NCBI GenBank assembly: GCA_033344875.1
Contig: JAWPMO010000001.1
Coordinates: 4,551,595 to 4,615,594 of the forward strand
Length of the DNA: 64,000 nucleotides
Reading direction: 5' to 3'
Source of the DNA: Ilumatobacteraceae bacterium
GTDB taxonomy: Bacteria; Actinomycetota; Acidimicrobiia; Acidimicrobiales; Ilumatobacteraceae
Under the pieces are notes generated by a model that had not been told where the DNA came from, searched no databases, and was given only the letters and a program-made list of their open reading frames with translations. This document shows, piece by piece, positions 1 through 64,000 of this stretch. The position numbers and the translations under genes are program-made. The stretch's first letter is position 1; each line of letters begins with the position of its first letter.

Positions 1-294
1 CCGGTGGGCTCGCAACATGCGTGCGTCGAACGCCCGCAGCAGCATCATGTCGCGCAGGCCCGCCAGCTTCTGGTCGACCGACAGTTCGGGCACCCACTCG
101 CCGACGGCGGCCCCATCATCGTCGAGCACCCGGACGAGCTGCTTGCGCATCAGCGCCACCCGCTCGACCTTCTCGTCGAGCGCGGGTTTCTTCATCTCGC
201 CGGCCGCGCTCACGAACCTGACCCGGTCGGGCTCCTGATGGCCCCGCGCCGGGTCGGGGATGTTCAGCCGGAGTGCATCGGGCTCGGTTCCCAC
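1..294 (-). CDS. Thiamine-diphosphate dehydrogenase E1 alpha subunit, N-terminal part (cut by window edge)
   Basis: Reverse-strand reading from a GTG at 294 gives 98 codons that run off the left edge. The visible part contains a lead-in rich in Glu/Asp/Pro, then MKKPALDEKVERVAL, and ends in LRDMMLLRAFDARMLRAHR. That closing stretch is the typical first helix of the alpha subunit of 2-oxoacid dehydrogenase E1 (pyruvate or branched-chain 2-oxoacid type), which decarboxylates the 2-oxoacid using thiamine diphosphate. The thiamine-binding region lies outside the window, so the substrate cannot be told. GTG 294 is preferred because an AGGG motif sits 8 nt upstream; later starts at 213 (GTG) and 195 (ATG) are possible. 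The family call rests on this short segment only. Confidence 0.7.
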   Translation of the reverse strand, partial: MGTEPDALRLNIPDPARGHQEPDRVRFVSAAGEMKKPALDEKVERVALMRKQLVRVLDDDGAAVGEWVPELSVDQKLAGLRDMMLLRAFDARMLRAHR

Positions 295-401
295 AGGCCA
301 ACCCTGCCACGCCGATCGGCCGCGAGCCAGTGCACCCGTCGCGGTCGGCGTGTCGCCCCGTGAGCGGGACCGCCCTCCGAAGGTGTGTCGGTGTCCTCGG
401 C

Positions 402-1688
402 TCAGGCGGCGATCGCCGGGGCCGACTCGGTGAAGAGCCGGTCGAACACGTTGACCCGGTCGAACTGCATCGCATACGAGCGGGCCGCCAGCTCACGCTG
501 ACGCAACTCGGCCGGTGTCATGCCGCCCACCGCCCGGTCGATCGCGTCGGCGATGTCCTGTCGGGAGCCGTGGCGCACCGTCAGCGCGTGCTCGCCGACC
601 GCCTCGGGGATACCACCCGTACGGCAGGTGATCACCGGCCCGCCGCCGGCAAGCATCTTCTCGACGAGTGCGATCCCGAACGTCTCGACGAACTCGGGTC
701 GCGGCTTGCTCGGCAGGGCGAACGCCGAGCTGCCCGCCATCAGTGCGGGCTTCTCCTCGTCGCTGACGTCGTCGAGGAACACGATCTGATGGGCGGCGGG
801 CGACGACGCTGCCTGCTGGCGCAACGCGACGGCCTCGGGGCCGTTGCCCGCGACCACCAACTTCGCGTAGCGACGCGAACGCGATCGAGCGAAGCCGTCG
901 ATCAGGTCGTTCACACCCTTCGCCTTCGACAGGCGAGAGAGGAACAACACGTACCGATCGCGCTCCAGGCCCCGTCGGGCGACGGCGTGCCCGATCGCTG
1001 CATCGCCCAACCCGACGTACTCCCGGCTGTCGATCGCCGGGTACGAGATCGCGATCTGTCGACGGCAGCGCTCGGCGAAGTCGGTGCCGTGTCGCAGGTC
1101 GATCTCGGCGGCTGCGGCGACGATGATGTCGCGGGTGTACTCCGACACGGCGACACACCGGTCGTTCGACAGATAGGTCGCGAACAGGTGCGCTGCGGCA
1201 CCGAACCGGCCGGAGTCGACGCACGACCGCACCACGTTCGTGATGTCCGAGCCCACGGCCTCAGCGATCGTGGTCAGCTGCATCGGCAGGCCGGTCGCCT
1301 CGGCTGCGACGCGCGCGTCGGCGACGATCGACGCATGGGGGGTGAGGTAGAGCGACATGCACACGGTCGGCACCCCGTCGGTGAAGAGCTCGATCAGGCG
1401 TCCCGTCATGCCGCCGGTGAATCGGCCGTCGGGCACCTTGTAGTCGCCGACCGCGTCGGGCCGCTCGACCGTGATGCCGTCGCTGTACGGCGACACCGCA
1501 TCGAGCGGCTTGAGCGGCAACCCCGCGGCTCGCAGCGTGTCGAGCTGCCAGGTGACGATCCGCACGTCGTCGAAGCCTCTCGTCAGCGCCACCTCGGCGA
1601 GGTTGCGGGCCTCGCCGGAATGACCGCAGATCACCGGGTCGGCTCGGACCACGATGACGAGGCGTTTCGACGGACGTTCGGGCTTCAT
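402..1688 (-). CDS. GT4-family glycosyltransferase
   Basis: A 428-residue protein with the GT-B layout of GT4 enzymes. The N-terminal acceptor half starts MKPERPSKRLVIVVRADPV. The C-terminal donor half contains VLFLSRLSKAKGV, VVAGNGPEA and the E-x7-E motif in FVETFGIALVE, which binds the nucleotide sugar with retention of configuration. The donor sugar and acceptor cannot be read from sequence. The ATG at 1688 has GGAGG 8 nt upstream and overlaps the stop of the upstream GH92 gene as ATGA, so the two are very likely translationally coupled. No signal peptide or membrane segment is seen, so it is probably cytoplasmic or peripheral. Confidence 0.85.
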   Translation of the reverse strand: MKPERPSKRLVIVVRADPVICGHSGEARNLAEVALTRGFDDVRIVTWQLDTLRAAGLPLKPLDAVSPYSDGITVERPDAVGDYKVPDGRFTGGMTGRLIELFTDGVPTVCMSLYLTPHASIVADARVAAEATGLPMQLTTIAEAVGSDITNVVRSCVDSGRFGAAAHLFATYLSNDRCVAVSEYTRDIIVAAAAEIDLRHGTDFAERCRRQIAISYPAIDSREYVGLGDAAIGHAVARRGLERDRYVLFLSRLSKAKGVNDLIDGFARSRSRRYAKLVVAGNGPEAVALRQQAASSPAAHQIVFLDDVSDEEKPALMAGSSAFALPSKPRPEFVETFGIALVEKMLAGGGPVITCRTGGIPEAVGEHALTVRHGSRQDIADAIDRAVGGMTPAELRQRELAARSYAMQFDRVNVFDRLFTESAPAIAA

Positions 1689-3904
1689 GACATGGACCTC
1701 CGGGACGGGGGAGCGGTGCTGGTGGACGGGGGACGGGTCGTGGTGGCCCAGGCCGACGGGCTCGGGCCGAGTTCGACGTGCAGCGTCGACGCGGCGCGCA
1801 GTTCGTCGCCGGACAGCCACGAGCGGTCGAGATCGACGCCGTCGAGCCGCATCGACCGGACGAACTGTGGCGGGTCGTGCGGGGTGGGCTCGACGAAGCC
1901 GGTGGTCTCGATCGTCAGCGGTGCGTCGCCGAGTCGGATCGTCGCCCGCTCGAACGACGGTGCGTTGACGAGCACGAAGTTCTGGCCGGCGACCGGGAAC
2001 AGGCCGAGCGAGGCCCACACGTACCACGAGCTCAGGCCGCCGGAATCGTCGTTGCCGGGCAGTCCGCCACGACCGACACCGAACTGGTTGTTGACCGCGG
2101 CGTGCACGACCTCGGCGGTGCGATCCGGCCGGCCGACGTAGTGATAGGCCCACGGCGCTTCCATGTCGGGCTCGTTGTTGAGGCCTTCGAACCGACCGAG
2201 TGCGTACCCAGCCGCCATCTCCTCGGCGCCCGGGTGTTCGCCGGGTTGTTCGACCGGGTCGGCACCGAACCCGAAGAACCGGTCGAGCAGCTCGACGAAG
2301 GCCGTCTCGCCGCCGGCCAACTCGATCCGTCGTGCCATGTCGTGCACGAGCCGGAACGAATAGTTCCACTTGCCACCTTCGTAGAACGACGAGTCGACGA
2401 GCAGGCCCGTCTCCGGGTCGAACGCGCGCTCCCAACCAGTGGCCAACGCCTCGAACTGGCCGGCCAACGCGTCGTCGTCGAGATGTCGGGCGACGACCGC
2501 CGTGCACTGGTAGGCGAACGCGACGTCGAGCGTCTGGCTGATCGGGTGCGTGATGCCGCGCTCGAGGTACTCCTCGCCGTAGGCGCGGCGCAGGTCGCCG
2601 TGCATGTTCACCAGCGCCCACTCCCAGTCGATGCCGCCGGCATCGAGGTGGCACAGGTCGGCGAGGAACGTCTGCGCCAGACCGCTCGCCTGGCGGGAGA
2701 ACCGGTCGGCGCCCTTGGCCATCCGGTAGCCGATCGGCAGATTGCCCTCCTCCTCGCAGACGTGGAGCAGCGCGTTCGCCAGCTCGACCGACCGCTCGGG
2801 GAACAGCGCCGTCATCAGCGGGAGCTGTGTGCGGTAGATGTCCCACATCGTGCAGATGTCGAACGCGAACGGCCCCGTCGATGGCCAGAACGGGCTCTCG
2901 CCGAACGCGAAGCACGGTTTGATCAGCGAGTGGTAGAGCGCGGTGGCGAACACCGTCGCTCGCTCCGGCGTCGCCGTCGAGATCTGGATCCGATCGAGGT
3001 GACCGGACCAGGTCTGGCGGGTGGTGCGCCGCCGCCGGTCGAACGTGTGCGACTCGGTACCGCAATCGGCGCGGAGGTTGGCGTGCGCCTGCTCCACACC
3101 GCGCAGCGAGAACCCGAAGCGCATCTCGATCGTCTGACCGGCGACGGACGGGCCCCGCCACAGCATGCCGAACGGTCGGAGCGTCGTCGGCCGGATGTAG
3201 TCGAACTCGAGGCGCGTGCTGCCCTGCATCAGCCGGCGGTCGTACCAGAGCATCTGGCGCCACCCCGGCGCGTCGCATTCGACGTGGAACGCCAGCGGCG
3301 CTCCTTCGACGACCACCTCGCCGCTCGCCGACGCGGCCGACAGGGCGTGGACCTGTGCCCTGATCGGGACGGTGGTGCCGTGGGGGATCGCCAACCCGCC
3401 GAGCGACAGGTCGACGACCAGTCGGGCGTCGTCGTCGTTCGGGAACGTGTAGCGGTGGACGGCCGACTTCGGTCCGACCGTGATCTCGCACCGGACTCCC
3501 GAGTCGAGCGTGCAGGCGTAGTACCCGGGTTCGGCGACCTCGTCGGAGAGCGCCCACGCCTCGCCGAGCGAGTCGAGTGGTGCCCGCATCGGCGTGACCC
3601 GGAAGTAGTTGTAGTACTTGCGGATCGCTCCGGTGCCCGACTGCTGGAAGTGCGTGAACCCTGACGCCGCCGGCCGGTCGAACATGCGGCCGGGCACGCC
3701 TTCGGTGTTGAACTCGAAGCAGCCGTAGCCGGTGGGATAGGCGCCGGAGTAGGCGCTGGCGGACACCATCCCGAACGGGTACGTCGCTCCGGGGTGGGTG
3801 TTGCCGACCTGAGGTTTCGGCCACCACCACGTGGCTGCGAGTCCCTCGGGCGGCGGCAGATCGGTGGCGTCGGTCCCGATGAACGGGTCGACGCGGTCGT
3901 ACAT
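1685..3904 (-). CDS. Glycoside hydrolase family 92 (alpha-mannosidase-like)
   Basis: A 739-residue protein, close to the usual GH92 length. GH92 enzymes are calcium-dependent inverting exo-alpha-mannosidases. Visible family features are the N-terminal VDPFIGT, NTHPGATYPFGMV, a central SLIKPCFAFGESPFW region, the DIYRTQLPL stretch following a WD pair, and a C-terminal NDDSGGLSSWYVWASLGLFPV block matching the conserved GDNGQMSAWYVFSALGFYPV-type segment. No signal peptide is visible, whereas most characterised members are exported. The start ATG at 3904 has no Shine-Dalgarno; a TATGGT hexamer ends 6 nt before it, compatible with a leaderless transcript. It is the first gene of a unit with the GT4 gene (4-bp overlap). 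Confidence 0.85.
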   Translation of the reverse strand: MYDRVDPFIGTDATDLPPPEGLAATWWWPKPQVGNTHPGATYPFGMVSASAYSGAYPTGYGCFEFNTEGVPGRMFDRPAASGFTHFQQSGTGAIRKYYNYFRVTPMRAPLDSLGEAWALSDEVAEPGYYACTLDSGVRCEITVGPKSAVHRYTFPNDDDARLVVDLSLGGLAIPHGTTVPIRAQVHALSAASASGEVVVEGAPLAFHVECDAPGWRQMLWYDRRLMQGSTRLEFDYIRPTTLRPFGMLWRGPSVAGQTIEMRFGFSLRGVEQAHANLRADCGTESHTFDRRRRTTRQTWSGHLDRIQISTATPERATVFATALYHSLIKPCFAFGESPFWPSTGPFAFDICTMWDIYRTQLPLMTALFPERSVELANALLHVCEEEGNLPIGYRMAKGADRFSRQASGLAQTFLADLCHLDAGGIDWEWALVNMHGDLRRAYGEEYLERGITHPISQTLDVAFAYQCTAVVARHLDDDALAGQFEALATGWERAFDPETGLLVDSSFYEGGKWNYSFRLVHDMARRIELAGGETAFVELLDRFFGFGADPVEQPGEHPGAEEMAAGYALGRFEGLNNEPDMEAPWAYHYVGRPDRTAEVVHAAVNNQFGVGRGGLPGNDDSGGLSSWYVWASLGLFPVAGQNFVLVNAPSFERATIRLGDAPLTIETTGFVEPTPHDPPQFVRSMRLDGVDLDRSWLSGDELRAASTLHVELGPSPSAWATTTRPPSTSTAPPSRRSMS

Positions 3905-4022
3905 GATCGGACCATACGAACCAACGGCGTCGCCATGGTGCCGACCCGGTTTCGGCTCGGTGAACAGTTCGTGCGTCGGGCGGGGCCCCGCTCGGTCCGT
4001 CGACCCGACGCGAAAAAGCCGA

Positions 4023-4050
4023 GTGGGCCTCTCCGATCGGAGAGGCCCAC
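4023..4050 (-). terminator. Intrinsic terminator of the two-helix membrane protein gene
   Basis: A perfect 28-bp inverted repeat: GTGGGCCTCTCC, GATC, GGAGAGGCCCAC. Read on the minus strand it is followed within 4 nt by a run of five T. It lies 40 bp past the stop codon at 4091. It also insulates the GH92-GT4 unit downstream. Confidence 0.85.
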
Positions 4051-4090
4051 CCGGGTTGTCAAGTCGGCGGAACCGACTCGAGATGGTGGA

Positions 4091-4870
4091 TCAGGCGTTG
4101 ACCTTCTCGGGCATGTCCTGGAGGAGACCCTCCGGAACCGTGTCCGGCGCCTTGTACATGTTCCGGCGTGTGTGCCAGAGGAAGGCGACGCCCATGGCCA
4201 GCGTGACCACACCGAGCCCGGCGAGCAGGCCGGCGATGCCGAGGGCCAGCATCAGGGCGCTGTGGGTGGCGGCACCCACACCGAGTTCGGCGACCAGTGC
4301 GTGGGTCGTACCGCTCCAGGCTCCTTCACGGGCGGGCCCGTCGAGGAGGTCGGTGCGGCTGAAGTCGGTCCAGTAGCGGCCGTTCACCGGCACCTCGTAG
4401 ACGCCCGGCTCGAGCACCTCACCCTGGTAGGCCTCGACCACACCGGTGTAGGTGCCGTCGGGCTCCAGCGCTCCGGACTCCGTCGCCGCAGCGATCTGGT
4501 CGGCGCTCAGGTTGACCATCTGGGTGCCGGTCAGCGTGTGGTGCACGATCGTGGCCATCTGGTACATGTACTCGCTCTGGTTGTTGACGACCGGGTCGTT
4601 CGGGTCGAGCCCGCCCTTGCCCATGACGACGGGGAAGTCCCATTCGTCTTCCAGCAACTCCAGGATCGCATCGGCGCCTTCGGTGGTGCCCCGGTCGATC
4701 AGCTGACCGTCCTCGTTGTAGGACAACTCGACGTTCTGTGCTGCACTGAATGCCTCCAGTGAGCCGTAGCCGCCCTGGGTCTTGCTGTAGGCGACACCTG
4801 CGCCCACGAAGTAACCCATACTGACGACGATCAGGAACGCTCCGAGCAATCCGAGTGGCTTCCTCAACAT
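4091..4870 (-). CDS. Two-helix membrane protein of unknown function
   Basis: A 259-residue protein. The first hydrophobic segment is near residues 6-28 (LGLLGAFLIVVSMGYFVG). A second lies near 205-230 (ALMLALGIAGLLAGLG), followed by a short basic tail. The roughly 175 residues between them are soluble and acidic and are probably extracytoplasmic. I do not recognise the family. The ATG at 4870 is chosen because AAAGGGG precedes it by 5 nt; an in-frame ATG at 4885 lacks a ribosome site. The gene stands alone, with a strong terminator after it and a Crp-like palindrome 31-52 nt before its start. Confidence 0.75.
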   Translation of the reverse strand: MLRKPLGLLGAFLIVVSMGYFVGAGVAYSKTQGGYGSLEAFSAAQNVELSYNEDGQLIDRGTTEGADAILELLEDEWDFPVVMGKGGLDPNDPVVNNQSEYMYQMATIVHHTLTGTQMVNLSADQIAAATESGALEPDGTYTGVVEAYQGEVLEPGVYEVPVNGRYWTDFSRTDLLDGPAREGAWSGTTHALVAELGVGAATHSALMLALGIAGLLAGLGVVTLAMGVAFLWHTRRNMYKAPDTVPEGLLQDMPEKVNA

Positions 4871-4900
4871 GACAACCCCTTTCATTTGGTTCTCAAATCA

Positions 4901-4922
4901 GTTCGTGATCTCGATCACGAAC
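4901..4922. promoter_or_regulatory. Crp/FNR-like palindrome
   Basis: Perfect dyad: GTTCGTGATC, TC, GATCACGAAC. Its core reads GTGA-N6-TCAC, the half-site spacing of Crp-family regulators. It lies upstream of the minus-strand membrane protein gene (start 4870) and about 210 bp before the SulP gene. Binding by a Crp-type protein is inference from motif shape. Confidence 0.5.
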
Positions 4923-5129
4923 TCTTGGACTCAGTGTGTGTCACGGTCGGGGGGTGGGCCAGGGGCCGAAGGTCCCAAGGGTCCCGCCGAAGGGCACACG
5001 CGGGCAGCGAATCCAACGGCCGTGCGTGCCGGCGGTCCGGTTCGGCCCCGGCCCCGCCACCTGCGGTAGCGGCATCGGTGACCACGATCGACTCGGCGTC
5101 CCCCGCGCCGCCTTCGGTACCCTGCGTCG

Positions 5130-7181
5130 ATGCGGAGGGGCGGGGCTGCGGGCCGAATCGTGACGGTCGCCGTGATCGCGTCGATCACACAGATCGCACT
5201 GACGATCGCGTACACGTCACTGACCTTCCGTGACGAGTTGTCACCTCAGATCGGGCTCGGGCTCACCGCCATGCTCCTCGGTGTCCTGATCACCGCCGCT
5301 GCGATCGGTCGCTGGAGCGGTGTGCGCGGCCACGTTGCCGGCCCGCAGGACAGCGGCCTCGTGGTGCTCTCCGTCGTCGCGCCCACGATCGCCGCGACGG
5401 CCGATGCGCCGGGAGAGACCATCGTCGTCCTGATGGGGCTGAGCTCGCTCGCCGTCGGGCTCACGATGATGACACTCGGCCGATCGGGACTCGGTCGGAT
5501 GATCCGGTATCTGCCGTATCCCGTTCTCGCCGGCTTCCTGGCCGGTACCGGACTCGTGATGGCCCGGGCGGTCGTCGAGATCGGCGACCGAGGGATCAGC
5601 GGAGACGCAGCCGGCGGCGGCGATCGGGTGGCACGTTTCGCGGTCGTGCTCGTCGTGGTGTTCCTGATGACGGCGATCTCGCGGAGCCGTCTGCCGAACG
5701 AGCGCTTCGTGCCGCCGATCGTGCTCGGCTCGATCGCGCTCTACCACGCCGTCGCACTGGCGGTCGGTGTTGGCCGAATCTCCGGTGCTGAGCGTGGCTG
5801 GCTGCTACCGGTGCTGCCCGACGGGGCGCTGATCAGCGGTGACACGTTCACGGTCGCCGGTCGGGCCGACTGGGCCGTCGTCGCCGACCACCTGCCGGCA
5901 CTGCTGCCGCTGCTGCTCCTCGCCCCGCTCACCGTGTTGCTGTACCTCGGAGCGCTCGAGACGATCCTCGACGTCGACATCGACACCGACCGCGAGTTCC
6001 AGGTCATGGGTGGTGCCGGCGCGGTTGCGGGCCTGTTCGGCAGCGCTCCGTCGTACACGCAGTTCGCCAACACGATGCTCGTTCAGCGCATGGTGGGGCC
6101 CGTGCGAGCGGTGCCGATCGCGATCGGCGGTTCGGCCGTCGCCGTGCTCCTCCTCGGCGACCGGGTCGTCGGGTTGATTCCGCAGCCGGTCGTCGCCGGA
6201 ATGCTCGGGTTCATCGCGGTGTCGTTCGTGCTCGACTGGACCTGGGATCTCAGGAACCGGGTCGGTGCCATCGAGCTCGCGCTCGCCGCAGCCGTGTCGA
6301 TACCGGTGTTCGGGTTCCTGGCCGGCGTCGGGTTCGGCCTGGTGCTCACGTCCGGATGGTTCATCGTGCAGTACAGCCGGATCAGTGGGGTGCGCCGAAT
6401 CCGCAATGCCCGCCGGGTCCGGAGCAACGCCTACCGCTCGGTCGAGGACGACGACGTGCTCGTCGAGGCCGGCCGACGCGTGCTGATCGTCGAACTCGAG
6501 GGCTTCCTGTTCTTCGGTATCGGCGACGTCATGCTCCGGTCCGTGACCGAGCGCGCCGACTCGGCGCGGCACCACGACGTCGATGTCGTGTGGGTCGCAG
6601 CGAATGCGCACGTTCAGCGCGCCCTGTCGCCGCTGATGACCGGCGAGCGGTGGGGAACGGTCGAGGTCGACCTGGACCGGGCGCTCGCAGCCGTCGAGGA
6701 CCAGCTCCTCGCGGAACGCTCCGCCGGTTCCGATCAACCGAAGCTCCATCTCCTCGAGATGAGTGCGGTGGCCGGAGCGGAGCAACGCGAGTTCGGCCCC
6801 GGTGATGCGCTGATCGCTGCGGGGGAACCCGTCGACGGCCTCCTGGTGATCGAACAGGGGCGGGTGAGCGTGCTCGGCGGCGCTCCCGGCACCCGGTTGC
6901 GTCAGCTCGGACCCGGCGCGGTGCTGGGTGAGCTGAGTCTGTACGGCGACCGGACGGCTTCGGCCACCGTGGTCGCCGACGAACCGGTCATCACCCGTCA
7001 CGTCGGGCTGGAGGAGATCGATCGGCTGGAGCGCACGGACCCGACGGCCGCCGCCGCGCTCCATCGCGAACTCGCGACGCTCGTCGCCGAGCGACTCCGG
7101 ACGGCGAACGATGCTGTCGACTCGTTTCGCGGACGTCACGACCGAGGCCCCGATTCGGCCCGTGAGCAGGACGAGCCGTAG
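5130..7181 (+). CDS. SulP-family anion transporter with STAS and cyclic-nucleotide-binding domains
   Basis: A 683-residue protein. About residues 1-430 form a polytopic SulP/SLC26 membrane domain (RYLPYPVLAGFLAGTG is a typical SulP stretch). A STAS-like domain follows at about 445-545 (RRVLIVELEGFLFFGIGD). A C-terminal cNMP-binding fold covers about 550-660 (FGPGDALIAAGEPVDGLLVIEQGRV and GAVLGELSLYGDRTASATV). SulP proteins move sulfate, bicarbonate or other anions; the substrate is not readable here. The C-terminal domain suggests control by a cyclic nucleotide or related ligand, but not every such fold binds one. Start ATG 5130 has no clear ribosome site; GTG 5160 is an alternative. Confidence 0.85.
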   Translation: MRRGGAAGRIVTVAVIASITQIALTIAYTSLTFRDELSPQIGLGLTAMLLGVLITAAAIGRWSGVRGHVAGPQDSGLVVLSVVAPTIAATADAPGETIVVLMGLSSLAVGLTMMTLGRSGLGRMIRYLPYPVLAGFLAGTGLVMARAVVEIGDRGISGDAAGGGDRVARFAVVLVVVFLMTAISRSRLPNERFVPPIVLGSIALYHAVALAVGVGRISGAERGWLLPVLPDGALISGDTFTVAGRADWAVVADHLPALLPLLLLAPLTVLLYLGALETILDVDIDTDREFQVMGGAGAVAGLFGSAPSYTQFANTMLVQRMVGPVRAVPIAIGGSAVAVLLLGDRVVGLIPQPVVAGMLGFIAVSFVLDWTWDLRNRVGAIELALAAAVSIPVFGFLAGVGFGLVLTSGWFIVQYSRISGVRRIRNARRVRSNAYRSVEDDDVLVEAGRRVLIVELEGFLFFGIGDVMLRSVTERADSARHHDVDVVWVAANAHVQRALSPLMTGERWGTVEVDLDRALAAVEDQLLAERSAGSDQPKLHLLEMSAVAGAEQREFGPGDALIAAGEPVDGLLVIEQGRVSVLGGAPGTRLRQLGPGAVLGELSLYGDRTASATVVADEPVITRHVGLEEIDRLERTDPTAAAALHRELATLVAERLRTANDAVDSFRGRHDRGPDSAREQDEP

Positions 7182-7191
7182 CGTCGGGGTC

Positions 7192-8337
7192 ATGTCGGAA
7201 GCGTTCATCGTCGAAGCAGTTCGTTCGCCCGTCGGCCGTCGCGGCGGTGGGCTGTCACAGGTCCATCCCGCCGACCTCGGTGCTCACTCGATCCGTGCCC
7301 TCATGGAGCGCTCGGGCGTCGATCCGCACGCCGTCGACGACGTCGTGTTCGGCTGCCTCGACACCATCGGACCGCAGGCCGGCGACATCGCCAGGACCTG
7401 CGGACTGGTCGGCGGTCTCCCCGAGCACGTCCCCGGCGTCACCGTCGACCGCCAGTGCGGGTCTGCCCAGCAGTCGGTGCACTTCGCCGCCCAGGCCGTC
7501 ATGTCGGGCACCATGGACGTCGTCGTCGCCGGCGGGGTGCAGAACATGTCGCAGGTCCCGATCACGTCGTCGTTCACGCTCGGCCAGGAGGAGGGGTTCA
7601 ACCCCTACAACAGTTCGCCCGGTTGGCAGACGATCTACGGCGCCGGTGACGTGAGCCAGTTCGTCGGCGCCGAGCTGATGGTCGACAAGTGGGACATCAC
7701 CCGCGACGAGATGGAGGCCTTCGCCGTCGAGTCGCACGAGCGGGCGCTGCGGGCGCAGGCCGAGGGCCGGTTCGACAACGAGATCGTGCCGCTCGCCGGC
7801 GTCGAACGCGACGAAGGGCCCCGCGAGCCCGACTGGGACAAGATCCGGTCCCTCAAGACGCTCACCCCTGACGGCCGGATCACCGCCGCCGTCGCCAGCC
7901 AGATCTCCGACGGTTCGGCCGCGATGCTGATCATGAACGAACGGGCCGTCGAGGCTCACGGCGTCACGCCGCGAGCTCGCATCCACCACATGTCGGTGCT
8001 CGCGGACGACCCGATCATGATGCTGTCGGCGCCGATCCCCGCCACGCTCCGAGCGCTCGCCAAGACCGGTCTGAAGCCGAGCGACATCGACCTCGTCGAG
8101 ATCAACGAGGCGTTCGCGCCGGTGCCGCTCGCGTGGATGCGTGAGACGGGGTTCGAACACGAGCAGATCAATGTCAACGGCGGAGCGATCGCGCTCGGGC
8201 ACCCGCTCGGCGCGACGGGTGCGCGGCTGATGATCACGCTGCTCAACGAACTGGAGCGAACGGGCGGGCGATACGGCCTCCAGACGATGTGCGAAGGTGG
8301 TGGCCAGGCGAACGTCACCATCATCGAACGCCTCTGA
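7192..8337 (+). CDS. Acetyl-CoA acetyltransferase / thiolase
   Basis: A 381-residue thiolase. The nucleophile Cys lies in DRQCGSAQQSVHFAAQAV. The C-terminal NEAFAP and GGAIALGHPLGATGAR motifs carry the catalytic His, and a second Cys is in MCEGGGQAN. All expected catalytic motifs are present. Thiolases join or cleave beta-ketoacyl-CoA in fatty-acid breakdown or acetoacetyl-CoA formation; the direction and chain length are not readable. ATG 7192 is used because family alignment begins at MSEAFIVEAVRSPVG; the ribosome site is weak. It starts 10 bp after the SulP stop. Confidence 0.92.
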   Translation: MSEAFIVEAVRSPVGRRGGGLSQVHPADLGAHSIRALMERSGVDPHAVDDVVFGCLDTIGPQAGDIARTCGLVGGLPEHVPGVTVDRQCGSAQQSVHFAAQAVMSGTMDVVVAGGVQNMSQVPITSSFTLGQEEGFNPYNSSPGWQTIYGAGDVSQFVGAELMVDKWDITRDEMEAFAVESHERALRAQAEGRFDNEIVPLAGVERDEGPREPDWDKIRSLKTLTPDGRITAAVASQISDGSAAMLIMNERAVEAHGVTPRARIHHMSVLADDPIMMLSAPIPATLRALAKTGLKPSDIDLVEINEAFAPVPLAWMRETGFEHEQINVNGGAIALGHPLGATGARLMITLLNELERTGGRYGLQTMCEGGGQANVTIIERL

Positions 8338-8368
8338 TCACGAGTTGTGCCAGGCACAACTCGTGATC
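8336..8368. terminator. Strong hairpin after the thiolase gene
   Basis: 15-bp perfect arms (GATCACGAGTTGTGC and GCACAACTCGTGATC) with loop CAG, beginning inside the thiolase stop codon. No T-run follows, so it may be a terminator of the hairpin-only type, an mRNA 3'-end stabiliser, or a protein-binding palindrome ahead of the gene at 8394. Confidence 0.55.
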
Positions 8369-8393
8369 GGCCAGCAGACAAAGGAGCACCATC

Positions 8394-8915
8394 ATGAGTG
8401 GCATCGGAGACATCTGGCGTCAGGCCGCAGCGAAGTGGAGCGAGGTGTCGGGGCAGATCACCGACGACGATTGGGGGAAACCGACCCCGTGCGACGAGTG
8501 GACGGTGCGCGAGCTCGTCGACCACGCCATGCACTGGCAGGGCATGGGCGGCGGGATCCTCGGTGCGGGCACGGCGCCCGGCGACGACTGGGCCACGATC
8601 GAGCCGAAGCTGTCGGCGGCGCTCGACGACCCCAGCAATCTCGAGGGCACCGCCGAGCAGATGGGCGGCATGCCCAAGCAGCAGGTTGCCGGGTTCGTGA
8701 TCGGCGACCTCGTCATCCATTCGTGGGACCTCGCCAGGGCGATCGGTGTCGACGACACCCTGCCCGAGCCGGCGGTCGAGGCGACCCTCATGGGGTTGCA
8801 GCGGGTTCCGGCGGAGATGCTCCGCTCGTCGACCATGTTCGGTGAGCCGGTCGAGGTGGCCGACGACGCCAGCGCCCAGGATCGGCTGCTGGCGTTCGCC
8901 GGCCGCACTCCCTGA
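8394..8915 (+). CDS. TIGR03086-type DinB/mycothiol-dependent-isomerase-like metal protein
   Basis: A 173-residue protein of the actinobacterial maleylpyruvate-isomerase-like N-terminal fold. Diagnostic motifs are TPCDEWTVRELVDHAMHW and GDLVIHSWDLARAIG, whose His residues normally hold a divalent metal in a four-helix bundle. Members are often thiol-S-transferases using mycothiol, but the substrate here is unknown. AAAGGAG lies 8-9 nt before the ATG, a good ribosome site. Confidence 0.8.
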   Translation: MSGIGDIWRQAAAKWSEVSGQITDDDWGKPTPCDEWTVRELVDHAMHWQGMGGGILGAGTAPGDDWATIEPKLSAALDDPSNLEGTAEQMGGMPKQQVAGFVIGDLVIHSWDLARAIGVDDTLPEPAVEATLMGLQRVPAEMLRSSTMFGEPVEVADDASAQDRLLAFAGRTP

Positions 8916-8952
8916 TCAGCGTCATTCGCACCGTCGCATGGTGGAGCACGTC

Positions 8953-9537
8953 ATGGTGAACGTCCGACGCGCCACCGAGCTCGACATCTCTCGCATCGCT
9001 CGGACCGCGAGTCGCGCGTTCGTCGACGATCCGGTGATGCGATGGCTCGTCCCCGACGACGAGGAGTACGAGCGCGATCACCGCCTGCTGTTCGGCAACA
9101 TCGCCCGCCGCTGGTTGGCGACCGACTCGCTGTGGTGCACCGACGACGTGGCGGCGGTGGCCGGCTGGATCCCGCCCGGCCGCCCCGAGGTCGACCCCGA
9201 GGGGATCGTTCAGGTCGAGCACCCCGAGTGGCGGCTCGCACGGTTCGCCGCGCTCGGTGAGGCGATGGGGGCCAACACGCCACCCGAGCCGCACTGGTAC
9301 CTCAACATGTTGGCGACCCATCCGGATTGGCAGCGCCAGGGAATGGGCGGCGCGCTGATGCGGGTCGTGTTCGAGATCGCCGACGCCGAGGGCCTGCCCT
9401 GTTACCTCGAGACGGAGACCGAGGTCAACGTGGCGTACTACCGGCGGCACGGATTCGAGGTGCGTACCGAATGGGACGTGCAGACCGACGACAGCGAGGG
9501 CCCGCACATGTGGGGCATGTTGCGGCCCGCGAGGTGA
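8953..9537 (+). CDS. GNAT-family N-acetyltransferase
   Basis: A 194-residue protein with the GNAT acetyl-CoA loop in LATHPDWQRQGMGGALMRVV and the following ETETEVNVAYYRRHGFEV, a typical motif A/B pair. It would acetylate an amine; the acceptor is unknown. ATG 8953 is preferred because GGAG lies 6 nt upstream. It is followed 7 bp later by the VOC gene, so the two are probably cotranscribed. Confidence 0.85.
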   Translation: MVNVRRATELDISRIARTASRAFVDDPVMRWLVPDDEEYERDHRLLFGNIARRWLATDSLWCTDDVAAVAGWIPPGRPEVDPEGIVQVEHPEWRLARFAALGEAMGANTPPEPHWYLNMLATHPDWQRQGMGGALMRVVFEIADAEGLPCYLETETEVNVAYYRRHGFEVRTEWDVQTDDSEGPHMWGMLRPAR

Positions 9538-9544
9538 TGGTGCG

Positions 9545-9931
9545 ATGAGCAGGCCACGCCTCCGTATCGCCGGCACGGTCCTCAGCACCCGTGATCCGCG
9601 CGGGCTCGCAGCGTTCTACGAACGCCTCCTCGGTTGGCCACGGCTGATGGACGAAGACGGATGGGTGGTGCTGCGCGACGACCCCGCCGGGCAGGCGCTC
9701 TCGTTCCACGGCGACGACGAGTACGTGCCGCCGACGTGGCCGTCGGTCGCCGGTGAGCAGTTGATGATGCTGCACCTCGACATCGCCACCGATGACCTCG
9801 ACGCCGCGGTCGCTCACGCGATCGAGTGTGGGGCGACCCGTGCGGCGTTTCAGCCGCAGGACGACGAGGTCACGGTCATGCTCGACCCGGATGGCCACCC
9901 GTTCTGCCTGTTCCCGTCACCGAACTGGTGA
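9545..9931 (+). CDS. VOC-superfamily (glyoxalase-like) protein
   Basis: A 128-residue protein with the beta-alpha-beta-beta-beta repeats of the vicinal oxygen chelate fold: AGTVLSTRDPRGLAAFYERLLGW at the start and MLHLDIATDDLDAAVAHAIECGA in the middle, ending VMLDPDGHPFCLFPSPNW. It belongs to the small glyoxalase/bleomycin-resistance-like group with no assignable substrate. Its stop abuts the stop of the convergent FAH gene. Confidence 0.82.
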   Translation: MSRPRLRIAGTVLSTRDPRGLAAFYERLLGWPRLMDEDGWVVLRDDPAGQALSFHGDDEYVPPTWPSVAGEQLMMLHLDIATDDLDAAVAHAIECGATRAAFQPQDDEVTVMLDPDGHPFCLFPSPNW

Positions 9932-10753
9932 TCAGACGCACCGATTGCGGCACTCGCCGACGCCGTCGACGCGCGTGACGACCGTCTGACCACGCTGCAG
10001 GAACACCTGCGGATCACGCGCCACACCGACGCCGCCGGGGGTGCCGGTCACGATCAGGTCGCCGGGCACGAGCGTGGTGAATGTGGAGATGTAGCGGATC
10101 AGTTCGGTCGGCCCGAAGCACAGCTCGCGGGTGTTCGACGACTGCATCACCACCCCGTCGACCTCGCACGAGATCGCGAACTCCGGCGCCGCGTCCGCTT
10201 CGTCGACGACGAGGTGGGGTCCGACCGGCGTCGAACGTTCCCATGCCTTACCCGGCATGAACTGCGTCGTACGGTTCTGGAAGTCGCGAACGCTGATGTC
10301 GTTGACCACCGTGTAGCCGGCGATCGCTGCGGCCGCCTGCTCGTCGTTCGCCCGTCGGACCGAGGCGCCGATCACCATGCCCAGCTCGGCCTCCCAGTCG
10401 ACGCTGGTCGACTCGTCGTCGCGGGGGAGTTCGATCGGGTCGTTGGCGCCCACGAGCGAGTTGGCGAACTTCGGGAACAGCGTCGGGGCGGTCGGCCGCT
10501 CACGGCCGGTCTCGGCGATGTGATCGAGGTAGTTCAGGCCGACGCAGATGATCTTGTCGGGGCTCGTCACCAGCGGCGCGTAGTCGAGGGATGCCACTTC
10601 GTGTTGGGCTCCGTCAGCATCGGCGGCGAGATCGCGCCAGCCGGGAAGCCGGAGGAGTGCACCGACGTCGGCGTGGCCCGTCTCGGTCGCGGTGCTGTCG
10701 TCGACACGTACGCAGATCGTGCCGTTCGAGGTTCGAATCGTTGCGAGGCGCAT
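9932..10753 (-). CDS. Fumarylacetoacetate hydrolase family protein
   Basis: A 273-residue FAH-superfamily enzyme. Visible motifs are KIICVGLNYLDH, the metal ligands in DWEAELGMVIG, NDISVRDFQNR, and TGTPGGVG near the C terminus. The family cleaves C-C bonds of acylpyruvates or hydrates 2-oxo-dienoates in aromatic degradation, using Mg or Mn. The exact substrate is not readable. It is convergent with the VOC gene and divergent from a small gene, with a palindrome cluster between. Confidence 0.88.
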   Translation of the reverse strand: MRLATIRTSNGTICVRVDDSTATETGHADVGALLRLPGWRDLAADADGAQHEVASLDYAPLVTSPDKIICVGLNYLDHIAETGRERPTAPTLFPKFANSLVGANDPIELPRDDESTSVDWEAELGMVIGASVRRANDEQAAAAIAGYTVVNDISVRDFQNRTTQFMPGKAWERSTPVGPHLVVDEADAAPEFAISCEVDGVVMQSSNTRELCFGPTELIRYISTFTTLVPGDLIVTGTPGGVGVARDPQVFLQRGQTVVTRVDGVGECRNRCV

Positions 10754-10816
10754 GCGTGCAGCTTGCTCGATTCGCGACGGCGGAGCGCGATCCGAGACGC
10801 TTGATCATCAGCAGGA

Positions 10817-10840
10817 ATGATCATCATGATCGATGATCAT
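10817..10840. promoter_or_regulatory. TGATCA-rich inverted repeat between divergent genes
   Basis: 9-bp arms ATGATCATC and GATGATCAT with a 6-bp spacer, and another GATCAT at 10803-10808. It lies between the FAH start (10753) and the small gene (10908), where an operator acting on one or both promoters would be expected. Function is inferred. Confidence 0.4.
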
Positions 10841-10907
10841 CGCTGTACGTGATCCTCACCGGTCCGTACCTTGGAACGTGACGGACCCACCCCGACAGGA
10901 GTTCACC

Positions 10908-11156
10908 ATGTCGTCCCTCTCCGAACAGATCGACCAGATCGCGGCGCACGTCGGCCGCTACGGCATCGCCGCCAGCGAGACCCAGCTGCATCGGCTCCAC
11001 GGTCTCGCGGCGCGACTCCAGGTGCAACCCGCGATCTCGTCGCTGCTCGTCGACGGCGACGCACCCGATGTCGTGCGCAGCCGCGCGGTCGCCCGTGTCG
11101 TCGCCGGTCTCCGCGCGGTGCCGGTCACGTCGTCGCTCGCCACGTTCGTCGCCTGA
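10908..11156 (+). CDS. Small hypothetical protein
   Basis: An 82-residue protein starting MSSLSEQIDQIAAHVGRY. It is Ala/Val/Arg rich, predicted mostly helical, with no membrane segment or motif that I recognise. ATG 10908 is selected because AGGAG lies 5-6 nt upstream. Its TGA abuts the TCA (reverse stop) of the aldehyde dehydrogenase gene. Coding status is supported by the ribosome site and frame length only. Confidence 0.6.
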   Translation: MSSLSEQIDQIAAHVGRYGIAASETQLHRLHGLAARLQVQPAISSLLVDGDAPDVVRSRAVARVVAGLRAVPVTSSLATFVA

Positions 11157-12584
11157 TCAGATCGCGAAGCCACCGAGTTTGGTCTCGAGGTATTCGGCGA
11201 TGCCGTCGTGGCTGCCCTCGCGACCGATCCCCGAGTCGTTCATCCCACCGAACGGCGCCGATGCCGCCGTCGGGTTGACATCGTTGATGCCGACGATCCC
11301 GAACCGCAACCCTTCGAATGCCCGGATCGCCGTGGAGAGGTCCTGCGTGTAGACGTACGCGGCGAGGCCGTAGTTCGTGTCGTTCGCGAGGTCGATCACC
11401 TGGTCGACGTCGTCGTACGTCACGACCGGCGCGACCGGACCGAAGGTCTCCTCCCGGTAGATCGACATGCCGTCGGCGACGCCGTCGAGCAGCGTGGGTG
11501 CGAAGAAGTGGCCTCGGTCGAACGGCTCGTCGGTCAGCCGCGCCCCGCCGACGAGGGCGGTCGCACCCCGGGCGACCGCGTCGTCGACCTGCGCCTCGAC
11601 CTTGGCGACCGCTGCCTCGTCGACGAGCGGGCCGACGCCCACCCCCTCGTCCAACCCGTTGCCGGCCCGTACCCTGCCGACCCGCTCGACGAGCGTCGAC
11701 ACGAACGCGTCGTGGTGGCCTGCGCTGACGTACAGCCGGTTCGGACTGATGCACGCCTGGCCGGCGTTGAGGAACTTGAGGGCGGCGGCCCCCTTCGCCG
11801 CCCGGACCGGATCGGCGTCGGGGAACACGACAAACGGAGCGTGCCCGCCCAACTCGACCGAGACACGCTTGAGGTTGCCGGCGGCGACGCCGGCCAGGTG
11901 TCGCCCGACCGCGGTCGACCCCGTGAACGTGAGCTTGCGCACCCGTGGGTCGTTCGTGAACACGTCGCCGATCGGCTTCGGGTCGCTCGCCGTCACCAGG
12001 TTGGCCACTCCGGCGGGAAGCCCGACCTCCTCGAAGATCTCGAAGACGGCTCGCGCGCACAGCGGGGTCGCCTCGGCCGGCTTGAGGACCAGGGTGCAAC
12101 CGGCGGCGAGCGCGGGCCCCATCTTCCGGGTCAGCATCGAGATCGGGTAGTTCCACGGCGTCACCATCGCGACCACGCCGACCGGCTGGCGCAGCACCAG
12201 GAAGCGCTGATCGGGCCGCGCCGACGGCAACCATTCACCCGCCACCCTGGTCGCCTCCTCGGCGTAGAAGCGGAGGAAGTCGGCGGCGTAGGTCACCTCG
12301 GCCCGGCTCGCCTTGAGCGGCTTGCCCTGTTCGCGGGTCATCAGTTCGGCCAACGATTCGCTGCGTTCGGTCATGAGCCGCCACGCGGCGTACAACAGGT
12401 CGGCGCGGGTGCGTGCCGTCGTGCCGGCCCACGACCCGAAGGCCGCGTCGGCGGCCGCGATCGCATCGGTGGCGTCATCGGCCTCGCCGTCGGGTACCGA
12501 ACCGATCACCTCACCCGTCGCCGGGTCGGTGACGTCGAACTCCCGACCCGAACGCGCAGCCTGCCAACTCCCGTCGATGAACAT
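11157..12584 (-). CDS. NAD(P)-dependent aldehyde dehydrogenase, succinate-semialdehyde type
   Basis: A 475-residue ALDH. Visible are the substrate/cofactor region VTPWNYPISMLTRK, KPAEATP, the FTGSTAVGRHLAG cofactor loop, the catalytic Glu in VSVELGGHAPFVVF, the catalytic Cys in LNAGQACISPNRLYV, and EETFGPVAPV. The VELGGHAPFVVF and GQACISPNR forms are closest to GabD-type succinate semialdehyde dehydrogenases, though related aldehydes are possible. ATG 12584 is used because MFIDGSW is the normal family start; upstream sequence lacks a good ribosome site. Confidence 0.88.
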   Translation of the reverse strand: MFIDGSWQAARSGREFDVTDPATGEVIGSVPDGEADDATDAIAAADAAFGSWAGTTARTRADLLYAAWRLMTERSESLAELMTREQGKPLKASRAEVTYAADFLRFYAEEATRVAGEWLPSARPDQRFLVLRQPVGVVAMVTPWNYPISMLTRKMGPALAAGCTLVLKPAEATPLCARAVFEIFEEVGLPAGVANLVTASDPKPIGDVFTNDPRVRKLTFTGSTAVGRHLAGVAAGNLKRVSVELGGHAPFVVFPDADPVRAAKGAAALKFLNAGQACISPNRLYVSAGHHDAFVSTLVERVGRVRAGNGLDEGVGVGPLVDEAAVAKVEAQVDDAVARGATALVGGARLTDEPFDRGHFFAPTLLDGVADGMSIYREETFGPVAPVVTYDDVDQVIDLANDTNYGLAAYVYTQDLSTAIRAFEGLRFGIVGINDVNPTAASAPFGGMNDSGIGREGSHDGIAEYLETKLGGFAI

Positions 12585-12659
12585 GACGACGACGATAGGA
12601 CAGACGTCACACTCGCGTTCGCCCCGCGACCTGGGTCGTCCGGTCACCGGTCTGGCAGG

Positions 12660-13403
12660 ATGCCGCCCGTGGAATGGTGGGAAGCGCTGCTCTTGATCTT
12701 CGGCGGGACCGCCGCCGGTCTGATCAACGCCGTCGCCGGTGGCGGTTCCACCCTCACGGTCCCGCTGCTCGTGCTGGCCGGCGTGCCGGGCAACAACGCC
12801 AACGGATCGAATCGCGTCGGCATCCTCACCTCCAACGCTGCGGCGGCGACCGCGTTCCGGAAGCTGGGCGTGCGGGGGCTGTCGAAGTCGGCGCCGGTGC
12901 TCGTGCCGATCGTCGTCGGTTCGCTGATCGGCGCCTTCGCGATCACCAGCCTCACCGACGACACGTTCGAGCGCGTCTTCGGTCTCGTGATGCTGCCGAT
13001 CATCTTCCTGTCGATCCGAAAGCCGAAGGTCAAGCTCGACGCCGAGCCGTGGCCGGTCGCGATGACGGTCGGTGTGTTCTTCGCGGTCGGTCTGTACGGC
13101 GGGGCGGTGCAGGCGGGCGTCGGCCTCGTCATGCTCGCCGCGCTCACGCGCGCCGGCTACGACCTGGTCACCGCGAACAACATCAAGGTGGTCGCCAACC
13201 TCACGTTGACCGCCGTCGTGCTCCCGATCTTCATCGCTCAGGGCAAGGTCGAATGGGTGCCGGCCCTGATCCTCGCGGCCGGCCTCACCGCAGGCGGCTG
13301 GATCGGAGCGCACGCCGCCGTCAAGGGCGGCGAACGGTTGATCCGGGGCGGCATGATCATCTCGGCCCTGATCCTCTCGGGCAGCCTGCTCGGGCTGTAC
13401 TGA
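12660..13403 (+). CDS. TSUP-family membrane permease (TauE/SafE-like)
   Basis: A protein of about 247 residues with around eight hydrophobic segments. It has the TSUP hallmark near the N terminus (AAGLINAVAGGGSTLTVPLL) and its second-half echo (GGAVQAGVGLVMLAAL). TSUP proteins export or import sulfite, sulfoacetate or other small organosulfur anions. ATG 12660 and GTG 12669 are both possible; AGGA at 12657-12660 fits GTG 12669 better (8-nt spacing). Its stop is 14 bp from the smpB stop on the other strand. Confidence 0.85.
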   Translation: MPPVEWWEALLLIFGGTAAGLINAVAGGGSTLTVPLLVLAGVPGNNANGSNRVGILTSNAAAATAFRKLGVRGLSKSAPVLVPIVVGSLIGAFAITSLTDDTFERVFGLVMLPIIFLSIRKPKVKLDAEPWPVAMTVGVFFAVGLYGGAVQAGVGLVMLAALTRAGYDLVTANNIKVVANLTLTAVVLPIFIAQGKVEWVPALILAAGLTAGGWIGAHAAVKGGERLIRGGMIISALILSGSLLGLY

Positions 13404-13417
13404 GCGTCGCTCGGGTT

Positions 13418-13921
13418 TCAGCCGCCGTACTTGCGGGCGCGGCCCATCTCGCGTTCGGCGTCGCGGAGCGCGTCGCGCTCGGCGATCGCGTGCCGTTTGT
13501 CTTCCTTGGACCGACCCTTGCCGACGCCGATCTCGACCTTGACCCGACCGTCACGGAAGTAGAGCGTCATCGGCACGAGCGACACACGGTCCTGGTCGAC
13601 GCGCGCCTTGAGCTTCTGGATCTCCGAGCGGTGCAGGAGCAGCTTGCGTGAGCGATCGGGGTCGTGGGCGCCGAACCCGATCGCGAACGAGTACGGGGCG
13701 ATGTGGATGCCGTCGAGCCACGCCTCGCCGTCGCGGATGCGGACGTAACCGTCGGCGATCTGGACCTGCGCCTCGCGCATGCTCTTGACCTCGCTGCCGA
13801 GCAGCACGAGGCCCGCTTCGAAGGTGTCGGTGATGGCGTAGTTGCGGCGCGCGGCGCGGTTGCTCGCGATCAGCGTCGTGCCGTCGGGCGCGCGCTTGGC
13901 CTTGGTGGACTTCTTCGCCAT
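13418..13921 (-). CDS. smpB: SsrA-binding protein SmpB
   Basis: A 167-residue SmpB, the partner of tmRNA in ribosome rescue. Conserved blocks are ASNRAARRNYAITDTFEAGL, LLGSEVKSMREAQVQIADGY, RKLLLHRSEI, and a basic C-terminal tail (KRHAIAERDALRDAEREMG) that enters the decoding centre. Length and motifs are standard. No tmRNA gene is visible next to it. Confidence 0.96.
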   Translation of the reverse strand: MAKKSTKAKRAPDGTTLIASNRAARRNYAITDTFEAGLVLLGSEVKSMREAQVQIADGYVRIRDGEAWLDGIHIAPYSFAIGFGAHDPDRSRKLLLHRSEIQKLKARVDQDRVSLVPMTLYFRDGRVKVEIGVGKGRSKEDKRHAIAERDALRDAEREMGRARKYGG

Positions 13922-13987
13922 CGTGCGAAGGCTACCGACCGGCCCCGTTCTGGGGGCCGGGAGTTGCCAACCACTAGCCTCCGCGGT

Positions 13988-14407
13988 GTGCTCCGTCTCG
14001 GTCGTGAAGTGTTCGACGCCATCTGTGACCTGGCGTTTCGCGAGTACCCGCTCGAGATGTGCGGGCTGATCGCGGGTGCGCCGGGTGCCGACCATGCCGT
14101 CCGGTTCTTCCCGTGTCACAACGATGCCGAGTCGGCCAAGGTGTACACGATCAACCCGAAAGATCACCTGCGGGCCGAGATGGCGGCGGACGACCTCGAC
14201 GAGGAGATCATCGGCGTGGTGCACAGCCACACGCATTCCGAGCCGTACCCGAGCCCGACCGACGTCCGTCAGGCACCCGATCCCGACTGGCACTACGTGA
14301 TCGTCGGTCTCAAGCGTGACGCACCCGAACTCCGCAGCTACCGGATCGTCGACGGCGACATCACCGAGGAGTCGGTCGAACTGGTCGACGCCGTCCGGCC
14401 GGCCTGA
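13988..14407 (+). CDS. mec: JAMM/M67 metallopeptidase, Mec-type
   Basis: A 139-residue zinc peptidase with a complete JAMM motif: Glu23 in PLEMCGLI, His79 and His81 in HSH, Ser89 and Asp92. Its close position to cysM matches the mycobacterial mec-cysO-cysM arrangement, where Mec releases cysteine from the sulfur-carrier protein CysO after CysM has built it. No cysO lies between the two genes here. GTG 13988 is the only start giving the normal N terminus (LRLGREVFDAICDLAF). No ribosome site is seen, so the transcript may be leaderless. Confidence 0.8.
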   Translation: MLRLGREVFDAICDLAFREYPLEMCGLIAGAPGADHAVRFFPCHNDAESAKVYTINPKDHLRAEMAADDLDEEIIGVVHSHTHSEPYPSPTDVRQAPDPDWHYVIVGLKRDAPELRSYRIVDGDITEESVELVDAVRPA

Positions 14408-14527
14408 CCGGCGGCGTCGGACGGCGCCTCAACGGGCGAGCACGGCCGGCACGACCGCCACGGCGATCGCGTCGATGGCGACGACCGCGAGCAGCAACTC
14501 GGATGTGGGGACGACGGCGCTGATCCG

Positions 14528-14533
14528 TACAAT
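14528..14533 (+). promoter_or_regulatory. Candidate -10 box (TACAAT) for cysM
   Basis: TACAAT at 14528-14533 is close to the actinobacterial -10 consensus and would start transcription about 45 nt before the cysM start. No convincing -35 is present. It implies cysM can be expressed separately from mec. Confidence 0.4.
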
Positions 14534-14584
14534 CCTGATGAGTCAGATCGGATTTGTCGGAATGATCACTGGAGCGAGGCGGTT

Positions 14585-15580
14585 GTGAACAGCATGAGCA
14601 TGATCACACAGGAGCGGAAGGCGTCGGCCGGTGCCGTACACGGCGATGTGCTGGGGCTCGTCGGCAACACCCCGGTGGTCGACGTGTCCAACCTGTCGCC
14701 GAACCCGAATGTGCGCATCCTCGCCAAGCTCGAGATGCAGAACCCGTTCGGGTCGGTGAAAGACCGGATCGCCAAGGCGATGATCGAGGCCGCCGAGGCC
14801 GACGGCTCGCTGCTGCCCGGTCAGACCATCCTCGAACCGTCGTCGGGCAACACCGGCATCGCGCTCGCGGCCATCGCCCGGCTCAAGGGCTACCCGATCA
14901 AGATCCTCATGCCGGAGAGCGTGTCGATCGAGCGCCGACAGATGCTCGAGATCATGGGTGCCGAGATCATCCTCACCCCCGGACCCGAAGGGTCGAACGG
15001 TGCGGTCAAGCGTGCCCAGCAGCTCGCCGCCGAACATCCGGAGTGGTGCTTCATCTACCAGTACGGCAACGACGCCAATCCCCGCGCCCACTACGAGGGC
15101 ACCGGCCCGGAGATCTGGCGCGATGTGCCCGACATCACCCACTTCGTCGCCGGACTCGGCACGAGCGGCACGCTGATGGGCACCGGACGGTTCCTCAAGG
15201 AACAGAACCCCGACATCCAGATCGTCGCCGTCGAGCCGCCGCTCGGCGAGCGGGTCGAAGGCCTCCGCAACATGGACGAGGGATACATCCCGCCCGTGTT
15301 CGAGCAGTGGAACGGCTACGACCTGCTCGACCGCAAGCGGGTCGTCCGCCCTCGCGAATCGATCGAGTGGGTCCGCCGCTTGGTGAACGAATGCGGCGTG
15401 TTCGCCGGGCTGTCGTCGGGTGCCGCGCTCGCTGGTGCGGCCAAGGTGGCCGCCGACATCGACCACGGCACGATCCTGTTCATCGTGTGCGACGGCGGCT
15501 GGAAGTACCTGTCGACCGGGGCGTACACGGCCGACCTCGACGAGGCCGAGCAGAACGCGGAAGCGATCATCTACTTCTGA
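14585..15580 (+). CDS. cysM: PLP-dependent cysteine synthase, CysM (O-phosphoserine type)
   Basis: A 331-residue fold-type II PLP enzyme. The Schiff-base Lys is in NPFGSVKDRIAKAM, the substrate loop is EPSSGNTGIALA, and the phosphate loop is GLGTSGTLMGTGR. The segment GLRNMDEGYIPP and the C-terminal GGWKYLSTGAYTADLDEAE are characteristic of mycobacterial CysM, which uses O-phosphoserine and the CysO thiocarboxylate rather than O-acetylserine and sulfide. The start GTG 14585 has GAGG 5 nt upstream; ATG 14594 is an alternative. The mec gene just upstream supports the CysM assignment. Confidence 0.9.
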   Translation: MNSMSMITQERKASAGAVHGDVLGLVGNTPVVDVSNLSPNPNVRILAKLEMQNPFGSVKDRIAKAMIEAAEADGSLLPGQTILEPSSGNTGIALAAIARLKGYPIKILMPESVSIERRQMLEIMGAEIILTPGPEGSNGAVKRAQQLAAEHPEWCFIYQYGNDANPRAHYEGTGPEIWRDVPDITHFVAGLGTSGTLMGTGRFLKEQNPDIQIVAVEPPLGERVEGLRNMDEGYIPPVFEQWNGYDLLDRKRVVRPRESIEWVRRLVNECGVFAGLSSGAALAGAAKVAADIDHGTILFIVCDGGWKYLSTGAYTADLDEAEQNAEAIIYF

Positions 15581-15679
15581 GGCACCGAGCCGCCGAGTTG
15601 CGGCTCCCCCGAGCACTGTTCATCTGCGGTCCACGCTCCGTTTCATCGCGGTTCACCCGCTGGCTACAGTCATCGGCAC

Positions 15680-16822
15680 ATGCCGAGCCTGCCGCCTCCC
15701 CTCGCGCGCCTCCTGCCGCTGCCGCGTCCGGCTCGCGCGGCACTCGTCGTCCTGCTGATCTACATCTTCCTGGTCGGCGTGTCGTCGCTCGAAGGCGGTA
15801 TCAAGGTGATGGGCGCCGACACCCAGGCCCGTCTCTTCGACAACGTCGACCATCCGCTCGCCGGCCTCTTCGTCGGCATCCTCGGCACCGTGCTCGTGCA
15901 GTCGTCGTCGGCGAGCACGTCGGTGATCGTCGGGCTCGTCGCCTCGGGAGCCCTCGGGGTCGAAGCGGCGGTCCCCATGATCATGGGTGCCAACATCGGC
16001 ACCACCGTCACCAACACGCTCGTGTCGCTCGGGCACGTCCGGCAGTCGAACGAGTTCCGCCGCGCCTTCGCAGCGGCCACGGTGCACGACTTCTTCAACG
16101 TGTTGGCCGTCATGATCCTGCTGCCACTCGAACTCATCACGGGGTGGTTGTCGTCGATCGCCGAATGGGTGAGCGGCAAGCTCGTGGGGTCGGCAGGCGC
16201 CGACTGGGAGAGTCCGATCAAGAAGTGGGTCAAGGAGCCCGTCGGGTGGGTCCAGGACGGGCTCGGGGCCCTCGTCGACAGCAACAACGTGCTCGGCACG
16301 ATGATGGTGCTCGCCGGTCTCGCGATCGTGCTCACGTCGCTCGTGTTCATCACCAAGAACATGAAGACGCTGATCGCCGAGCGCGTCGAACGTTCGATGA
16401 ACGCAATCCTCGGGCGAGGCGGCGGAGCGGTCGCGATGGTCGTCGGTGTGCTGATCACGGTCGCGGTGCAGAGTTCGAGCATCACCACGTCGATCCTGAT
16501 CCCCATGTCGGCCGCCGGGGTGATCAAGCTGAAGAACGCCTACCCGGTCACGCTCGGCGCCAACGTCGGAACCACGATCACCGCCCTGCTGGCCGCGCTC
16601 GCTGCCAGCCGACCCGAGGCGCTCACGATCGCACTCGTCCACACGACGTTCAACCTCGCCGGCATCCTGGTCCTGTACGTCATCCCGATCCTTCGGCCGG
16701 TGCCGATCTTGGCGGCCGAACGACTTGCCGACATCGCGGTCGAGCGGCGGATGATCGCCGTCGCGTACGTCGTCGGGTCGTTCATCGTGCTCCCGCTGCT
16801 CGGTGTGGCAATCTTCCGTTAG
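15680..16822 (+). CDS. Na/phosphate cotransporter family protein (NptA-like)
   Basis: A 380-residue polytopic membrane protein. It has the duplicated QSSS signature of the Na/Pi family: LVQSSSASTSVIVGL in the first half and AVQSSSITTSILIP in the second, each followed by a GANIGTT or GANVGTT motif. It would import phosphate with sodium. A PhoU-like gene begins 18 bp downstream with its own good ribosome site, so the two form a phosphate-uptake unit. Confidence 0.9.
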   Translation: MPSLPPPLARLLPLPRPARAALVVLLIYIFLVGVSSLEGGIKVMGADTQARLFDNVDHPLAGLFVGILGTVLVQSSSASTSVIVGLVASGALGVEAAVPMIMGANIGTTVTNTLVSLGHVRQSNEFRRAFAAATVHDFFNVLAVMILLPLELITGWLSSIAEWVSGKLVGSAGADWESPIKKWVKEPVGWVQDGLGALVDSNNVLGTMMVLAGLAIVLTSLVFITKNMKTLIAERVERSMNAILGRGGGAVAMVVGVLITVAVQSSSITTSILIPMSAAGVIKLKNAYPVTLGANVGTTITALLAALAASRPEALTIALVHTTFNLAGILVLYVIPILRPVPILAAERLADIAVERRMIAVAYVVGSFIVLPLLGVAIFR

Positions 16823-16839
16823 GCCCTGGAGGTCCTCAC

Positions 16840-17511
16840 ATGGTCATGTCCTTCTTCCGGAAGTCAGAGTCCGGTCTCGAACACGTCTCGCATCAGACCA
16901 TCTCGATGCTCGGCGATGCCCGCCACTCCTTCGACCTCGCCTCGACCGCTGTCCTGAGCGGTGCCGACCCCGGCGCGATCGGTGCCGACATCGAAGCGAC
17001 CGATCGTCGGATCAACGAGGCCGAGCAGCAACTCCGGTCGGAACTCGTCGTGCACGTGTCGGTGCGCGGCAGCGACGACATCGGGCTCGTGCTCGGTTAC
17101 ACGTTGCTGTTGAAGAAGATCGAGCGGATCGGCGACCAGGCCAAGAACATCTTCGAACTCGCCACCGAGGGGGTGTCGCTCGTCGGAGCGGACGACATCG
17201 AGGAGTTCGTCACCCGCCGCCAGGAGATCTCGCTGATGTACGTCGAGGCGGCCGACCTGCTCGCGTCGCAGGACGTCGACGCGGCACGCGACTTCCTCGC
17301 CCGGTCGCTCGAGTTGAACGACCAGTGCGGCGCCAAGGTCCGCGAGTACATGCAGTCGGAGCAGCCGGGGAGCTGGGCGGTGCCGCGCGCGATCCTGTAC
17401 CGGTACTGGAAGCGCATCGTCGCCAACCTCGCGGGGATCGTCACCGCGGCGATCGAGCCACTCCAGAGCATCGATTACCTCGACGAGGGCCGGACCGACC
17501 TCGACGACTGA
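16840..17511 (+). CDS. PhoU-like regulatory protein
   Basis: A 223-residue all-helical protein resembling PhoU-domain proteins: early LEHVSHQTISMLGDARHSF, and in the middle LLLKKIERIGDQAKNIFEL, matching the (E/D)RIGD-x-A-x-NI core that binds metal in PhoU. It probably modulates the adjacent Na/phosphate transporter rather than an ABC Pst system, since no pst genes are present. ATG 16840 has GGAGG 7 nt upstream; ATG 16846 is also possible. Confidence 0.8.
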   Translation: MVMSFFRKSESGLEHVSHQTISMLGDARHSFDLASTAVLSGADPGAIGADIEATDRRINEAEQQLRSELVVHVSVRGSDDIGLVLGYTLLLKKIERIGDQAKNIFELATEGVSLVGADDIEEFVTRRQEISLMYVEAADLLASQDVDAARDFLARSLELNDQCGAKVREYMQSEQPGSWAVPRAILYRYWKRIVANLAGIVTAAIEPLQSIDYLDEGRTDLDD

Positions 17512-17571
17512 TCCCTGTCGCCGCCGACGGACGTCACGTTTCGTCGGCGCAGCGCCAGGGCACCGTCGGGC

Positions 17572-18537
17572 ATGCCCGACGATCCGAACACGCCCGAGCC
17601 GCCGAACGATCCGGCCGGCGTCCCGCCGACCGAGCCGATCCCGATCGTCCCCCAGACCCCCGATCCGCCACTGCCGCCGACCACGCAGATGTCGACGACA
17701 CCGACCGACCCCAACCTCGCGGTCCCGAACGGGCCGCGCGACCCCCGATGGTACGAGAACCGCGCCGCCACCGCATCACTGATCGCGATCGGTCTCATCA
17801 CCATCTTCCTGTTGATCGGTTGGTTGCTGTGGTGGTCGGACGACGACGACTCGGCCGCGCCGGCCGACACGATCGGGACCGCCGTCGTCGTCGACGGCTC
17901 GACGGTGCCCACGATCGACCCCACGACGATCCCGCCGGCCTCGGTCGTGCAGGGCACACCGGTGTCGACCGTCGTGGCCACTCTGCCGCCGGAGTCCACC
18001 GCACCGACGACCGCCCTGCCGGCGACGACGGTCGCCCCGACGACCGTGCCGACCACCGAGGCGACCACCACGTCGACGTCGACGTCGACGACGACCACGA
18101 CATCGGTCCCGGTCGTCAGCGTGCCGGCGTCGCCGTCGGCCACCGTCATGGACATCCTCGCGGTCAGCCCCGACCTGTCACGGTTGGAAGAACTCGTGAT
18201 CGACGCCGATCTGGTCGAGACGCTCGCCGGTGACGAACCGATGACCCTGTTCGCTCCGTCGAACCAGGCGATCGAGACCCTCGAGGCAGCGCCCGGGGGA
18301 GCGGAACTCCTGGCCGACCCCGACCGGCTTCGGAATCTGTTGCTCGGTCACGTCGTCCCCGGTGAACTCGACATTGCGACGATCCTCGCCGGCCAGGACC
18401 TCACCTCGTTGAGTGGCTCGATCCTCGCGGTCGACGCCGCCACCGAGACGATCGGCGGGGCGAACGCCGTCGTCACCGACGTGACCGCAGCCAATGGCGT
18501 GCTGCACGTGATCGACCGCGTCTTCGACGAGGCCTGA
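17572..18537 (+). CDS. Membrane-anchored FAS1 (fasciclin) domain protein
   Basis: A 321-residue protein. A Pro-rich cytoplasmic N terminus (1-60) is followed by one membrane helix near 67-86 (ATASLIAIGLITIFLLIGWL). A Thr/Ser/Pro-rich extracellular stalk covers about 100-185, including a run of Thr-Ser repeats. A C-terminal FAS1 domain starts near 190 (DLSRLEELVIDADLVETL, MTLFAPSNQAIETL, LLLGHVVPGEL, VLHVIDRVFDEA). FAS1 domains mediate adhesion or surface binding. It is convergent with the acetyltransferase gene 17 bp away. Confidence 0.85.
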   Translation: MPDDPNTPEPPNDPAGVPPTEPIPIVPQTPDPPLPPTTQMSTTPTDPNLAVPNGPRDPRWYENRAATASLIAIGLITIFLLIGWLLWWSDDDDSAAPADTIGTAVVVDGSTVPTIDPTTIPPASVVQGTPVSTVVATLPPESTAPTTALPATTVAPTTVPTTEATTTSTSTSTTTTTSVPVVSVPASPSATVMDILAVSPDLSRLEELVIDADLVETLAGDEPMTLFAPSNQAIETLEAAPGGAELLADPDRLRNLLLGHVVPGELDIATILAGQDLTSLSGSILAVDAATETIGGANAVVTDVTAANGVLHVIDRVFDEA

Positions 18538-18554
18538 CGTTCGAGCGACGGTCG

Positions 18555-21113
18555 CTATTCGAGTCGCCGCAACGCCTGCTCGACCCGCTCGGGCAGGCGC
18601 AGCTCGATGTGGGCGTCGGTCACCCACATGCCGACCTCGCCGACGATCACCGGATTGAGATCGAGTTCGGCGATCCGATCGTGGTCAGACACGAGCTGGG
18701 CGATGCGCGTGAGCTGATCGGCGACCAGGTCGAGGTCGTCGTCGTCGAGCATCGAAGCGGCCCGCGTGTCGGCGACCATCGACCGTGCCGTCGAGGGAGA
18801 GAACGGCGCGAGTCGGCTCGTGACGTCGCCGATCGCGTCGGCCTGGGCGCCACCGATCCCGACCGACACGAGTGGACCGAGTCGCGGGTCACGGCTCGCC
18901 CGGATGCGGAGGTCGACGCCGGGTGGCACCATCCGTTGGACGAACACCCGGTCGGCACCAGCGCCGAGTGCCTGGTGCATCGCGGCGGCCGACACCCGCA
19001 CGTCGCTGTCGTCGGCGAGGTCGAGCCCGATGCCCGCCTCGACCGAGCGGCCGATACGACGCCCGGTGGCCTTCACCGCGACCGGGTAGCCGAGGCGTTG
19101 CGCGGCGTCGACCGCGTCATCGATGTCGACCAGTTCGGTGGGTGGCATCCTGACGCCGTAGGCGCCGAGCAGGTCGGCGACCCGATCGGGCGGCACCTGA
19201 GCGCCGTCGTCGAAGGTGGCGAGGATGCTGCCTGCTGTCGCTGAGTCGATGTGCGATGCCGGGTGGTCGGCCTGGCCGTCGGGCGCGGTCGCGGTCTCGC
19301 TCCGACGCCAGGCGGAATAGGCGGCCAACCGACCGAGCACTGCCGCCGCCTGCTCGGGGAACGAGAAGTTGGGGATCGACGAACCTTCGCCGAGCGGACC
19401 GTCACTCGCCCCGAGCATGACCGCCACGACCGGCTTGTCGGCCGCCGTCGCCGCCGCGTCGATCGCCGCGACCTGGTCGCTCACGGCGCCGAACGTGGCG
19501 GGGGCGTGCACGACCAAGAGGGCATCGACCTCGTCGTCGGCGAGGACCGCACGAATCGCCGTGGCGTACGCCGCGGTGTCGCTCCGCCAGTCGAGGTGTG
19601 GCGTCGCGGTGACCCGCAGGCCGGCGGCTTCGAGGGTGGCGGTCGCGAGCACGGTCGGACTCGCCGAATTGCTGACGACCGCGACCCGGTCACCATCCAT
19701 CAGCGGCTGTGATGCGAAGACACGCAGGGTGTCGAGCAGCGCGGTCACCGTCGGGACCTCGATCAGCCCGGTCTGCTCGTACAGCGCAGCGTTGGCCTGA
19801 CCGACCAGAGCGGCACCCGTTCGCACCGAGACGATCGGCTTGCGAACCGAGACCCGGCGAGCGATCCGGGCGAACTTGCGGGGGTTACCGAGCGACTCGG
19901 TGTACAGCCCGATCACCGTGGTCGCGTCGTCGTCCTCCCAGAACTGGAGGAGGTCGTTGGCGGAGATGTCGCGTTTGGTGCCGAGCGACACGAACCAGGA
20001 CATTCCGAGCCGGAGCGAGTCGGCGAGGAGCAGCAGCGCACTGGCGAGCGTGCCTGACTGCATCGAGATCGCGACGCCTCCGGCCGGGAGATCGACATCG
20101 ACGAGGGCCGCCTGCAACTCCACCTCTGGTCGTGGTGACGCGATCCCGAAGCTCGACGGGCCGATGATGCGCAGGCCGTTGCGGCGGGCGTGCGCGACGA
20201 GCTCGTCGCCGGCCTCGTCGTCGCTGTCGGCGGTGATCACCACGGCACCGCGGACGCGCTGATCGATGCATTGGTCGACCGTGTCGCGCAGCGCTGCGGC
20301 CGGCACGGCGATCACCGCCAGACCGATCTCCTCCGGCACGTCGGCGATGGTGCGATACGCCGGCACGCCGCCGACCGAGTCATGGGCCGGGTTGACCGGA
20401 TAGACGGCGACACGGGCATGACCGTGGACGTTGGTCCACACGGCATGGCCGACCGACCCCGCGACGTCGGAGGCACCGATCACCGCGATCGACGTCGGCA
20501 GGAGGAGGCGGGCGACCGCGCGCGAGTCGGCGCGGTGCTCACGGCGCTCGACCGAGTCGATGAACTCCGACGTGTCGGCCAGCGGGAAGTCGACGTCGAT
20601 CACGCCGGACTCGAACCGCCGGTGCACCGGCCAGCCTGCCTTGGAGAACACCGCCAGCATCGCCCCGTTGTCGCCGAGCGTCTGAGCGGTGAATCGCTCG
20701 ATGCCGTTCGTGCGGGCGATCGCCGCCAGGTGCTCGAGGAGCAGGGTGGCGATGCCCTTCCCACTGTGGTCGTCGCCGACCATGAACGCGACCTCGGCGT
20801 CGGTGCGGTTCTGCAGCCGCTCGTAGCTGGCCCAGGCGATGAACTCGCCCCGGTCCTCGACGACCAGGGCGACCCGGTCGACGAAATCGACGTGGGTGAA
20901 CCGCTCGAGATCGGCGTCGCGCAACGTGGGTTTCGGGGAGAAGAACCGTCGATATCTGCTCTCGGGAGACTGCCGCACGTGGAAGTCGGCGAGTGCCGGC
21001 GCGTCGTCGGGATCGATCGGCCGTATCACCGCGGTCGAACCGTCGCCGAGCACCACGGTGGAACTCCACGTCGCCACGACGTCGTCGGGAGCGGCGGGGG
21101 TGGCGGACTCCAT
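18555..21113 (-). CDS. GNAT domain fused to ADP-forming acyl-CoA-synthetase-like protein (Pat-type lysine acetyltransferase)
   Basis: A protein of about 850 residues. The GNAT domain is N-terminal (about 25-175, with GDDHSGKGIATLLLEHLAA as the acetyl-CoA loop). A CoA-binding domain follows (about 205-330, PTSIAVIGASDVAGSVGHAV). Ligase-type domains then contain SMQSGTLASALLLLADSLRLG, and an ATP-grasp region (about 640-845) includes YPVAVKATGRRIG and ends in AELDLNPVIVGEVG. This domain set is that of PatZ/SlPatA-type protein lysine acetyltransferases, which modify and silence acyl-CoA synthetases. The synthetase part is often inactive; I cannot tell here. ATG 21113 and GTG 21119 are both possible starts. 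Confidence 0.82.
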   Translation of the reverse strand: MESATPAAPDDVVATWSSTVVLGDGSTAVIRPIDPDDAPALADFHVRQSPESRYRRFFSPKPTLRDADLERFTHVDFVDRVALVVEDRGEFIAWASYERLQNRTDAEVAFMVGDDHSGKGIATLLLEHLAAIARTNGIERFTAQTLGDNGAMLAVFSKAGWPVHRRFESGVIDVDFPLADTSEFIDSVERREHRADSRAVARLLLPTSIAVIGASDVAGSVGHAVWTNVHGHARVAVYPVNPAHDSVGGVPAYRTIADVPEEIGLAVIAVPAAALRDTVDQCIDQRVRGAVVITADSDDEAGDELVAHARRNGLRIIGPSSFGIASPRPEVELQAALVDVDLPAGGVAISMQSGTLASALLLLADSLRLGMSWFVSLGTKRDISANDLLQFWEDDDATTVIGLYTESLGNPRKFARIARRVSVRKPIVSVRTGAALVGQANAALYEQTGLIEVPTVTALLDTLRVFASQPLMDGDRVAVVSNSASPTVLATATLEAAGLRVTATPHLDWRSDTAAYATAIRAVLADDEVDALLVVHAPATFGAVSDQVAAIDAAATAADKPVVAVMLGASDGPLGEGSSIPNFSFPEQAAAVLGRLAAYSAWRRSETATAPDGQADHPASHIDSATAGSILATFDDGAQVPPDRVADLLGAYGVRMPPTELVDIDDAVDAAQRLGYPVAVKATGRRIGRSVEAGIGLDLADDSDVRVSAAAMHQALGAGADRVFVQRMVPPGVDLRIRASRDPRLGPLVSVGIGGAQADAIGDVTSRLAPFSPSTARSMVADTRAASMLDDDDLDLVADQLTRIAQLVSDHDRIAELDLNPVIVGEVGMWVTDAHIELRLPERVEQALRRLE

Positions 21114-21175
21114 GGCCACGAGCTTGCCAGATCCGAACCGCCTCGGCCGCCCGGCTCCCGTAGCCTGGCCGATCG

Positions 21176-22012
21176 ATGGATGGACCGATCGGTATGTTCG
21201 ACTCCGGATTCGGCGGGCTGACGGTCGCCCGCGCCGTCATCGACCTGCTGCCGACCGAAGACCTGGTGTACATCGGCGACACCGGTCGGTACCCCTACGG
21301 TTCGAAGCCATTGGGCGACGTGCGCGAGTACGCGACCGAGCTCGCCCGATCGCTGGTGGCCGACTTCGGGGCCAAGGCGATCATCGTTGCGTGCAACACG
21401 GCGACCGCCGCCGGCCTCGACGACCTGCGGGCCGAGCTCCCGGTGCCGGTCATCGACGTCATCGAGCCGGGAGCGCGAGCGATCGTCCGTGCGACCAGCT
21501 CGGGTCGCGTCGGAGTGATCGGCACGGTCGGCACCGTGTCGTCGGGCGCCTACGTCGACGCGGTCGGTCGTACCGGCGCCCCGGTCGAACTGGTCTCGGC
21601 CGCGTGCCCTGGTTTCGTCGAGTTCGTCGAGCGGGGGCAGACCGTCGGCGACGAGGTGACGGTCCTGGCCGAGCGGCTGCTCGCCCCGATCCGTGACGTC
21701 GGCATCGACGCGCTGCTGCTCGGCTGCACGCACTACCCGTTCCTGGCCCGTCCGATCAACGACGTGATGGGACCCGGCGTGACGCTCGTGAGCTCGGCCG
21801 ACGAAACCGCGTTCGCCGCCCGAGACCGCCTCCAGGCGCTCGGGCTGTTGCGTGGCGGCGATGTCGCGGGCCAACATCGATTCCTGTCGAGCGGCGACAT
21901 CGACATGTTCCGCGAACTCGGTGGCCGACTGCTCGGCTCCGAACTCGCCAGCACCGAACGCTGGCCCCTCATCGAATACCCAACCACTGGAGATGACCAT
22001 GACACGACCTGA
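21176..22012 (+). CDS. murI: Glutamate racemase
   Basis: A 278-residue MurI, which makes D-glutamate for peptidoglycan. It starts [17 protein letters not shown], carries [13 protein letters not shown], and has the two catalytic cysteines at about residues 73 ([11 protein letters not shown]) and 184 ([10 protein letters not shown]). Length and motifs are standard. Its end overlaps the rph start by 14 bp, and rdgB follows with a further 4-bp overlap, forming a tightly coupled operon. Confidence 0.95.
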
Positions 22013-22748
22013 TGGCCGAGCCGTCGACGAACTGCGCCCGATGCGATTCGAGCGCGACTTCACGGAGATGGCCGAGGGCTCGTGCCTCGTGTCGTTCGGC
22101 AAGACGCGCGTGTTGTGCACTGCGTCGGTCGACGAAGACGTGCCGCGCTGGATGAAAGGACGCGGATCGGGCTGGGTCACCGCCGAGTACTCGATGCTGC
22201 CGGGCTCGTCGCCCGAGCGCGTCGGTCGCGAGGCGGCGAAGGGCAAGCAGAGCGGCCGCACGGTGGAGATCCAGCGGTTGATCGCCCGGTCGCTCCGCGC
22301 CGCGTGCGACATGAAGGTGCTCGGCGAACGCCAGGTGACGGTCGACTGCGACGTGCTCCAGGCCGACGGCGGCACCCGCACGGCCAGCATCTGCGGCGGT
22401 TTCATCGCCCTCCACGACGCACTCGAGCGGGTCGTCGCTCGCGGCGACCTCGCAGCCAACCCGCTGCACTCGTTCTGCAGCGCGATCAGCGTCGGCATCG
22501 TCGGCGGCACCCCCGTCCTCGACCTTCCGTACGTCGAAGACAGCGCCGCCGAGGTCGACATGAACGTCGTCATGCTGAAGCCGCGCGACGGGGGAGAGGC
22601 CCGGTTCGTCGAGGTGCAGGGAACCGCCGAGGGCATGGCGTTCACCCGTGGCGAACTCGACTCGCTGCTCGCACTCGCCGAGGGCGGCCTGGGTCGGATC
22701 GCCGCGACTCAGCGCGAGTTGGTGGCCACGCCGCCGGCATCACGATGA
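21999..22748 (+). CDS. rph: Ribonuclease PH
   Basis: A 249-residue phosphate-dependent 3'-5' exoribonuclease that trims tRNA 3' ends. Motifs are [12 protein letters not shown] at the start, [32 protein letters not shown], and [13 protein letters not shown] with the [15 protein letters not shown] block. ATG 21999 is preferred because GGAG lies 7-8 nt upstream inside the end of murI. Its last codons overlap rdgB as ATGA. Confidence 0.95.
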
Positions 22749-23329
22749 GCGACCTGCCCCGACTCGTCTGCGCCTCGGCCAACCCCGACAAGGTCGCCGA
22801 AATCGAATCGATCCTCCGTGGCGTGGTCGACCTCGTGCCCCGTCCGGCCGACGTGCCCGACGTGGTCGAGGATGCCGACACGCTCGAGGGGAACGCCCGA
22901 CTCAAGGCGGTGGCGATCTGCGATGCGACCGGACTCGCTGCGGTGGCCGACGATACGGGGTTGGAGGTCGCCGCGCTCGACGGCGCCCCTGGCGTGTACT
23001 CGGCCCGCTATGCCGGCGAGGGCTGTTCGTACGCGGACAACCGGGCCAAGCTGCTGCGCGAACTCGACGGCGTCGCCGACCGCCGCGCGGCGTTCCGTAC
23101 CTGTGTGATCGTCCGCCGTCCCGACGGCACCGAAGTCGTGGTCGATGGGGTGTGCACCGGCACGATCGCGTCGTCACCGGGCGGCGACCGTGGATTCGGC
23201 TACGACTCTATCTTCGTGCCCGACGACGGCAACGGTCGAACGTTCGCCGAGATGACCGATTCGGAGAAGAACGACATCTCGCACCGAGGACGCGCGTTCC
23301 GGAACTTGCTCGCCGCCCTGTCAGCCTGA
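22745..23329 (+). CDS. rdgB: Non-canonical purine NTP pyrophosphatase, RdgB/HAM1 family
   Basis: A 194-residue housekeeping enzyme that hydrolyses dITP, ITP and XTP to monophosphates. Signature stretches are [56 protein letters not shown] and [11 protein letters not shown]. The start ATG 22745 overlaps the rph stop. Its stop overlaps the last codons of the convergent EEP gene by 9 bp. Confidence 0.94.
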
Positions 23330-24274
23330 ACCGGCGAATCCGACCGTCGCCCAGACGGCGCGATGGTCGGCCCCCGGGACGGCGATCACGCCGGCGTGGT
23401 CGACCGCGAGGCGGCCGTCGAGGAGGATGTGGTCGAGGGCGACGAACGGGGGCAGCCAGATGTCGGTCGGCCACGTCATGGCGAGAGGATGCCCTGCGGC
23501 CGGAACGGCGTCGATCAGGCCCGCCTCGTCGAGCGCCTCACGGAACGGCGGGTGGAAGACGTTGGCGTTGAAATCGCCCATGACGATCGTCGGGAACTCG
23601 GAACGGCCCACTGCGACCGGAACGGCATCGAGTTCCTGCTGCCACACCGGCCGGTTGAACACCGGCGGCGGTGGGTGCACCAGCACGACCCTGACCGGCC
23701 CGTCGGGCGTGGCCACGTCGGCCGCGAGGCTCCGGTCGAGGTCGGCGCCGGTGTCGGCCTCGACGATGGGAAACCGACTCCAGATCATCAGACCGCGTGC
23801 GCCTCGACCGGCGCGCTCGAGGCGATACGCATAACGCTCGGCCAGCGGGTGGGCCCGCAGTATCGCCAGTTGTTCTGGCGTGATCTCGGCGAGCCCGACG
23901 ATGTCGGCGTCGCCGAGCAGCACGTCGCCGGCGCGGTCGATCCGGTCGTTGGAATACAGCACGTTCGACGCCAGCACCGTGAACGTCGCGGCGTCGGAGC
24001 TCACCTCCGGCCCCTGCGCGGGGAACGCCACGGGCGCCGTGAGCACGAGGTAGCCGAACCCGACGAGCGACGCGACGAACCCGAGCCGGTGCCGTCGCCG
24101 GAACATGGCGATCAGGGCCACCGTGACGACCGGCGGCAGCGCCCAGGGGCTCAACGACTGCAGCGCAGCGATGGTGGCGGTGGGCGTGCCGAACGGTTGG
24201 GTGAGCAGCACGAGCGCGGCACCGACGGCGATCGTCCAACCGGCGACCGACCAGACGGGGTGCAACCGGTCCAC
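23321..24274 (-). CDS. Membrane-anchored endonuclease/exonuclease/phosphatase family protein
   Basis: A protein of about 317 residues. The N terminus carries about three hydrophobic segments (VWSVAGWTIAVGAALVLL, LPPVVTVALIAMF, LGFVASLVGFGYLVL). The remaining part is an EEP-fold domain: FTVLASNVLYSND, DIVGLAEITPEQL, IVMGDFNANVFHPPF and PGADHRAVWATVGF, covering the expected Asn, Glu, Asp-x-Asn and Asp-His catalytic residues. The substrate may be a nucleic acid, phospholipid or phosphoester. GTG 24274 is chosen because GGGAGG lies 6 nt upstream; GTG 24298 would overlap the preceding stop as GTGA. Confidence 0.8.
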   Translation of the reverse strand: MDRLHPVWSVAGWTIAVGAALVLLTQPFGTPTATIAALQSLSPWALPPVVTVALIAMFRRRHRLGFVASLVGFGYLVLTAPVAFPAQGPEVSSDAATFTVLASNVLYSNDRIDRAGDVLLGDADIVGLAEITPEQLAILRAHPLAERYAYRLERAGRGARGLMIWSRFPIVEADTGADLDRSLAADVATPDGPVRVVLVHPPPPVFNRPVWQQELDAVPVAVGRSEFPTIVMGDFNANVFHPPFREALDEAGLIDAVPAAGHPLAMTWPTDIWLPPFVALDHILLDGRLAVDHAGVIAVPGADHRAVWATVGFAGSG

Positions 24275-24294
24275 GACCGTCCTCCCGGCCGGGC

Positions 24295-25293
24295 TCACCA
24301 ACCGCGTAGGTCGATCGGCCAGCGGTCGATCACCTCGTCGCCGCGCACGAGCCACGCCGACTCGTGCAAGGCCATCGTCGGGTCGACGTGGGCGGTGACC
24401 ACCCGCACTCGATCACCGACGGCCGGCCGCTCGTTCGGAGCGAAGACCACATGCTCATCGGAGCAGAACCACACCTTCCCGCCGGTGACCGAGGGGTTGC
24501 CGTGGTCCATCGCGAGCGCCTTGAGGCCGGCGTCGGCGACCGCCCAGTCGTCACTCACCGAGATGACGGTGGCGACCACGAACAAGGCCTGCTCGAACGG
24601 CAACCCCTGTTCGCCGTACTGCGAGTCCATGAGGACGTAACTGCCGGCCTGCACCTCGTTGACGCCGGTCGCACCATGGAGGTCGAACGTTCCGGTTCCT
24701 CCCGCCGAAACGATGTCGCCGCCCACGTCGTCGTGGGCCCGCCGCAGGAGCGCCATCGACGCTTCGACGGCCACCAGTCGGTCGGAGCGTTCCGGCACCA
24801 TCATCAGGTGGCCCTCGTAGCCCATCACGCCGCGCACCTCGAGGCCGGCGGCGCGGGCGCGGTCGGCGAGCGCTCCTGCCGATTCGGGGGCGACGCCGCA
24901 TCGGGGGAGTCCGACGTTCACGTCGATGAGACACGCGGTGATGCCGTTGCGAGCTGCCGCGTCGATCGTCGCGTCGGAGTCGACGGCGACGGTCACCGCG
25001 ACGTCGAGTTCGGCCATCGCCCGCAGGCGTGCAGCGTCGAGCGTCTCGTTGGCGAGCAGGAGATCGGTGCCGACGCCGGCTTTGGCCATGCCGACCACCT
25101 CACGAGGCGTCGCGCACGTGAAGGTCTCATGGCCGGAAGCGATCTGCCGTGCGGCCAACGCTGTGCACTTGTGGGCTTTCACGTGCGGCCGAAGCGCCCG
25201 GCCTGGATGCACGGCCGCCATCGTCGCCAGGTTGCGATCCAACGCATCCGCGTCGATGATCAGCGCAGGGGTCGGGAGTTCATCGGGGTGCAC
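24295..25293 (-). CDS. D-threonine aldolase-like PLP enzyme
   Basis: A 332-residue alanine-racemase-fold (type III) enzyme. The PLP lysine is in RALRPHVKAHK near the N terminus. The C-terminal metal site shows SDEHVVFAPNE and TAHVDPTMALHE, where the HVDPT motif is typical of metal-dependent D-threonine aldolase and D-serine dehydratase relatives. It would cleave D-3-hydroxy-amino acids to glycine and an aldehyde. The start GTG 25293 gives the family-type beginning HPDELPTPALIID; no ribosome site is seen. Confidence 0.82.
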   Translation of the reverse strand: MHPDELPTPALIIDADALDRNLATMAAVHPGRALRPHVKAHKCTALAARQIASGHETFTCATPREVVGMAKAGVGTDLLLANETLDAARLRAMAELDVAVTVAVDSDATIDAAARNGITACLIDVNVGLPRCGVAPESAGALADRARAAGLEVRGVMGYEGHLMMVPERSDRLVAVEASMALLRRAHDDVGGDIVSAGGTGTFDLHGATGVNEVQAGSYVLMDSQYGEQGLPFEQALFVVATVISVSDDWAVADAGLKALAMDHGNPSVTGGKVWFCSDEHVVFAPNERPAVGDRVRVVTAHVDPTMALHESAWLVRGDEVIDRWPIDLRGW

Positions 25294-25345
25294 GTCGACA
25301 GCGTGGCAGGTCGGAACCGGGCCGGGAGACTCAGCGTCGGTCGGT

Positions 25346-27421
25346 TCAGTGGGTGACGACGGGTGCGTGCGGTCGGATCTGTCGTTGGCTGATCGGCTCC
25401 GGGACGCCCGGAACCGGCTCGACGACGACCTCGTTCCAGCCGGAGAGCCAGCCACGGAGTTCGGGGTAGGCCATCGGCGCCGCGATGCCGTATCCCTGCG
25501 CCACGTCGCAGTCGAGCTCGGCGATCGCATCCCACAGCTCGGTGTTCTCCACGCCTTCGGCGACGACGTCGAGACCGAGGTCGTGCGCGAGGCGGATGAC
25601 CGATGCGACGATCAGCCGATCGCGCTCGTCGTGGAGCACACCCTGCACGAAGTCCCGGTCGATCTTGACCCGGTCGACCTGCAGCACGCGAAGGGCTTGG
25701 AACGAGGAGTAGCCGATCCCGAAGTCGTCGATCGCGATGCGGACGCCACGCCGTCGGAGCTGCTCGATGGTGTACCGGCAACGTTCGGCGTTGCTGACGA
25801 TCGAGCGTTCCGTGACCTCGAGTTCGAGTCGGTCGGGACGGAACCCCGATTCTTGGAGGATGGCGAAGACCTGTTGGGCGAACGACGGGTCCTGGAGGTT
25901 TCGCGGCGAGACGTTGACGGCCAGGCGGGCGGTGACGCCGCTGTTGACGAGTCCCCGTGTGGCCACCCGCAGCACCATCTCGGTGATCGGACCGATCAGG
26001 TCGGTCTGTTCGGCGAGGCCGATGAACTCGTCCGGCGGGATCGACCCGTGTTCGGGGTGCTGCCAACGGATCAATGCCTCGACCGTGTCGACCTCACCGT
26101 TGGCGACTCGCAACTGGGGCTGGAAGTGGATGTAGAGCTCGTGGTTCTCGAGCGCGACACCGAGGTCGCTCAGCAGGTTGAGTCGGCCACGCTGCGGCCC
26201 TTGGACGCAGGACTCGTAGTGGCACACGGGCACGCCGGTCCGCTTCGCCTTGTACATCGCGATGTCGGCCGCGCGGAGCAGGTCGGACGAAGTGCGTCCG
26301 TCGACCGGGTACGTCGCCGCGCCGATGCTCACGCCGATCGTGACGGGGAAGCCCTCGACCATCAGCGGGGCACGGAGCGCGGCACACAGTTGCTCGATCG
26401 AGCGAGCGACGTTCTCGCGGGTGTCGACGAACAGGATCGCGAATTCGTCGCCGCCGAAGCGGGCGGCGATGGCGTCGGCGGACAGGCTGTTCTCGAGCCG
26501 GTCGGCGAACGCCATCAGGACCGAGTCGCCGAGCTGATGGCCGAGCCGATCGTTGATGTCCTTGAAGTCGGTGAGGTCCATGACGAGCGTGACGGGCAGG
26601 ACCGCCGAGTCGCCGTGTGATTCGGCGAGCGTCTCGTCGAGGGTCTCGAGGAAGTTGCGCCGGTTGATCAGCCCGGTCAGGGCGTCGTGGTGCGCTTCGT
26701 GCGAGCGTTCGAGCGCCTGGCGAGTCGACCGGAAGACGAGGGCGGTGGTGATCCCCAACAGCGGGAGCAGCACGAGTCCGAAGTCGACGCCGATCACCCA
26801 GATCGGTGCCAGCGAGAGGAGCGCGCCTTCGGCGGTGATCCTCATGCCGAGGCCGCGCTGCATGAGCGACAGGAATCGGATCCGACGTCGGATCGACATC
26901 GAGAGGGCGGCGACGGCGGTGTTGAGGACGACGATCGTGACGCCGGACAGGACGATCGCGAACGCCCACCGCCACGGGAGTTCACCGAACTGCGTGATCG
27001 AACCCCGGACGCCGAGCCCCATGAGCACGAGCCCCGCGGACGCGAGCGAGATGGCCGTGCCGCCGACGCGCAGCACGATTCCGGTGACGGTCTCGGCCTG
27101 CGTCACCGAGTGGAGCGTGGCGCCGAGCAGCGCGACGCAGAGCGCGAACGAGGGTGAGCCCACGAGCATGAGGCCGAATGCGAACAGCCACAGCGGGGTG
27201 ACGACGCCGGCGGGCCCCAGTCGGACCCATGCCGCCGGCACCCGTTCGCACAGGAGCAGCATCGTCCCGATGACCGCGAACGCCGGCCAGTTGACGACCG
27301 GCTGTCCGGCACCGGTCTCGGTGAGGACGAGCACCCAGGTCGCCACGAAGGCGATGACACCGATCGCGCCCGTCACGAGCGCCACACGATGGCGGAGGAG
27401 GAGGTGTCGAAGGTGAGTCAT
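25346..27421 (-). CDS. Membrane GGDEF-EAL protein (cyclic di-GMP turnover)
   Basis: A 691-residue protein. About seven hydrophobic helices fill residues 10-215. A GGDEF domain follows with an intact RFGGDEFAILF near residue 324, then an EAL domain with intact VEALIRWQHPEHG near 447 and IDDFGIGYSSFQAL. Both active-site motifs are complete, so it could make and/or break c-di-GMP. The usual RxxD inhibitory site before GGDEF is absent. ATG 27421 begins MTHLRHLLLRHRVALV; a TTG at 27499 would add 26 residues. No good ribosome site is visible for either. Confidence 0.88.
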   Translation of the reverse strand: MTHLRHLLLRHRVALVTGAIGVIAFVATWVLVLTETGAGQPVVNWPAFAVIGTMLLLCERVPAAWVRLGPAGVVTPLWLFAFGLMLVGSPSFALCVALLGATLHSVTQAETVTGIVLRVGGTAISLASAGLVLMGLGVRGSITQFGELPWRWAFAIVLSGVTIVVLNTAVAALSMSIRRRIRFLSLMQRGLGMRITAEGALLSLAPIWVIGVDFGLVLLPLLGITTALVFRSTRQALERSHEAHHDALTGLINRRNFLETLDETLAESHGDSAVLPVTLVMDLTDFKDINDRLGHQLGDSVLMAFADRLENSLSADAIAARFGGDEFAILFVDTRENVARSIEQLCAALRAPLMVEGFPVTIGVSIGAATYPVDGRTSSDLLRAADIAMYKAKRTGVPVCHYESCVQGPQRGRLNLLSDLGVALENHELYIHFQPQLRVANGEVDTVEALIRWQHPEHGSIPPDEFIGLAEQTDLIGPITEMVLRVATRGLVNSGVTARLAVNVSPRNLQDPSFAQQVFAILQESGFRPDRLELEVTERSIVSNAERCRYTIEQLRRRGVRIAIDDFGIGYSSFQALRVLQVDRVKIDRDFVQGVLHDERDRLIVASVIRLAHDLGLDVVAEGVENTELWDAIAELDCDVAQGYGIAAPMAYPELRGWLSGWNEVVVEPVPGVPEPISQRQIRPHAPVVTH

Positions 27422-27608
27422 GGCCAAGAACGGAACAGCGCTGGTGTCCCCCTGCGTTATCGTCACGAACGCGTTGTTATTGAGTGAAGGTTGTGTCAAA
27501 CCCCATGGTCACGGCGGATTCTTCGCTGTCGCCCGGACGTGCGATGCGCCGGGCCCGCCCGATCCGGGAGTGGAGACGGGTCGAGGGGGCGTCGGGCGCG
27601 GTGGTGAT
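27422..27608. other. Spacer between GGDEF/EAL gene and tRNA-like array
   Basis: 187 bp with no credible gene. On the minus strand it holds a TTGACA hexamer (27499-27494), but no -10 at proper spacing is visible. It should contain the promoter of the GGDEF/EAL gene. Confidence 0.4.
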
Positions 27609-28131
27609 GGGGTCGTCGTGGGGAGGTTCGGGTGTGGTTCCGCCGACGTAGCCCAACTGGCACAGGCACGGTGTTGAGGGGGTCGTCGAGTGTAGGTTCG
27701 GGTGTGGTTCCGCCGACGTAGCCCAACTGGCACAGGCACGGTGTTGAGGGGGTCGTCGAGTGTAGGTTCGGGTGTGGTTCCGCCGACGTAGCCCAACTGG
27801 CACAGGCACGGCGTTGAGGGGGTCGTCGAGTGTAGGTTCGGGTGTGGTTCCGCCGACGTAGCCCAATTGGCAGAGGCACGGTGTTGAGGGGGCCGTCGAG
27901 TGTAGGTTCGGGTGTGGTTCCGCCGACGTAGCCCAATTGGCAGAGGCACGGTGTTGAGGGGGTCGTCGAGTGTAGGTTCGGGTGTGGTTCCGCCGACGTA
28001 GCCCAATTGGCAGAGGCACGGTGTTGAGGGGGTCGTCGAGTGTAGGTTCGGGTGTGGTTCCGCCGACGTAGCCCAATTGGCAGAGGCACGGTGTTGAGGG
28101 GGTCGTCGAGTGTAGGTTCGGGTGTGGTTCC
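27609..28131 (+). repeat. Seven 70-bp tandem tRNA-like repeats
   Basis: Exact 70-bp period; unit starts (GCCGACG) are at 27642, 27712, 27782, 27852, 27922, 27992 and 28062. A partial unit covers 27609-27641. Each unit matches the 5' half of the tRNA gene at 28132: acceptor strand GCCGACG, TA, D-arm GCC-N11-GGC, then an anticodon-arm equivalent with loop TTGAGGG (anticodon GAG) whose stem pairs at four of five positions. The T-stem and 3' acceptor strand no longer pair. Units 1-3 read AACTGGCACAGG; units 4-7 read AATTGGCAGAGG, as does the intact tRNA. There are no unique spacers. Confidence 0.85.
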
Positions 28132-28205
28132 GCCGACGTAGCCCAATTGGCAGAGGCACGGCGTTTAGGTCGCCGTCAGTGAGAGTTCGAGTCTCTCCGT
28201 CGGCA
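28132..28205 (+). tRNA. tRNA-Leu-like gene, anticodon UAG, short variable loop
   Basis: 74 nt fold as a full cloverleaf. The acceptor stem is GCCGACG with CGTCGGC (7/7) and discriminator A at 28205. The D-arm has a 3-bp stem (GCC/GGC) and an 11-nt loop CAATTGGCAGA, as in Leu tRNAs. The anticodon stem is CGGCG/CGCCG with loop TTTAGGT, anticodon UAG at 28166-28168 and G37. The T-arm is GAGAG/CTCTC with loop TTCGAGT. The variable region is only 5 nt (TCAGT), whereas bacterial tRNA-Leu normally has a long variable arm. CCA is not encoded. Amino-acid identity is inferred from anticodon, A73 and D-arm; expression and charging are unproven. Confidence 0.75.
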
Positions 28206-28246
28206 CGCACCGATCGCTCACCTCGTTCGGGGCGAAGCTGGTGGCG

Positions 28247-30643
28247 TCAGTCGACGGGCATCCAGGCGAGCACCAACTGCGACACCTTGACGTCGGTCTT
28301 CTCGAGCGGCACGCGCAGCGTGTCGACATCGGCGGCCGCGGACGTCCACTTCGTGTCGATCTCGACGACGTCCTCGGCGAGGTCGGCCTCGAGGTCCTCG
28401 AGCTGCTCCTGCAACCGTGTGACCTTGTTCTCGGCCGCATCGACCCGCTCGCGACTGGCCTTGGTCCGACCGCGCCGCCCGGCAGCCGTGCCGAGCTTGC
28501 CGAGCAGGCCACCTCGTGATTTTCCGCCGAGCAGGCCGCCCAGGACGGAGCCGGCGGTCGACAGCAGCTCGGAGTTGCGTTTGCTGTTCGCCTCCTCCTC
28601 CAGCACGTCGACGCGGTCTTGGGCGGCCTCGATCTGATCGCGGAGTCGGGTGACCTTGGACTCGTACTTGTCGCGCAGTTTCGCGATGTCGGCGTCGGCG
28701 AGTTCGTCGGCGGCGCGGGCGCAGCGCCCGCGGAACTCTTCGGCGGTTTCGCCGGGCCGTCCGTAGAGCTTGAGCGACGCGTTGGCGGGGACCTCGATGT
28801 TCATGCTGCGCACCAGGTGGTCGCGCAGGTCGCGTTCGACCCCGGAGAAGAACGTCTTGTTCGTCAACCTGGCGTCGGTCATCCGGTACACCGCGCCATC
28901 GGCCGGCTCGCTGCGGAGATCGCGATCGTCGTAGTCGACGGCCAGCGCCCGGCTGACGTCGACGGTCTCGCCGATCGGAGCGATCACGCACTCGTACTCC
29001 TCGTCGTGGACGAGGTCGGCCTTCGTCTCGTCGTACCGGAGCTGCACGCGGGCGACGATCGCCGCTTCGAGCCGGGTGCCACGCGGGTTGCCACCGGCGG
29101 TGTCGAGCCACGGAGCAGCGGCGTCGATCCAACGGACCGGCACGCTGCTGGTGGTCTCGGGCATCACGGTGGTTTCGTCGTCGGCGAGGTCCGGCCCGGT
29201 CGCGGTGGAACCGACCGCGGTCGTACCGGCGATGTCGCCGGCCGTCGTCGATTCGGCGACCTCGGCGCGCTCGGCGGCCATCAGTTCGCTGATCTGGTCG
29301 CGGGTCATCGGCCCGCGCAGGTAACTCATCGCCCAGCGCGTCGTGAAGACCGACGTACCGTCCTGGCCGGGCACCCGCAGCACGAACTCGCGCTTGCCGA
29401 GCCCGGAGATCGTGTCGTCGACCGCGCCGATGTCGACGCTGCCGGCCGCCGACGTCAACCCTTCGAGCAGACGCGACTTGTCACGTTCGGTGGAGAGGCG
29501 TCCGATCATCCAGGTGCCGGCGTTCGAGAGCGCCTTGTAGTCGATGTCGACCGGGTTCTGGGTGGAGAGGACGACGCCGACACCGAACGCACGCGCCTGC
29601 TTCATCAACGTCATGATCGGCTTCTTGGTCGGCGGGTTGGCGGTGGGCGGCAGATAGCCGGCCACCTCATCCATGTAGAGCATCGCCCGCAGGTCGGTCG
29701 TCCCCGACTGGCGGCGCATCCACGTGACGAGCTTGGCGAGCACCAGGGAGGTGACGAACTGGCGCTCCTCGTCGCTCAGGTGTGCGGTCGTGACGATCGC
29801 GCAACGCGGTGAGCCTTCGGCGGTGTAGAGCATCGATTGGATGTCGAGCGCAGGGCCCTCGGCCCACGTCGCGAACGACGGCGAGGCGAGCAATCCGTTC
29901 AGCTGCATCGCCAGCTTCATACGGTCATCCGGCGGGAAGAACTGGTCGAGCTCGAACACCCCGAGCTTGCGGATCGGCGGGTTGCCGACGAGCCCGACCA
30001 GGGTGGGGAGGTCGAGCGCCTTGCCCGCCGACCACGAGTGGTGGATCAGGTTGGAGAGCAAGATGTGTTCGCGACTCGACAGGGGATCGGCCTCGATGCC
30101 GACCAGGCCCAGCAGGCCGGACACGTAGCCCTCGATCTCGTCGCCGACGATCTCGGCGTCGCTCATGTCGTCGGGAACCTGGAGCGACCCGACGATGTTG
30201 ACGGGCACCCCCGACTGCGAGCCGGGGGTGTAGATCGTGAAGTCGGTCGTTGCGCGCAGGTCGGTGATGTTCTGCGTGGTGTAGCCCCACCCGAGCAGAC
30301 CCTTGGTCCAGAGTTCGCTCTGCTGTCGGGCGAACTCGTCGGGAGTCGCGCCCGCGGCCTTGGCCTGTGCCTCGTCGACCCAGGGCCGGAACTCGGGTGG
30401 GCTCAGCGCCGGGAACGTGAGGCACAGGTTGGTGAGGTCGCCTTTCGGGTCGATCACCAGTGCGGGGAGCCCGGACGCCAGGACCTCTTCCAACAGCACC
30501 ACGCCGAGGCCGGTCTTGCCCGACCCGGTCATGCCGACGATGACCCCGTGCGTCGTGAATTTGTCGGTGTCGATCCGGATCTCGTCGCCGGTGCGCTCGT
30601 GCGTGGCGGGATCGACATGACCGCCGAGGAAGAGTTCAGGCAT
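28247..30643 (-). CDS. HerA-type P-loop ATPase (helicase HerA-like)
   Basis: A 798-residue protein. Walker A is GMTGSGKT at residues 37-44, followed by PALVIDPKGDLTNL. A Walker B-like strand is LRAMLYMDEVAGYLPP, and VVLSTQNPVDIDYKALSNAG is the conserved sensor region. This is the HerA/FtsK-like DUF87/DUF853 ATPase core. The C-terminal third is a coiled coil (about 630-790) interrupted by a Gly-rich segment (LLGGKSRGGLLGKLG). Related proteins act in DNA translocation, or as NTPases of unknown role. ATG 30643 has no ribosome site. It lies 41 bp downstream of the tRNA-like gene, on the opposite strand. Confidence 0.8.
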   Translation of the reverse strand: MPELFLGGHVDPATHERTGDEIRIDTDKFTTHGVIVGMTGSGKTGLGVVLLEEVLASGLPALVIDPKGDLTNLCLTFPALSPPEFRPWVDEAQAKAAGATPDEFARQQSELWTKGLLGWGYTTQNITDLRATTDFTIYTPGSQSGVPVNIVGSLQVPDDMSDAEIVGDEIEGYVSGLLGLVGIEADPLSSREHILLSNLIHHSWSAGKALDLPTLVGLVGNPPIRKLGVFELDQFFPPDDRMKLAMQLNGLLASPSFATWAEGPALDIQSMLYTAEGSPRCAIVTTAHLSDEERQFVTSLVLAKLVTWMRRQSGTTDLRAMLYMDEVAGYLPPTANPPTKKPIMTLMKQARAFGVGVVLSTQNPVDIDYKALSNAGTWMIGRLSTERDKSRLLEGLTSAAGSVDIGAVDDTISGLGKREFVLRVPGQDGTSVFTTRWAMSYLRGPMTRDQISELMAAERAEVAESTTAGDIAGTTAVGSTATGPDLADDETTVMPETTSSVPVRWIDAAAPWLDTAGGNPRGTRLEAAIVARVQLRYDETKADLVHDEEYECVIAPIGETVDVSRALAVDYDDRDLRSEPADGAVYRMTDARLTNKTFFSGVERDLRDHLVRSMNIEVPANASLKLYGRPGETAEEFRGRCARAADELADADIAKLRDKYESKVTRLRDQIEAAQDRVDVLEEEANSKRNSELLSTAGSVLGGLLGGKSRGGLLGKLGTAAGRRGRTKASRERVDAAENKVTRLQEQLEDLEADLAEDVVEIDTKWTSAAADVDTLRVPLEKTDVKVSQLVLAWMPVD

Positions 30644-30733
30644 GTCGGGCAGGGTAGTTGCCGCGGCCGAACGGTTCCGAGGGTGGCGTGTTGCGGCCCC
30701 GACCCCGACAGCGCCGTGGGATATCGTCCTGCG

Positions 30734-32152
30734 ATGGGGAGCACACGAGCCGGGGGTCGCTCGCGCACTCCTCGGCAAGGACGCGTCACCGAACCTGGCT
30801 CGCGGCGCGGTCGGCTCGTCGCCACGCCGGTGTTCGCCGGCTCGGTCGGGTTGCTCCTGCTGAACGACCACGTGCTCAAAGCGGCGTGGCCGGGTTGGGT
30901 GACCGGCAAACTCAGCGACGTCGCCGGGGTGGTGATGGTCGCGATCGCGCTGACGGCGCTGATCCGCGTTCGTGCGGTGGCGTTCGGCATCACCGTGTGC
31001 GCCTTCACGCTGCTCAAGACCGTGCCGGCGGTCGCCGGGTGGGCGGCTCCGATCCTGGGCGGCGTCACCCGCACCGATCACACCGACCTGCTGGCGCTCA
31101 CCGCCCTCGTGCCCCTCGCCAGATGGATGGCGGGATCCGCGCCGCCGCCTCCGAAACCTCGGCGGGCGACCGTCGTTCGGGTGCGCCTCGCGTTGCAGGT
31201 CATTCTGATCGGGGCGGCGATCTTCGCGACGACGGCCACCTCGGCCGATTGTGGACCGACCGGTCTCTGGGACGTCCAGGTGATCGACGACGTCGTCTAC
31301 GCACGGGAGGATCAGAACGTCTGGACCAGCACCGATGGCGGGGCGTCGTGGCAGTCCAGTGCGATCCCCACCAACGACCATCGCTTCGCCAATGGACCGA
31401 AGTTCGAGAGTTGCGCGGGTGACCGATGTTTCCACATCGTCACGTCCGCGTCGGACGACTCGTTCGAGATCGTCGAAACCGTCGGCGGCACGGAGACCGA
31501 GATCCTGCGGGTCGGCAGCGAGCAGCGACGGGAGTTCCGGTCCGAGATCCAACCGTCATGTGGCGACGACTCGGGTGGAGACGTGGCCGCCGTCGAGGTC
31601 GACGGCGATGTGAGCGTCGTCGTCGGTATGGGGGAGGCCGGCACGCTGCATCGGTCCGCCGACCACGGGTGGGAGTGGGTCGCGGTCGGCCAGTGGGGTG
31701 TCGGGAGTGGCGTCGCGACGGGCGACACGTTCCTCGGGCACCCGATCGCGGAGCGACCGGACCGTCCGCCGTTCTCGTCGAGGTGGACGGCTCGCGCACT
31801 GCTGTGGGCGGCGCCGATCCTCTCGTTCGGTGCCGCCGCTCCACTCGCGGCACTCGCGCACCGCCGGGGACGTAGCCGGGTGGCGGCGCTCTCGCTCGCC
31901 GTGCTGCTCGGTCTTGTCGTCCTGGCCCCGTCGCTCCTGCTGTCGAGCCTCCTCGACGGCGCCACCGATCGCAGCCTCGGCGGCTTCCTGATCGGCGGTG
32001 GCATCATCCTCTTCCTGGCCGTCGTCGGCGTGGGATCCTTGGCGGTGTGGTTCGGACGGGATGCGCGCCCGCTGCAACCGGATCCGGGCTGGACGTCCAC
32101 GACGCCGGCGTGGCCACCACCGCCGAGTCAGCGTCCACCGAACCCCGACTAG
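30734..32152 (+). CDS. Membrane protein with extracellular Asp-box segment
   Basis: A 472-residue protein. About three or four hydrophobic helices lie near residues 30-170, and a soluble region near 175-345. The soluble part carries two sialidase-type Asp-box motifs (STDGGASW and SADHGWEW) and four cysteines. Two or three more helices lie near 360-450, followed by a Pro-rich tail. Asp boxes mark beta-propeller blades, but only two are visible here, so the fold is uncertain. I do not recognise the family. Start ATG 30734 has no clear ribosome site. It lies divergent to the HerA-like gene, 90 bp apart. Confidence 0.7.
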   Translation: MGSTRAGGRSRTPRQGRVTEPGSRRGRLVATPVFAGSVGLLLLNDHVLKAAWPGWVTGKLSDVAGVVMVAIALTALIRVRAVAFGITVCAFTLLKTVPAVAGWAAPILGGVTRTDHTDLLALTALVPLARWMAGSAPPPPKPRRATVVRVRLALQVILIGAAIFATTATSADCGPTGLWDVQVIDDVVYAREDQNVWTSTDGGASWQSSAIPTNDHRFANGPKFESCAGDRCFHIVTSASDDSFEIVETVGGTETEILRVGSEQRREFRSEIQPSCGDDSGGDVAAVEVDGDVSVVVGMGEAGTLHRSADHGWEWVAVGQWGVGSGVATGDTFLGHPIAERPDRPPFSSRWTARALLWAAPILSFGAAAPLAALAHRRGRSRVAALSLAVLLGLVVLAPSLLLSSLLDGATDRSLGGFLIGGGIILFLAVVGVGSLAVWFGRDARPLQPDPGWTSTTPAWPPPPSQRPPNPD

Positions 32153-32162
32153 CGTTCCGGCC

Positions 32163-32825
32163 ATGAGGTTCCGCGGCATCCCGGTCGAGGTCATCCAGTT
32201 CTACGACCGGCTCGAGGCCGACAATTCGAAGACGTTCTGGGACACCAAGAAGCACATCCACCGCGACGTGGTGAAGGCCACGGCGACCGCGTTGGCCGAG
32301 GAACTGGACGAGTTCGGCCCGTTCCACCTGTTCCGGCCGCACAACGACCTCCGGTTCTCGAAGAACAAGCCGCCGTACAAGACGCACCAGGGCGCGTACG
32401 GAGAATCCGAGGGTGGAGCCGGGCACTATTTCCAGATCTCGGCCGGCGGCCTGATGTGCGGCACCGGGTACTACGCCATGGCCAAGGACCAACTGCTGCG
32501 ATTCCGCGAGGCGGTGGTGGCCGACCACACCGGCGCCGAGATCGCCGAGATCGTGGCCGGGCTCACGAAGCGGCGGTACACGATCGGTGCGATCGGTGAA
32601 CTGAAGACCGCACCTCGCGGTTTCGACAAGCACCACCCGAGGATCGAACTGATCCGCCGCAAGGGACTGATGGCGTCGAAGGACTTCGGTGCCCCGAAGT
32701 GGATCCACACGAAGCAGGCGGCGGCGAAGATCCGCGAGGTCTGGGACGCGGCCGGCGACATGAACGCCTGGCTCGACGCCCACGTCGGGCCGAGCAACCT
32801 GGAGCCAGAGGGCTTCTTCGTCTGA
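32163..32825 (+). CDS. DUF2461 family protein
   Basis: A 220-residue protein with the DUF2461 pattern: FRGIPVEVIQFYDRLEADNSKTFW at the start, HLFRPHNDLRFSKNKPPYKTHQGAY, and GGLMCGTGYYAMAKDQLLRFREAV. The biochemical role of this family is not established. It starts 10 bp after the Asp-box protein gene and probably shares its transcript. Confidence 0.85.
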   Translation: MRFRGIPVEVIQFYDRLEADNSKTFWDTKKHIHRDVVKATATALAEELDEFGPFHLFRPHNDLRFSKNKPPYKTHQGAYGESEGGAGHYFQISAGGLMCGTGYYAMAKDQLLRFREAVVADHTGAEIAEIVAGLTKRRYTIGAIGELKTAPRGFDKHHPRIELIRRKGLMASKDFGAPKWIHTKQAAAKIREVWDAAGDMNAWLDAHVGPSNLEPEGFFV

Positions 32826-32853
32826 CGCGTCGCCGAGCCCGGAACGGCGTCAG
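32822..32853. terminator. Candidate bidirectional hairpin spanning two convergent stop codons
   Basis: 7-bp arms CTGACGC (32822-32828) and GCGTCAG (32847-32853); each arm contains the stop codon of one of the convergent genes. No T-runs follow. It may define both 3' ends. Confidence 0.4.
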
Positions 32854-34373
32854 ATGACGCGCCGGCGGTCGGTCTCGACGACGTGCAGGATCCGGTCGCG
32901 GACCGCGACGGCGTCGCGGTAGGGGATCAGTGGCACGGCGAGGAAGCCGGCCGCCGTGCGGACCTGGACGGTGGCGAGGTCCTTGCGCCGCTCGAAGAAG
33001 CTCTGCGACACCGTGACGACCTGCGCCTTGTGGAGCGGTACCTCTGCCGTGTGGCGGGCCACGAACTGGTACGACTCCGCGATCCGGTCGTCGTCGAGGC
33101 TCCAACGGCGCAGGCGCCACTGCCGTCGCGCTGCCGCCCACCTGGCGGCGACCGCCGCGAGGAGGAGCAACGACCACCATCCGAACACGAACCAGAACGG
33201 CACGGCCAGCAGCACCGCCACCACGGCGATGCCGCGGGTGGCCTTGAACACGAACCAGCGGGAGATCGATCGGTCGAATTCCGGCTCGTCGGCGTAGCCG
33301 AAGACCATCGTGCGCAGGACAGCGACCTCGTCGGCTCGCGTGCCGGGGAGGCCGATGTCGTTCTCGCCGAAGGTCCGGAGCCTGAGCAGCGTGAACCCGA
33401 GCCAGCGTTGGGGTGGTGATTCGTCGGTGGTGATCGACTGGATCCGTCGGATCGTCGACGACCGGCTGGTGGTGCTCACGAGCCCTGCGGTCCTCCGCAG
33501 CCCGGTCGTCGTGCGGGCGAGCGTCAGGTCCCAGTTGGTCAACAGCTCGCGAGCGAGCTGGAGCACCGTCCCCACGATGGTCGCCGCCACGATGATGGCG
33601 ACGACGAGCGCGGTCACGGCGATCGCCGACCCCCCGCCGATGTCGCCACCACGGTCGACGAGCCGTTCGAGGCGCGACCCGACGCCGAGTTCGTCGTCGA
33701 GTTCGCCGGCGAGCGCGATCAGGGGAGCGAACGCGACGAGACCGGCCCAGGGCACCTTGGTGACGCCGACCCGAACCAGTTCGGCCGGCGTTCGCCGGAG
33801 CACGATCTCGTCGAGGTTCGCGGGCCGGGTCGCGCGCTGCTCGGCTCCCGCCGCGGTGGGCCGGGAATCCGCCGCGACTCGACGGAGCGCCTCGGCATGT
33901 TCCGCCTCGATCGCGTCGATCACGAACTCGACTCCCGCCGATCCGGCCGTATCGACGGATGCGCTCACGAGACCGACGAATCGGTGCGCGAGCCGCTGCT
34001 CGATGGCGACGCTCTGGACGCGGTCGAGCGGGATCACCAGTCGCTCGACCGAGAGGATGCCCCGCGTGACCACGAGTTCGTCGTCGCTGACCATGAACGT
34101 GAACCGCCACCAACTCAGCGCCGAGAAGACCAGTAGCGCCGTCGCCGCTGCGGCGGCCAGCACGCCGATCCCGAGCCCGAGTCCGCCGTTGGTCACGAAC
34201 AGCACGGCCGCGATGACGGCAGACATGCCGAGCCGGCGGGTGAATCGCACGGCGATGAACATCAGTGCGATCGGCGATTGCCGAGCCGGGTGAGCGAGTC
34301 GGATGCGGTCCGCGTCGGTCGCCGTGCCAGGTGTCGGTGGTGCCCAGTCGGGGGCGCCGTCCTCAGACGGCAT
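32850..34373 (-). CDS. PH-domain membrane protein (YdbT-like)
   Basis: A protein of about 507 residues with two or three bacterial pleckstrin-homology domains alternating with pairs of hydrophobic helices. The first PH strand set is FMVSDDELVVTRGILSVERL, LVIPLDRVQSVAIEQRLAHRF. A later repeat is TLARTTTGLRRTAGLV and STIRRIQSITTDESP; a third contains EVPLHKAQVVTVSQSFFERRKDLATV. These proteins pair with a smaller YdbS-like partner, present just upstream here. Their role is unproven; some homologues influence antimicrobial peptide sensitivity. ATG 34373 is preferred (GGAG 10 nt upstream); it overlaps the partner's end by 11 bp. Confidence 0.83.
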   Translation of the reverse strand: MPSEDGAPDWAPPTPGTATDADRIRLAHPARQSPIALMFIAVRFTRRLGMSAVIAAVLFVTNGGLGLGIGVLAAAAATALLVFSALSWWRFTFMVSDDELVVTRGILSVERLVIPLDRVQSVAIEQRLAHRFVGLVSASVDTAGSAGVEFVIDAIEAEHAEALRRVAADSRPTAAGAEQRATRPANLDEIVLRRTPAELVRVGVTKVPWAGLVAFAPLIALAGELDDELGVGSRLERLVDRGGDIGGGSAIAVTALVVAIIVAATIVGTVLQLARELLTNWDLTLARTTTGLRRTAGLVSTTSRSSTIRRIQSITTDESPPQRWLGFTLLRLRTFGENDIGLPGTRADEVAVLRTMVFGYADEPEFDRSISRWFVFKATRGIAVVAVLLAVPFWFVFGWWSLLLLAAVAARWAAARRQWRLRRWSLDDDRIAESYQFVARHTAEVPLHKAQVVTVSQSFFERRKDLATVQVRTAAGFLAVPLIPYRDAVAVRDRILHVVETDRRRVI

Positions 34374-34920
34374 CGGTGTCGATCTCCGCATCCGCGAGTG
34401 CGCCGGCCCGGTCGGCGACGAGTTGCTTCAGGCGATCGGCGAAGTCGGTGTTCAGACCGGGGATGGAGACCTCGCCGCCCGCGGTGCGGAGCTGGAGCGA
34501 CGCGAGCCCGTACCGGCGCTCGACGGGCCCTCTCGTGATGCTCACGTGTTGCACGCGTGCGAACGGCACCGTGGCGACCGAACGTCCGATCACGCCCCGC
34601 CGGAACGAGAGGTCGTGCTCGCGCACGAGGTATCCCATGTGGGCGACCTCGATCCGATGCGCGATGCCGACGGCGGCGACGAGGGCGAGCACCCCGGCGC
34701 CGACGAAGACGGCCACCCACGACGAGGTCGCCCAGGCCGACGCGACGGTGACCAGGGCCACGGCGCCGGCGAACCCGAGCGCGAACATCGTCCTCAGTCG
34801 CGCGTAGTCGGGGTCGAGCGGTTCGAAGTCGTGTTCGTCGAGCCGCGGGAGATCCGTCGCGCCGACGACATCGTTCGTGAACCCGGTCCGCCCCGAGTCG
34901 TCGGGTTCGGTGCTGTCCAC
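34363..34920 (-). CDS. PH-domain membrane protein (YdbS-like)
   Basis: A 185-residue protein. An acidic N-terminal 45 residues precede two hydrophobic helices (LRTMFALGFAGAVALVTVAS and WVAVFVGAGVLALVAAVGI). A bacterial PH domain follows: YLVREHDLSFRRGVIGRSVA, TVPFARVQHVSITRGPVERR, LASLQLRTAGGEVSIPGL. GTG 34920 gives the plausible start VDSTEPDDSG. It overlaps the YdbT-like gene by 11 bp, consistent with a two-subunit membrane complex. Confidence 0.83.
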   Translation of the reverse strand: MDSTEPDDSGRTGFTNDVVGATDLPRLDEHDFEPLDPDYARLRTMFALGFAGAVALVTVASAWATSSWVAVFVGAGVLALVAAVGIAHRIEVAHMGYLVREHDLSFRRGVIGRSVATVPFARVQHVSITRGPVERRYGLASLQLRTAGGEVSIPGLNTDFADRLKQLVADRAGALADAEIDTDAV

Positions 34921-35013
34921 ACGTCGATCGTACCGGTGCCGGGCCGCTCGAGATCGCCGGTGTCCGCCACCCACCCGGAGCCCGAGCGTGATTCCGTCCC
35001 CGCCGCACGCGTG

Positions 35014-37989
35014 TCAGGTCAGCGCCACGCCGATCTGCTCGGAGCCGCGTTCGAGGATCGCCCTGGCCGACGTGTGGTCGTCGATCGCACGGTATGCGTC
35101 GGCAAGCGCCCGGTAGCTGCGTTCGTGGTACGGGTCCGCATCGAGCGCCGGACGAGCCGCGGTGATCGCCCGCTCCGGTTGCCCGATCGCGACGAGCAGT
35201 TCTGCGGCTCGACACGACGCCCGCACGTATCGGCTGCGTACGTGAATCCGTTCCAGCTCGAGCCACTCGTGGTCCAGCCCGGCCGCGAGCTCACCGCGCC
35301 ACTCGGCGATCGCCTCGGCCAGGAGCGGTAGCGCCTCTCGCGGGTGACCGTCGCGGTCCGCCTGTTCGGCGCGATCGAGCAACTCGTGGAAGCGCCAGAG
35401 GTCGACCACGGCACTCGGATGCAGCGTGAGGCGTTGGCCGACCGTTCGAATGAGCCACGGGGCGTCGCCTGGGGCGCGTGTCGGCTCGAGGACCCCGTGC
35501 AGGTAGTTGAGCGTGGTGCGGAGGTTCTTCGCGCTGCGGTCCCGATCCAGATCGGGCCAGAGCGCCGTCGCAGCCCGGTCGCGGCTCGTCGCCGGGTGCA
35601 GAACCAGCCACGCGAGCAGAGCCTGCACCCGCTCGCGCCGCCAGTTCGGGTCGTGGGTCGGAGCGCCGTCGACGTCGACGTCGAGTTGGCCGAGCGTCTT
35701 GATCCGGATCGACTGAGTCGGCGGCGTCGGGGTGTGAGCCAGCACATCCCGCGCCGTCTCGCCGAGCTCCGGATCGTCGACCCACGCCGCCAGTGCGTCA
35801 TGTGCCGGTCGCTGCCAGTGCTCGCACAGCCAACCGGCGAGCCGCCGGCCTTCCTGCCGATTCGCCCGTACCCCGTGAACCGCGAGCTCCATCGCCCACC
35901 GCGCGGGAATGTACGCGGCGATCAAGCCGGCATCCGGCCACTCGATCGACGCAAGTACCGACAGGTCGCCGTCGCGCGCCGAAGCGAGGCCCACGACCAT
36001 CTCGTGCGCTCGCTTGACCGTGCCGTCCCTCGCCATCGCGTCCCACATCGGGCGAGTCTCGGGGAGCAGAAGATACGGGTAACAGAAGTGATGCCGGAAC
36101 ACGTGCTGCACCAAGTTGGTGTCGGCGGGAACGAACTCGAGGAGCCCCGCCAACAGCTCGGCAGCGTCGTCGTCACGGTCCTCGGCGACCCTGATCAACA
36201 CCTCGAGACCGGCAATCTGCGCCTGGACGAAGACACCGGGGTGCTCGCCGGCGTATCGGCTCGCTGCGGACGTGGCATCGCGAGCACCGTCGACGTCCCC
36301 GGCGTAGCAGCAGATCATCGCCTCCCAAGCGCTCGCGATGAACCGGTCGCGGGCACCGTGACGGTCGGTCGAGCCGCGCGGCGGGGCGGCGCGGGCCAGC
36401 TCGGGCCGGCCCGCGTACCACAGGCATTGCGACTCGGTCACGAGCGCACCGGGAATCGGAACGGGCAACGTGTCGATGTCGTTGGGCACGACCTCGAGGC
36501 CTTCCGCGGCGCGTCCGAGGTTGAACAATGCGTTCGCGATGAGATGGCGGCGCGTGATCCGCCACACCGGCGGGAGTTCGTCGCCGTCGATCGAGGTGAG
36601 CGCTGCGAGTTGGAGGTCCGGTCGCCCCGTCGTCAGCGCAGACCATGCCTCACCGATCGCGAGGAACGGTCGCGCCGGTGGGTATCGCTCGGACAGCGCT
36701 GAGAACCGATCGGCGACGGCGGCGATCTCATCGGTGTCACCGAGAATTCTGGCGAGGTAGCCGAGCTGCGTCAGCGCGACCAATTCGAGTTCGGGTTCGT
36801 CCGCGCCGGCGAATCGATCGGCGGCCTCGCCGAGCAGAGCGACCGCCTGCGTGGAGGTCGGATCATGTTCGCGTGCGAGCAGGCCGTCGATCAGCATCGC
36901 CAGCCCTGATGTGTCGTCGGAGATGTCGAGGTGGCGCTTCCACGAGCGAAGATGATCGGCACGGATACCGCCGTCGATGCCGTCGATCGCGGCTTGGCGA
37001 ATGCTCGTCTCGATGTCGTGCTGCTCACCGACCAGCGCCGCGAGATCGATCGCGGTCGCGATGTCTCGACGTTCCCGGGCGACACGTGCCGCGGCGAGGG
37101 CGGCGCTCCGCCGTTCGTCGGCACCGAGGTCGGGAACGAGCAGGTCGCTCCACAGGTCGTGCAGTTGGGCGACGTCGCCCGACCACCGAACCAGCGGGAG
37201 ATCGGCGACCAGGTCCGCCAGCGGCCCGCCGGTCACTGCGTGTGCTACCTCGTCGTCGCCGCCGCCGACGAACGCGAACACGGCGAGTCGCCGCCGGCGC
37301 TCGGGGCCCACGCCGGCGAGCGCCTCTTCGTCGAGATAGGTCCGTGATCGCGAGTCGGTGCCGCTCGATGCGAGCTCGACGAAGGCGGGCCATCCGCCTG
37401 CGTTGCGCAGCTGTTCGACGTCGACACCTCGGAGCTTCGCGAAGTCGATGAGCTCGTCGGGCGTCAGCAGGAGTTCGTCTTGCTCGATCACTTCGAGCTG
37501 GCCGGCTGCATCGAGTCGCGCGACATCGATGGCCGGCCTCACGCGGCCCGCGATCAGGACGTGTCCGTTCGTGGGAAGCTCTCGCACGAGTTGCGTGACG
37601 AGCTCGGCCTGCCCGAGCAGATGGCCGTCGTCGAGCACGACGCACATCTGTCGTGGCGACGCGCCGACGACGAGTTCGTTGACGCGGTCGAGCGACGAGT
37701 CCTTCGGTGATGCGCCGACGGACTCGCTGAGCACGTCGCAGACGCGCGCCGCGAGCCGAGCGGGATCGCTGTCGAGACTGCGGCACGGGACCCACACGTC
37801 GACGTGGTGTCCTTCTGTCGACATCGCCTGTGCCAACAGGGTGGTCTTCCCGCACCCCGCTCCTCCGGTCAGCAGCGTCAAGCGGACATCGAACCGTCGT
37901 TGGAGACGATCGATCAACCGCTGCCGCTCGACGACGGAGCGTCGCGGTGCTTCTCCGACCGGCGGGCCCATGTCCCGACGGTAGATCAC
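35014..37989 (-). CDS. Large STAND-ATPase transcription regulator with C-terminal SARP/BTAD domain
   Basis: A 991-residue regulator. An N-terminal STAND/MalT-like ATPase has Walker A GGAGCGKT at 42-49 and a Walker B-like MCVVLDDGHLL. A helical repeat region covers about 290-740. A winged-helix DNA-binding domain starts near 761 (IRIKTLGQLDVDVDG, NWRRERVQALLAWLVLHP), and a bacterial transcriptional activation (BTAD) helical domain runs to the end (WRFHELLDRAEQADRDGHPR). This order (ATPase first, SARP last) reverses the AfsR layout. Such proteins integrate a ligand or partner signal with ATP before activating promoters. GTG 37989 and ATG 37971 are possible starts. It is divergent from the gene at 38114. 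Confidence 0.87.
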   Translation of the reverse strand: MIYRRDMGPPVGEAPRRSVVERQRLIDRLQRRFDVRLTLLTGGAGCGKTTLLAQAMSTEGHHVDVWVPCRSLDSDPARLAARVCDVLSESVGASPKDSSLDRVNELVVGASPRQMCVVLDDGHLLGQAELVTQLVRELPTNGHVLIAGRVRPAIDVARLDAAGQLEVIEQDELLLTPDELIDFAKLRGVDVEQLRNAGGWPAFVELASSGTDSRSRTYLDEEALAGVGPERRRRLAVFAFVGGGDDEVAHAVTGGPLADLVADLPLVRWSGDVAQLHDLWSDLLVPDLGADERRSAALAAARVARERRDIATAIDLAALVGEQHDIETSIRQAAIDGIDGGIRADHLRSWKRHLDISDDTSGLAMLIDGLLAREHDPTSTQAVALLGEAADRFAGADEPELELVALTQLGYLARILGDTDEIAAVADRFSALSERYPPARPFLAIGEAWSALTTGRPDLQLAALTSIDGDELPPVWRITRRHLIANALFNLGRAAEGLEVVPNDIDTLPVPIPGALVTESQCLWYAGRPELARAAPPRGSTDRHGARDRFIASAWEAMICCYAGDVDGARDATSAASRYAGEHPGVFVQAQIAGLEVLIRVAEDRDDDAAELLAGLLEFVPADTNLVQHVFRHHFCYPYLLLPETRPMWDAMARDGTVKRAHEMVVGLASARDGDLSVLASIEWPDAGLIAAYIPARWAMELAVHGVRANRQEGRRLAGWLCEHWQRPAHDALAAWVDDPELGETARDVLAHTPTPPTQSIRIKTLGQLDVDVDGAPTHDPNWRRERVQALLAWLVLHPATSRDRAATALWPDLDRDRSAKNLRTTLNYLHGVLEPTRAPGDAPWLIRTVGQRLTLHPSAVVDLWRFHELLDRAEQADRDGHPREALPLLAEAIAEWRGELAAGLDHEWLELERIHVRSRYVRASCRAAELLVAIGQPERAITAARPALDADPYHERSYRALADAYRAIDDHTSARAILERGSEQIGVALT

Positions 37990-37993
37990 GCTC

Positions 37994-38081
37994 CGTCAGC
38001 GAGGCGTCAGCGCCATCGGTTGTCATCTCGCTGACGCGCCTCGGATAGCTGTTCGCCGACATCGGAGGGCGGGCGCTGACG
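37994..38081. promoter_or_regulatory. Four octamer boxes between the SARP regulator and the divergent gene
   Basis: CGTCAGCG occurs at 37994-38001 and 38005-38012 (direct, 11 bp apart). Its complement CGCTGACG occurs at 38029-38036 and 38074-38081 (45 bp apart). SARP proteins bind direct repeats in 11-bp register, so these are good candidate operators for the adjacent regulator. Binding is inferred. Confidence 0.6.
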
Positions 38082-38113
38082 CGGCGAGGACGCCCGACGC
38101 GAAGGAGGAACCG

Positions 38114-40438
38114 ATGAGACGTCCAGCAATCGCGACACTGGCTGCAGCCGTCCTGGCGTTGGGAACCATCGCCGGGGAGGCCGGTGCAGCAGGGACCGGA
38201 GATCCGGAACCGGAGGAACTCACACAGCTCGAGATCGCGGCGATCTTCCTCATCGAGGGATGGGACGGGCTCTTGCCCCCGGAGTCAGAATCGCTGTTCG
38301 AACCCGTTGGAGCGGCCCCTGTCGACGGCGACCCGAACCAGATGTGTGGGGCCGTGGCGCAGTCGTTCCGGTTCGACGGGGCCGCCGCCGACGCCGACAC
38401 GTTCTCGCTGGAGGCGCTCGGTGACGGCATCGATGTCATCAGCCCCGGCGATCCGAGCTTCTTCCAGTTCCAACAAACCTTCACACTGGTGATCGCGTGC
38501 TTTCGTACGTCGCCGCTGCTCACCGACGCATCGATCAGCGAGGTATCGCTCGGGTATCTGCTGTTCGGGCAGGAACCGCTGACGGACAGCCAGTACCCGG
38601 GCGAACCGCATCTCGGCATGAACACGGTCGTCAGCAGCGCCTCGATCAAAGGCACCGATGCCCCCGAGGACCAGTTGCTGAGCGGTGCCTCGTTCGTGTC
38701 GAACGGTGCCTTCGCCCCGGCCGCGACCAATCCGATCCCGACGTCGCAGTTCTGGCTCTCCGCCGGCTACTTCCAAGCGTGGCTCCTGCCCGGGATTCCC
38801 GAGGAGATCCGCGTCAACTCGGCGGACGCCGGTGCGCTGACACTCGACGCGTTGTCGAACCAACAGGTCGCGGTGACACCGAGTCCGGAACTCGTCGATC
38901 TCGAGGACCCCGGCATACGGGCGGCTGCCGGCGAACGTCTGTCGGCGGTTCGCCAGTCGCTGACCGAAGCGAACCCGACGGCTGACGACCCGGAGGACGT
39001 CGTCGACGGCGAGCCGCCACAGGATCCCGAGCCCGACTCCGAACAGCCGGTCGTCATCGCGGCGCCGGACGATGAGGCCGCCGTCGTGTCGACCACGACC
39101 ACCGCGTCGACGACCACAGCCGCCTCGACGACCACGGTGGCGTTGACCACGGTCGCGCCGACGACCACAGCCACCGAGGGCAGCGGTGAGCAGGCCGGCG
39201 GTGGCCGGTGGAAGTGGCTGGCGATCCTGCTCGGCGCGAGCGCATTCGCCGTGCTCGTCGCGTTCCTGACGCGGATGCGTCGCCGTCGCTCACGGCCATC
39301 GGGGACGGACGAGGATGAAGACGGCGGAGTCGGGGACCCGGTCCCCGAGCAACCGGCGCCACCGATGCCACCCGACGGGCCCGTCGTGGAGGAGGGCACC
39401 GCGCCGCCGCTCGTCCCGGGCACACCGCCGCCCCCGCACGTCCAGTGCGACTGGGAGTTCTGGTTCGGCGCTGCGCAGCTGAAGCAGGTCGCGCCGGGCC
39501 ACCAGGTGTGTTGCGTGTACCGGATGGAGATCGACACCACGCGCACGATCGCCGAACAGAACGAGATGATCGCAGGGTCGACGACAGGGCGGATTCGCAT
39601 CCCGGGTTCCGTGTTCGACGGTTCCGGCCTCGGCTGCACGGCCGAGGCCATGACCCGGAGCGTGCCCGAGGACGGCGGTTCCGAGGAGATCGCGGCGCCG
39701 GGCGCGCCGGTCGCCGACGTGGTGGCGGCGGTCTTGCCCGACGGGGTCCCGCCGGATGTCGCCGCCCACATCGCGTGTGAAGAGGACACCCGGGTGTCGG
39801 TCACGTTGGCGTCGCGCTGCCATGACCACGGTCACCAGTATCTGGGCTCGGCCGAGACGATCATCGATCTCTCGGCCGGCGGGCGCTGTTCGAACACCGA
39901 TCCCGGCGACGATTGTGCCGTGTCGCTGGCCGCCGCGAGCTCTGGGGACGCCGGCATATCCGGTGACCTCGATCTGTCCGTCGGCGGTGACATCGGGCTC
40001 CATGGCGATCGGAACCAGGCGCGGCCCGCGCACGGTAGTGATCCTCATCGCCACGAAACGGACGGGAAGCCGGTGGTCGAGGTCGTCGACTCGTCGACGA
40101 TCGGCTCGGCCATCGCCGCGGGGTTCGCGTGGTCGGCGACGTTCGCGAGCAGCTTCGAGGTGGATGCGGCCCAGATCGTTCCACCGGTCGTCCGTCCGAC
40201 GACCGATGAGGTCGAAACCCGAGCAGCCGGGACGACGAGGCACGCACTCGCGCTCCAGGCGATGACCATCGCGCGAGGATGCGCCGGCACGGCATGCGGC
40301 TGCGGTGCAACGGAATGCACCTGCGACCCGTCCTTCGATCTGCGCGTCGACGCGCAACAGCAGGAGTTGGTCATCGACGGGAGGCGGTGGGTGCTGTCAC
40401 GGCCCGCCGCCGGCGCCGGGCGCTGGACCGCGAGGTGA
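38114..40438 (+). CDS. Secreted/membrane protein with Thr-rich stalk and Cys-rich C-terminal part, unknown function
   Basis: A 774-residue protein. Residues 1-25 form a signal peptide (RRPAIATLAAAVLALGTIAG). The extracellular part of about 340 residues has no recognised domain and ends in a Thr/Ala-rich stalk (VVSTTTTASTTTAASTTTVA). One helix near 366-386 (WLAILLGASAFAVLVAFLT) is followed by RRRRSRP, which orients the rest to the cytoplasm. The C-terminal part of about 370 residues is Cys-rich, with a dense cluster near the end (CAGTACGCGATECTC). I do not recognise the family. AAGGAGGAA gives an excellent ribosome site. It is divergent from the SARP regulator and probably its target. Confidence 0.8.
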   Translation: MRRPAIATLAAAVLALGTIAGEAGAAGTGDPEPEELTQLEIAAIFLIEGWDGLLPPESESLFEPVGAAPVDGDPNQMCGAVAQSFRFDGAAADADTFSLEALGDGIDVISPGDPSFFQFQQTFTLVIACFRTSPLLTDASISEVSLGYLLFGQEPLTDSQYPGEPHLGMNTVVSSASIKGTDAPEDQLLSGASFVSNGAFAPAATNPIPTSQFWLSAGYFQAWLLPGIPEEIRVNSADAGALTLDALSNQQVAVTPSPELVDLEDPGIRAAAGERLSAVRQSLTEANPTADDPEDVVDGEPPQDPEPDSEQPVVIAAPDDEAAVVSTTTTASTTTAASTTTVALTTVAPTTTATEGSGEQAGGGRWKWLAILLGASAFAVLVAFLTRMRRRRSRPSGTDEDEDGGVGDPVPEQPAPPMPPDGPVVEEGTAPPLVPGTPPPPHVQCDWEFWFGAAQLKQVAPGHQVCCVYRMEIDTTRTIAEQNEMIAGSTTGRIRIPGSVFDGSGLGCTAEAMTRSVPEDGGSEEIAAPGAPVADVVAAVLPDGVPPDVAAHIACEEDTRVSVTLASRCHDHGHQYLGSAETIIDLSAGGRCSNTDPGDDCAVSLAAASSGDAGISGDLDLSVGGDIGLHGDRNQARPAHGSDPHRHETDGKPVVEVVDSSTIGSAIAAGFAWSATFASSFEVDAAQIVPPVVRPTTDEVETRAAGTTRHALALQAMTIARGCAGTACGCGATECTCDPSFDLRVDAQQQELVIDGRRWVLSRPAAGAGRWTAR

Positions 40439-40491
40439 CCTCTGAGTGATCGGCGTGCTGGTGCCGAGCATCATGCGGTCTCGGCCAACCT

Positions 40492-40499
40492 TTGACAGA

Positions 40500-40506
<7 letters not shown>
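40492..40506. promoter_or_regulatory. Inverted repeat overlapping the start codon of the PLP enzyme
   Basis: TTGACA, GAA, TGTCAA: perfect 6-bp arms with a 3-bp centre. The centre and second arm include the ATG at 40500. A repressor bound here would block initiation. TTGACA could also be a -35 box, but no -10 at 17 bp is present. Confidence 0.4.
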
Positions 40507-42026
<1,520 letters not shown>

Positions 42027-42104
42027 CAGAACCCACGACCACGACGATGATGACGATCAGTACAGCGACCACGACGGTGATCGTAACCATCACGGTCACC
42101 GACC

Positions 42105-42123
42105 GAGGGGGTCAGACCCCCTC
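42105..42123. terminator. GGGGTCAGACCCC-type hairpin
   Basis: 8-bp arms GAGGGGGT and ACCCCCTC with loop CAG, 78 bp after the PLP enzyme stop and 83 bp before the next start. No T-run follows. It may be a terminator or a member of a dispersed palindrome family. Confidence 0.45.
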
Positions 42124-42205
42124 CGCTCACCCGCTGGCGTCGGACGGATAACGTCGCGGTCCAGGCGGTAGCCGTCGGGTTGCCGGGAGACCCGGGGAGG
42201 GTGCG

Positions 42206-42769
42206 ATGACGTCACTGGCCGATCGACCGAACACGGCGCTCGTCGTGATCGACATGCAACGGGGCGTCGTCGCCGACGCCCACGACGTCGACGCGGTGGT
42301 CGACAACATCAACACGCTCGTCGACCGGGCCCGAACCGCGTCGGTGCCCGTGGTGTGGGTCCAGCACACCAGTGACGAACTGCCCACCGGCTCCGAGCCA
42401 TGGGAGTACATCGACGAACTGGAACGCCACGACGACGAACCGCTCGTGCACAAGGCATACGGCGACTCGTTCGAGGAGACCGACCTCGAGTCGGTCCTCG
42501 CCGAACACCGCGTCGGCAGGCTCGTCGTGACCGGCGCCCAGACCGATGCCTGCGTCCGCTCGACGCTCCACGGTGCGCTGGCACGCGGCTACGACGCGGT
42601 CCTGGTCGAGGACGCCCACACCACCGAGGACATGCGGCAGTGGGGTGGGCCGATCGGCCCCGCCGAGGCGATCGCCTACACCAACCTCTACTGGCGCTTC
42701 TCCAACGCTCCCGGGCGATCGGGTTCCACGATGCCCACCGCAGCGGTGGAGTTCGCCCCGCCCGCCTGA
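42206..42769 (+). CDS. Isochorismatase-like cysteine hydrolase
   Basis: A 187-residue protein with the Asp-Lys-Cys triad of the family: Asp in ALVVIDMQRGVV, Lys in EPLVHKAYGDSFEET, Cys in VVTGAQTDACVRSTLHGAL, the last with its characteristic preceding cis-peptide region. Members hydrolyse isochorismate, nicotinamide, N-carbamoyl compounds or other amides. No siderophore genes are nearby, so isochorismate is unlikely. GGGGAGGG lies 5 nt before the ATG. Confidence 0.88.
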   Translation: MTSLADRPNTALVVIDMQRGVVADAHDVDAVVDNINTLVDRARTASVPVVWVQHTSDELPTGSEPWEYIDELERHDDEPLVHKAYGDSFEETDLESVLAEHRVGRLVVTGAQTDACVRSTLHGALARGYDAVLVEDAHTTEDMRQWGGPIGPAEAIAYTNLYWRFSNAPGRSGSTMPTAAVEFAPPA

Positions 42770-42808
42770 CCCGTCGGATCGAGGCCGAGCCGATGGCATG
42801 ATCATCCC

Positions 42809-43534
42809 ATGTCGAACGAGCATCCCGACCATGCCCACGGACATGGTCACGACCACGACCACGACCACGCGGGTCACAATCACGGGCACCATCACGGGCA
42901 CGAGAACGATCAGGGGCTCCGCGGTGCGCTCCGCTACCTCCGGTGGCTCCCACAGATGTGGAGTTCCGACATCAACGACGCGGTCGTCGACCTGATCGAC
43001 CCGAAGCCCGACGAGCGGGTCGTCGACATCGGCGCCGGCATGGGTGCCGGGTCGTTCCGTGCCGCATCCGTCGGTGCTCAGGTCACGGCGGTCGAGCCGA
43101 CGCCGTTCATGCGTCGCGTCCTCGGACTCCGGCGTCTCACGTCGCGACACCGCAGCCGCATCGTCGTCGTCGAAGGCACTGCCGAGCAGCTCCCGATCGC
43201 CGACCACCACGTCGACGCGATCTGGGCCGTCAACACGATGCACCACTGGAGCGACCTCGAGCAGGGCGCCCAAGAGATCGCCCGCGTCCTTCGACCCGGC
43301 GGCCGCGTGGTGCTCGTCGACGAGGTGTTCACCGACCCGTCGCACCCCGACTACGAACGATTCGGCCGGGAGCACGAAAGCGACCATCACGGGTTCACGC
43401 TGGTCGAGGCCGACCGGATGGGCGAGCTCGCTCGGACCGTCGGTCTCGTCGATGTCCAGGCCGGCTCACGGTCGGTGGCCGACCGCCCGGTGATCGTCGT
43501 GTCCGCACGGAGCGCCGCCGCCGGCGTGGGCTGA
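42809..43534 (+). CDS. Class I SAM methyltransferase with His-rich N terminus
   Basis: A 241-residue protein. Residues 1-33 are a His/Asp/Gly-rich tail with about 14 histidines (HAHGHGHDHDHDHAGHNHG), resembling metal-binding tails of metallochaperones. Residues 45-235 form a class I methyltransferase: VVDIGAGMGAGSFRAASVGA as SAM motif I, VTAVEPTP as motif II, WAVNTMHHWSDLEQ and RVLRPGGRVVLVDEVF. The substrate is unknown. The tail suggests binding of Ni, Zn or Cu, or metal-dependent regulation, by inference only. Confidence 0.85.
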   Translation: MSNEHPDHAHGHGHDHDHDHAGHNHGHHHGHENDQGLRGALRYLRWLPQMWSSDINDAVVDLIDPKPDERVVDIGAGMGAGSFRAASVGAQVTAVEPTPFMRRVLGLRRLTSRHRSRIVVVEGTAEQLPIADHHVDAIWAVNTMHHWSDLEQGAQEIARVLRPGGRVVLVDEVFTDPSHPDYERFGREHESDHHGFTLVEADRMGELARTVGLVDVQAGSRSVADRPVIVVSARSAAAGVG

Positions 43535-43605
43535 TCGTCTCGGATTCCCCGGTCGTATCGGCCGTCGCGCGCCTCGTCTCGCCGGAATCTCGACCACCCC
43601 GGTTC

Positions 43606-43614
43606 TGCTAGAAT
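43606..43614 (+). promoter_or_regulatory. Extended -10 promoter for the TPR gene
   Basis: TGCTAGAAT is an extended -10 (TGn + TAGAAT) that would start transcription about 20 nt before the ATG at 43641. GGGGAG precedes that ATG by 7 nt. The -35 region is weak, as is usual for extended -10 promoters. Confidence 0.5.
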
Positions 43615-43640
43615 CGTACGCCTCACACGGGGAGTGCAGC

Positions 43641-45275
43641 ATGGAGTACTTCGACCTCGGTGCCCACACGCGGCCCGTCACCACGACGTCTGCCGAGGCG
43701 CAGACGTGGTTCGATCGAGGCCTCGGCTGGACCTACGGGTACAACCACGAGGAGGCCATCGAGTGCTTCCGCAAGGCCATCGCCGCCGACCCCTCCTGTG
43801 GCATGGCGTACTGGGGCCTGGCGTACGCGATCGGCCCCAACTACAACAAGCCGTGGGACCTGTTCGAGCCCGACGAGCGCGTCGCCGCGCTCGAGGAAGC
43901 CCGCGCCGCGCTCGACGCGGCCCAGGGCCTGACCGGTCTGACGCCGGTCGAGACGGCCATGATCGCAGCCCTCGCCGCGCGCTACCCATCCGATCCCGAG
44001 ATCGACGACTTCGGTCCGTGGAACGACGCGTTCACCGATGCGATGAGGCCGGTGTACGAGGAACACCCCGACGATCTCGACGTGGTCTCGGTCTTCGCTG
44101 AGGCGGGCATGAACCGGACACCATGGCTCCTCTGGGATCTCGTCGCGCGCACCCCGGCCGAAGGCGCCTCGACGCTCGAGGCCCGCGCCGCCCTCGAGCG
44201 CGCGTTCGCCTCGCTCCCGGGGGCCTGGGACCACCCTGGGCTCCTGCACCTGTACATCCATCTCATGGAGATGTCGCCGTGGCCCGAACTCGCGCTGAGC
44301 CACGGCGATCGCCTCTGCGAGATCGTCCCGGACAGCGGTCACCTGCAGCACATGGCGACCCACATCGACGTGCTGTGTGGCGACTACCACAACGTGATCG
44401 TCCGCAATCAGCGTGCGGCGGCGGTCGACCGCAGGTTCGAGGACTATGCCGGCAGCGCGAATTTCTACACCCTCTACCGCATCCACAATGTGCACTTCGA
44501 GGCGTACGGAGCGATGTTCATCGGTCGCAAGTCGCAGGCGTTGGCGGCGGCCGCCGACCTTCGACGGCTGCTGCCCGTCGAGACGGTGGCGTTCCTGCCC
44601 GACTTCTTCGAGGCGTTCTGGGGGATCCGCCTGCACGTCTTCATCCGGTTCGGGATGTGGCAGGAGATCCTCGACGAGCCGTTGCAGGACGACACCGAGT
44701 TGTTCAGCTTCACGACCGCGCTCCAGCGGTACGCGCGCACGGTGGCGCTGGCCAATCTCGGGCGGATCGCAGACGCGAAGGCCGAGTACGACCTCTTCCA
44801 TCCGGCCCGGGCCGCGGTGCAGGAGACGCGCTACATGTTCAACAACCCGGCCGAGAATGTGCTCGCCATCGCCGACCACATGGCGGCCGGCGAGCTGGAG
44901 TACAAGTCCGGTCGGATCGACGACGGGCTGGAGCAGCTCCGCCGTGCCGTGGTGGCCTCCGACGAGCTGCTCTACGACGAGCCGTGGGGTTGGATGCAGC
45001 CACCGCGCCACGCGCTCGCGGCCCTGCTTCTCGACCAAGGCCGCCATGCCGAGGCGGAGGCGATCTACCGCGCCGATCTGGGCCTCGACGAGACGTTGCC
45101 GCGTGCCGTGCAGCACCCCCGCAACGTCTGGTCGCTGCACGGGCTCGACGAATGTCTCGCGGCCCGCGGCGAGTCGATCGAGCGCCCCCACGTCCAGTCG
45201 TTGCTCGCACAGGCCGTGGCGCGCTCGGATGTGCCGATCCGTTCGTCGTGCTACTGCCGCGGCGCCGCGGCCTGA
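43641..45275 (+). CDS. Tetratricopeptide-repeat protein
   Basis: A 544-residue soluble all-helical protein. TPR-type repeats are clearest near the N terminus (AQTWFDRGLGWTYGYNHEEAIECFRKAIAADP, in three 34-residue-like turns) and near the C terminus (AGELEYKSGRIDDGLEQLRRAV, HALAALLLDQGRHAEAEAIYRADL). No signal peptide or catalytic motif is seen. TPR proteins usually scaffold protein contacts; this long form occurs in many bacteria with unknown partners. Start ATG 43641 has GGGGAG 7 nt upstream. Confidence 0.8.
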   Translation: MEYFDLGAHTRPVTTTSAEAQTWFDRGLGWTYGYNHEEAIECFRKAIAADPSCGMAYWGLAYAIGPNYNKPWDLFEPDERVAALEEARAALDAAQGLTGLTPVETAMIAALAARYPSDPEIDDFGPWNDAFTDAMRPVYEEHPDDLDVVSVFAEAGMNRTPWLLWDLVARTPAEGASTLEARAALERAFASLPGAWDHPGLLHLYIHLMEMSPWPELALSHGDRLCEIVPDSGHLQHMATHIDVLCGDYHNVIVRNQRAAAVDRRFEDYAGSANFYTLYRIHNVHFEAYGAMFIGRKSQALAAAADLRRLLPVETVAFLPDFFEAFWGIRLHVFIRFGMWQEILDEPLQDDTELFSFTTALQRYARTVALANLGRIADAKAEYDLFHPARAAVQETRYMFNNPAENVLAIADHMAAGELEYKSGRIDDGLEQLRRAVVASDELLYDEPWGWMQPPRHALAALLLDQGRHAEAEAIYRADLGLDETLPRAVQHPRNVWSLHGLDECLAARGESIERPHVQSLLAQAVARSDVPIRSSCYCRGAAA

Positions 45276-45302
45276 CCGGTCGGTGGTCGCGCGCCGACTG
45301 CG

Positions 45303-46466
45303 TCAGCGGTCGACGTAGGCGCCCTGCACGTTGACCGCGAGGCCGATCCGGTCCTCGTTGTAGGTGACACCGCCGACGTCGTCGAGACCGAGCCAGCTCA
45401 CGAGTGCGTCCATGTGTTCGAGGCGCAGCCGGGCACATCCGTGGCTGGCCGGCGACCGTGGAACGTTGTTGGCACCGTGGATCGCCTGCCCGCCGTCGAA
45501 GTAGATCGGCTTGTACATGTTGCCGTTCAGGGGGTTGTCCTCGGCAGCCGGGAAGTCGAAGCTGTCGTGCCAGCCGCCGTTGTCGAGCGCCGGGTCGTAC
45601 TTGAAGGCGTCACTCCGCGTCTGTGGGCGGGTCGGGAACTCGGCGAGCCCGGTCGAGGTGGGGAACACGAACTGCAGGCGTTCGGTGCCCTCGCCGACGA
45701 ACATGATCTGACAGGTCTCGTCGATGAGCGCCCAGCGATCGGCGAGAATCGCCGAGGTGAACGGGATGCCGAGCGTCTCGGTGGCCATGAGGAGTTGCTC
45801 TTCCTCGCTGCCGGCGACCATGTCCTCGGTGTTGACCGGCAGGTTGGCGCTCAGCCGGAACGCACACAACCGCTGGCGTGTGACCGGACCGGAGATGCCG
45901 TCGACGAGCAGTTCACGGATGCCATAGCCCTCGAACAGCTCGTTGAGCTTCTCCTGCTGGGCCATGACCTCACGTTCGACGAACACCGCGGCGCGTTCGG
46001 TCCGGGTCGACCCGTCGATGTCGTTGACGCCGTTGTCGGGGCAGACGTCGAGCAGTTGGTCATCGACCAGGTCGGGCGATTCCATGCCGTTCTCGGCCAT
46101 CAGGGTGTCGACGTCGATGGTGTCGTCGTCGATCATCGCCGCGATCTCCTCGAGGGTCTCGCCGGGGAAGACCTGCAGCGCGCACGCCAGGTCGTACACG
46201 TCGAGCGGCGGCAACGTCGTCGACGTCGTGGTGGTGCCGGGGGTCGTCGTGGTGGGGGTGGTCGTGGTGGGGGCCGTCGTGGTGGTTGCGACGGTGGACG
46301 TCGGTGCAGATGTCGTACTCGGCGGTGTGGTCGTCATGACCACGGTGGTCGATGGGAGGCCAGCCGAGGTCGGGGTGGTCTCGCCGCCGCTCGACTGGAC
46401 GGCGGCGCTACACGCCGTTCCGACCAGGGCGAGTGCCAGGAGAAGAGCTGCCCGCCGATCACGCAT
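45303..46466 (-). CDS. L,D-transpeptidase lipoprotein (YkuD domain)
   Basis: A 387-residue protein. A lipoprotein signal peptide has a lipobox-like LVGTACS, putting Cys at about residue 20. A Thr-rich stalk covers about 30-88. A middle region of about 200 residues includes a peptidoglycan-binding-like segment (YGIRELLVDGISGPVTRQRLCAF). The C-terminal YkuD domain has its catalytic motif as IHGANNVPRSPASHGCARL, with His and Cys in place. It would make 3-3 peptidoglycan cross-links on the outer face of the membrane. Confidence 0.9.
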   Translation of the reverse strand: MRDRRAALLLALALVGTACSAAVQSSGGETTPTSAGLPSTTVVMTTTPPSTTSAPTSTVATTTTAPTTTTPTTTTPGTTTTSTTLPPLDVYDLACALQVFPGETLEEIAAMIDDDTIDVDTLMAENGMESPDLVDDQLLDVCPDNGVNDIDGSTRTERAAVFVEREVMAQQEKLNELFEGYGIRELLVDGISGPVTRQRLCAFRLSANLPVNTEDMVAGSEEEQLLMATETLGIPFTSAILADRWALIDETCQIMFVGEGTERLQFVFPTSTGLAEFPTRPQTRSDAFKYDPALDNGGWHDSFDFPAAEDNPLNGNMYKPIYFDGGQAIHGANNVPRSPASHGCARLRLEHMDALVSWLGLDDVGGVTYNEDRIGLAVNVQGAYVDR

Positions 46467-46538
46467 GACCGTCGACGGTAGCGCCAATCTCACTCGGAGT
46501 GACGTCGGGTCGCAGGTGCCGACGGTACGGTTCGTGGC

Positions 46539-47777
<1,239 letters not shown>

Positions 47778-47825
47778 GGCGGGTCGCGGCGGGACCCGGG
47801 CCGGCAGATGTGCTGAGATCTGGTC

Positions 47826-48332
47826 ATGGATGTGTCCGATCTGTACCTCGAGCTCTATGGCCGGATCCCGCCGCTCGCCGAGCAAGCCGTCGACGGGCTC
47901 GGTCCCGAGTCGCTGTGCGCTCCTCCCCGACCCGGAGCCAACACGGTGGGCTGGTTGATCTGGCATCTGGCGCGAGTGCAGGACCATCACATCAGTGAGT
48001 TAATGTCGGTGGAGCAGCTGTGGCAGCGGCCAGGGTGTGCCGCACGCTTCGGCCTCCGTCCGGATCCCTCGAACACGGGCTACGGGCACAGCGCCGACGA
48101 CGTCCTGACCGTCCGCCCGGACTCGACCGATGCCGTGCTCGAGTATCTCGGCGAAGTCGACGCCCGCACCCGCGGCTACCTCGGAACCATCGACGCTGCC
48201 GGTCTCGACCGCATCGTCGACGACAGTTGGGACCCCCCGGTCACGCTCGGCGTCCGACTGGTGAGCGTGGCCGACGACTGTCTGCAACACGTCGGCCAGG
48301 CGAACTACGTACGGGGTCTGCTCGTTCCCTGA
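47826..48332 (+). CDS. DinB-superfamily protein (DUF664-like)
   Basis: A 168-residue protein of the DinB four-helix-bundle type. Metal-ligand His residues are expected in TVGWLIWHLARVQDHHI and in VADDCLQHVGQANYV. Many actinobacterial members use mycothiol or a related thiol. The substrate is unknown. It is a second DinB-fold protein in this window, distant in sequence from the one at 8394. Confidence 0.8.
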   Translation: MDVSDLYLELYGRIPPLAEQAVDGLGPESLCAPPRPGANTVGWLIWHLARVQDHHISELMSVEQLWQRPGCAARFGLRPDPSNTGYGHSADDVLTVRPDSTDAVLEYLGEVDARTRGYLGTIDAAGLDRIVDDSWDPPVTLGVRLVSVADDCLQHVGQANYVRGLLVP

Positions 48333-48401
48333 GGTGCTTCACCGAGGGTCGCGAGTCGGCCGGTTGCGCCCACCGAGCGCCGGGGTGGCACGCTGACCGG
48401 C

Positions 48402-49454
48402 ATGGCATCGCAGAGTCCCGAGGTCGTCGGCTTCGACGTACCGACCATCGAACGCTGGCTCCCGACCGTGACCGACGTGACGACGCCGATCACCTGGGAG
48501 CGATTGCCGGGCGGCCACTCCAACCTGACCTACCTGCTCACCGACGCCGCCGGCCGCCAGATGGTCATCCGCCGGCCGCCGCGCGGCGAGCTGCTGCCCA
48601 AGGCCCATGACATGTGGCGCGAGTACCGGATCATCGACGGTCTCTGGCCGACGGCGGTGCCCGTCGCCGAGCCGATCGCGTACTGCGACGATCGCGACAT
48701 CTGCGAGGTCCACTTCTACGTGATGGGCAAGGCCGAGGGGCAGGCGCTCTACGACGGCGAGACCGTGTCCGCCTGGCTCACCGAAGACGCGCGTCGTGCC
48801 GCCGGCGAGCACTTCGTCGACGTGCTGGCCGCGCTGCACTCGATCGACCCTGCCGACGTCGGTCTGGCCGAACTCGGCCGTCACGACGGCTACGTCGCAC
48901 GCCAGTTGAAGACCTGGTACGGATCGTGGAACGCGTCGATCGCGTACGCCGATCACGACGATCCGCGGGTGCACGAGTTGCACGAGATGCTCGTCGCGAC
49001 CATCCCCGAGCAGGGCCCGGCTCGCGTCGTGCACGGCGACTACGGCCCGCACAACAGTCTGTTCTCGCGCAGCGGCGAGGTCACGGCGGTGCTCGACTGG
49101 GAGATCGCGACCTTGGGTGATCCGCTCGCCGACTTCGCCTACTCGATCAACGCATGGGTGGAGCCGGGTGACGCCGGCGTGTACGGCGCCGACCCGCCCA
49201 CCGCTCTGCCCGGCTTCCCGAGCCGCGACGACATGATCGCCCGCTACGGGGCCGCGACCGGCGCAGACCTGTCGAACCTGGCGTACTACCGCTCCTTCAA
49301 CTCGTTCAAGACCGCCTGCATCCTGCACGGCGTGTACGCCAGATACCGCGCTGGTCAGAAGAGCTCCGAGGGCGTCGACCTCGAGATGCTGTTCGCCCGC
49401 ATCGGCCTCTCGCTCGACGCCGCCGAGGCGATGTCGAACGAGATCGACCGCTGA
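48402..49454 (+). CDS. Aminoglycoside-phosphotransferase-family kinase (ACAD10-like)
   Basis: A 350-residue APH/choline-kinase-fold protein. It has the nucleotide loop [20 protein letters not shown], Lys-equivalent region [12 protein letters not shown], the catalytic [14 protein letters not shown] and the metal-binding [18 protein letters not shown]. Members of this subfamily occur with acyl-CoA dehydrogenases and may phosphorylate hydroxy-acyl compounds, as in ACAD10/11. No dehydrogenase is adjacent here, so the substrate is open. Confidence 0.85.
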
Positions 49455-49527
49455 GTCGCCGGCGTCGGCGATCGCCGACCGATGGCGTCGGACGAGCTTC
49501 GGCACACGTCCCGATAGTCTGACCCGC

Positions 49528-50124
49528 ATGACCGAACGCATCGCTTCGCCCGTCGCGCTCGAAGGTGGCTTCGACCCCCGCTCCGACGTCTTCAACCGGT
49601 TGATGAAGAACCGCGTGATCATGCTCGGTTCCGACGTGAACGACGACATCGCGAACCAGATCTGTGCGCAGCTGCTGTACCTCGAGGGCGAAGATCCCAA
49701 CGCCGACATCTGGCTGTACATCAACAGCCCGGGTGGGTCCGTCACCGCCGGCATGGCCATCTACGACACGATGCAGTTCGTCGGTTGCGATGTCGCCACC
49801 GTCTGCCTGGGCCTCGCCGCCTCGATGGGGCAGTTCCTGCTCACCGCCGGTGCCGCCGACAAGCGCTACACGCTCCCCAACGCCCGCATCATGATGCACC
49901 AGCCGCTCGCCGGTCTGCGAGGCCAGGCAACCGACATCGCGATCCAGGCCGAGCAGCTCCGCTACACCAAGCGCCGCATGGCCGAACTGATCGCCGAGCA
50001 TTCCGGCCAGACGCTCGAGCAGATCCAGCGCGACTCCGAGCGCGACCGTTGGTTCACCGCCGAAGAGGCCGTCGAGTACGGCCTGGTCGACGCCGTCAAG
50101 AAGGCTCGCAACGAGGTCGTCTGA
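49528..50124 (+). CDS. clpP: ATP-dependent Clp protease proteolytic subunit
   Basis: A 198-residue ClpP. The catalytic Ser is about residue 99 in [12 protein letters not shown], His about 124 in [14 protein letters not shown], and Asp follows before [15 protein letters not shown]. It forms the barrel that degrades proteins delivered by ClpX or ClpC. It stands alone here, without clpX or a second clpP beside it. The ATG at 49528 lies 73 bp after the preceding gene. Confidence 0.95.
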
Positions 50125-50168
50125 CGGGCGCTGTCGCCGGCGCGGCGGCAGACAGGACTTCGCCGACG

Positions 50169-50627
50169 TCAGCCGTCGGACGGGACCGTGGTCTCGATGG
50201 TCGGCGGAGGGATCGTCCGAGCCGGCACCGCTGCTTGCGGGGCGATCGTGGTGATCGGGATGTCGAGGCGGCAGTTGTCGAAGAGCCACTCCTTCACGGC
50301 GAACGCCGACGGCTCGGTCGCGTATGCGGTCTTGGCCACGAGTTGTTCCGACTCCGGATCGCCCGGTACGAGCGTCGACGCGGTCTCGAGGCTGATGAGG
50401 ACGTCGTTCCACTCGTCGGCGATCGCGACCGGGGCGAGTTGACCCATCAATTCGTAGAACTCGAGGGTCGCGTCGATCTCCGCGTCGGTCGTCAGCGGGG
50501 GAGCGACGAGGCTGTTCCGGTTCTCGATCGCCTCGCCGCAGAACCGCTCGGCGTCTGACTGCACCGGCTCGTCACGGCTGCACCCGACCAGCAGCACGGC
50601 GACGATGAGGAGGGCGATCCGTGGCAC
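50169..50627 (-). CDS. Small lipoprotein, unknown function
   Basis: A 152-residue protein with a lipoprotein signal peptide VPRIALLIVAVLLVGCS, making Cys at about 17 the lipidation site. The mature part is acidic, holds two further cysteines (ERFCGEAIENR and FDNCRLDIP) and ends in a Pro/Thr-rich tail. I do not recognise a domain. GTG 50627 is the start that yields the signal peptide. It is convergent with clpP. Confidence 0.7.
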   Translation of the reverse strand: MPRIALLIVAVLLVGCSRDEPVQSDAERFCGEAIENRNSLVAPPLTTDAEIDATLEFYELMGQLAPVAIADEWNDVLISLETASTLVPGDPESEQLVAKTAYATEPSAFAVKEWLFDNCRLDIPITTIAPQAAVPARTIPPPTIETTVPSDG

Positions 50628-50777
50628 CGAATGAGTGTGCCATAGCGACCCTGGGTTGCGTCGGGCAGCGGAGCTTCGTTGTGGCACCCCGGCGGTAGGG
50701 TGATCCGTGCTGTCGAGGGGGCAGTTCCTCCCTCCCAATCGAGTCGGTGCACGGCACCGGTGATGTGGGAGGTCGAG

Positions 50778-52298
50778 ATGATCGCATCGGTCGATGCAGC
50801 AACGATCGTGGGGGCACGTGGCCACGCGGTCACCGTCGAGGTCCACGTCGGCAAGGGATTGCCGACGTTCACGATGTTGGGATTGCCCGACGAGTCGTGC
50901 CGCGAGGCGCGCGATCGGGTCAGGGCCGCGATCTCGTCGGCCGGATTCGAGTTCCCCGAGAAGAAGGTGGTCGTCAACCTGGCGCCGCCACAGTTCCGCA
51001 AGACCGGGTCGGGGCTCGATGTCGCGATCGCGATCGGGGTCCTGGTCGCGACCGAGATCATCATGCCCGAGTCGATCGCCGGGCTGGCGTTCGCCGGCGA
51101 GCTCGGCCTCGACGGTTCGGTCCGCTCGATCCCCGGCGTCGCGCCGATGGTCGGCGTGCGCCCCGAGCACGACTGGATCGTGCCGGCCCGGTGTGTCGCC
51201 GAGGCCCGCATCGCCGGGCAGGGCATCGTGCGGCCGGTCGACTCGCTGCGCGATCTGGTCAACGCGCTGAACGGCGTCGAGCGGTGGCCGCGCCCCGACG
51301 AAGCGGTGTCCACGTTCGTCGAAGTCGAGACGCCCGACCTCGCCGATGTCCGTGGTCAGCCGTTGGCGCGCCTCGCCCTCGAAGTGGCGGCCGCGGGCGG
51401 GCATCACCTGCTGTTCGTCGGGCCGCCCGGTGCGGGCAAGACGATGCTGGCCCGGCGGCTCCCCGGTCTGCTGCCCGACCTCGAGGCCGACGTGGCGCTC
51501 CAGACGACGATGGTGCACTCGGCCGCCGGCGCCCAGTTGCCCGAAGGCGGGCTCGTGCGGCGACCGCCGTTCCGGTCGCCGCACCACACGAGCTCGCTGG
51601 GTTCCCTGGTGGGCGGGGGCGGTCACCAGCAACGGCCCGGTGAGATCTCGATGGCTCACGGCGGCGTCCTCTTTCTCGACGAGATGGGCCAGTTCGTCCC
51701 GCAGGCGCTCGACGGGCTTCGCGAAGCGCTCGAATCCGGGCAGATCATGGTGGGGCGGGTCGAACAGCTCCGGGTGGCGATGCCGGCCAGCTTCCAGCTG
51801 ATCGGGGCGACCAATCCCTGCCCGTGTGGCGGCGGAGCACCCGGCGCCTGCCAGTGCGACGAGCGGGCCAAGTCGCGCTACTCGTCACGCCTCTCGGGGC
51901 CACTGCTCGATCGTTTCGATCTCCGTGTCGCGGTCCAACGCCCCGACGTGGCCGAGATCCTCGATGGTTCGCCGGGCGAATCGACGGCCGACGTGGCCGT
52001 TCGTGTGGCCGCGGCCCGCACCGCCGCGAGAGCTCGCGGAGGGTCGCTCAACGCGGCGCTCGACGACCGGGGGCTCGCCGAACATGCTCCACTCGATGCG
52101 GCTGCTGCGGCGTTGCTGCGCGACGAACTCGAACGAGGCCGCCTCACGGCTCGCGGGTACCACCGTGTCCGGCGGGTCGCTCGCACGCTCGCCGACCTCG
52201 CCGGGGCGTACGACGACCCGATCACCGACGAGTTCGTCGTCACGGCGCTGGGCATGCGGACGAGGGTCGGTTTGAGCAAGGTCGAGCAGGCGGCATGA
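50778..52298 (+). CDS. comM: YifB/ComM-family Mg-chelatase-like AAA ATPase
   Basis: A 506-residue ATPase. The N-terminal LonC-like domain contains LPTFTMLGLPDESCREARDR. The AAA domain has Walker A FVGPPGAGKTMLARRLPGLL and Walker B GGVLFLDEMGQF. A C-terminal Mg-chelatase-related domain includes GRLTARGYHRVRRVARTLADL. ComM is a hexameric branch-migration helicase in natural transformation. A four-Cys segment (NPCPCGGGAPGACQC) is typical. ATG 50778 has GGGAGG 5 nt upstream. It overlaps dprA by ATGA. Confidence 0.93.
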   Translation: MIASVDAATIVGARGHAVTVEVHVGKGLPTFTMLGLPDESCREARDRVRAAISSAGFEFPEKKVVVNLAPPQFRKTGSGLDVAIAIGVLVATEIIMPESIAGLAFAGELGLDGSVRSIPGVAPMVGVRPEHDWIVPARCVAEARIAGQGIVRPVDSLRDLVNALNGVERWPRPDEAVSTFVEVETPDLADVRGQPLARLALEVAAAGGHHLLFVGPPGAGKTMLARRLPGLLPDLEADVALQTTMVHSAAGAQLPEGGLVRRPPFRSPHHTSSLGSLVGGGGHQQRPGEISMAHGGVLFLDEMGQFVPQALDGLREALESGQIMVGRVEQLRVAMPASFQLIGATNPCPCGGGAPGACQCDERAKSRYSSRLSGPLLDRFDLRVAVQRPDVAEILDGSPGESTADVAVRVAAARTAARARGGSLNAALDDRGLAEHAPLDAAAAALLRDELERGRLTARGYHRVRRVARTLADLAGAYDDPITDEFVVTALGMRTRVGLSKVEQAA

Positions 52299-53416
52299 TC
52301 GACGACCGATCGGGAGCGATCGCGCTCGCGTCCATCGCTCGGTTGGGGCCGCGGCGACTCCGGCGCATCGTCGGTCACCACGATCCCGCCGACGCGTTCG
52401 AACGGCTGCGGTCGGGCTGCCCGCTCGATCCGATGGTCGAGCGAGCGATCCCCCAGCGCGACCTCGCGGTCATTCGGCGTGAGGCAGCCGAGGTCGACAT
52501 CCGGGCGATGATCGGTGCATGCGACGAGGCGGGCGTCGAGGTGACCTGGCTGGGCTCGTCCGGCTACCCGGTGCAGTTGGCCGACGACCACGAAGCACCG
52601 GCGGTGCTCTTCTGGCGTGGTGAACTTGGCGCGCTCGATCATCGTCGCGTCGGTGTGGTCGGCACCCGTAACGCCACGGCCTCGGGCCTTGCCACCGCTC
52701 GCGAGCTCGGTGTCGAGCTGGGCCGTGCCGGCGTCACCGTGGTCTCCGGCTTGGCGCTCGGGATCGACGGTGCCGTCCACGACGGGGTGCGCTCCGCTCA
52801 GGGGCCCGGTCGTGCGGTCGCGGTGGTGGGGTGTGGGCTCGATCGGCCGTATCCCAGACGCAACGGATTGCTGTGGCAGTGGGTCGCCGCCGAAGGTCTG
52901 ATGCTCTCCGAGTGGATGCCGGCGACCACACCCGACGCGTGGCGGTTCCCCCTCCGCAACCGCATCATCGCTGCGCTGAGCGAGGTCCTCGTGGTCGTCG
53001 AGAGCCGTGAGAAGGGCGGGAGTCTGATCACGGCGCGAGCCGCCGCCGATCGTGACGTCGAGGTCATGGCGGTACCCGGTTCACCCCGGGTCAGGGCATC
53101 GGCCGGCACCAACATGCTGCTCGTCGACGGCGCGGCCCCGGTGACCTCGGTCGCCGATGTCCTCATGATGCTGGGGCTCGACCACCGCCGAGCGGGTGCC
53201 GCCCGGTTCGATCCCCGCCGGCGACCCGATGGGGTGGAAGTGTCGGTCCTCGAGGCCTGTCGAGTCGAGCCGCGGACGCTCGACGGCATCGTCGCCGCCA
53301 CCGGTCTGGCGATCGCGACAGCGGCGCTCGCCGTCGCTCGGCTCGAGCAAACCGGCTGGTTGCAGGAGGCCGACGGATGGTTCGAACCCGTGGGATCCCG
53401 GTTGAGCGGCCGATGA
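52295..53416 (+). CDS. dprA: DNA-processing protein DprA
   Basis: A 373-residue DprA/Smf protein that loads RecA on incoming single-stranded DNA. A Rossmann-like core carries RVGVVGTRNATASGLATARELG, VVSGLALGIDGAVHDG, and NRIIAALSEVLVVVESREKGGSLITA. A C-terminal winged-helix-like domain (VLEACRVEPRTLDGIVAATG) follows. Start ATG 52295 overlaps the comM stop, so the pair is coupled. Their joint presence does not by itself prove competence. Confidence 0.94.
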   Translation: MIDDRSGAIALASIARLGPRRLRRIVGHHDPADAFERLRSGCPLDPMVERAIPQRDLAVIRREAAEVDIRAMIGACDEAGVEVTWLGSSGYPVQLADDHEAPAVLFWRGELGALDHRRVGVVGTRNATASGLATARELGVELGRAGVTVVSGLALGIDGAVHDGVRSAQGPGRAVAVVGCGLDRPYPRRNGLLWQWVAAEGLMLSEWMPATTPDAWRFPLRNRIIAALSEVLVVVESREKGGSLITARAAADRDVEVMAVPGSPRVRASAGTNMLLVDGAAPVTSVADVLMMLGLDHRRAGAARFDPRRRPDGVEVSVLEACRVEPRTLDGIVAATGLAIATAALAVARLEQTGWLQEADGWFEPVGSRLSGR

Positions 53417-53434
53417 CCGAATACCGTTATCGCA

Positions 53435-54316
53435 ATGGCGGATCCGGACCTCTGGCGATTGGGCGACTTCCAGCGCTCGCAGACGTCGCTGTCCGAACGC
53501 ACCCTGTCCGCCTACGGGTCCGACCTCCGACTCTTCGCCGAATGGGTCGCTCGTTCCTCCGTCGACTCGCCCGCCGGGGTGACACGAACCCTCGTCCGGC
53601 GCTACATCGCGTCGCTGTCGACGCGCGACTACGCACGCCGCAGCATCGCCCGCAAGGCAGCCGCACTCCGCCGTTACTACGCCTGGGCGATCGAATCGGG
53701 GCTGGCCGAGGTCGACCCGACGATCGGCGTCCAGGTGAGCGCCGGGCAGGGGCGGCTGCCCCGGGTTCTCGACCGACGCGAACTCGACCACCTGCTCGAC
53801 GGGCCGACGGCCGACGACGAGCCGGTCTGGCGTCGACGGCGCGACGACGCCGTCCTCGAGGTGCTCTACGGGTCGGGCGTCCGGGTGTCCGAGCTCTGCG
53901 AACTCACCCTCGACCAGGTGCGCGTCGACGAGCGCGTCTTGCTCGTGTGGGGCAAGGGCTCCAAGGAACGGCGTGTTCCGCTGGGCGACCCGGCGGTCGA
54001 CGCGTTGCGAGCCTGGTTCGCCGTTCGGGCCGAGGTGGTGCCCGCCGCGGCCGGCCCGATCGTGTTCGCCAACGAGCGCGGCAACCAGCTCACCCCGCGC
54101 GATGTGCGCCGCATCCTCGACCGTCGCTCGCCCACCCCGACGCACCCGCACGCACTCCGCCACACGTTCGCGACCCACCTCCTCGACGGTGGGGCAGACC
54201 TGCGATCGGTGCAGGAGCTGCTCGGCCACTCCGACGTGGCGACCACGCAGCGTTACACTCACGTCAGCCGAGATCGTCTGCGCTCGGCCTATCAGAAGAG
54301 CCACCCACGCGCATGA
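53435..54316 (+). CDS. xerC: Tyrosine recombinase XerC-like
   Basis: A 293-residue tyrosine recombinase. The N-terminal SAM-like domain includes [19 protein letters not shown]. The catalytic residues are visible: Arg in [13 protein letters not shown], Lys in [13 protein letters not shown], HxxR in [17 protein letters not shown], His in [17 protein letters not shown], whose Tyr is the nucleophile. Length and location beside whiG and rpsB point to a chromosome-dimer resolvase, not a phage integrase. It overlaps whiG by ATGA. Confidence 0.92.
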
Positions 54317-55074
54317 GCATCGTTCCCGACGACCCCGATCTGGCAATGCATTGGACGCGTTGGCTGAATCGCAAGAACGCAGCCTCGCGAGATCACCTGA
54401 TCGTCCACTACTCGCCGCTGGTCAAGTTCGTCGCCGGCCGTATCGGCGCCGGCCTGCCCAACAGCGTCGATCCGGGCGACCTCGTCAGCTCCGGCGTGTT
54501 CGGCCTCATCGATGCGATCGACCGGTACGACCCCGAACGGGCCGTCAAGTTCGAGACCTTTGCAGCGCCGCGGATCCGCGGCGCGATCTACGACGGCTTG
54601 CGTCAACTCGACTGGGTGCCGCGCTCGGTCCGGAGCCGTGCCCGCGAGGTCGAGCGGGCCTTCGCTCAACTCGAGCACGAACTCGGACGCGCGCCGACCG
54701 ACGACGAACTCGCCGAGAAGCTCCACATCGGCGAAGACGAACTGGCCCGCTGGTTGGCGTCGATCGCGGCGACCACGATCGGTCCGCTCGATCGGGCCGT
54801 CGCCGCCGGCTACGAGCCCGAGTCCGTCGAGTCCGAGGGGATGGAGCACCCGGTCGCGGCGGTCGAAGACCGCGAACTGCGCGACATCATGAAGACCGAG
54901 ATCCTCAAGCTGCCCGAGCGGGAGAAGCTCGTACTCTCCCTGTACTACGACGAGGGTCTCACCCTCGCCGAGATCGGCAACGTGCTCGGTGTCACCGAGA
55001 GCCGGGTCTCACAGATCCACACCAAGTCGGTGCTGCACCTGCGGTCGCGTATGGCCGCCGCCGGCGTCGGCTGA
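54313..55074 (+). CDS. whiG: WhiG/FliA-family sigma factor
   Basis: A 253-residue sigma-70 factor of the FliA/WhiG group. Region 2 is [20 protein letters not shown] and [21 protein letters not shown]. The diagnostic [20 protein letters not shown] follows, and region 3 includes AYEPES-type spacing. Region 4 is [20 protein letters not shown] and [21 protein letters not shown]. In actinobacteria WhiG directs sporulation or development; in motile ones the same family controls flagella. No flagellar gene is in the window. Confidence 0.9.
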
Positions 55075-55149
55075 CCGTCACCTCGGCCCGGTCGGGCTCC
55101 CTTCGTGGCTCCGGCCACCTCCCGTTCCACGAACCGAGAGGGCCGACCC

Positions 55150-55665
55150 ATGTGGCGTTCCGTCCAGTTGTCATCCGTCGTACTCGGAGCCGTCTGTCTG
55201 CTGCTCCCATCGGGCGTCGTGCACGCCGCCCCGTGTTGGCCGCCACCCGTCGCTGCGCCGGTCTCCGACCCGTTCCGCGAGCCGGCGTGTGCGTGGTGCC
55301 CGGGGAACCGTGGCGTCGAGTTCGGAACGGCGCGGGGTGCGTCCGTCCGGGCCGTTGCGACGGGTCGGGTCACGTTCGCGGGCTCGGTCACCGGCACGGT
55401 GTACGTCGTCGTCCGACACGGCGACGGTCGTCGGGTCACGTACGGCAACCTCGTTTCCGAGTCGTACGACGTCGGTGACCTGGTGGTTCGCGGTCAGGTG
55501 GTCGGTCGCGCCGCCGGTCCGTTCCACCTCGGGCTCCGCGTCGGCGAGCGCTACGTCGACCCGGGATCGCTCATCGGTCGTCACGTGTACCGGCCGCGCC
55601 TGATCCCGGTCGACGGCAGTCCGCCCAACCCGGCCCCACCACCTCGGCTGCGCTGCAGCGGCTAG
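55150..55665 (+). CDS. Secreted M23-type peptidase domain, probably catalytically dead
   Basis: A 171-residue protein with signal peptide ([20 protein letters not shown], cleaved after VHAA). The domain has the LytM/M23 fold sequence: [42 protein letters not shown], and [15 protein letters not shown]. In active M23 enzymes the first motif is HxxxD and the last is HxH. Here the first His and Asp are Asn and Glu, and only one His of HxH remains, so zinc would not be held. It may bind or regulate peptidoglycan amidases. ATG 55150 starts just upstream of the signal peptide. Confidence 0.75.
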
Positions 55666-55689
55666 GGCGGTTTGACGGCACGGCTCAGC

Positions 55690-55805
55690 TACACTCGGTC
55701 GCTGGCTCACCGTCCGGTGGGCTGCCACGAATCAGCCGCTCGTTCCTCAGATGCGGTCGCCACGGCGCCCGGAACGAGTCGGACAACCGCAACAAGGAGC
55801 ACCAC
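55690..55805 (+). promoter_or_regulatory. Structured rpsB leader with candidate -10 box
   Basis: TACACT at 55690-55695 fits a -10 element and implies an about 100-nt leader. A small hairpin lies at 55708-55719 (CACC, GGTG). A larger one has perfect 8-bp arms CTCGTTCC (55739-55746) and GGAACGAG (55771-55778). AAGGAG precedes the rpsB ATG by 5-6 nt. Leaders before rpsB often bind S2 for autogenous control; that role is inferred here. Confidence 0.45.
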
Positions 55806-57059
55806 ATGGCTGTCATCAGCATGCGTCAGATGTTGGAAGCCGGCGTTCACTTCGGGCACCAGACCCGTCGTTGGAACCCGAAAATGCGTCGTTTCATCTT
55901 TGGCGAACGCAACGGCATCTACATCATCGATCTCGAGCAGACGCTCACCCGCGTCGAGACGGCCTACGGGTTCGTCCGTGACCTCGTCGCCAACGGCGGC
56001 AACGTGCTGTTCGTCGGCACCAAGAAGCAGGCGCAGGACCCGGTCCAGAGCTACGCCCTCAAGGTCGGGATGCCGTACGTCAACGAGCGTTGGCTCGGCG
56101 GCATGCTCACCAACTTCGAAACCATGTCGAAGCGTGTCGACAAGATGCTCGAGTACGAGCGCATGAAGGCCTCGGGCGAGTTCGACGCCATGATCAAGAA
56201 GGAAGCGCTCCTCCTCGATCGCGAGCTCACCAAGCTCCAGCGCAACCTCGGTGGTCTGCGCGACATGAAGAAGGCCCCTGACTGCGTGTTCGTGATCGAC
56301 ACCAAGAAAGAGCACATCGCCGTCACCGAGGCCAACAAGCTCGGCATCCCGGTCGTCGCGATCGTCGACACCAACGTCGACCCCGACGTGATCCAGTTCC
56401 CGATCCCGGGCAACGACGACGCGATCCGCGCCAACAGCCTGCTGGTTCGGGTCATCGCCGATGCCGTCGAAGAGGGTCGCTACATCGCACAGCGTCGTCC
56501 GAAGGCCGCCGGTGCTGCCGGCGCTGACGGTGCCGCCGCCGAGGCGAAGCCCGAGCGCAGCCCCGAAGAAGAGGCAGCGTTCGCCCAGGCGCAGGCCGAG
56601 GCCCGCAACGCGGCAGCCCGCGCCCAGGCCGATCGCGAGGCGCGCCTGACCGCGAGCAAGCAGAAGCCCGCCGACGAAGCGCCCGCCGAGGCATCGCCCG
56701 CCACCGAGGCCGCCGACGGCAGCGCCCCGGCCGCCGATGTCGAGGTCGCCGACGGCGCTGCGGTCGAGACCGACGGCACGACCGTCGAGGCGTCCGCCGC
56801 CGCACCGGTCGACGAGGCTCCGGCCGAGGCCGCGACCGAAGCGCCGTACGGCGAGGGGTCGCACGCACCGATCGCCGACGACGCACAGCCCGACGGCTTC
56901 CCGATCAAGGGCAACGCCGATTCGATGCTCTACCACACCCCGGAGAGCCCGTTCTACGGCCGCACGGTGGCCGAAGTCTGGTTCGCCGACGAGGCCGCCG
57001 CCGAGGCCGCCGGGTTCTCGAAGCCCGCCAGCCAGCAGAAGACCGAAGACGAGAGCTGA
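55806..57059 (+). CDS. rpsB: 30S ribosomal protein S2 with long C-terminal extension
   Basis: A 417-residue S2; the core (about 1-235) is normal: [64 protein letters not shown], and [16 protein letters not shown]. Most S2 proteins are about 240-300 residues. Residues 236-355 form an Ala/Glu/Pro-rich linker. Residues about 357-410 form a compact extra module ([40 protein letters not shown]). This resembles the small C-terminal modules seen on other actinobacterial proteins, often labelled sunset domain; its role is unknown. It is followed by tsf 13 bp later. Confidence 0.95.
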
Positions 57060-57072
57060 GGAACACCCCCAA

Positions 57073-57861
57073 ATGTCATTCACCGCACAAGATGTCAAGG
57101 CGCTGCGTGAAGCCACCGGCGCCGGCATGATGGACTGCAAGAAGGCCCTCGAGGAGACGGGTGGCGACATCGAAGCCGCCAAGCAGCTGCTCCGCGAGAA
57201 GGGCCTCGCGGCGAGCGCGAAGCGCGACGACCGCGACAACAACCAGGGCGTCGTCACGCTCAAGGTCGACGGCAACGTCGGAGCGATCGTCCAGCTCAAG
57301 AGCGAGACCGACTTCGTCGCCGGCTCCGACCAGTTCAAGGAAGAGGCCGATGCCCTCGTCGACCTGGTCATCGCCAAGGGCGCCGACGCCGTCGCCGAGC
57401 GCGACGCCGAACTCGAAGAGCTCAAGATCACCCTCAAGGAGAAGATCGAACTCGGCGAGATCGTGCACATGGCCGCTGCCGACGGCAACACGATCGGGTC
57501 GTACTCGCACATCCAGGGCGGACGCGGCGTCAACGGCGTCCTCGTCGAGCTGACCGGCGACAACGCCGAACTGGCGCACGACGTCGCAGTGCACATCGCG
57601 TTCGCTCGTCCGAAGTACCTGACCCGCGACGACGTCCCGGCCGACGTGGTCGAGGCCGAGCGCAAGACGCTCGAGACGATCACTCTCAACGAGGGCAAGC
57701 CCGAGGCCGCGGTCCCGAAGATCGTCGAAGGGCGGATCAACGGGTTCTTCAAGGACGTGTGCCTGCTCGAGCAGCCGTACGCCAAGGACGACAAGCAGTC
57801 CGTGAAGCAGATCATCGGCGACGCCGAGATCGTCCGCTTCGCCCAAGTCGAGATCGGCTGA
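57073..57861 (+). CDS. tsf: Elongation factor Ts
   Basis: A 262-residue EF-Ts, the guanine-nucleotide exchange factor of EF-Tu. The N-terminal UBA-like domain is VKALREATGAGMMDCKKALEE; the core contains the TDFVA exchange motif (LKSETDFVAGSD). The C-terminal part includes VHIAFARPKYLTRDDVP and ends GDAEIVRFAQVEIG. It is cotranscribed with rpsB. The usual next genes pyrH and frr do not follow; a double hairpin does. Confidence 0.95.
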   Translation: MSFTAQDVKALREATGAGMMDCKKALEETGGDIEAAKQLLREKGLAASAKRDDRDNNQGVVTLKVDGNVGAIVQLKSETDFVAGSDQFKEEADALVDLVIAKGADAVAERDAELEELKITLKEKIELGEIVHMAAADGNTIGSYSHIQGGRGVNGVLVELTGDNAELAHDVAVHIAFARPKYLTRDDVPADVVEAERKTLETITLNEGKPEAAVPKIVEGRINGFFKDVCLLEQPYAKDDKQSVKQIIGDAEIVRFAQVEIG

Positions 57862-57876
57862 CCTCGACGGTTCTGA

Positions 57877-57929
57877 CGGGCCCCGTGGCCCGATCCGACG
57901 ATGCCCGTCCGCGAGGGCGGGCATCGTCG
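57877..57929 (+). terminator. Double-hairpin terminator after tsf
   Basis: Hairpin 1: CGGGCC (57877-57882) with GGCCCG (57887-57892). Hairpin 2: 15-bp arms (57896-57910 and 57915-57929, with one G-U pair) around a GCGA tetraloop, a stable GNRA form. A TTTTG stretch occurs about 16 nt further on. This closes the rpsB-tsf unit. Confidence 0.7.
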
Positions 57930-58071
57930 CGTCCGGTCCCGGATGTTTTGTCTTGCCGAGGAGGTGCCGGTTCGCGATCGGGCCAGACTGTGGACACATG
58001 GATCGTCACCTCGTCACCTCGTCAACCGATCGGCCTGATCATCGCTGGTGCCACGCCGCGGCGGGTCAGCG

Positions 58072-60339
<2,268 letters not shown>

Positions 60340-60430
60340 GCCGGTCGAGCGCGCCCCCGTGCCCACCCCCGACCCGTGAGCGACCGAGACCTCGGACCTC
60401 CTCGCTCGCCGAACTGCAGGAGTCCCGGAC

Positions 60431-62257
60431 ATGACGCGCCGACCGACCGACCGATCCTCCTCGCCCGAGCTCGCGCAGCGCGCCACCGATCTCGGTGTCG
60501 TCGTCCGCTACGAGGACGTTGATCAGGTCCCGCACGACGCAGACCCCGACGTTCTGGCCCGAGTGGTGGAGATCCTCGAGGCCGATCGCGCGGAGTCGCG
60601 GCGCCACGTCGTCGACGGTGTCCACGTGGTCGATCCCGGTGGCTCGCGAGGCGCGATCAGGATCGGTGTCCAGGGCCGGGTCGATGATGCCTCGCTGATC
60701 GTCGGCGGCACACGCACGGCGGTCGCCCCCGGGTCGACGCCCGGAGCGATCACCCTGCCCGAGTTGCCGATCGGGTGTCACGTCCTCACGGTCGAGTCGG
60801 GTGCCCACGTCGAGGAGTGCACGATCGTCGTACCCCCGGCGACCATGCCCGGTCTCGACCCGGACCGTGCCTGGAGCAGCCTGTTCGTGCCGGCTTACGC
60901 CCTCTGGGAACGCGACGATCCGATGCCGGCGTACGAGCACCTGCGGTCGCTCGCCGTGACGTTGGGCGAGCGCGGCGTCGACACGCTGGCGACGTTGCCG
61001 CTCTATGCGACGTTCCTCGACGAGCCGTTCGATCCGAGCCCGTACTCGCCGATCAGTCGGCTGCACTGGAACGAGTCGTACATCGACGACGACGTGCTGC
61101 CTGCCGCCCCGGTCCCCGAGTTCGGTGATGTGGTCGACTGGCGTGTTGTCGGCGCTCGTCGCCGGCGCCAACTGGTCGAAGCCGCCGCCGCTGCCGACCC
61201 GGCGCTCCTCCGGCGACTGAGCCAGTTCGTCGCCGCCCATCCCGACGTCGGTGCCTACGCCCGGTTCATGGCCGACCGTGACCCTGCCGGTGGCGAGATC
61301 GTCGAGCGCTCGCACGTGCTGGCCCAGCTGCTGTGCGATGAACAGATCGGGGCGATCGGGGCCGCCCCCGGCAGCGCCGGACTGTCGATCGATCTGCCGA
61401 TCGGTTCGCACCCCGCCGGCTACGAAGCATGGGCGCACCCGCGTCTGTTCGCACCCGACACGGCGGTGGGTGCTCCGCCCGACACGTTCTTCGTCGACGG
61501 TCAGAACTGGGGTTTCCCGCCCCAGTTGCCCGGCCAGATGCGAGACAGCGGCTACGGGCTCTGGCGTCAGATGATCGAGCGGGCCGGGCGGCACGCGACG
61601 ATGCTGCGCATCGACCACGTGATGGCCGTCCACCGGCTCTGGTGGATCCCCGACGGCAGCTCTGCCGACCGGGGCGTCTACGTCCGGTATCCCGAGCGAG
61701 AGCTGCTCGCCGTCATCGCTGCCAGTGCCGCCGTGGCCGATGTCGCGGTCGTGGGGGAGAACCTCGGCACGGTGCCGCCCGAGGTCGGCGTCGCCCTCGA
61801 CGACTGGGAAATGCTCGGCATGTACGAGGAGCAGTTCACGACCGGCGAAGCGCAGCTCGCCGACATTCCCGCACGCAGCGTCACCGGCGTGCGAACCCAC
61901 GACATGGCAGCATTCGCCGAGCACGTGGCCACCACCGACCTGACGACCTACATCCGCAATCTGGCCGCGAGTCGGGACGAACCGATCGACGACCTGTTGG
62001 ACGCGGTGCTCGAACGCCTCGCGGCGAGCGATGCCGCCATGCTCGTGGTCGACCTGGACGATCTGCTCGGCGAACGGCGCCCGCACAATCTGCCCGGCCG
62101 CGTCGTGCCGGGGATCTGGCAGCGTCGTCTCGACCGACCGACGTCCGAAGTGCTCGCCGACGAGACCGTGCGAAGCCGCCTCCGCATCCTGAGCCGTGCT
62201 GCGAGCGTGGACGACACACCCTCCGGCCGACCGCCGGTCGACCCGGCGGCGTCATGA
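60431..62257 (+). CDS. malQ: 4-alpha-glucanotransferase (amylomaltase)
   Basis: A 608-residue GH77 protein that rearranges maltooligosaccharides. Visible family regions are PSPYSPISRLHWNE, PPDTFFVDGQNWGFPPQLP, LRIDHVMAVHRLWWIPDG (nucleophile Asp), VVGENLGTVPPEV (acid/base Glu, normally GEDLG), VTGVRTHDMAAF, and RRPHNLPGRVVPGIW. The Asp-to-Asn change in the GENLG motif is at a non-catalytic position. An N-terminal region of about 150 residues is variable. Its stop overlaps the treZ start by ATGA. Confidence 0.88.
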   Translation: MTRRPTDRSSSPELAQRATDLGVVVRYEDVDQVPHDADPDVLARVVEILEADRAESRRHVVDGVHVVDPGGSRGAIRIGVQGRVDDASLIVGGTRTAVAPGSTPGAITLPELPIGCHVLTVESGAHVEECTIVVPPATMPGLDPDRAWSSLFVPAYALWERDDPMPAYEHLRSLAVTLGERGVDTLATLPLYATFLDEPFDPSPYSPISRLHWNESYIDDDVLPAAPVPEFGDVVDWRVVGARRRRQLVEAAAAADPALLRRLSQFVAAHPDVGAYARFMADRDPAGGEIVERSHVLAQLLCDEQIGAIGAAPGSAGLSIDLPIGSHPAGYEAWAHPRLFAPDTAVGAPPDTFFVDGQNWGFPPQLPGQMRDSGYGLWRQMIERAGRHATMLRIDHVMAVHRLWWIPDGSSADRGVYVRYPERELLAVIAASAAVADVAVVGENLGTVPPEVGVALDDWEMLGMYEEQFTTGEAQLADIPARSVTGVRTHDMAAFAEHVATTDLTTYIRNLAASRDEPIDDLLDAVLERLAASDAAMLVVDLDDLLGERRPHNLPGRVVPGIWQRRLDRPTSEVLADETVRSRLRILSRAASVDDTPSGRPPVDPAAS

Positions 62258-64000
62258 CGGGCCGTCTCGGGGCGACACCGGTCGCTGACGGAACACGCTT
62301 CGAGGTGTGGGCGCCCGATGCCACCAGCGTCGACATCGTCGCCGAGCGCTCCGGCGCGGTCTTCGGCCTGACGTCGACTGAGGATCCCGACGTCGCTGGT
62401 CGCTTGACCTGGGTCGGCGTCGTCGCCGAGATCGGCGCCGGCGATCGGTACCGGGTCCGACTCGACGACGGCGACCCGCTTCCCGACCCGGCGTCGCGCT
62501 GGCAGCCGGACGGCGTGCACGGCGCATCCGCCGTCGTCGATCCGGGTCGGTTCGCCTGGAGCGATCACGAGTGGACCGGGGTGTCCCTCGACGACGCCGT
62601 GCTGTACGAGTTGCACGTGGGCACGTTCACGCCGGGCGGCACGTTCGATGCGGCGATCGGGCGGCTGCAGCACCTCGCCGACCTCGGCGTCACCCTCGTC
62701 GAGGTGATGCCCGTCAACGCGTTCCCGGGCGAGCGCAACTGGGGTTACGACGGCGTCTTCCCGTCGGCGGTCCAGCACTCGTACGGCGGACCCGAAGGGT
62801 TCGCCCGCTTCGTCGACGCTGCCCACGCTCACGGCCTGGGCGTGGTGCTCGACGTCGTGTACAACCACGTCGGTCCGGAGGGCAACGTGCTCGGAGCGTT
62901 CGGGCCCTACTTCACCGATGCCTACGGCACGCCGTGGGGTCCGGCCGTCAATGTCGCCGGACCCGGCAGCGACGACGTCCGGCGGTACTTCATCGAGAGC
63001 GCCGTCGGCTGGGTCGACGACTTCCACGTCGACGGCTTGCGCCTCGACGCCGTCCACGCGATCGTCGACCCGACGGCTCGCCCGATGGTCGAAGAACTCG
63101 TCGCTGCGGTACAGGAAGCCGGTGAACGAGCCGGGCGAACGGTGCTGGTGACACTGGAGAGCGCGGCGAACGATCCCTCGATGGTGCGCCCGGTCGCCTC
63201 GCACGGTTGGGGGGCAGATGCCGTCTGGAACGACGACGTGCACCACGCCCTCCGGGTGGCGCTGACGGGCGAGCGCCACGAGTACTACGCGGCCTACGAG
63301 GGGGTCCGCGACCTCGCTGCAGCGCTCGAACACCGCTGGGTCTATCGGGGCCAGTACTCGCCGACCCTCCGACGCCGACACGGCGCACCGGCGACCGGCA
63401 TCGACCCGGCGCGTTTCGTCGTGTTCGCGACGAACCACGACCATGTGGGCAACACCCCACGCGGCGAGCGGATGCTGCACGATGCTGCGCCGACCGATCC
63501 GCGACGCCGTCTCGCTGCGGCGTTCGTGCTGCTGTCGCCGTTCACGCCGATGCTCTTCATGGGCGAGGAGTACGGCGAACCGGCACCCTTCCCGTACTTC
63601 GTCGACCATGGTGACCCCGAACTGGTCGACGCCGTCCGTCGTGGGCGCCAGGCCGAGTTCGCCGATGTCGATTGGGGAGGCGGCGTGGCCGACCCCGCCG
63701 ATCCGGCGACGTTCGCGGCGGCCGTGCTCGACCCCTCGGTCGCCGAATCCGGCGCCAACGCTGCGCTGCTCGCGATGTACACCGAGTTGCTCCGCATCCG
63801 TCGGGAGACACCGGTGCTGACCGACCCGGATGCCGAACAGCAGGTGCTGCTCGATGGAGCGGTACTCACCGTCGTTCGCGCGTCGGCGACGTCGGTGGCG
63901 GTCGCTCGGTTCAACTTCTCCGATCGGCCGATCGACGTGTCGCTCGATGTGAACGACGCCGGCACCTTCGAGGCCGGGTCCGAGCTGTTCGATTCGTCGG
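62254..64000 (+). CDS. treZ: Malto-oligosyltrehalose trehalohydrolase, 3' end cut by window
   Basis: 582 codons are visible, running to the window edge. The protein starts MTGRLGATPVADGTRFEVWA, with a CBM48-like domain, then GH13 regions VVLDVVYNHVGPEGN, VDGLRLDAVHAIVDP (nucleophile Asp), VLVTLESAANDP (acid Glu) and FATNHDHVGNTPRGER. TreZ releases trehalose from malto-oligosyltrehalose made by TreY. Family length is about 570-600, so little is missing. treY is not in this window and may follow. Confidence 0.93.
   Translation, partial: MTGRLGATPVADGTRFEVWAPDATSVDIVAERSGAVFGLTSTEDPDVAGRLTWVGVVAEIGAGDRYRVRLDDGDPLPDPASRWQPDGVHGASAVVDPGRFAWSDHEWTGVSLDDAVLYELHVGTFTPGGTFDAAIGRLQHLADLGVTLVEVMPVNAFPGERNWGYDGVFPSAVQHSYGGPEGFARFVDAAHAHGLGVVLDVVYNHVGPEGNVLGAFGPYFTDAYGTPWGPAVNVAGPGSDDVRRYFIESAVGWVDDFHVDGLRLDAVHAIVDPTARPMVEELVAAVQEAGERAGRTVLVTLESAANDPSMVRPVASHGWGADAVWNDDVHHALRVALTGERHEYYAAYEGVRDLAAALEHRWVYRGQYSPTLRRRHGAPATGIDPARFVVFATNHDHVGNTPRGERMLHDAAPTDPRRRLAAAFVLLSPFTPMLFMGEEYGEPAPFPYFVDHGDPELVDAVRRGRQAEFADVDWGGGVADPADPATFAAAVLDPSVAESGANAALLAMYTELLRIRRETPVLTDPDAEQQVLLDGAVLTVVRASATSVAVARFNFSDRPIDVSLDVNDAGTFEAGSELFDSS

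Follow-up and report, generated by a model that had tools for sequence, protein, structure and literature searches.

What a row of seven 70-bp tRNA-like repeats represents, running directly into an intact tRNA-Leu gene, and how it came to be there, is the question raised by this locus. The window, a stretch of 64,000 nucleotides from an Ilumatobacteraceae genome, had been read in a first-pass annotation as holding an amplified, decayed tRNA-Leu(GAG)-type gene upstream of a working one. Our analysis instead suggests that the array arose by recent duplication in place, and favours neither a series of decayed tRNA genes nor a novel RNA system.

The seven units abut the intact gene in phase (Table 1), as had been noted at first pass, and Tandem Repeats Finder (TRF) reports the array with a score of 1038, a period of 70 and 97% matches. 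A 22-base piece of the unit occurs eight times at three or fewer mismatches, against none in 100 shuffles. The first-pass annotation called the repeat exact, which is slightly too strong, as units 3 and 4 each carry one private change. Its two subtypes are present as described (C16 and C22 in units 1–3; T16 and G22 in units 4–7, the latter as in the intact gene), as is the anticodon-loop difference, with TTGAGG in all seven units versus TTTAGG in the intact gene (GAG versus UAG). The unit tails are identical in six of the seven, and the last ∼32 bases of the unit end in GTTCC, abutting both the next tRNA start and the start of the intact gene. An eighth copy, F0, had been overlooked; it is truncated on the left and diverged, matching the unit consensus at 41 of 47 bases over unit positions 24–70 and at only 7 of 23 further left. 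With leaders written as F and the two halves of the tRNA as T5 and T3, the array reads F0-T5-F1-T5 ... F7-T5-T3, comprising eight leaders, eight 5′ halves and a single 3′ half. On the minus strand, three long overlapping reading frames (199, 216 and 233 aa; 27477–28210) run across the array, and because 70 is not a multiple of 3 a repeated peptide appears in all of its frames; these ORFs are likely to be prone to false annotation as proteins.

Table 1. Features of the array and its flanks, in window coordinates.
Feature	Position	Strand	Basis or remark
GGDEF/EAL protein gene, divergent from the tRNA	25346..27499	-	Pfam; tblastn
GGCRCGGYG imperfect direct repeat, left member, proposed duplication breakpoint	27595..27603	+	partner 70 bp away
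F0, leftmost truncated, diverged copy	27595..27641	+	unit positions 24-70; without TANNNT box
Unit 1, subtype A (C16, C22)	27642..27711	+	sequence comparison of units
GGCRCGGYG next member, in tRNA part of unit 1	27665-27673	+	70 bp from left member
Unit 2, same sequence as unit 1	27712..27781	+	sequence comparison of units
Unit 3, subtype A plus C31 as in intact gene	27782..27851	+	sequence comparison of units
Unit 4, subtype B (T16, G22) plus one private tail change	27852..27921	+	sequence comparison of units
Unit 5, subtype B consensus	27922..27991	+	sequence comparison of units
Unit 6, same sequence as unit 5	27992..28061	+	sequence comparison of units
Unit 7, same sequence as unit 5; tail directly precedes the intact tRNA gene as its leader	28062..28131	+	sequence comparison
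TAGGTT, putative -10 box, 13 nt ahead of the intact tRNA gene	28113..28118	+	same place as relatives' TANNNT
Other TAGGTT copies	27693, 27763, 27833, 27903, 27973, 28043	+	exact copies
Intact short-variable-loop (type I) tRNA-Leu, anticodon UAG	28132..28205	+	ARAGORN; Rfam tRNA 54.9 bits
Convergent ORF (relative to the tRNA) encoding HerA-like helicase ATPase domains	28247..31552	-	Pfam on part 28247-30625; tblastn

A closer comparison of the units with the intact tRNA reveals where the likeness ends. Units 4–7 are identical to it over the first 30 of 30 bases, differ at positions 31 and 35, and lose similarity after about position 38; judged by alignment, the clearly tRNA-like part of a unit is the 5′ half (about positions 1–38) only. 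The view of the unit as a tRNA throughout did not survive: an Rfam scan of 26000–30000 at E ≤ 1 returned tRNA only, with the intact gene well above the 29-bit membership threshold of RF00005 and the units unmatched, and ARAGORN calls the intact gene alone there. A model of short-loop leucine tRNAs was more permissive, scoring unit 4 at 42.1 bits, unit 6 at 39.0, unit 1 at 33.8 and unit 3 at 30.8 (the last with a large internal deletion), and, over positions 10–44, units 5 and 7 at 23.3 each and unit 2 at 18.0; the intact gene, itself among the sequences from which the model was built, scores 105 bits. About 23 of the units' 18–42 bits come from positions 10–44 alone, and the full-length alignments borrow their 3′ acceptor strand from the start of the next unit. 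The broken pairs in the acceptor and T-stems, already remarked on at first pass, are seen in the model alignments of three units.

The tail sequence AGTGTAGGTTCGGGT is similar to the variable loop and T-arm of short-loop leucine tRNAs, and the register is about right. Comparisons of the tail with five individual tRNAs were mixed (the best single case, against tRNA-Leu(CAA), was equalled by 0–2 of 1000 shuffles, with ten comparisons per sequence), and we therefore tested it against a profile of 3′ halves. Here, the tail scores 19.3, equalled by 6–12 of 1000 shuffles and by 1–4 of about 2950 window stretches, and F0 scores at chance, with 466 of 1000 shuffles as good. The T-arm likeness of the tail keeps a decayed-tRNA origin of the leader possible, though such an origin is not needed. 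GAG lies at the junction of the two unit halves and so need not be an inherited anticodon, and this genome encodes its tRNA-Leu(GAG) elsewhere, in a long-arm gene. The label of a decayed tRNA-Leu(GAG)-type gene is thus probably wrong, as the units match the tRNA only to about the anticodon loop and the rest is best read as promoter and leader.

Support for a promoter comes from the leaders of related genes. From 25 relative genomes matching the tRNA, 19 relative loci were fetched, of which 17 were read at first; a truncated locus (L008) was added later, and another (L017) is cut off at the tRNA and has no leader sequence. In a search range of 7–14 nt before the tRNA, a TANNNT box was found 9–13 nt upstream in 16 of the 17 leaders, and in 17 of 18 when L008 is added (TACGCT at 9 nt), the exception being L018, which has no such box at the expected place. 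Leaders shuffled to keep base composition only carried the box in a mean of 1.06 and a maximum of 5 of 17 cases over 2000 rounds, a comparison in which the relatives are not independent. In the array, seven of the eight leader copies (1–7) have TAGGTT, ending 13 nt ahead of the tRNA start, and F0 lacks it; shuffled tails yield such a box 3.4% of the time. As the TANNNT box of the relatives sits at the same spot as TAGGTT in the units, the tail occupies the place of the promoter. A sigma-70 scan of 27400–28400, which covers that promoter type only, gave no -35 box, and the -10 argument consequently rests on the leader comparison; a terminator scan of the same stretch gave no match. The unit tail found no match by blastn of leader F in the 19 relative loci, and with no similar leader in any fetched relative the unit leader cannot itself be compared across species.

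The arrangement of these parts points to their origin. The leader and the tRNA each contain a GGCRCGGYG stretch, and the spacing of the two equals the 70-bp period, which fits slippage duplication. The leader's GGCGCGGTG is in register with GGCACGGTG/GGCACGGCG of the tRNA part, one period apart for the first pair (GGCGCGGTG and GGCACGGYG are 70 bp apart). The left edge of F0 matches the tRNA-derived part of the unit at 12 of 15 bases, a match equalled by 1 of 20,000 shuffles and 2 of the 64,000 15-mers of the window. The order of leaders and half genes is what duplication of a segment made of leader plus 5′ half predicts, and the contrast between F0, which differs at 6 of 47 positions, and the near-identical inner tails suggests an early duplication followed by later amplification. 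On this evidence from sequence, we consider that the array probably arose recently and in this lineage alone, by tandem duplication of a 70-bp segment that holds the promoter and leader of tRNA-Leu(UAG) together with the first half of the gene.

In the mechanism we propose, slippage or unequal exchange between two nearly identical 9-base stretches spaced by 70 bp (the leader's GGCGCGGTG and the tRNA's GGCACGGCG) would have copied the leader and 5′ half once. The outer leader, F0, would then have decayed, and more rounds of unequal exchange would have raised the inner unit to seven copies and produced the two subtypes. If the putative boxes are functional, each of the seven leaders could initiate transcripts that extend into the one intact tRNA. 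Cleavage of the tRNA 5′ end by RNase P is an established pathway, and for array transcripts it would then free the 5′ end of the intact tRNA. The effect would most likely be none, or a modest change in tRNA expression, with the units yielding no functional tRNA.

The locus without the array is found in relatives at the same place, as a slippage duplication implies. In four congeners (G001, G004, G005 and G006), relatives of both neighbours, the GGDEF/EAL and the HerA-like gene, flank the tRNA with no array, and a fifth (G007) shares the GGDEF/EAL neighbour only and has no array either; in all five, the GGDEF/EAL relative flanking the tRNA was identified by tblastn. The distance from the 38th codon of the GGDEF/EAL ORF (the 41st in G007, the 36th in G005) to the tRNA is 107–203 bases in the five relatives versus 744 in the window, or 254 once the seven units are subtracted. 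When 720 bases of the locus were searched against the 10 genus members, seven of the nine besides the window's own genome gave the tRNA stretch. The remaining two, G003 (98% complete) and G009 (94%), gave no match to tRNA-Leu(UAG), which leaves two readings, a gene absent from the assembly or the use of another form; their matches near F0 (39–48 bases) were dropped, being GC-rich and without a leucine tRNA or relatives of the neighbouring genes.

Further afield, the tandem pattern of the tRNA 5′ part occurs in one of 200 sampled family genomes, the window's own, and in none of the 199 others (of the 200, 79 reach at least 90% completeness with no more than 5% contamination). A set covering 84,980 species with one genome per species, from which the window's genome was perhaps left out, gave a single match, a metagenome-assembled genome (MAG) of the Myxococcales. 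We rejected it as a second array, as it holds complete neighbouring leucine tRNA genes instead; at L071:4266-4498, three short-loop leucine tRNAs (CAA, CAG and AAG) adjoin one another, with 26 ARAGORN calls in 8 kb. A mobile origin was likewise set aside, with viral contigs giving no exact tail match and no match to the tandem pattern; phage (best 8 of 39 records) and plasmid (1 record) matches comprised, among the matches listed, the tRNA itself only. By title and abstract, we found no literature report on tRNA-pseudogene arrays, partial tRNA tandem duplication or promoter duplication that matches this case.

The intact gene is the sole UAG leucine tRNA found in the genome (ARAGORN, 46 family matches), and no long-arm UAG pattern is present. 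On the tRNA loci, ARAGORN finds leucine tRNAs of the long-arm kind for UAA, GAG and CAG, and those for UAG and CAA among these loci are of the short-loop kind only; the short-loop tRNA-Leu(CAA) lies at G000:C1:1005341-1005413 (L052). One leucyl-tRNA synthetase gene, in two matched pieces of one frame, was above the cut-off. A separate locus, at G000:C1:389077-389347 (L063), gives a weak tRNA match of 31.9 bits that ARAGORN calls tRNA-Gly(TCC), about 2 kb from a strong tRNA-Gly(TCC) (L034), and may be a pseudogene or a foreign copy. Outside the family, 24 high-scoring loci (L077–L100) yielded, with identical ones dropped, 19 distinct short-loop leucine tRNAs, UAA or CAA. Among 118 genomes sampled from the order and searched with exact patterns, 14 have the short-loop UAG pattern, 69 the long-arm UAG pattern, none both and 35 neither (mutual exclusion, Fisher p = 1.3e-6, only a guide because related genomes were counted singly). 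In families f13, f82 and f87, both kinds of tRNA-Leu(UAG) are found, in different genomes, which in these gene patterns hints at repeated replacement. A short-variable-loop tRNA-Leu(TAG), borne on a tRNA cluster, is reported beside a normal one in Mycobacterium (PMC6582537).

Could the units themselves give rise to an RNA product? A role as tRNA decoys or small RNAs had been offered at first pass and found no support here, and it appears very improbable that the units are processed in this way. The units do resemble the 5′ half of a tRNA, and RtT RNAs are released from the E. coli tyrT tRNA transcript (PMC4986893). Against this, single units fold no better than shuffles (z +1.19 for unit 1 and +0.46 for unit 5) and the array plus tRNA folds less stably than all 100 of its shuffles (z +3.5), so that a structured RNA was ruled out; Rfam at E ≤ 1 matches the intact tRNA alone, and the units show no conservation. 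In partition-function folds, the intact cloverleaf keeps forming with 13–280 upstream bases, with a mean acceptor pairing of 0.92–0.98, dipping to 0.57 at 210 upstream bases, and 0.64 with none. We expect that transcripts from one or more leaders would yield a normal tRNA after RNase P cleavage. An assembly artefact is just as improbable as a decoy role: short perfect repeats are liable to mis-assembly, and their copy number is checkable only with reads, but the genome is one contig (4,968,626 bases) and the differences among units are position-specific.

More weight is due to the suggestion that another short-loop tRNA-Leu gene once stood upstream and gave rise to the units through decay of its 3′ half, with the ruined T-arm becoming the leader and the pseudogene sequence then being amplified. 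The T-arm-like AGTGTAGGTTCGGGT is in register, three units align over their full length to the family model (34–42 bits), and adjacent short-loop leucine tRNA genes are known from the Myxococcales MAG. We nonetheless regard this history as unlikely, as the 5′ half of the unit is perfect and the 3′ half almost unrecognisable, with a sharp border between them, F0 has no tRNA likeness, and the tail lies at the position of the relatives' promoter. Had the array consisted of full tRNAs, exchange would also be expected to have involved the intact gene in its entirety. ARAGORN found a second leucine tRNA in none of the 19 relative loci, its only second call being a tRNA-Ser on the opposite strand of L018, more than 350 bases away.

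Promoter multiplication with an effect is the main alternative on function, and it shares the origin by tandem duplication that we favour, differing from it on effect. Here, the copies would be selected, with seven tandem promoters raising or tuning the sole CUA-reading leucine tRNA and slippage varying their number. TAGGTT is kept in all seven inner leaders, the tails are identical in six of seven units, and the genome has no other UAG leucine tRNA that we found; the -10-like box is in place in seven of eight leader copies, and the sigma-70 scan of 27400–28400 found no -35 box at the expected spacing. The array occurs in one genome only, recent duplication alone explains the identity, and CUA is very rare, with 6 of 16,162 codons in 31 long ORFs of the window (at least 250 aa), a count lowered by choosing ORFs with third-position GC above 0.8. 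Selection of this kind thus seems rather doubtful, and a contingency-type array, in which slippage in the copy number of the 70-bp unit would tune the output of the sole CUA-reading tRNA-Leu from one lineage to another within a species, and with it how genes containing CUA are translated, is more doubtful again. A nearly neutral tandem duplication that multiplied a tRNA promoter is most likely.

The locus illustrates how a tRNA gene can gain a row of promoter-like leaders through ordinary duplication with a breakpoint inside the gene, the intact copy being kept, and it warns that tRNA-like repeats adjoining a tRNA gene are not necessarily decayed tRNAs. If it is true that copy number varies and alters tRNA output, the decoding of a rare codon would be a tunable trait. 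That short-loop tRNA-Leu(UAG) takes the place of the long-arm form here and there across the order is relevant to the way in which a single leucyl-tRNA synthetase can accept either shape.

Among known systems, the repeats of the E. coli tyrT operon lie downstream of the tRNA and carry its 3′ end. The array resembles them, and rtT RNA, in being a set of tandem repeats with a piece of a tRNA gene inside a tRNA transcription unit, but it lies upstream and carries the promoter plus 5′ half; the rtT model gave no match in the Rfam scan of 26000–30000. Bacterial tRNA gene clusters with short-loop tRNA-Leu hold the same kind of tRNA as the intact gene, but they consist of complete genes for many isoacceptors, whereas this locus has one complete gene. 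Tandem tRNA pseudogenes are also tRNA-derived repeats beside an intact gene, and the array differs from them in that only the 5′ half of the tRNA is clearly recognisable in its units. Tandem duplication by slippage or microhomology, as at a bacterial variable-number tandem repeat (VNTR) locus, leaves a direct repeat at the breakpoint, a fixed period, near-identical inner copies and a diverged edge copy. The array shares the short, imperfect breakpoint repeat, the fixed period, the near-identical inner copies and the diverged edge copy, here in one species only, and unlike an ordinary VNTR its duplicated unit holds a tRNA promoter and half a gene.
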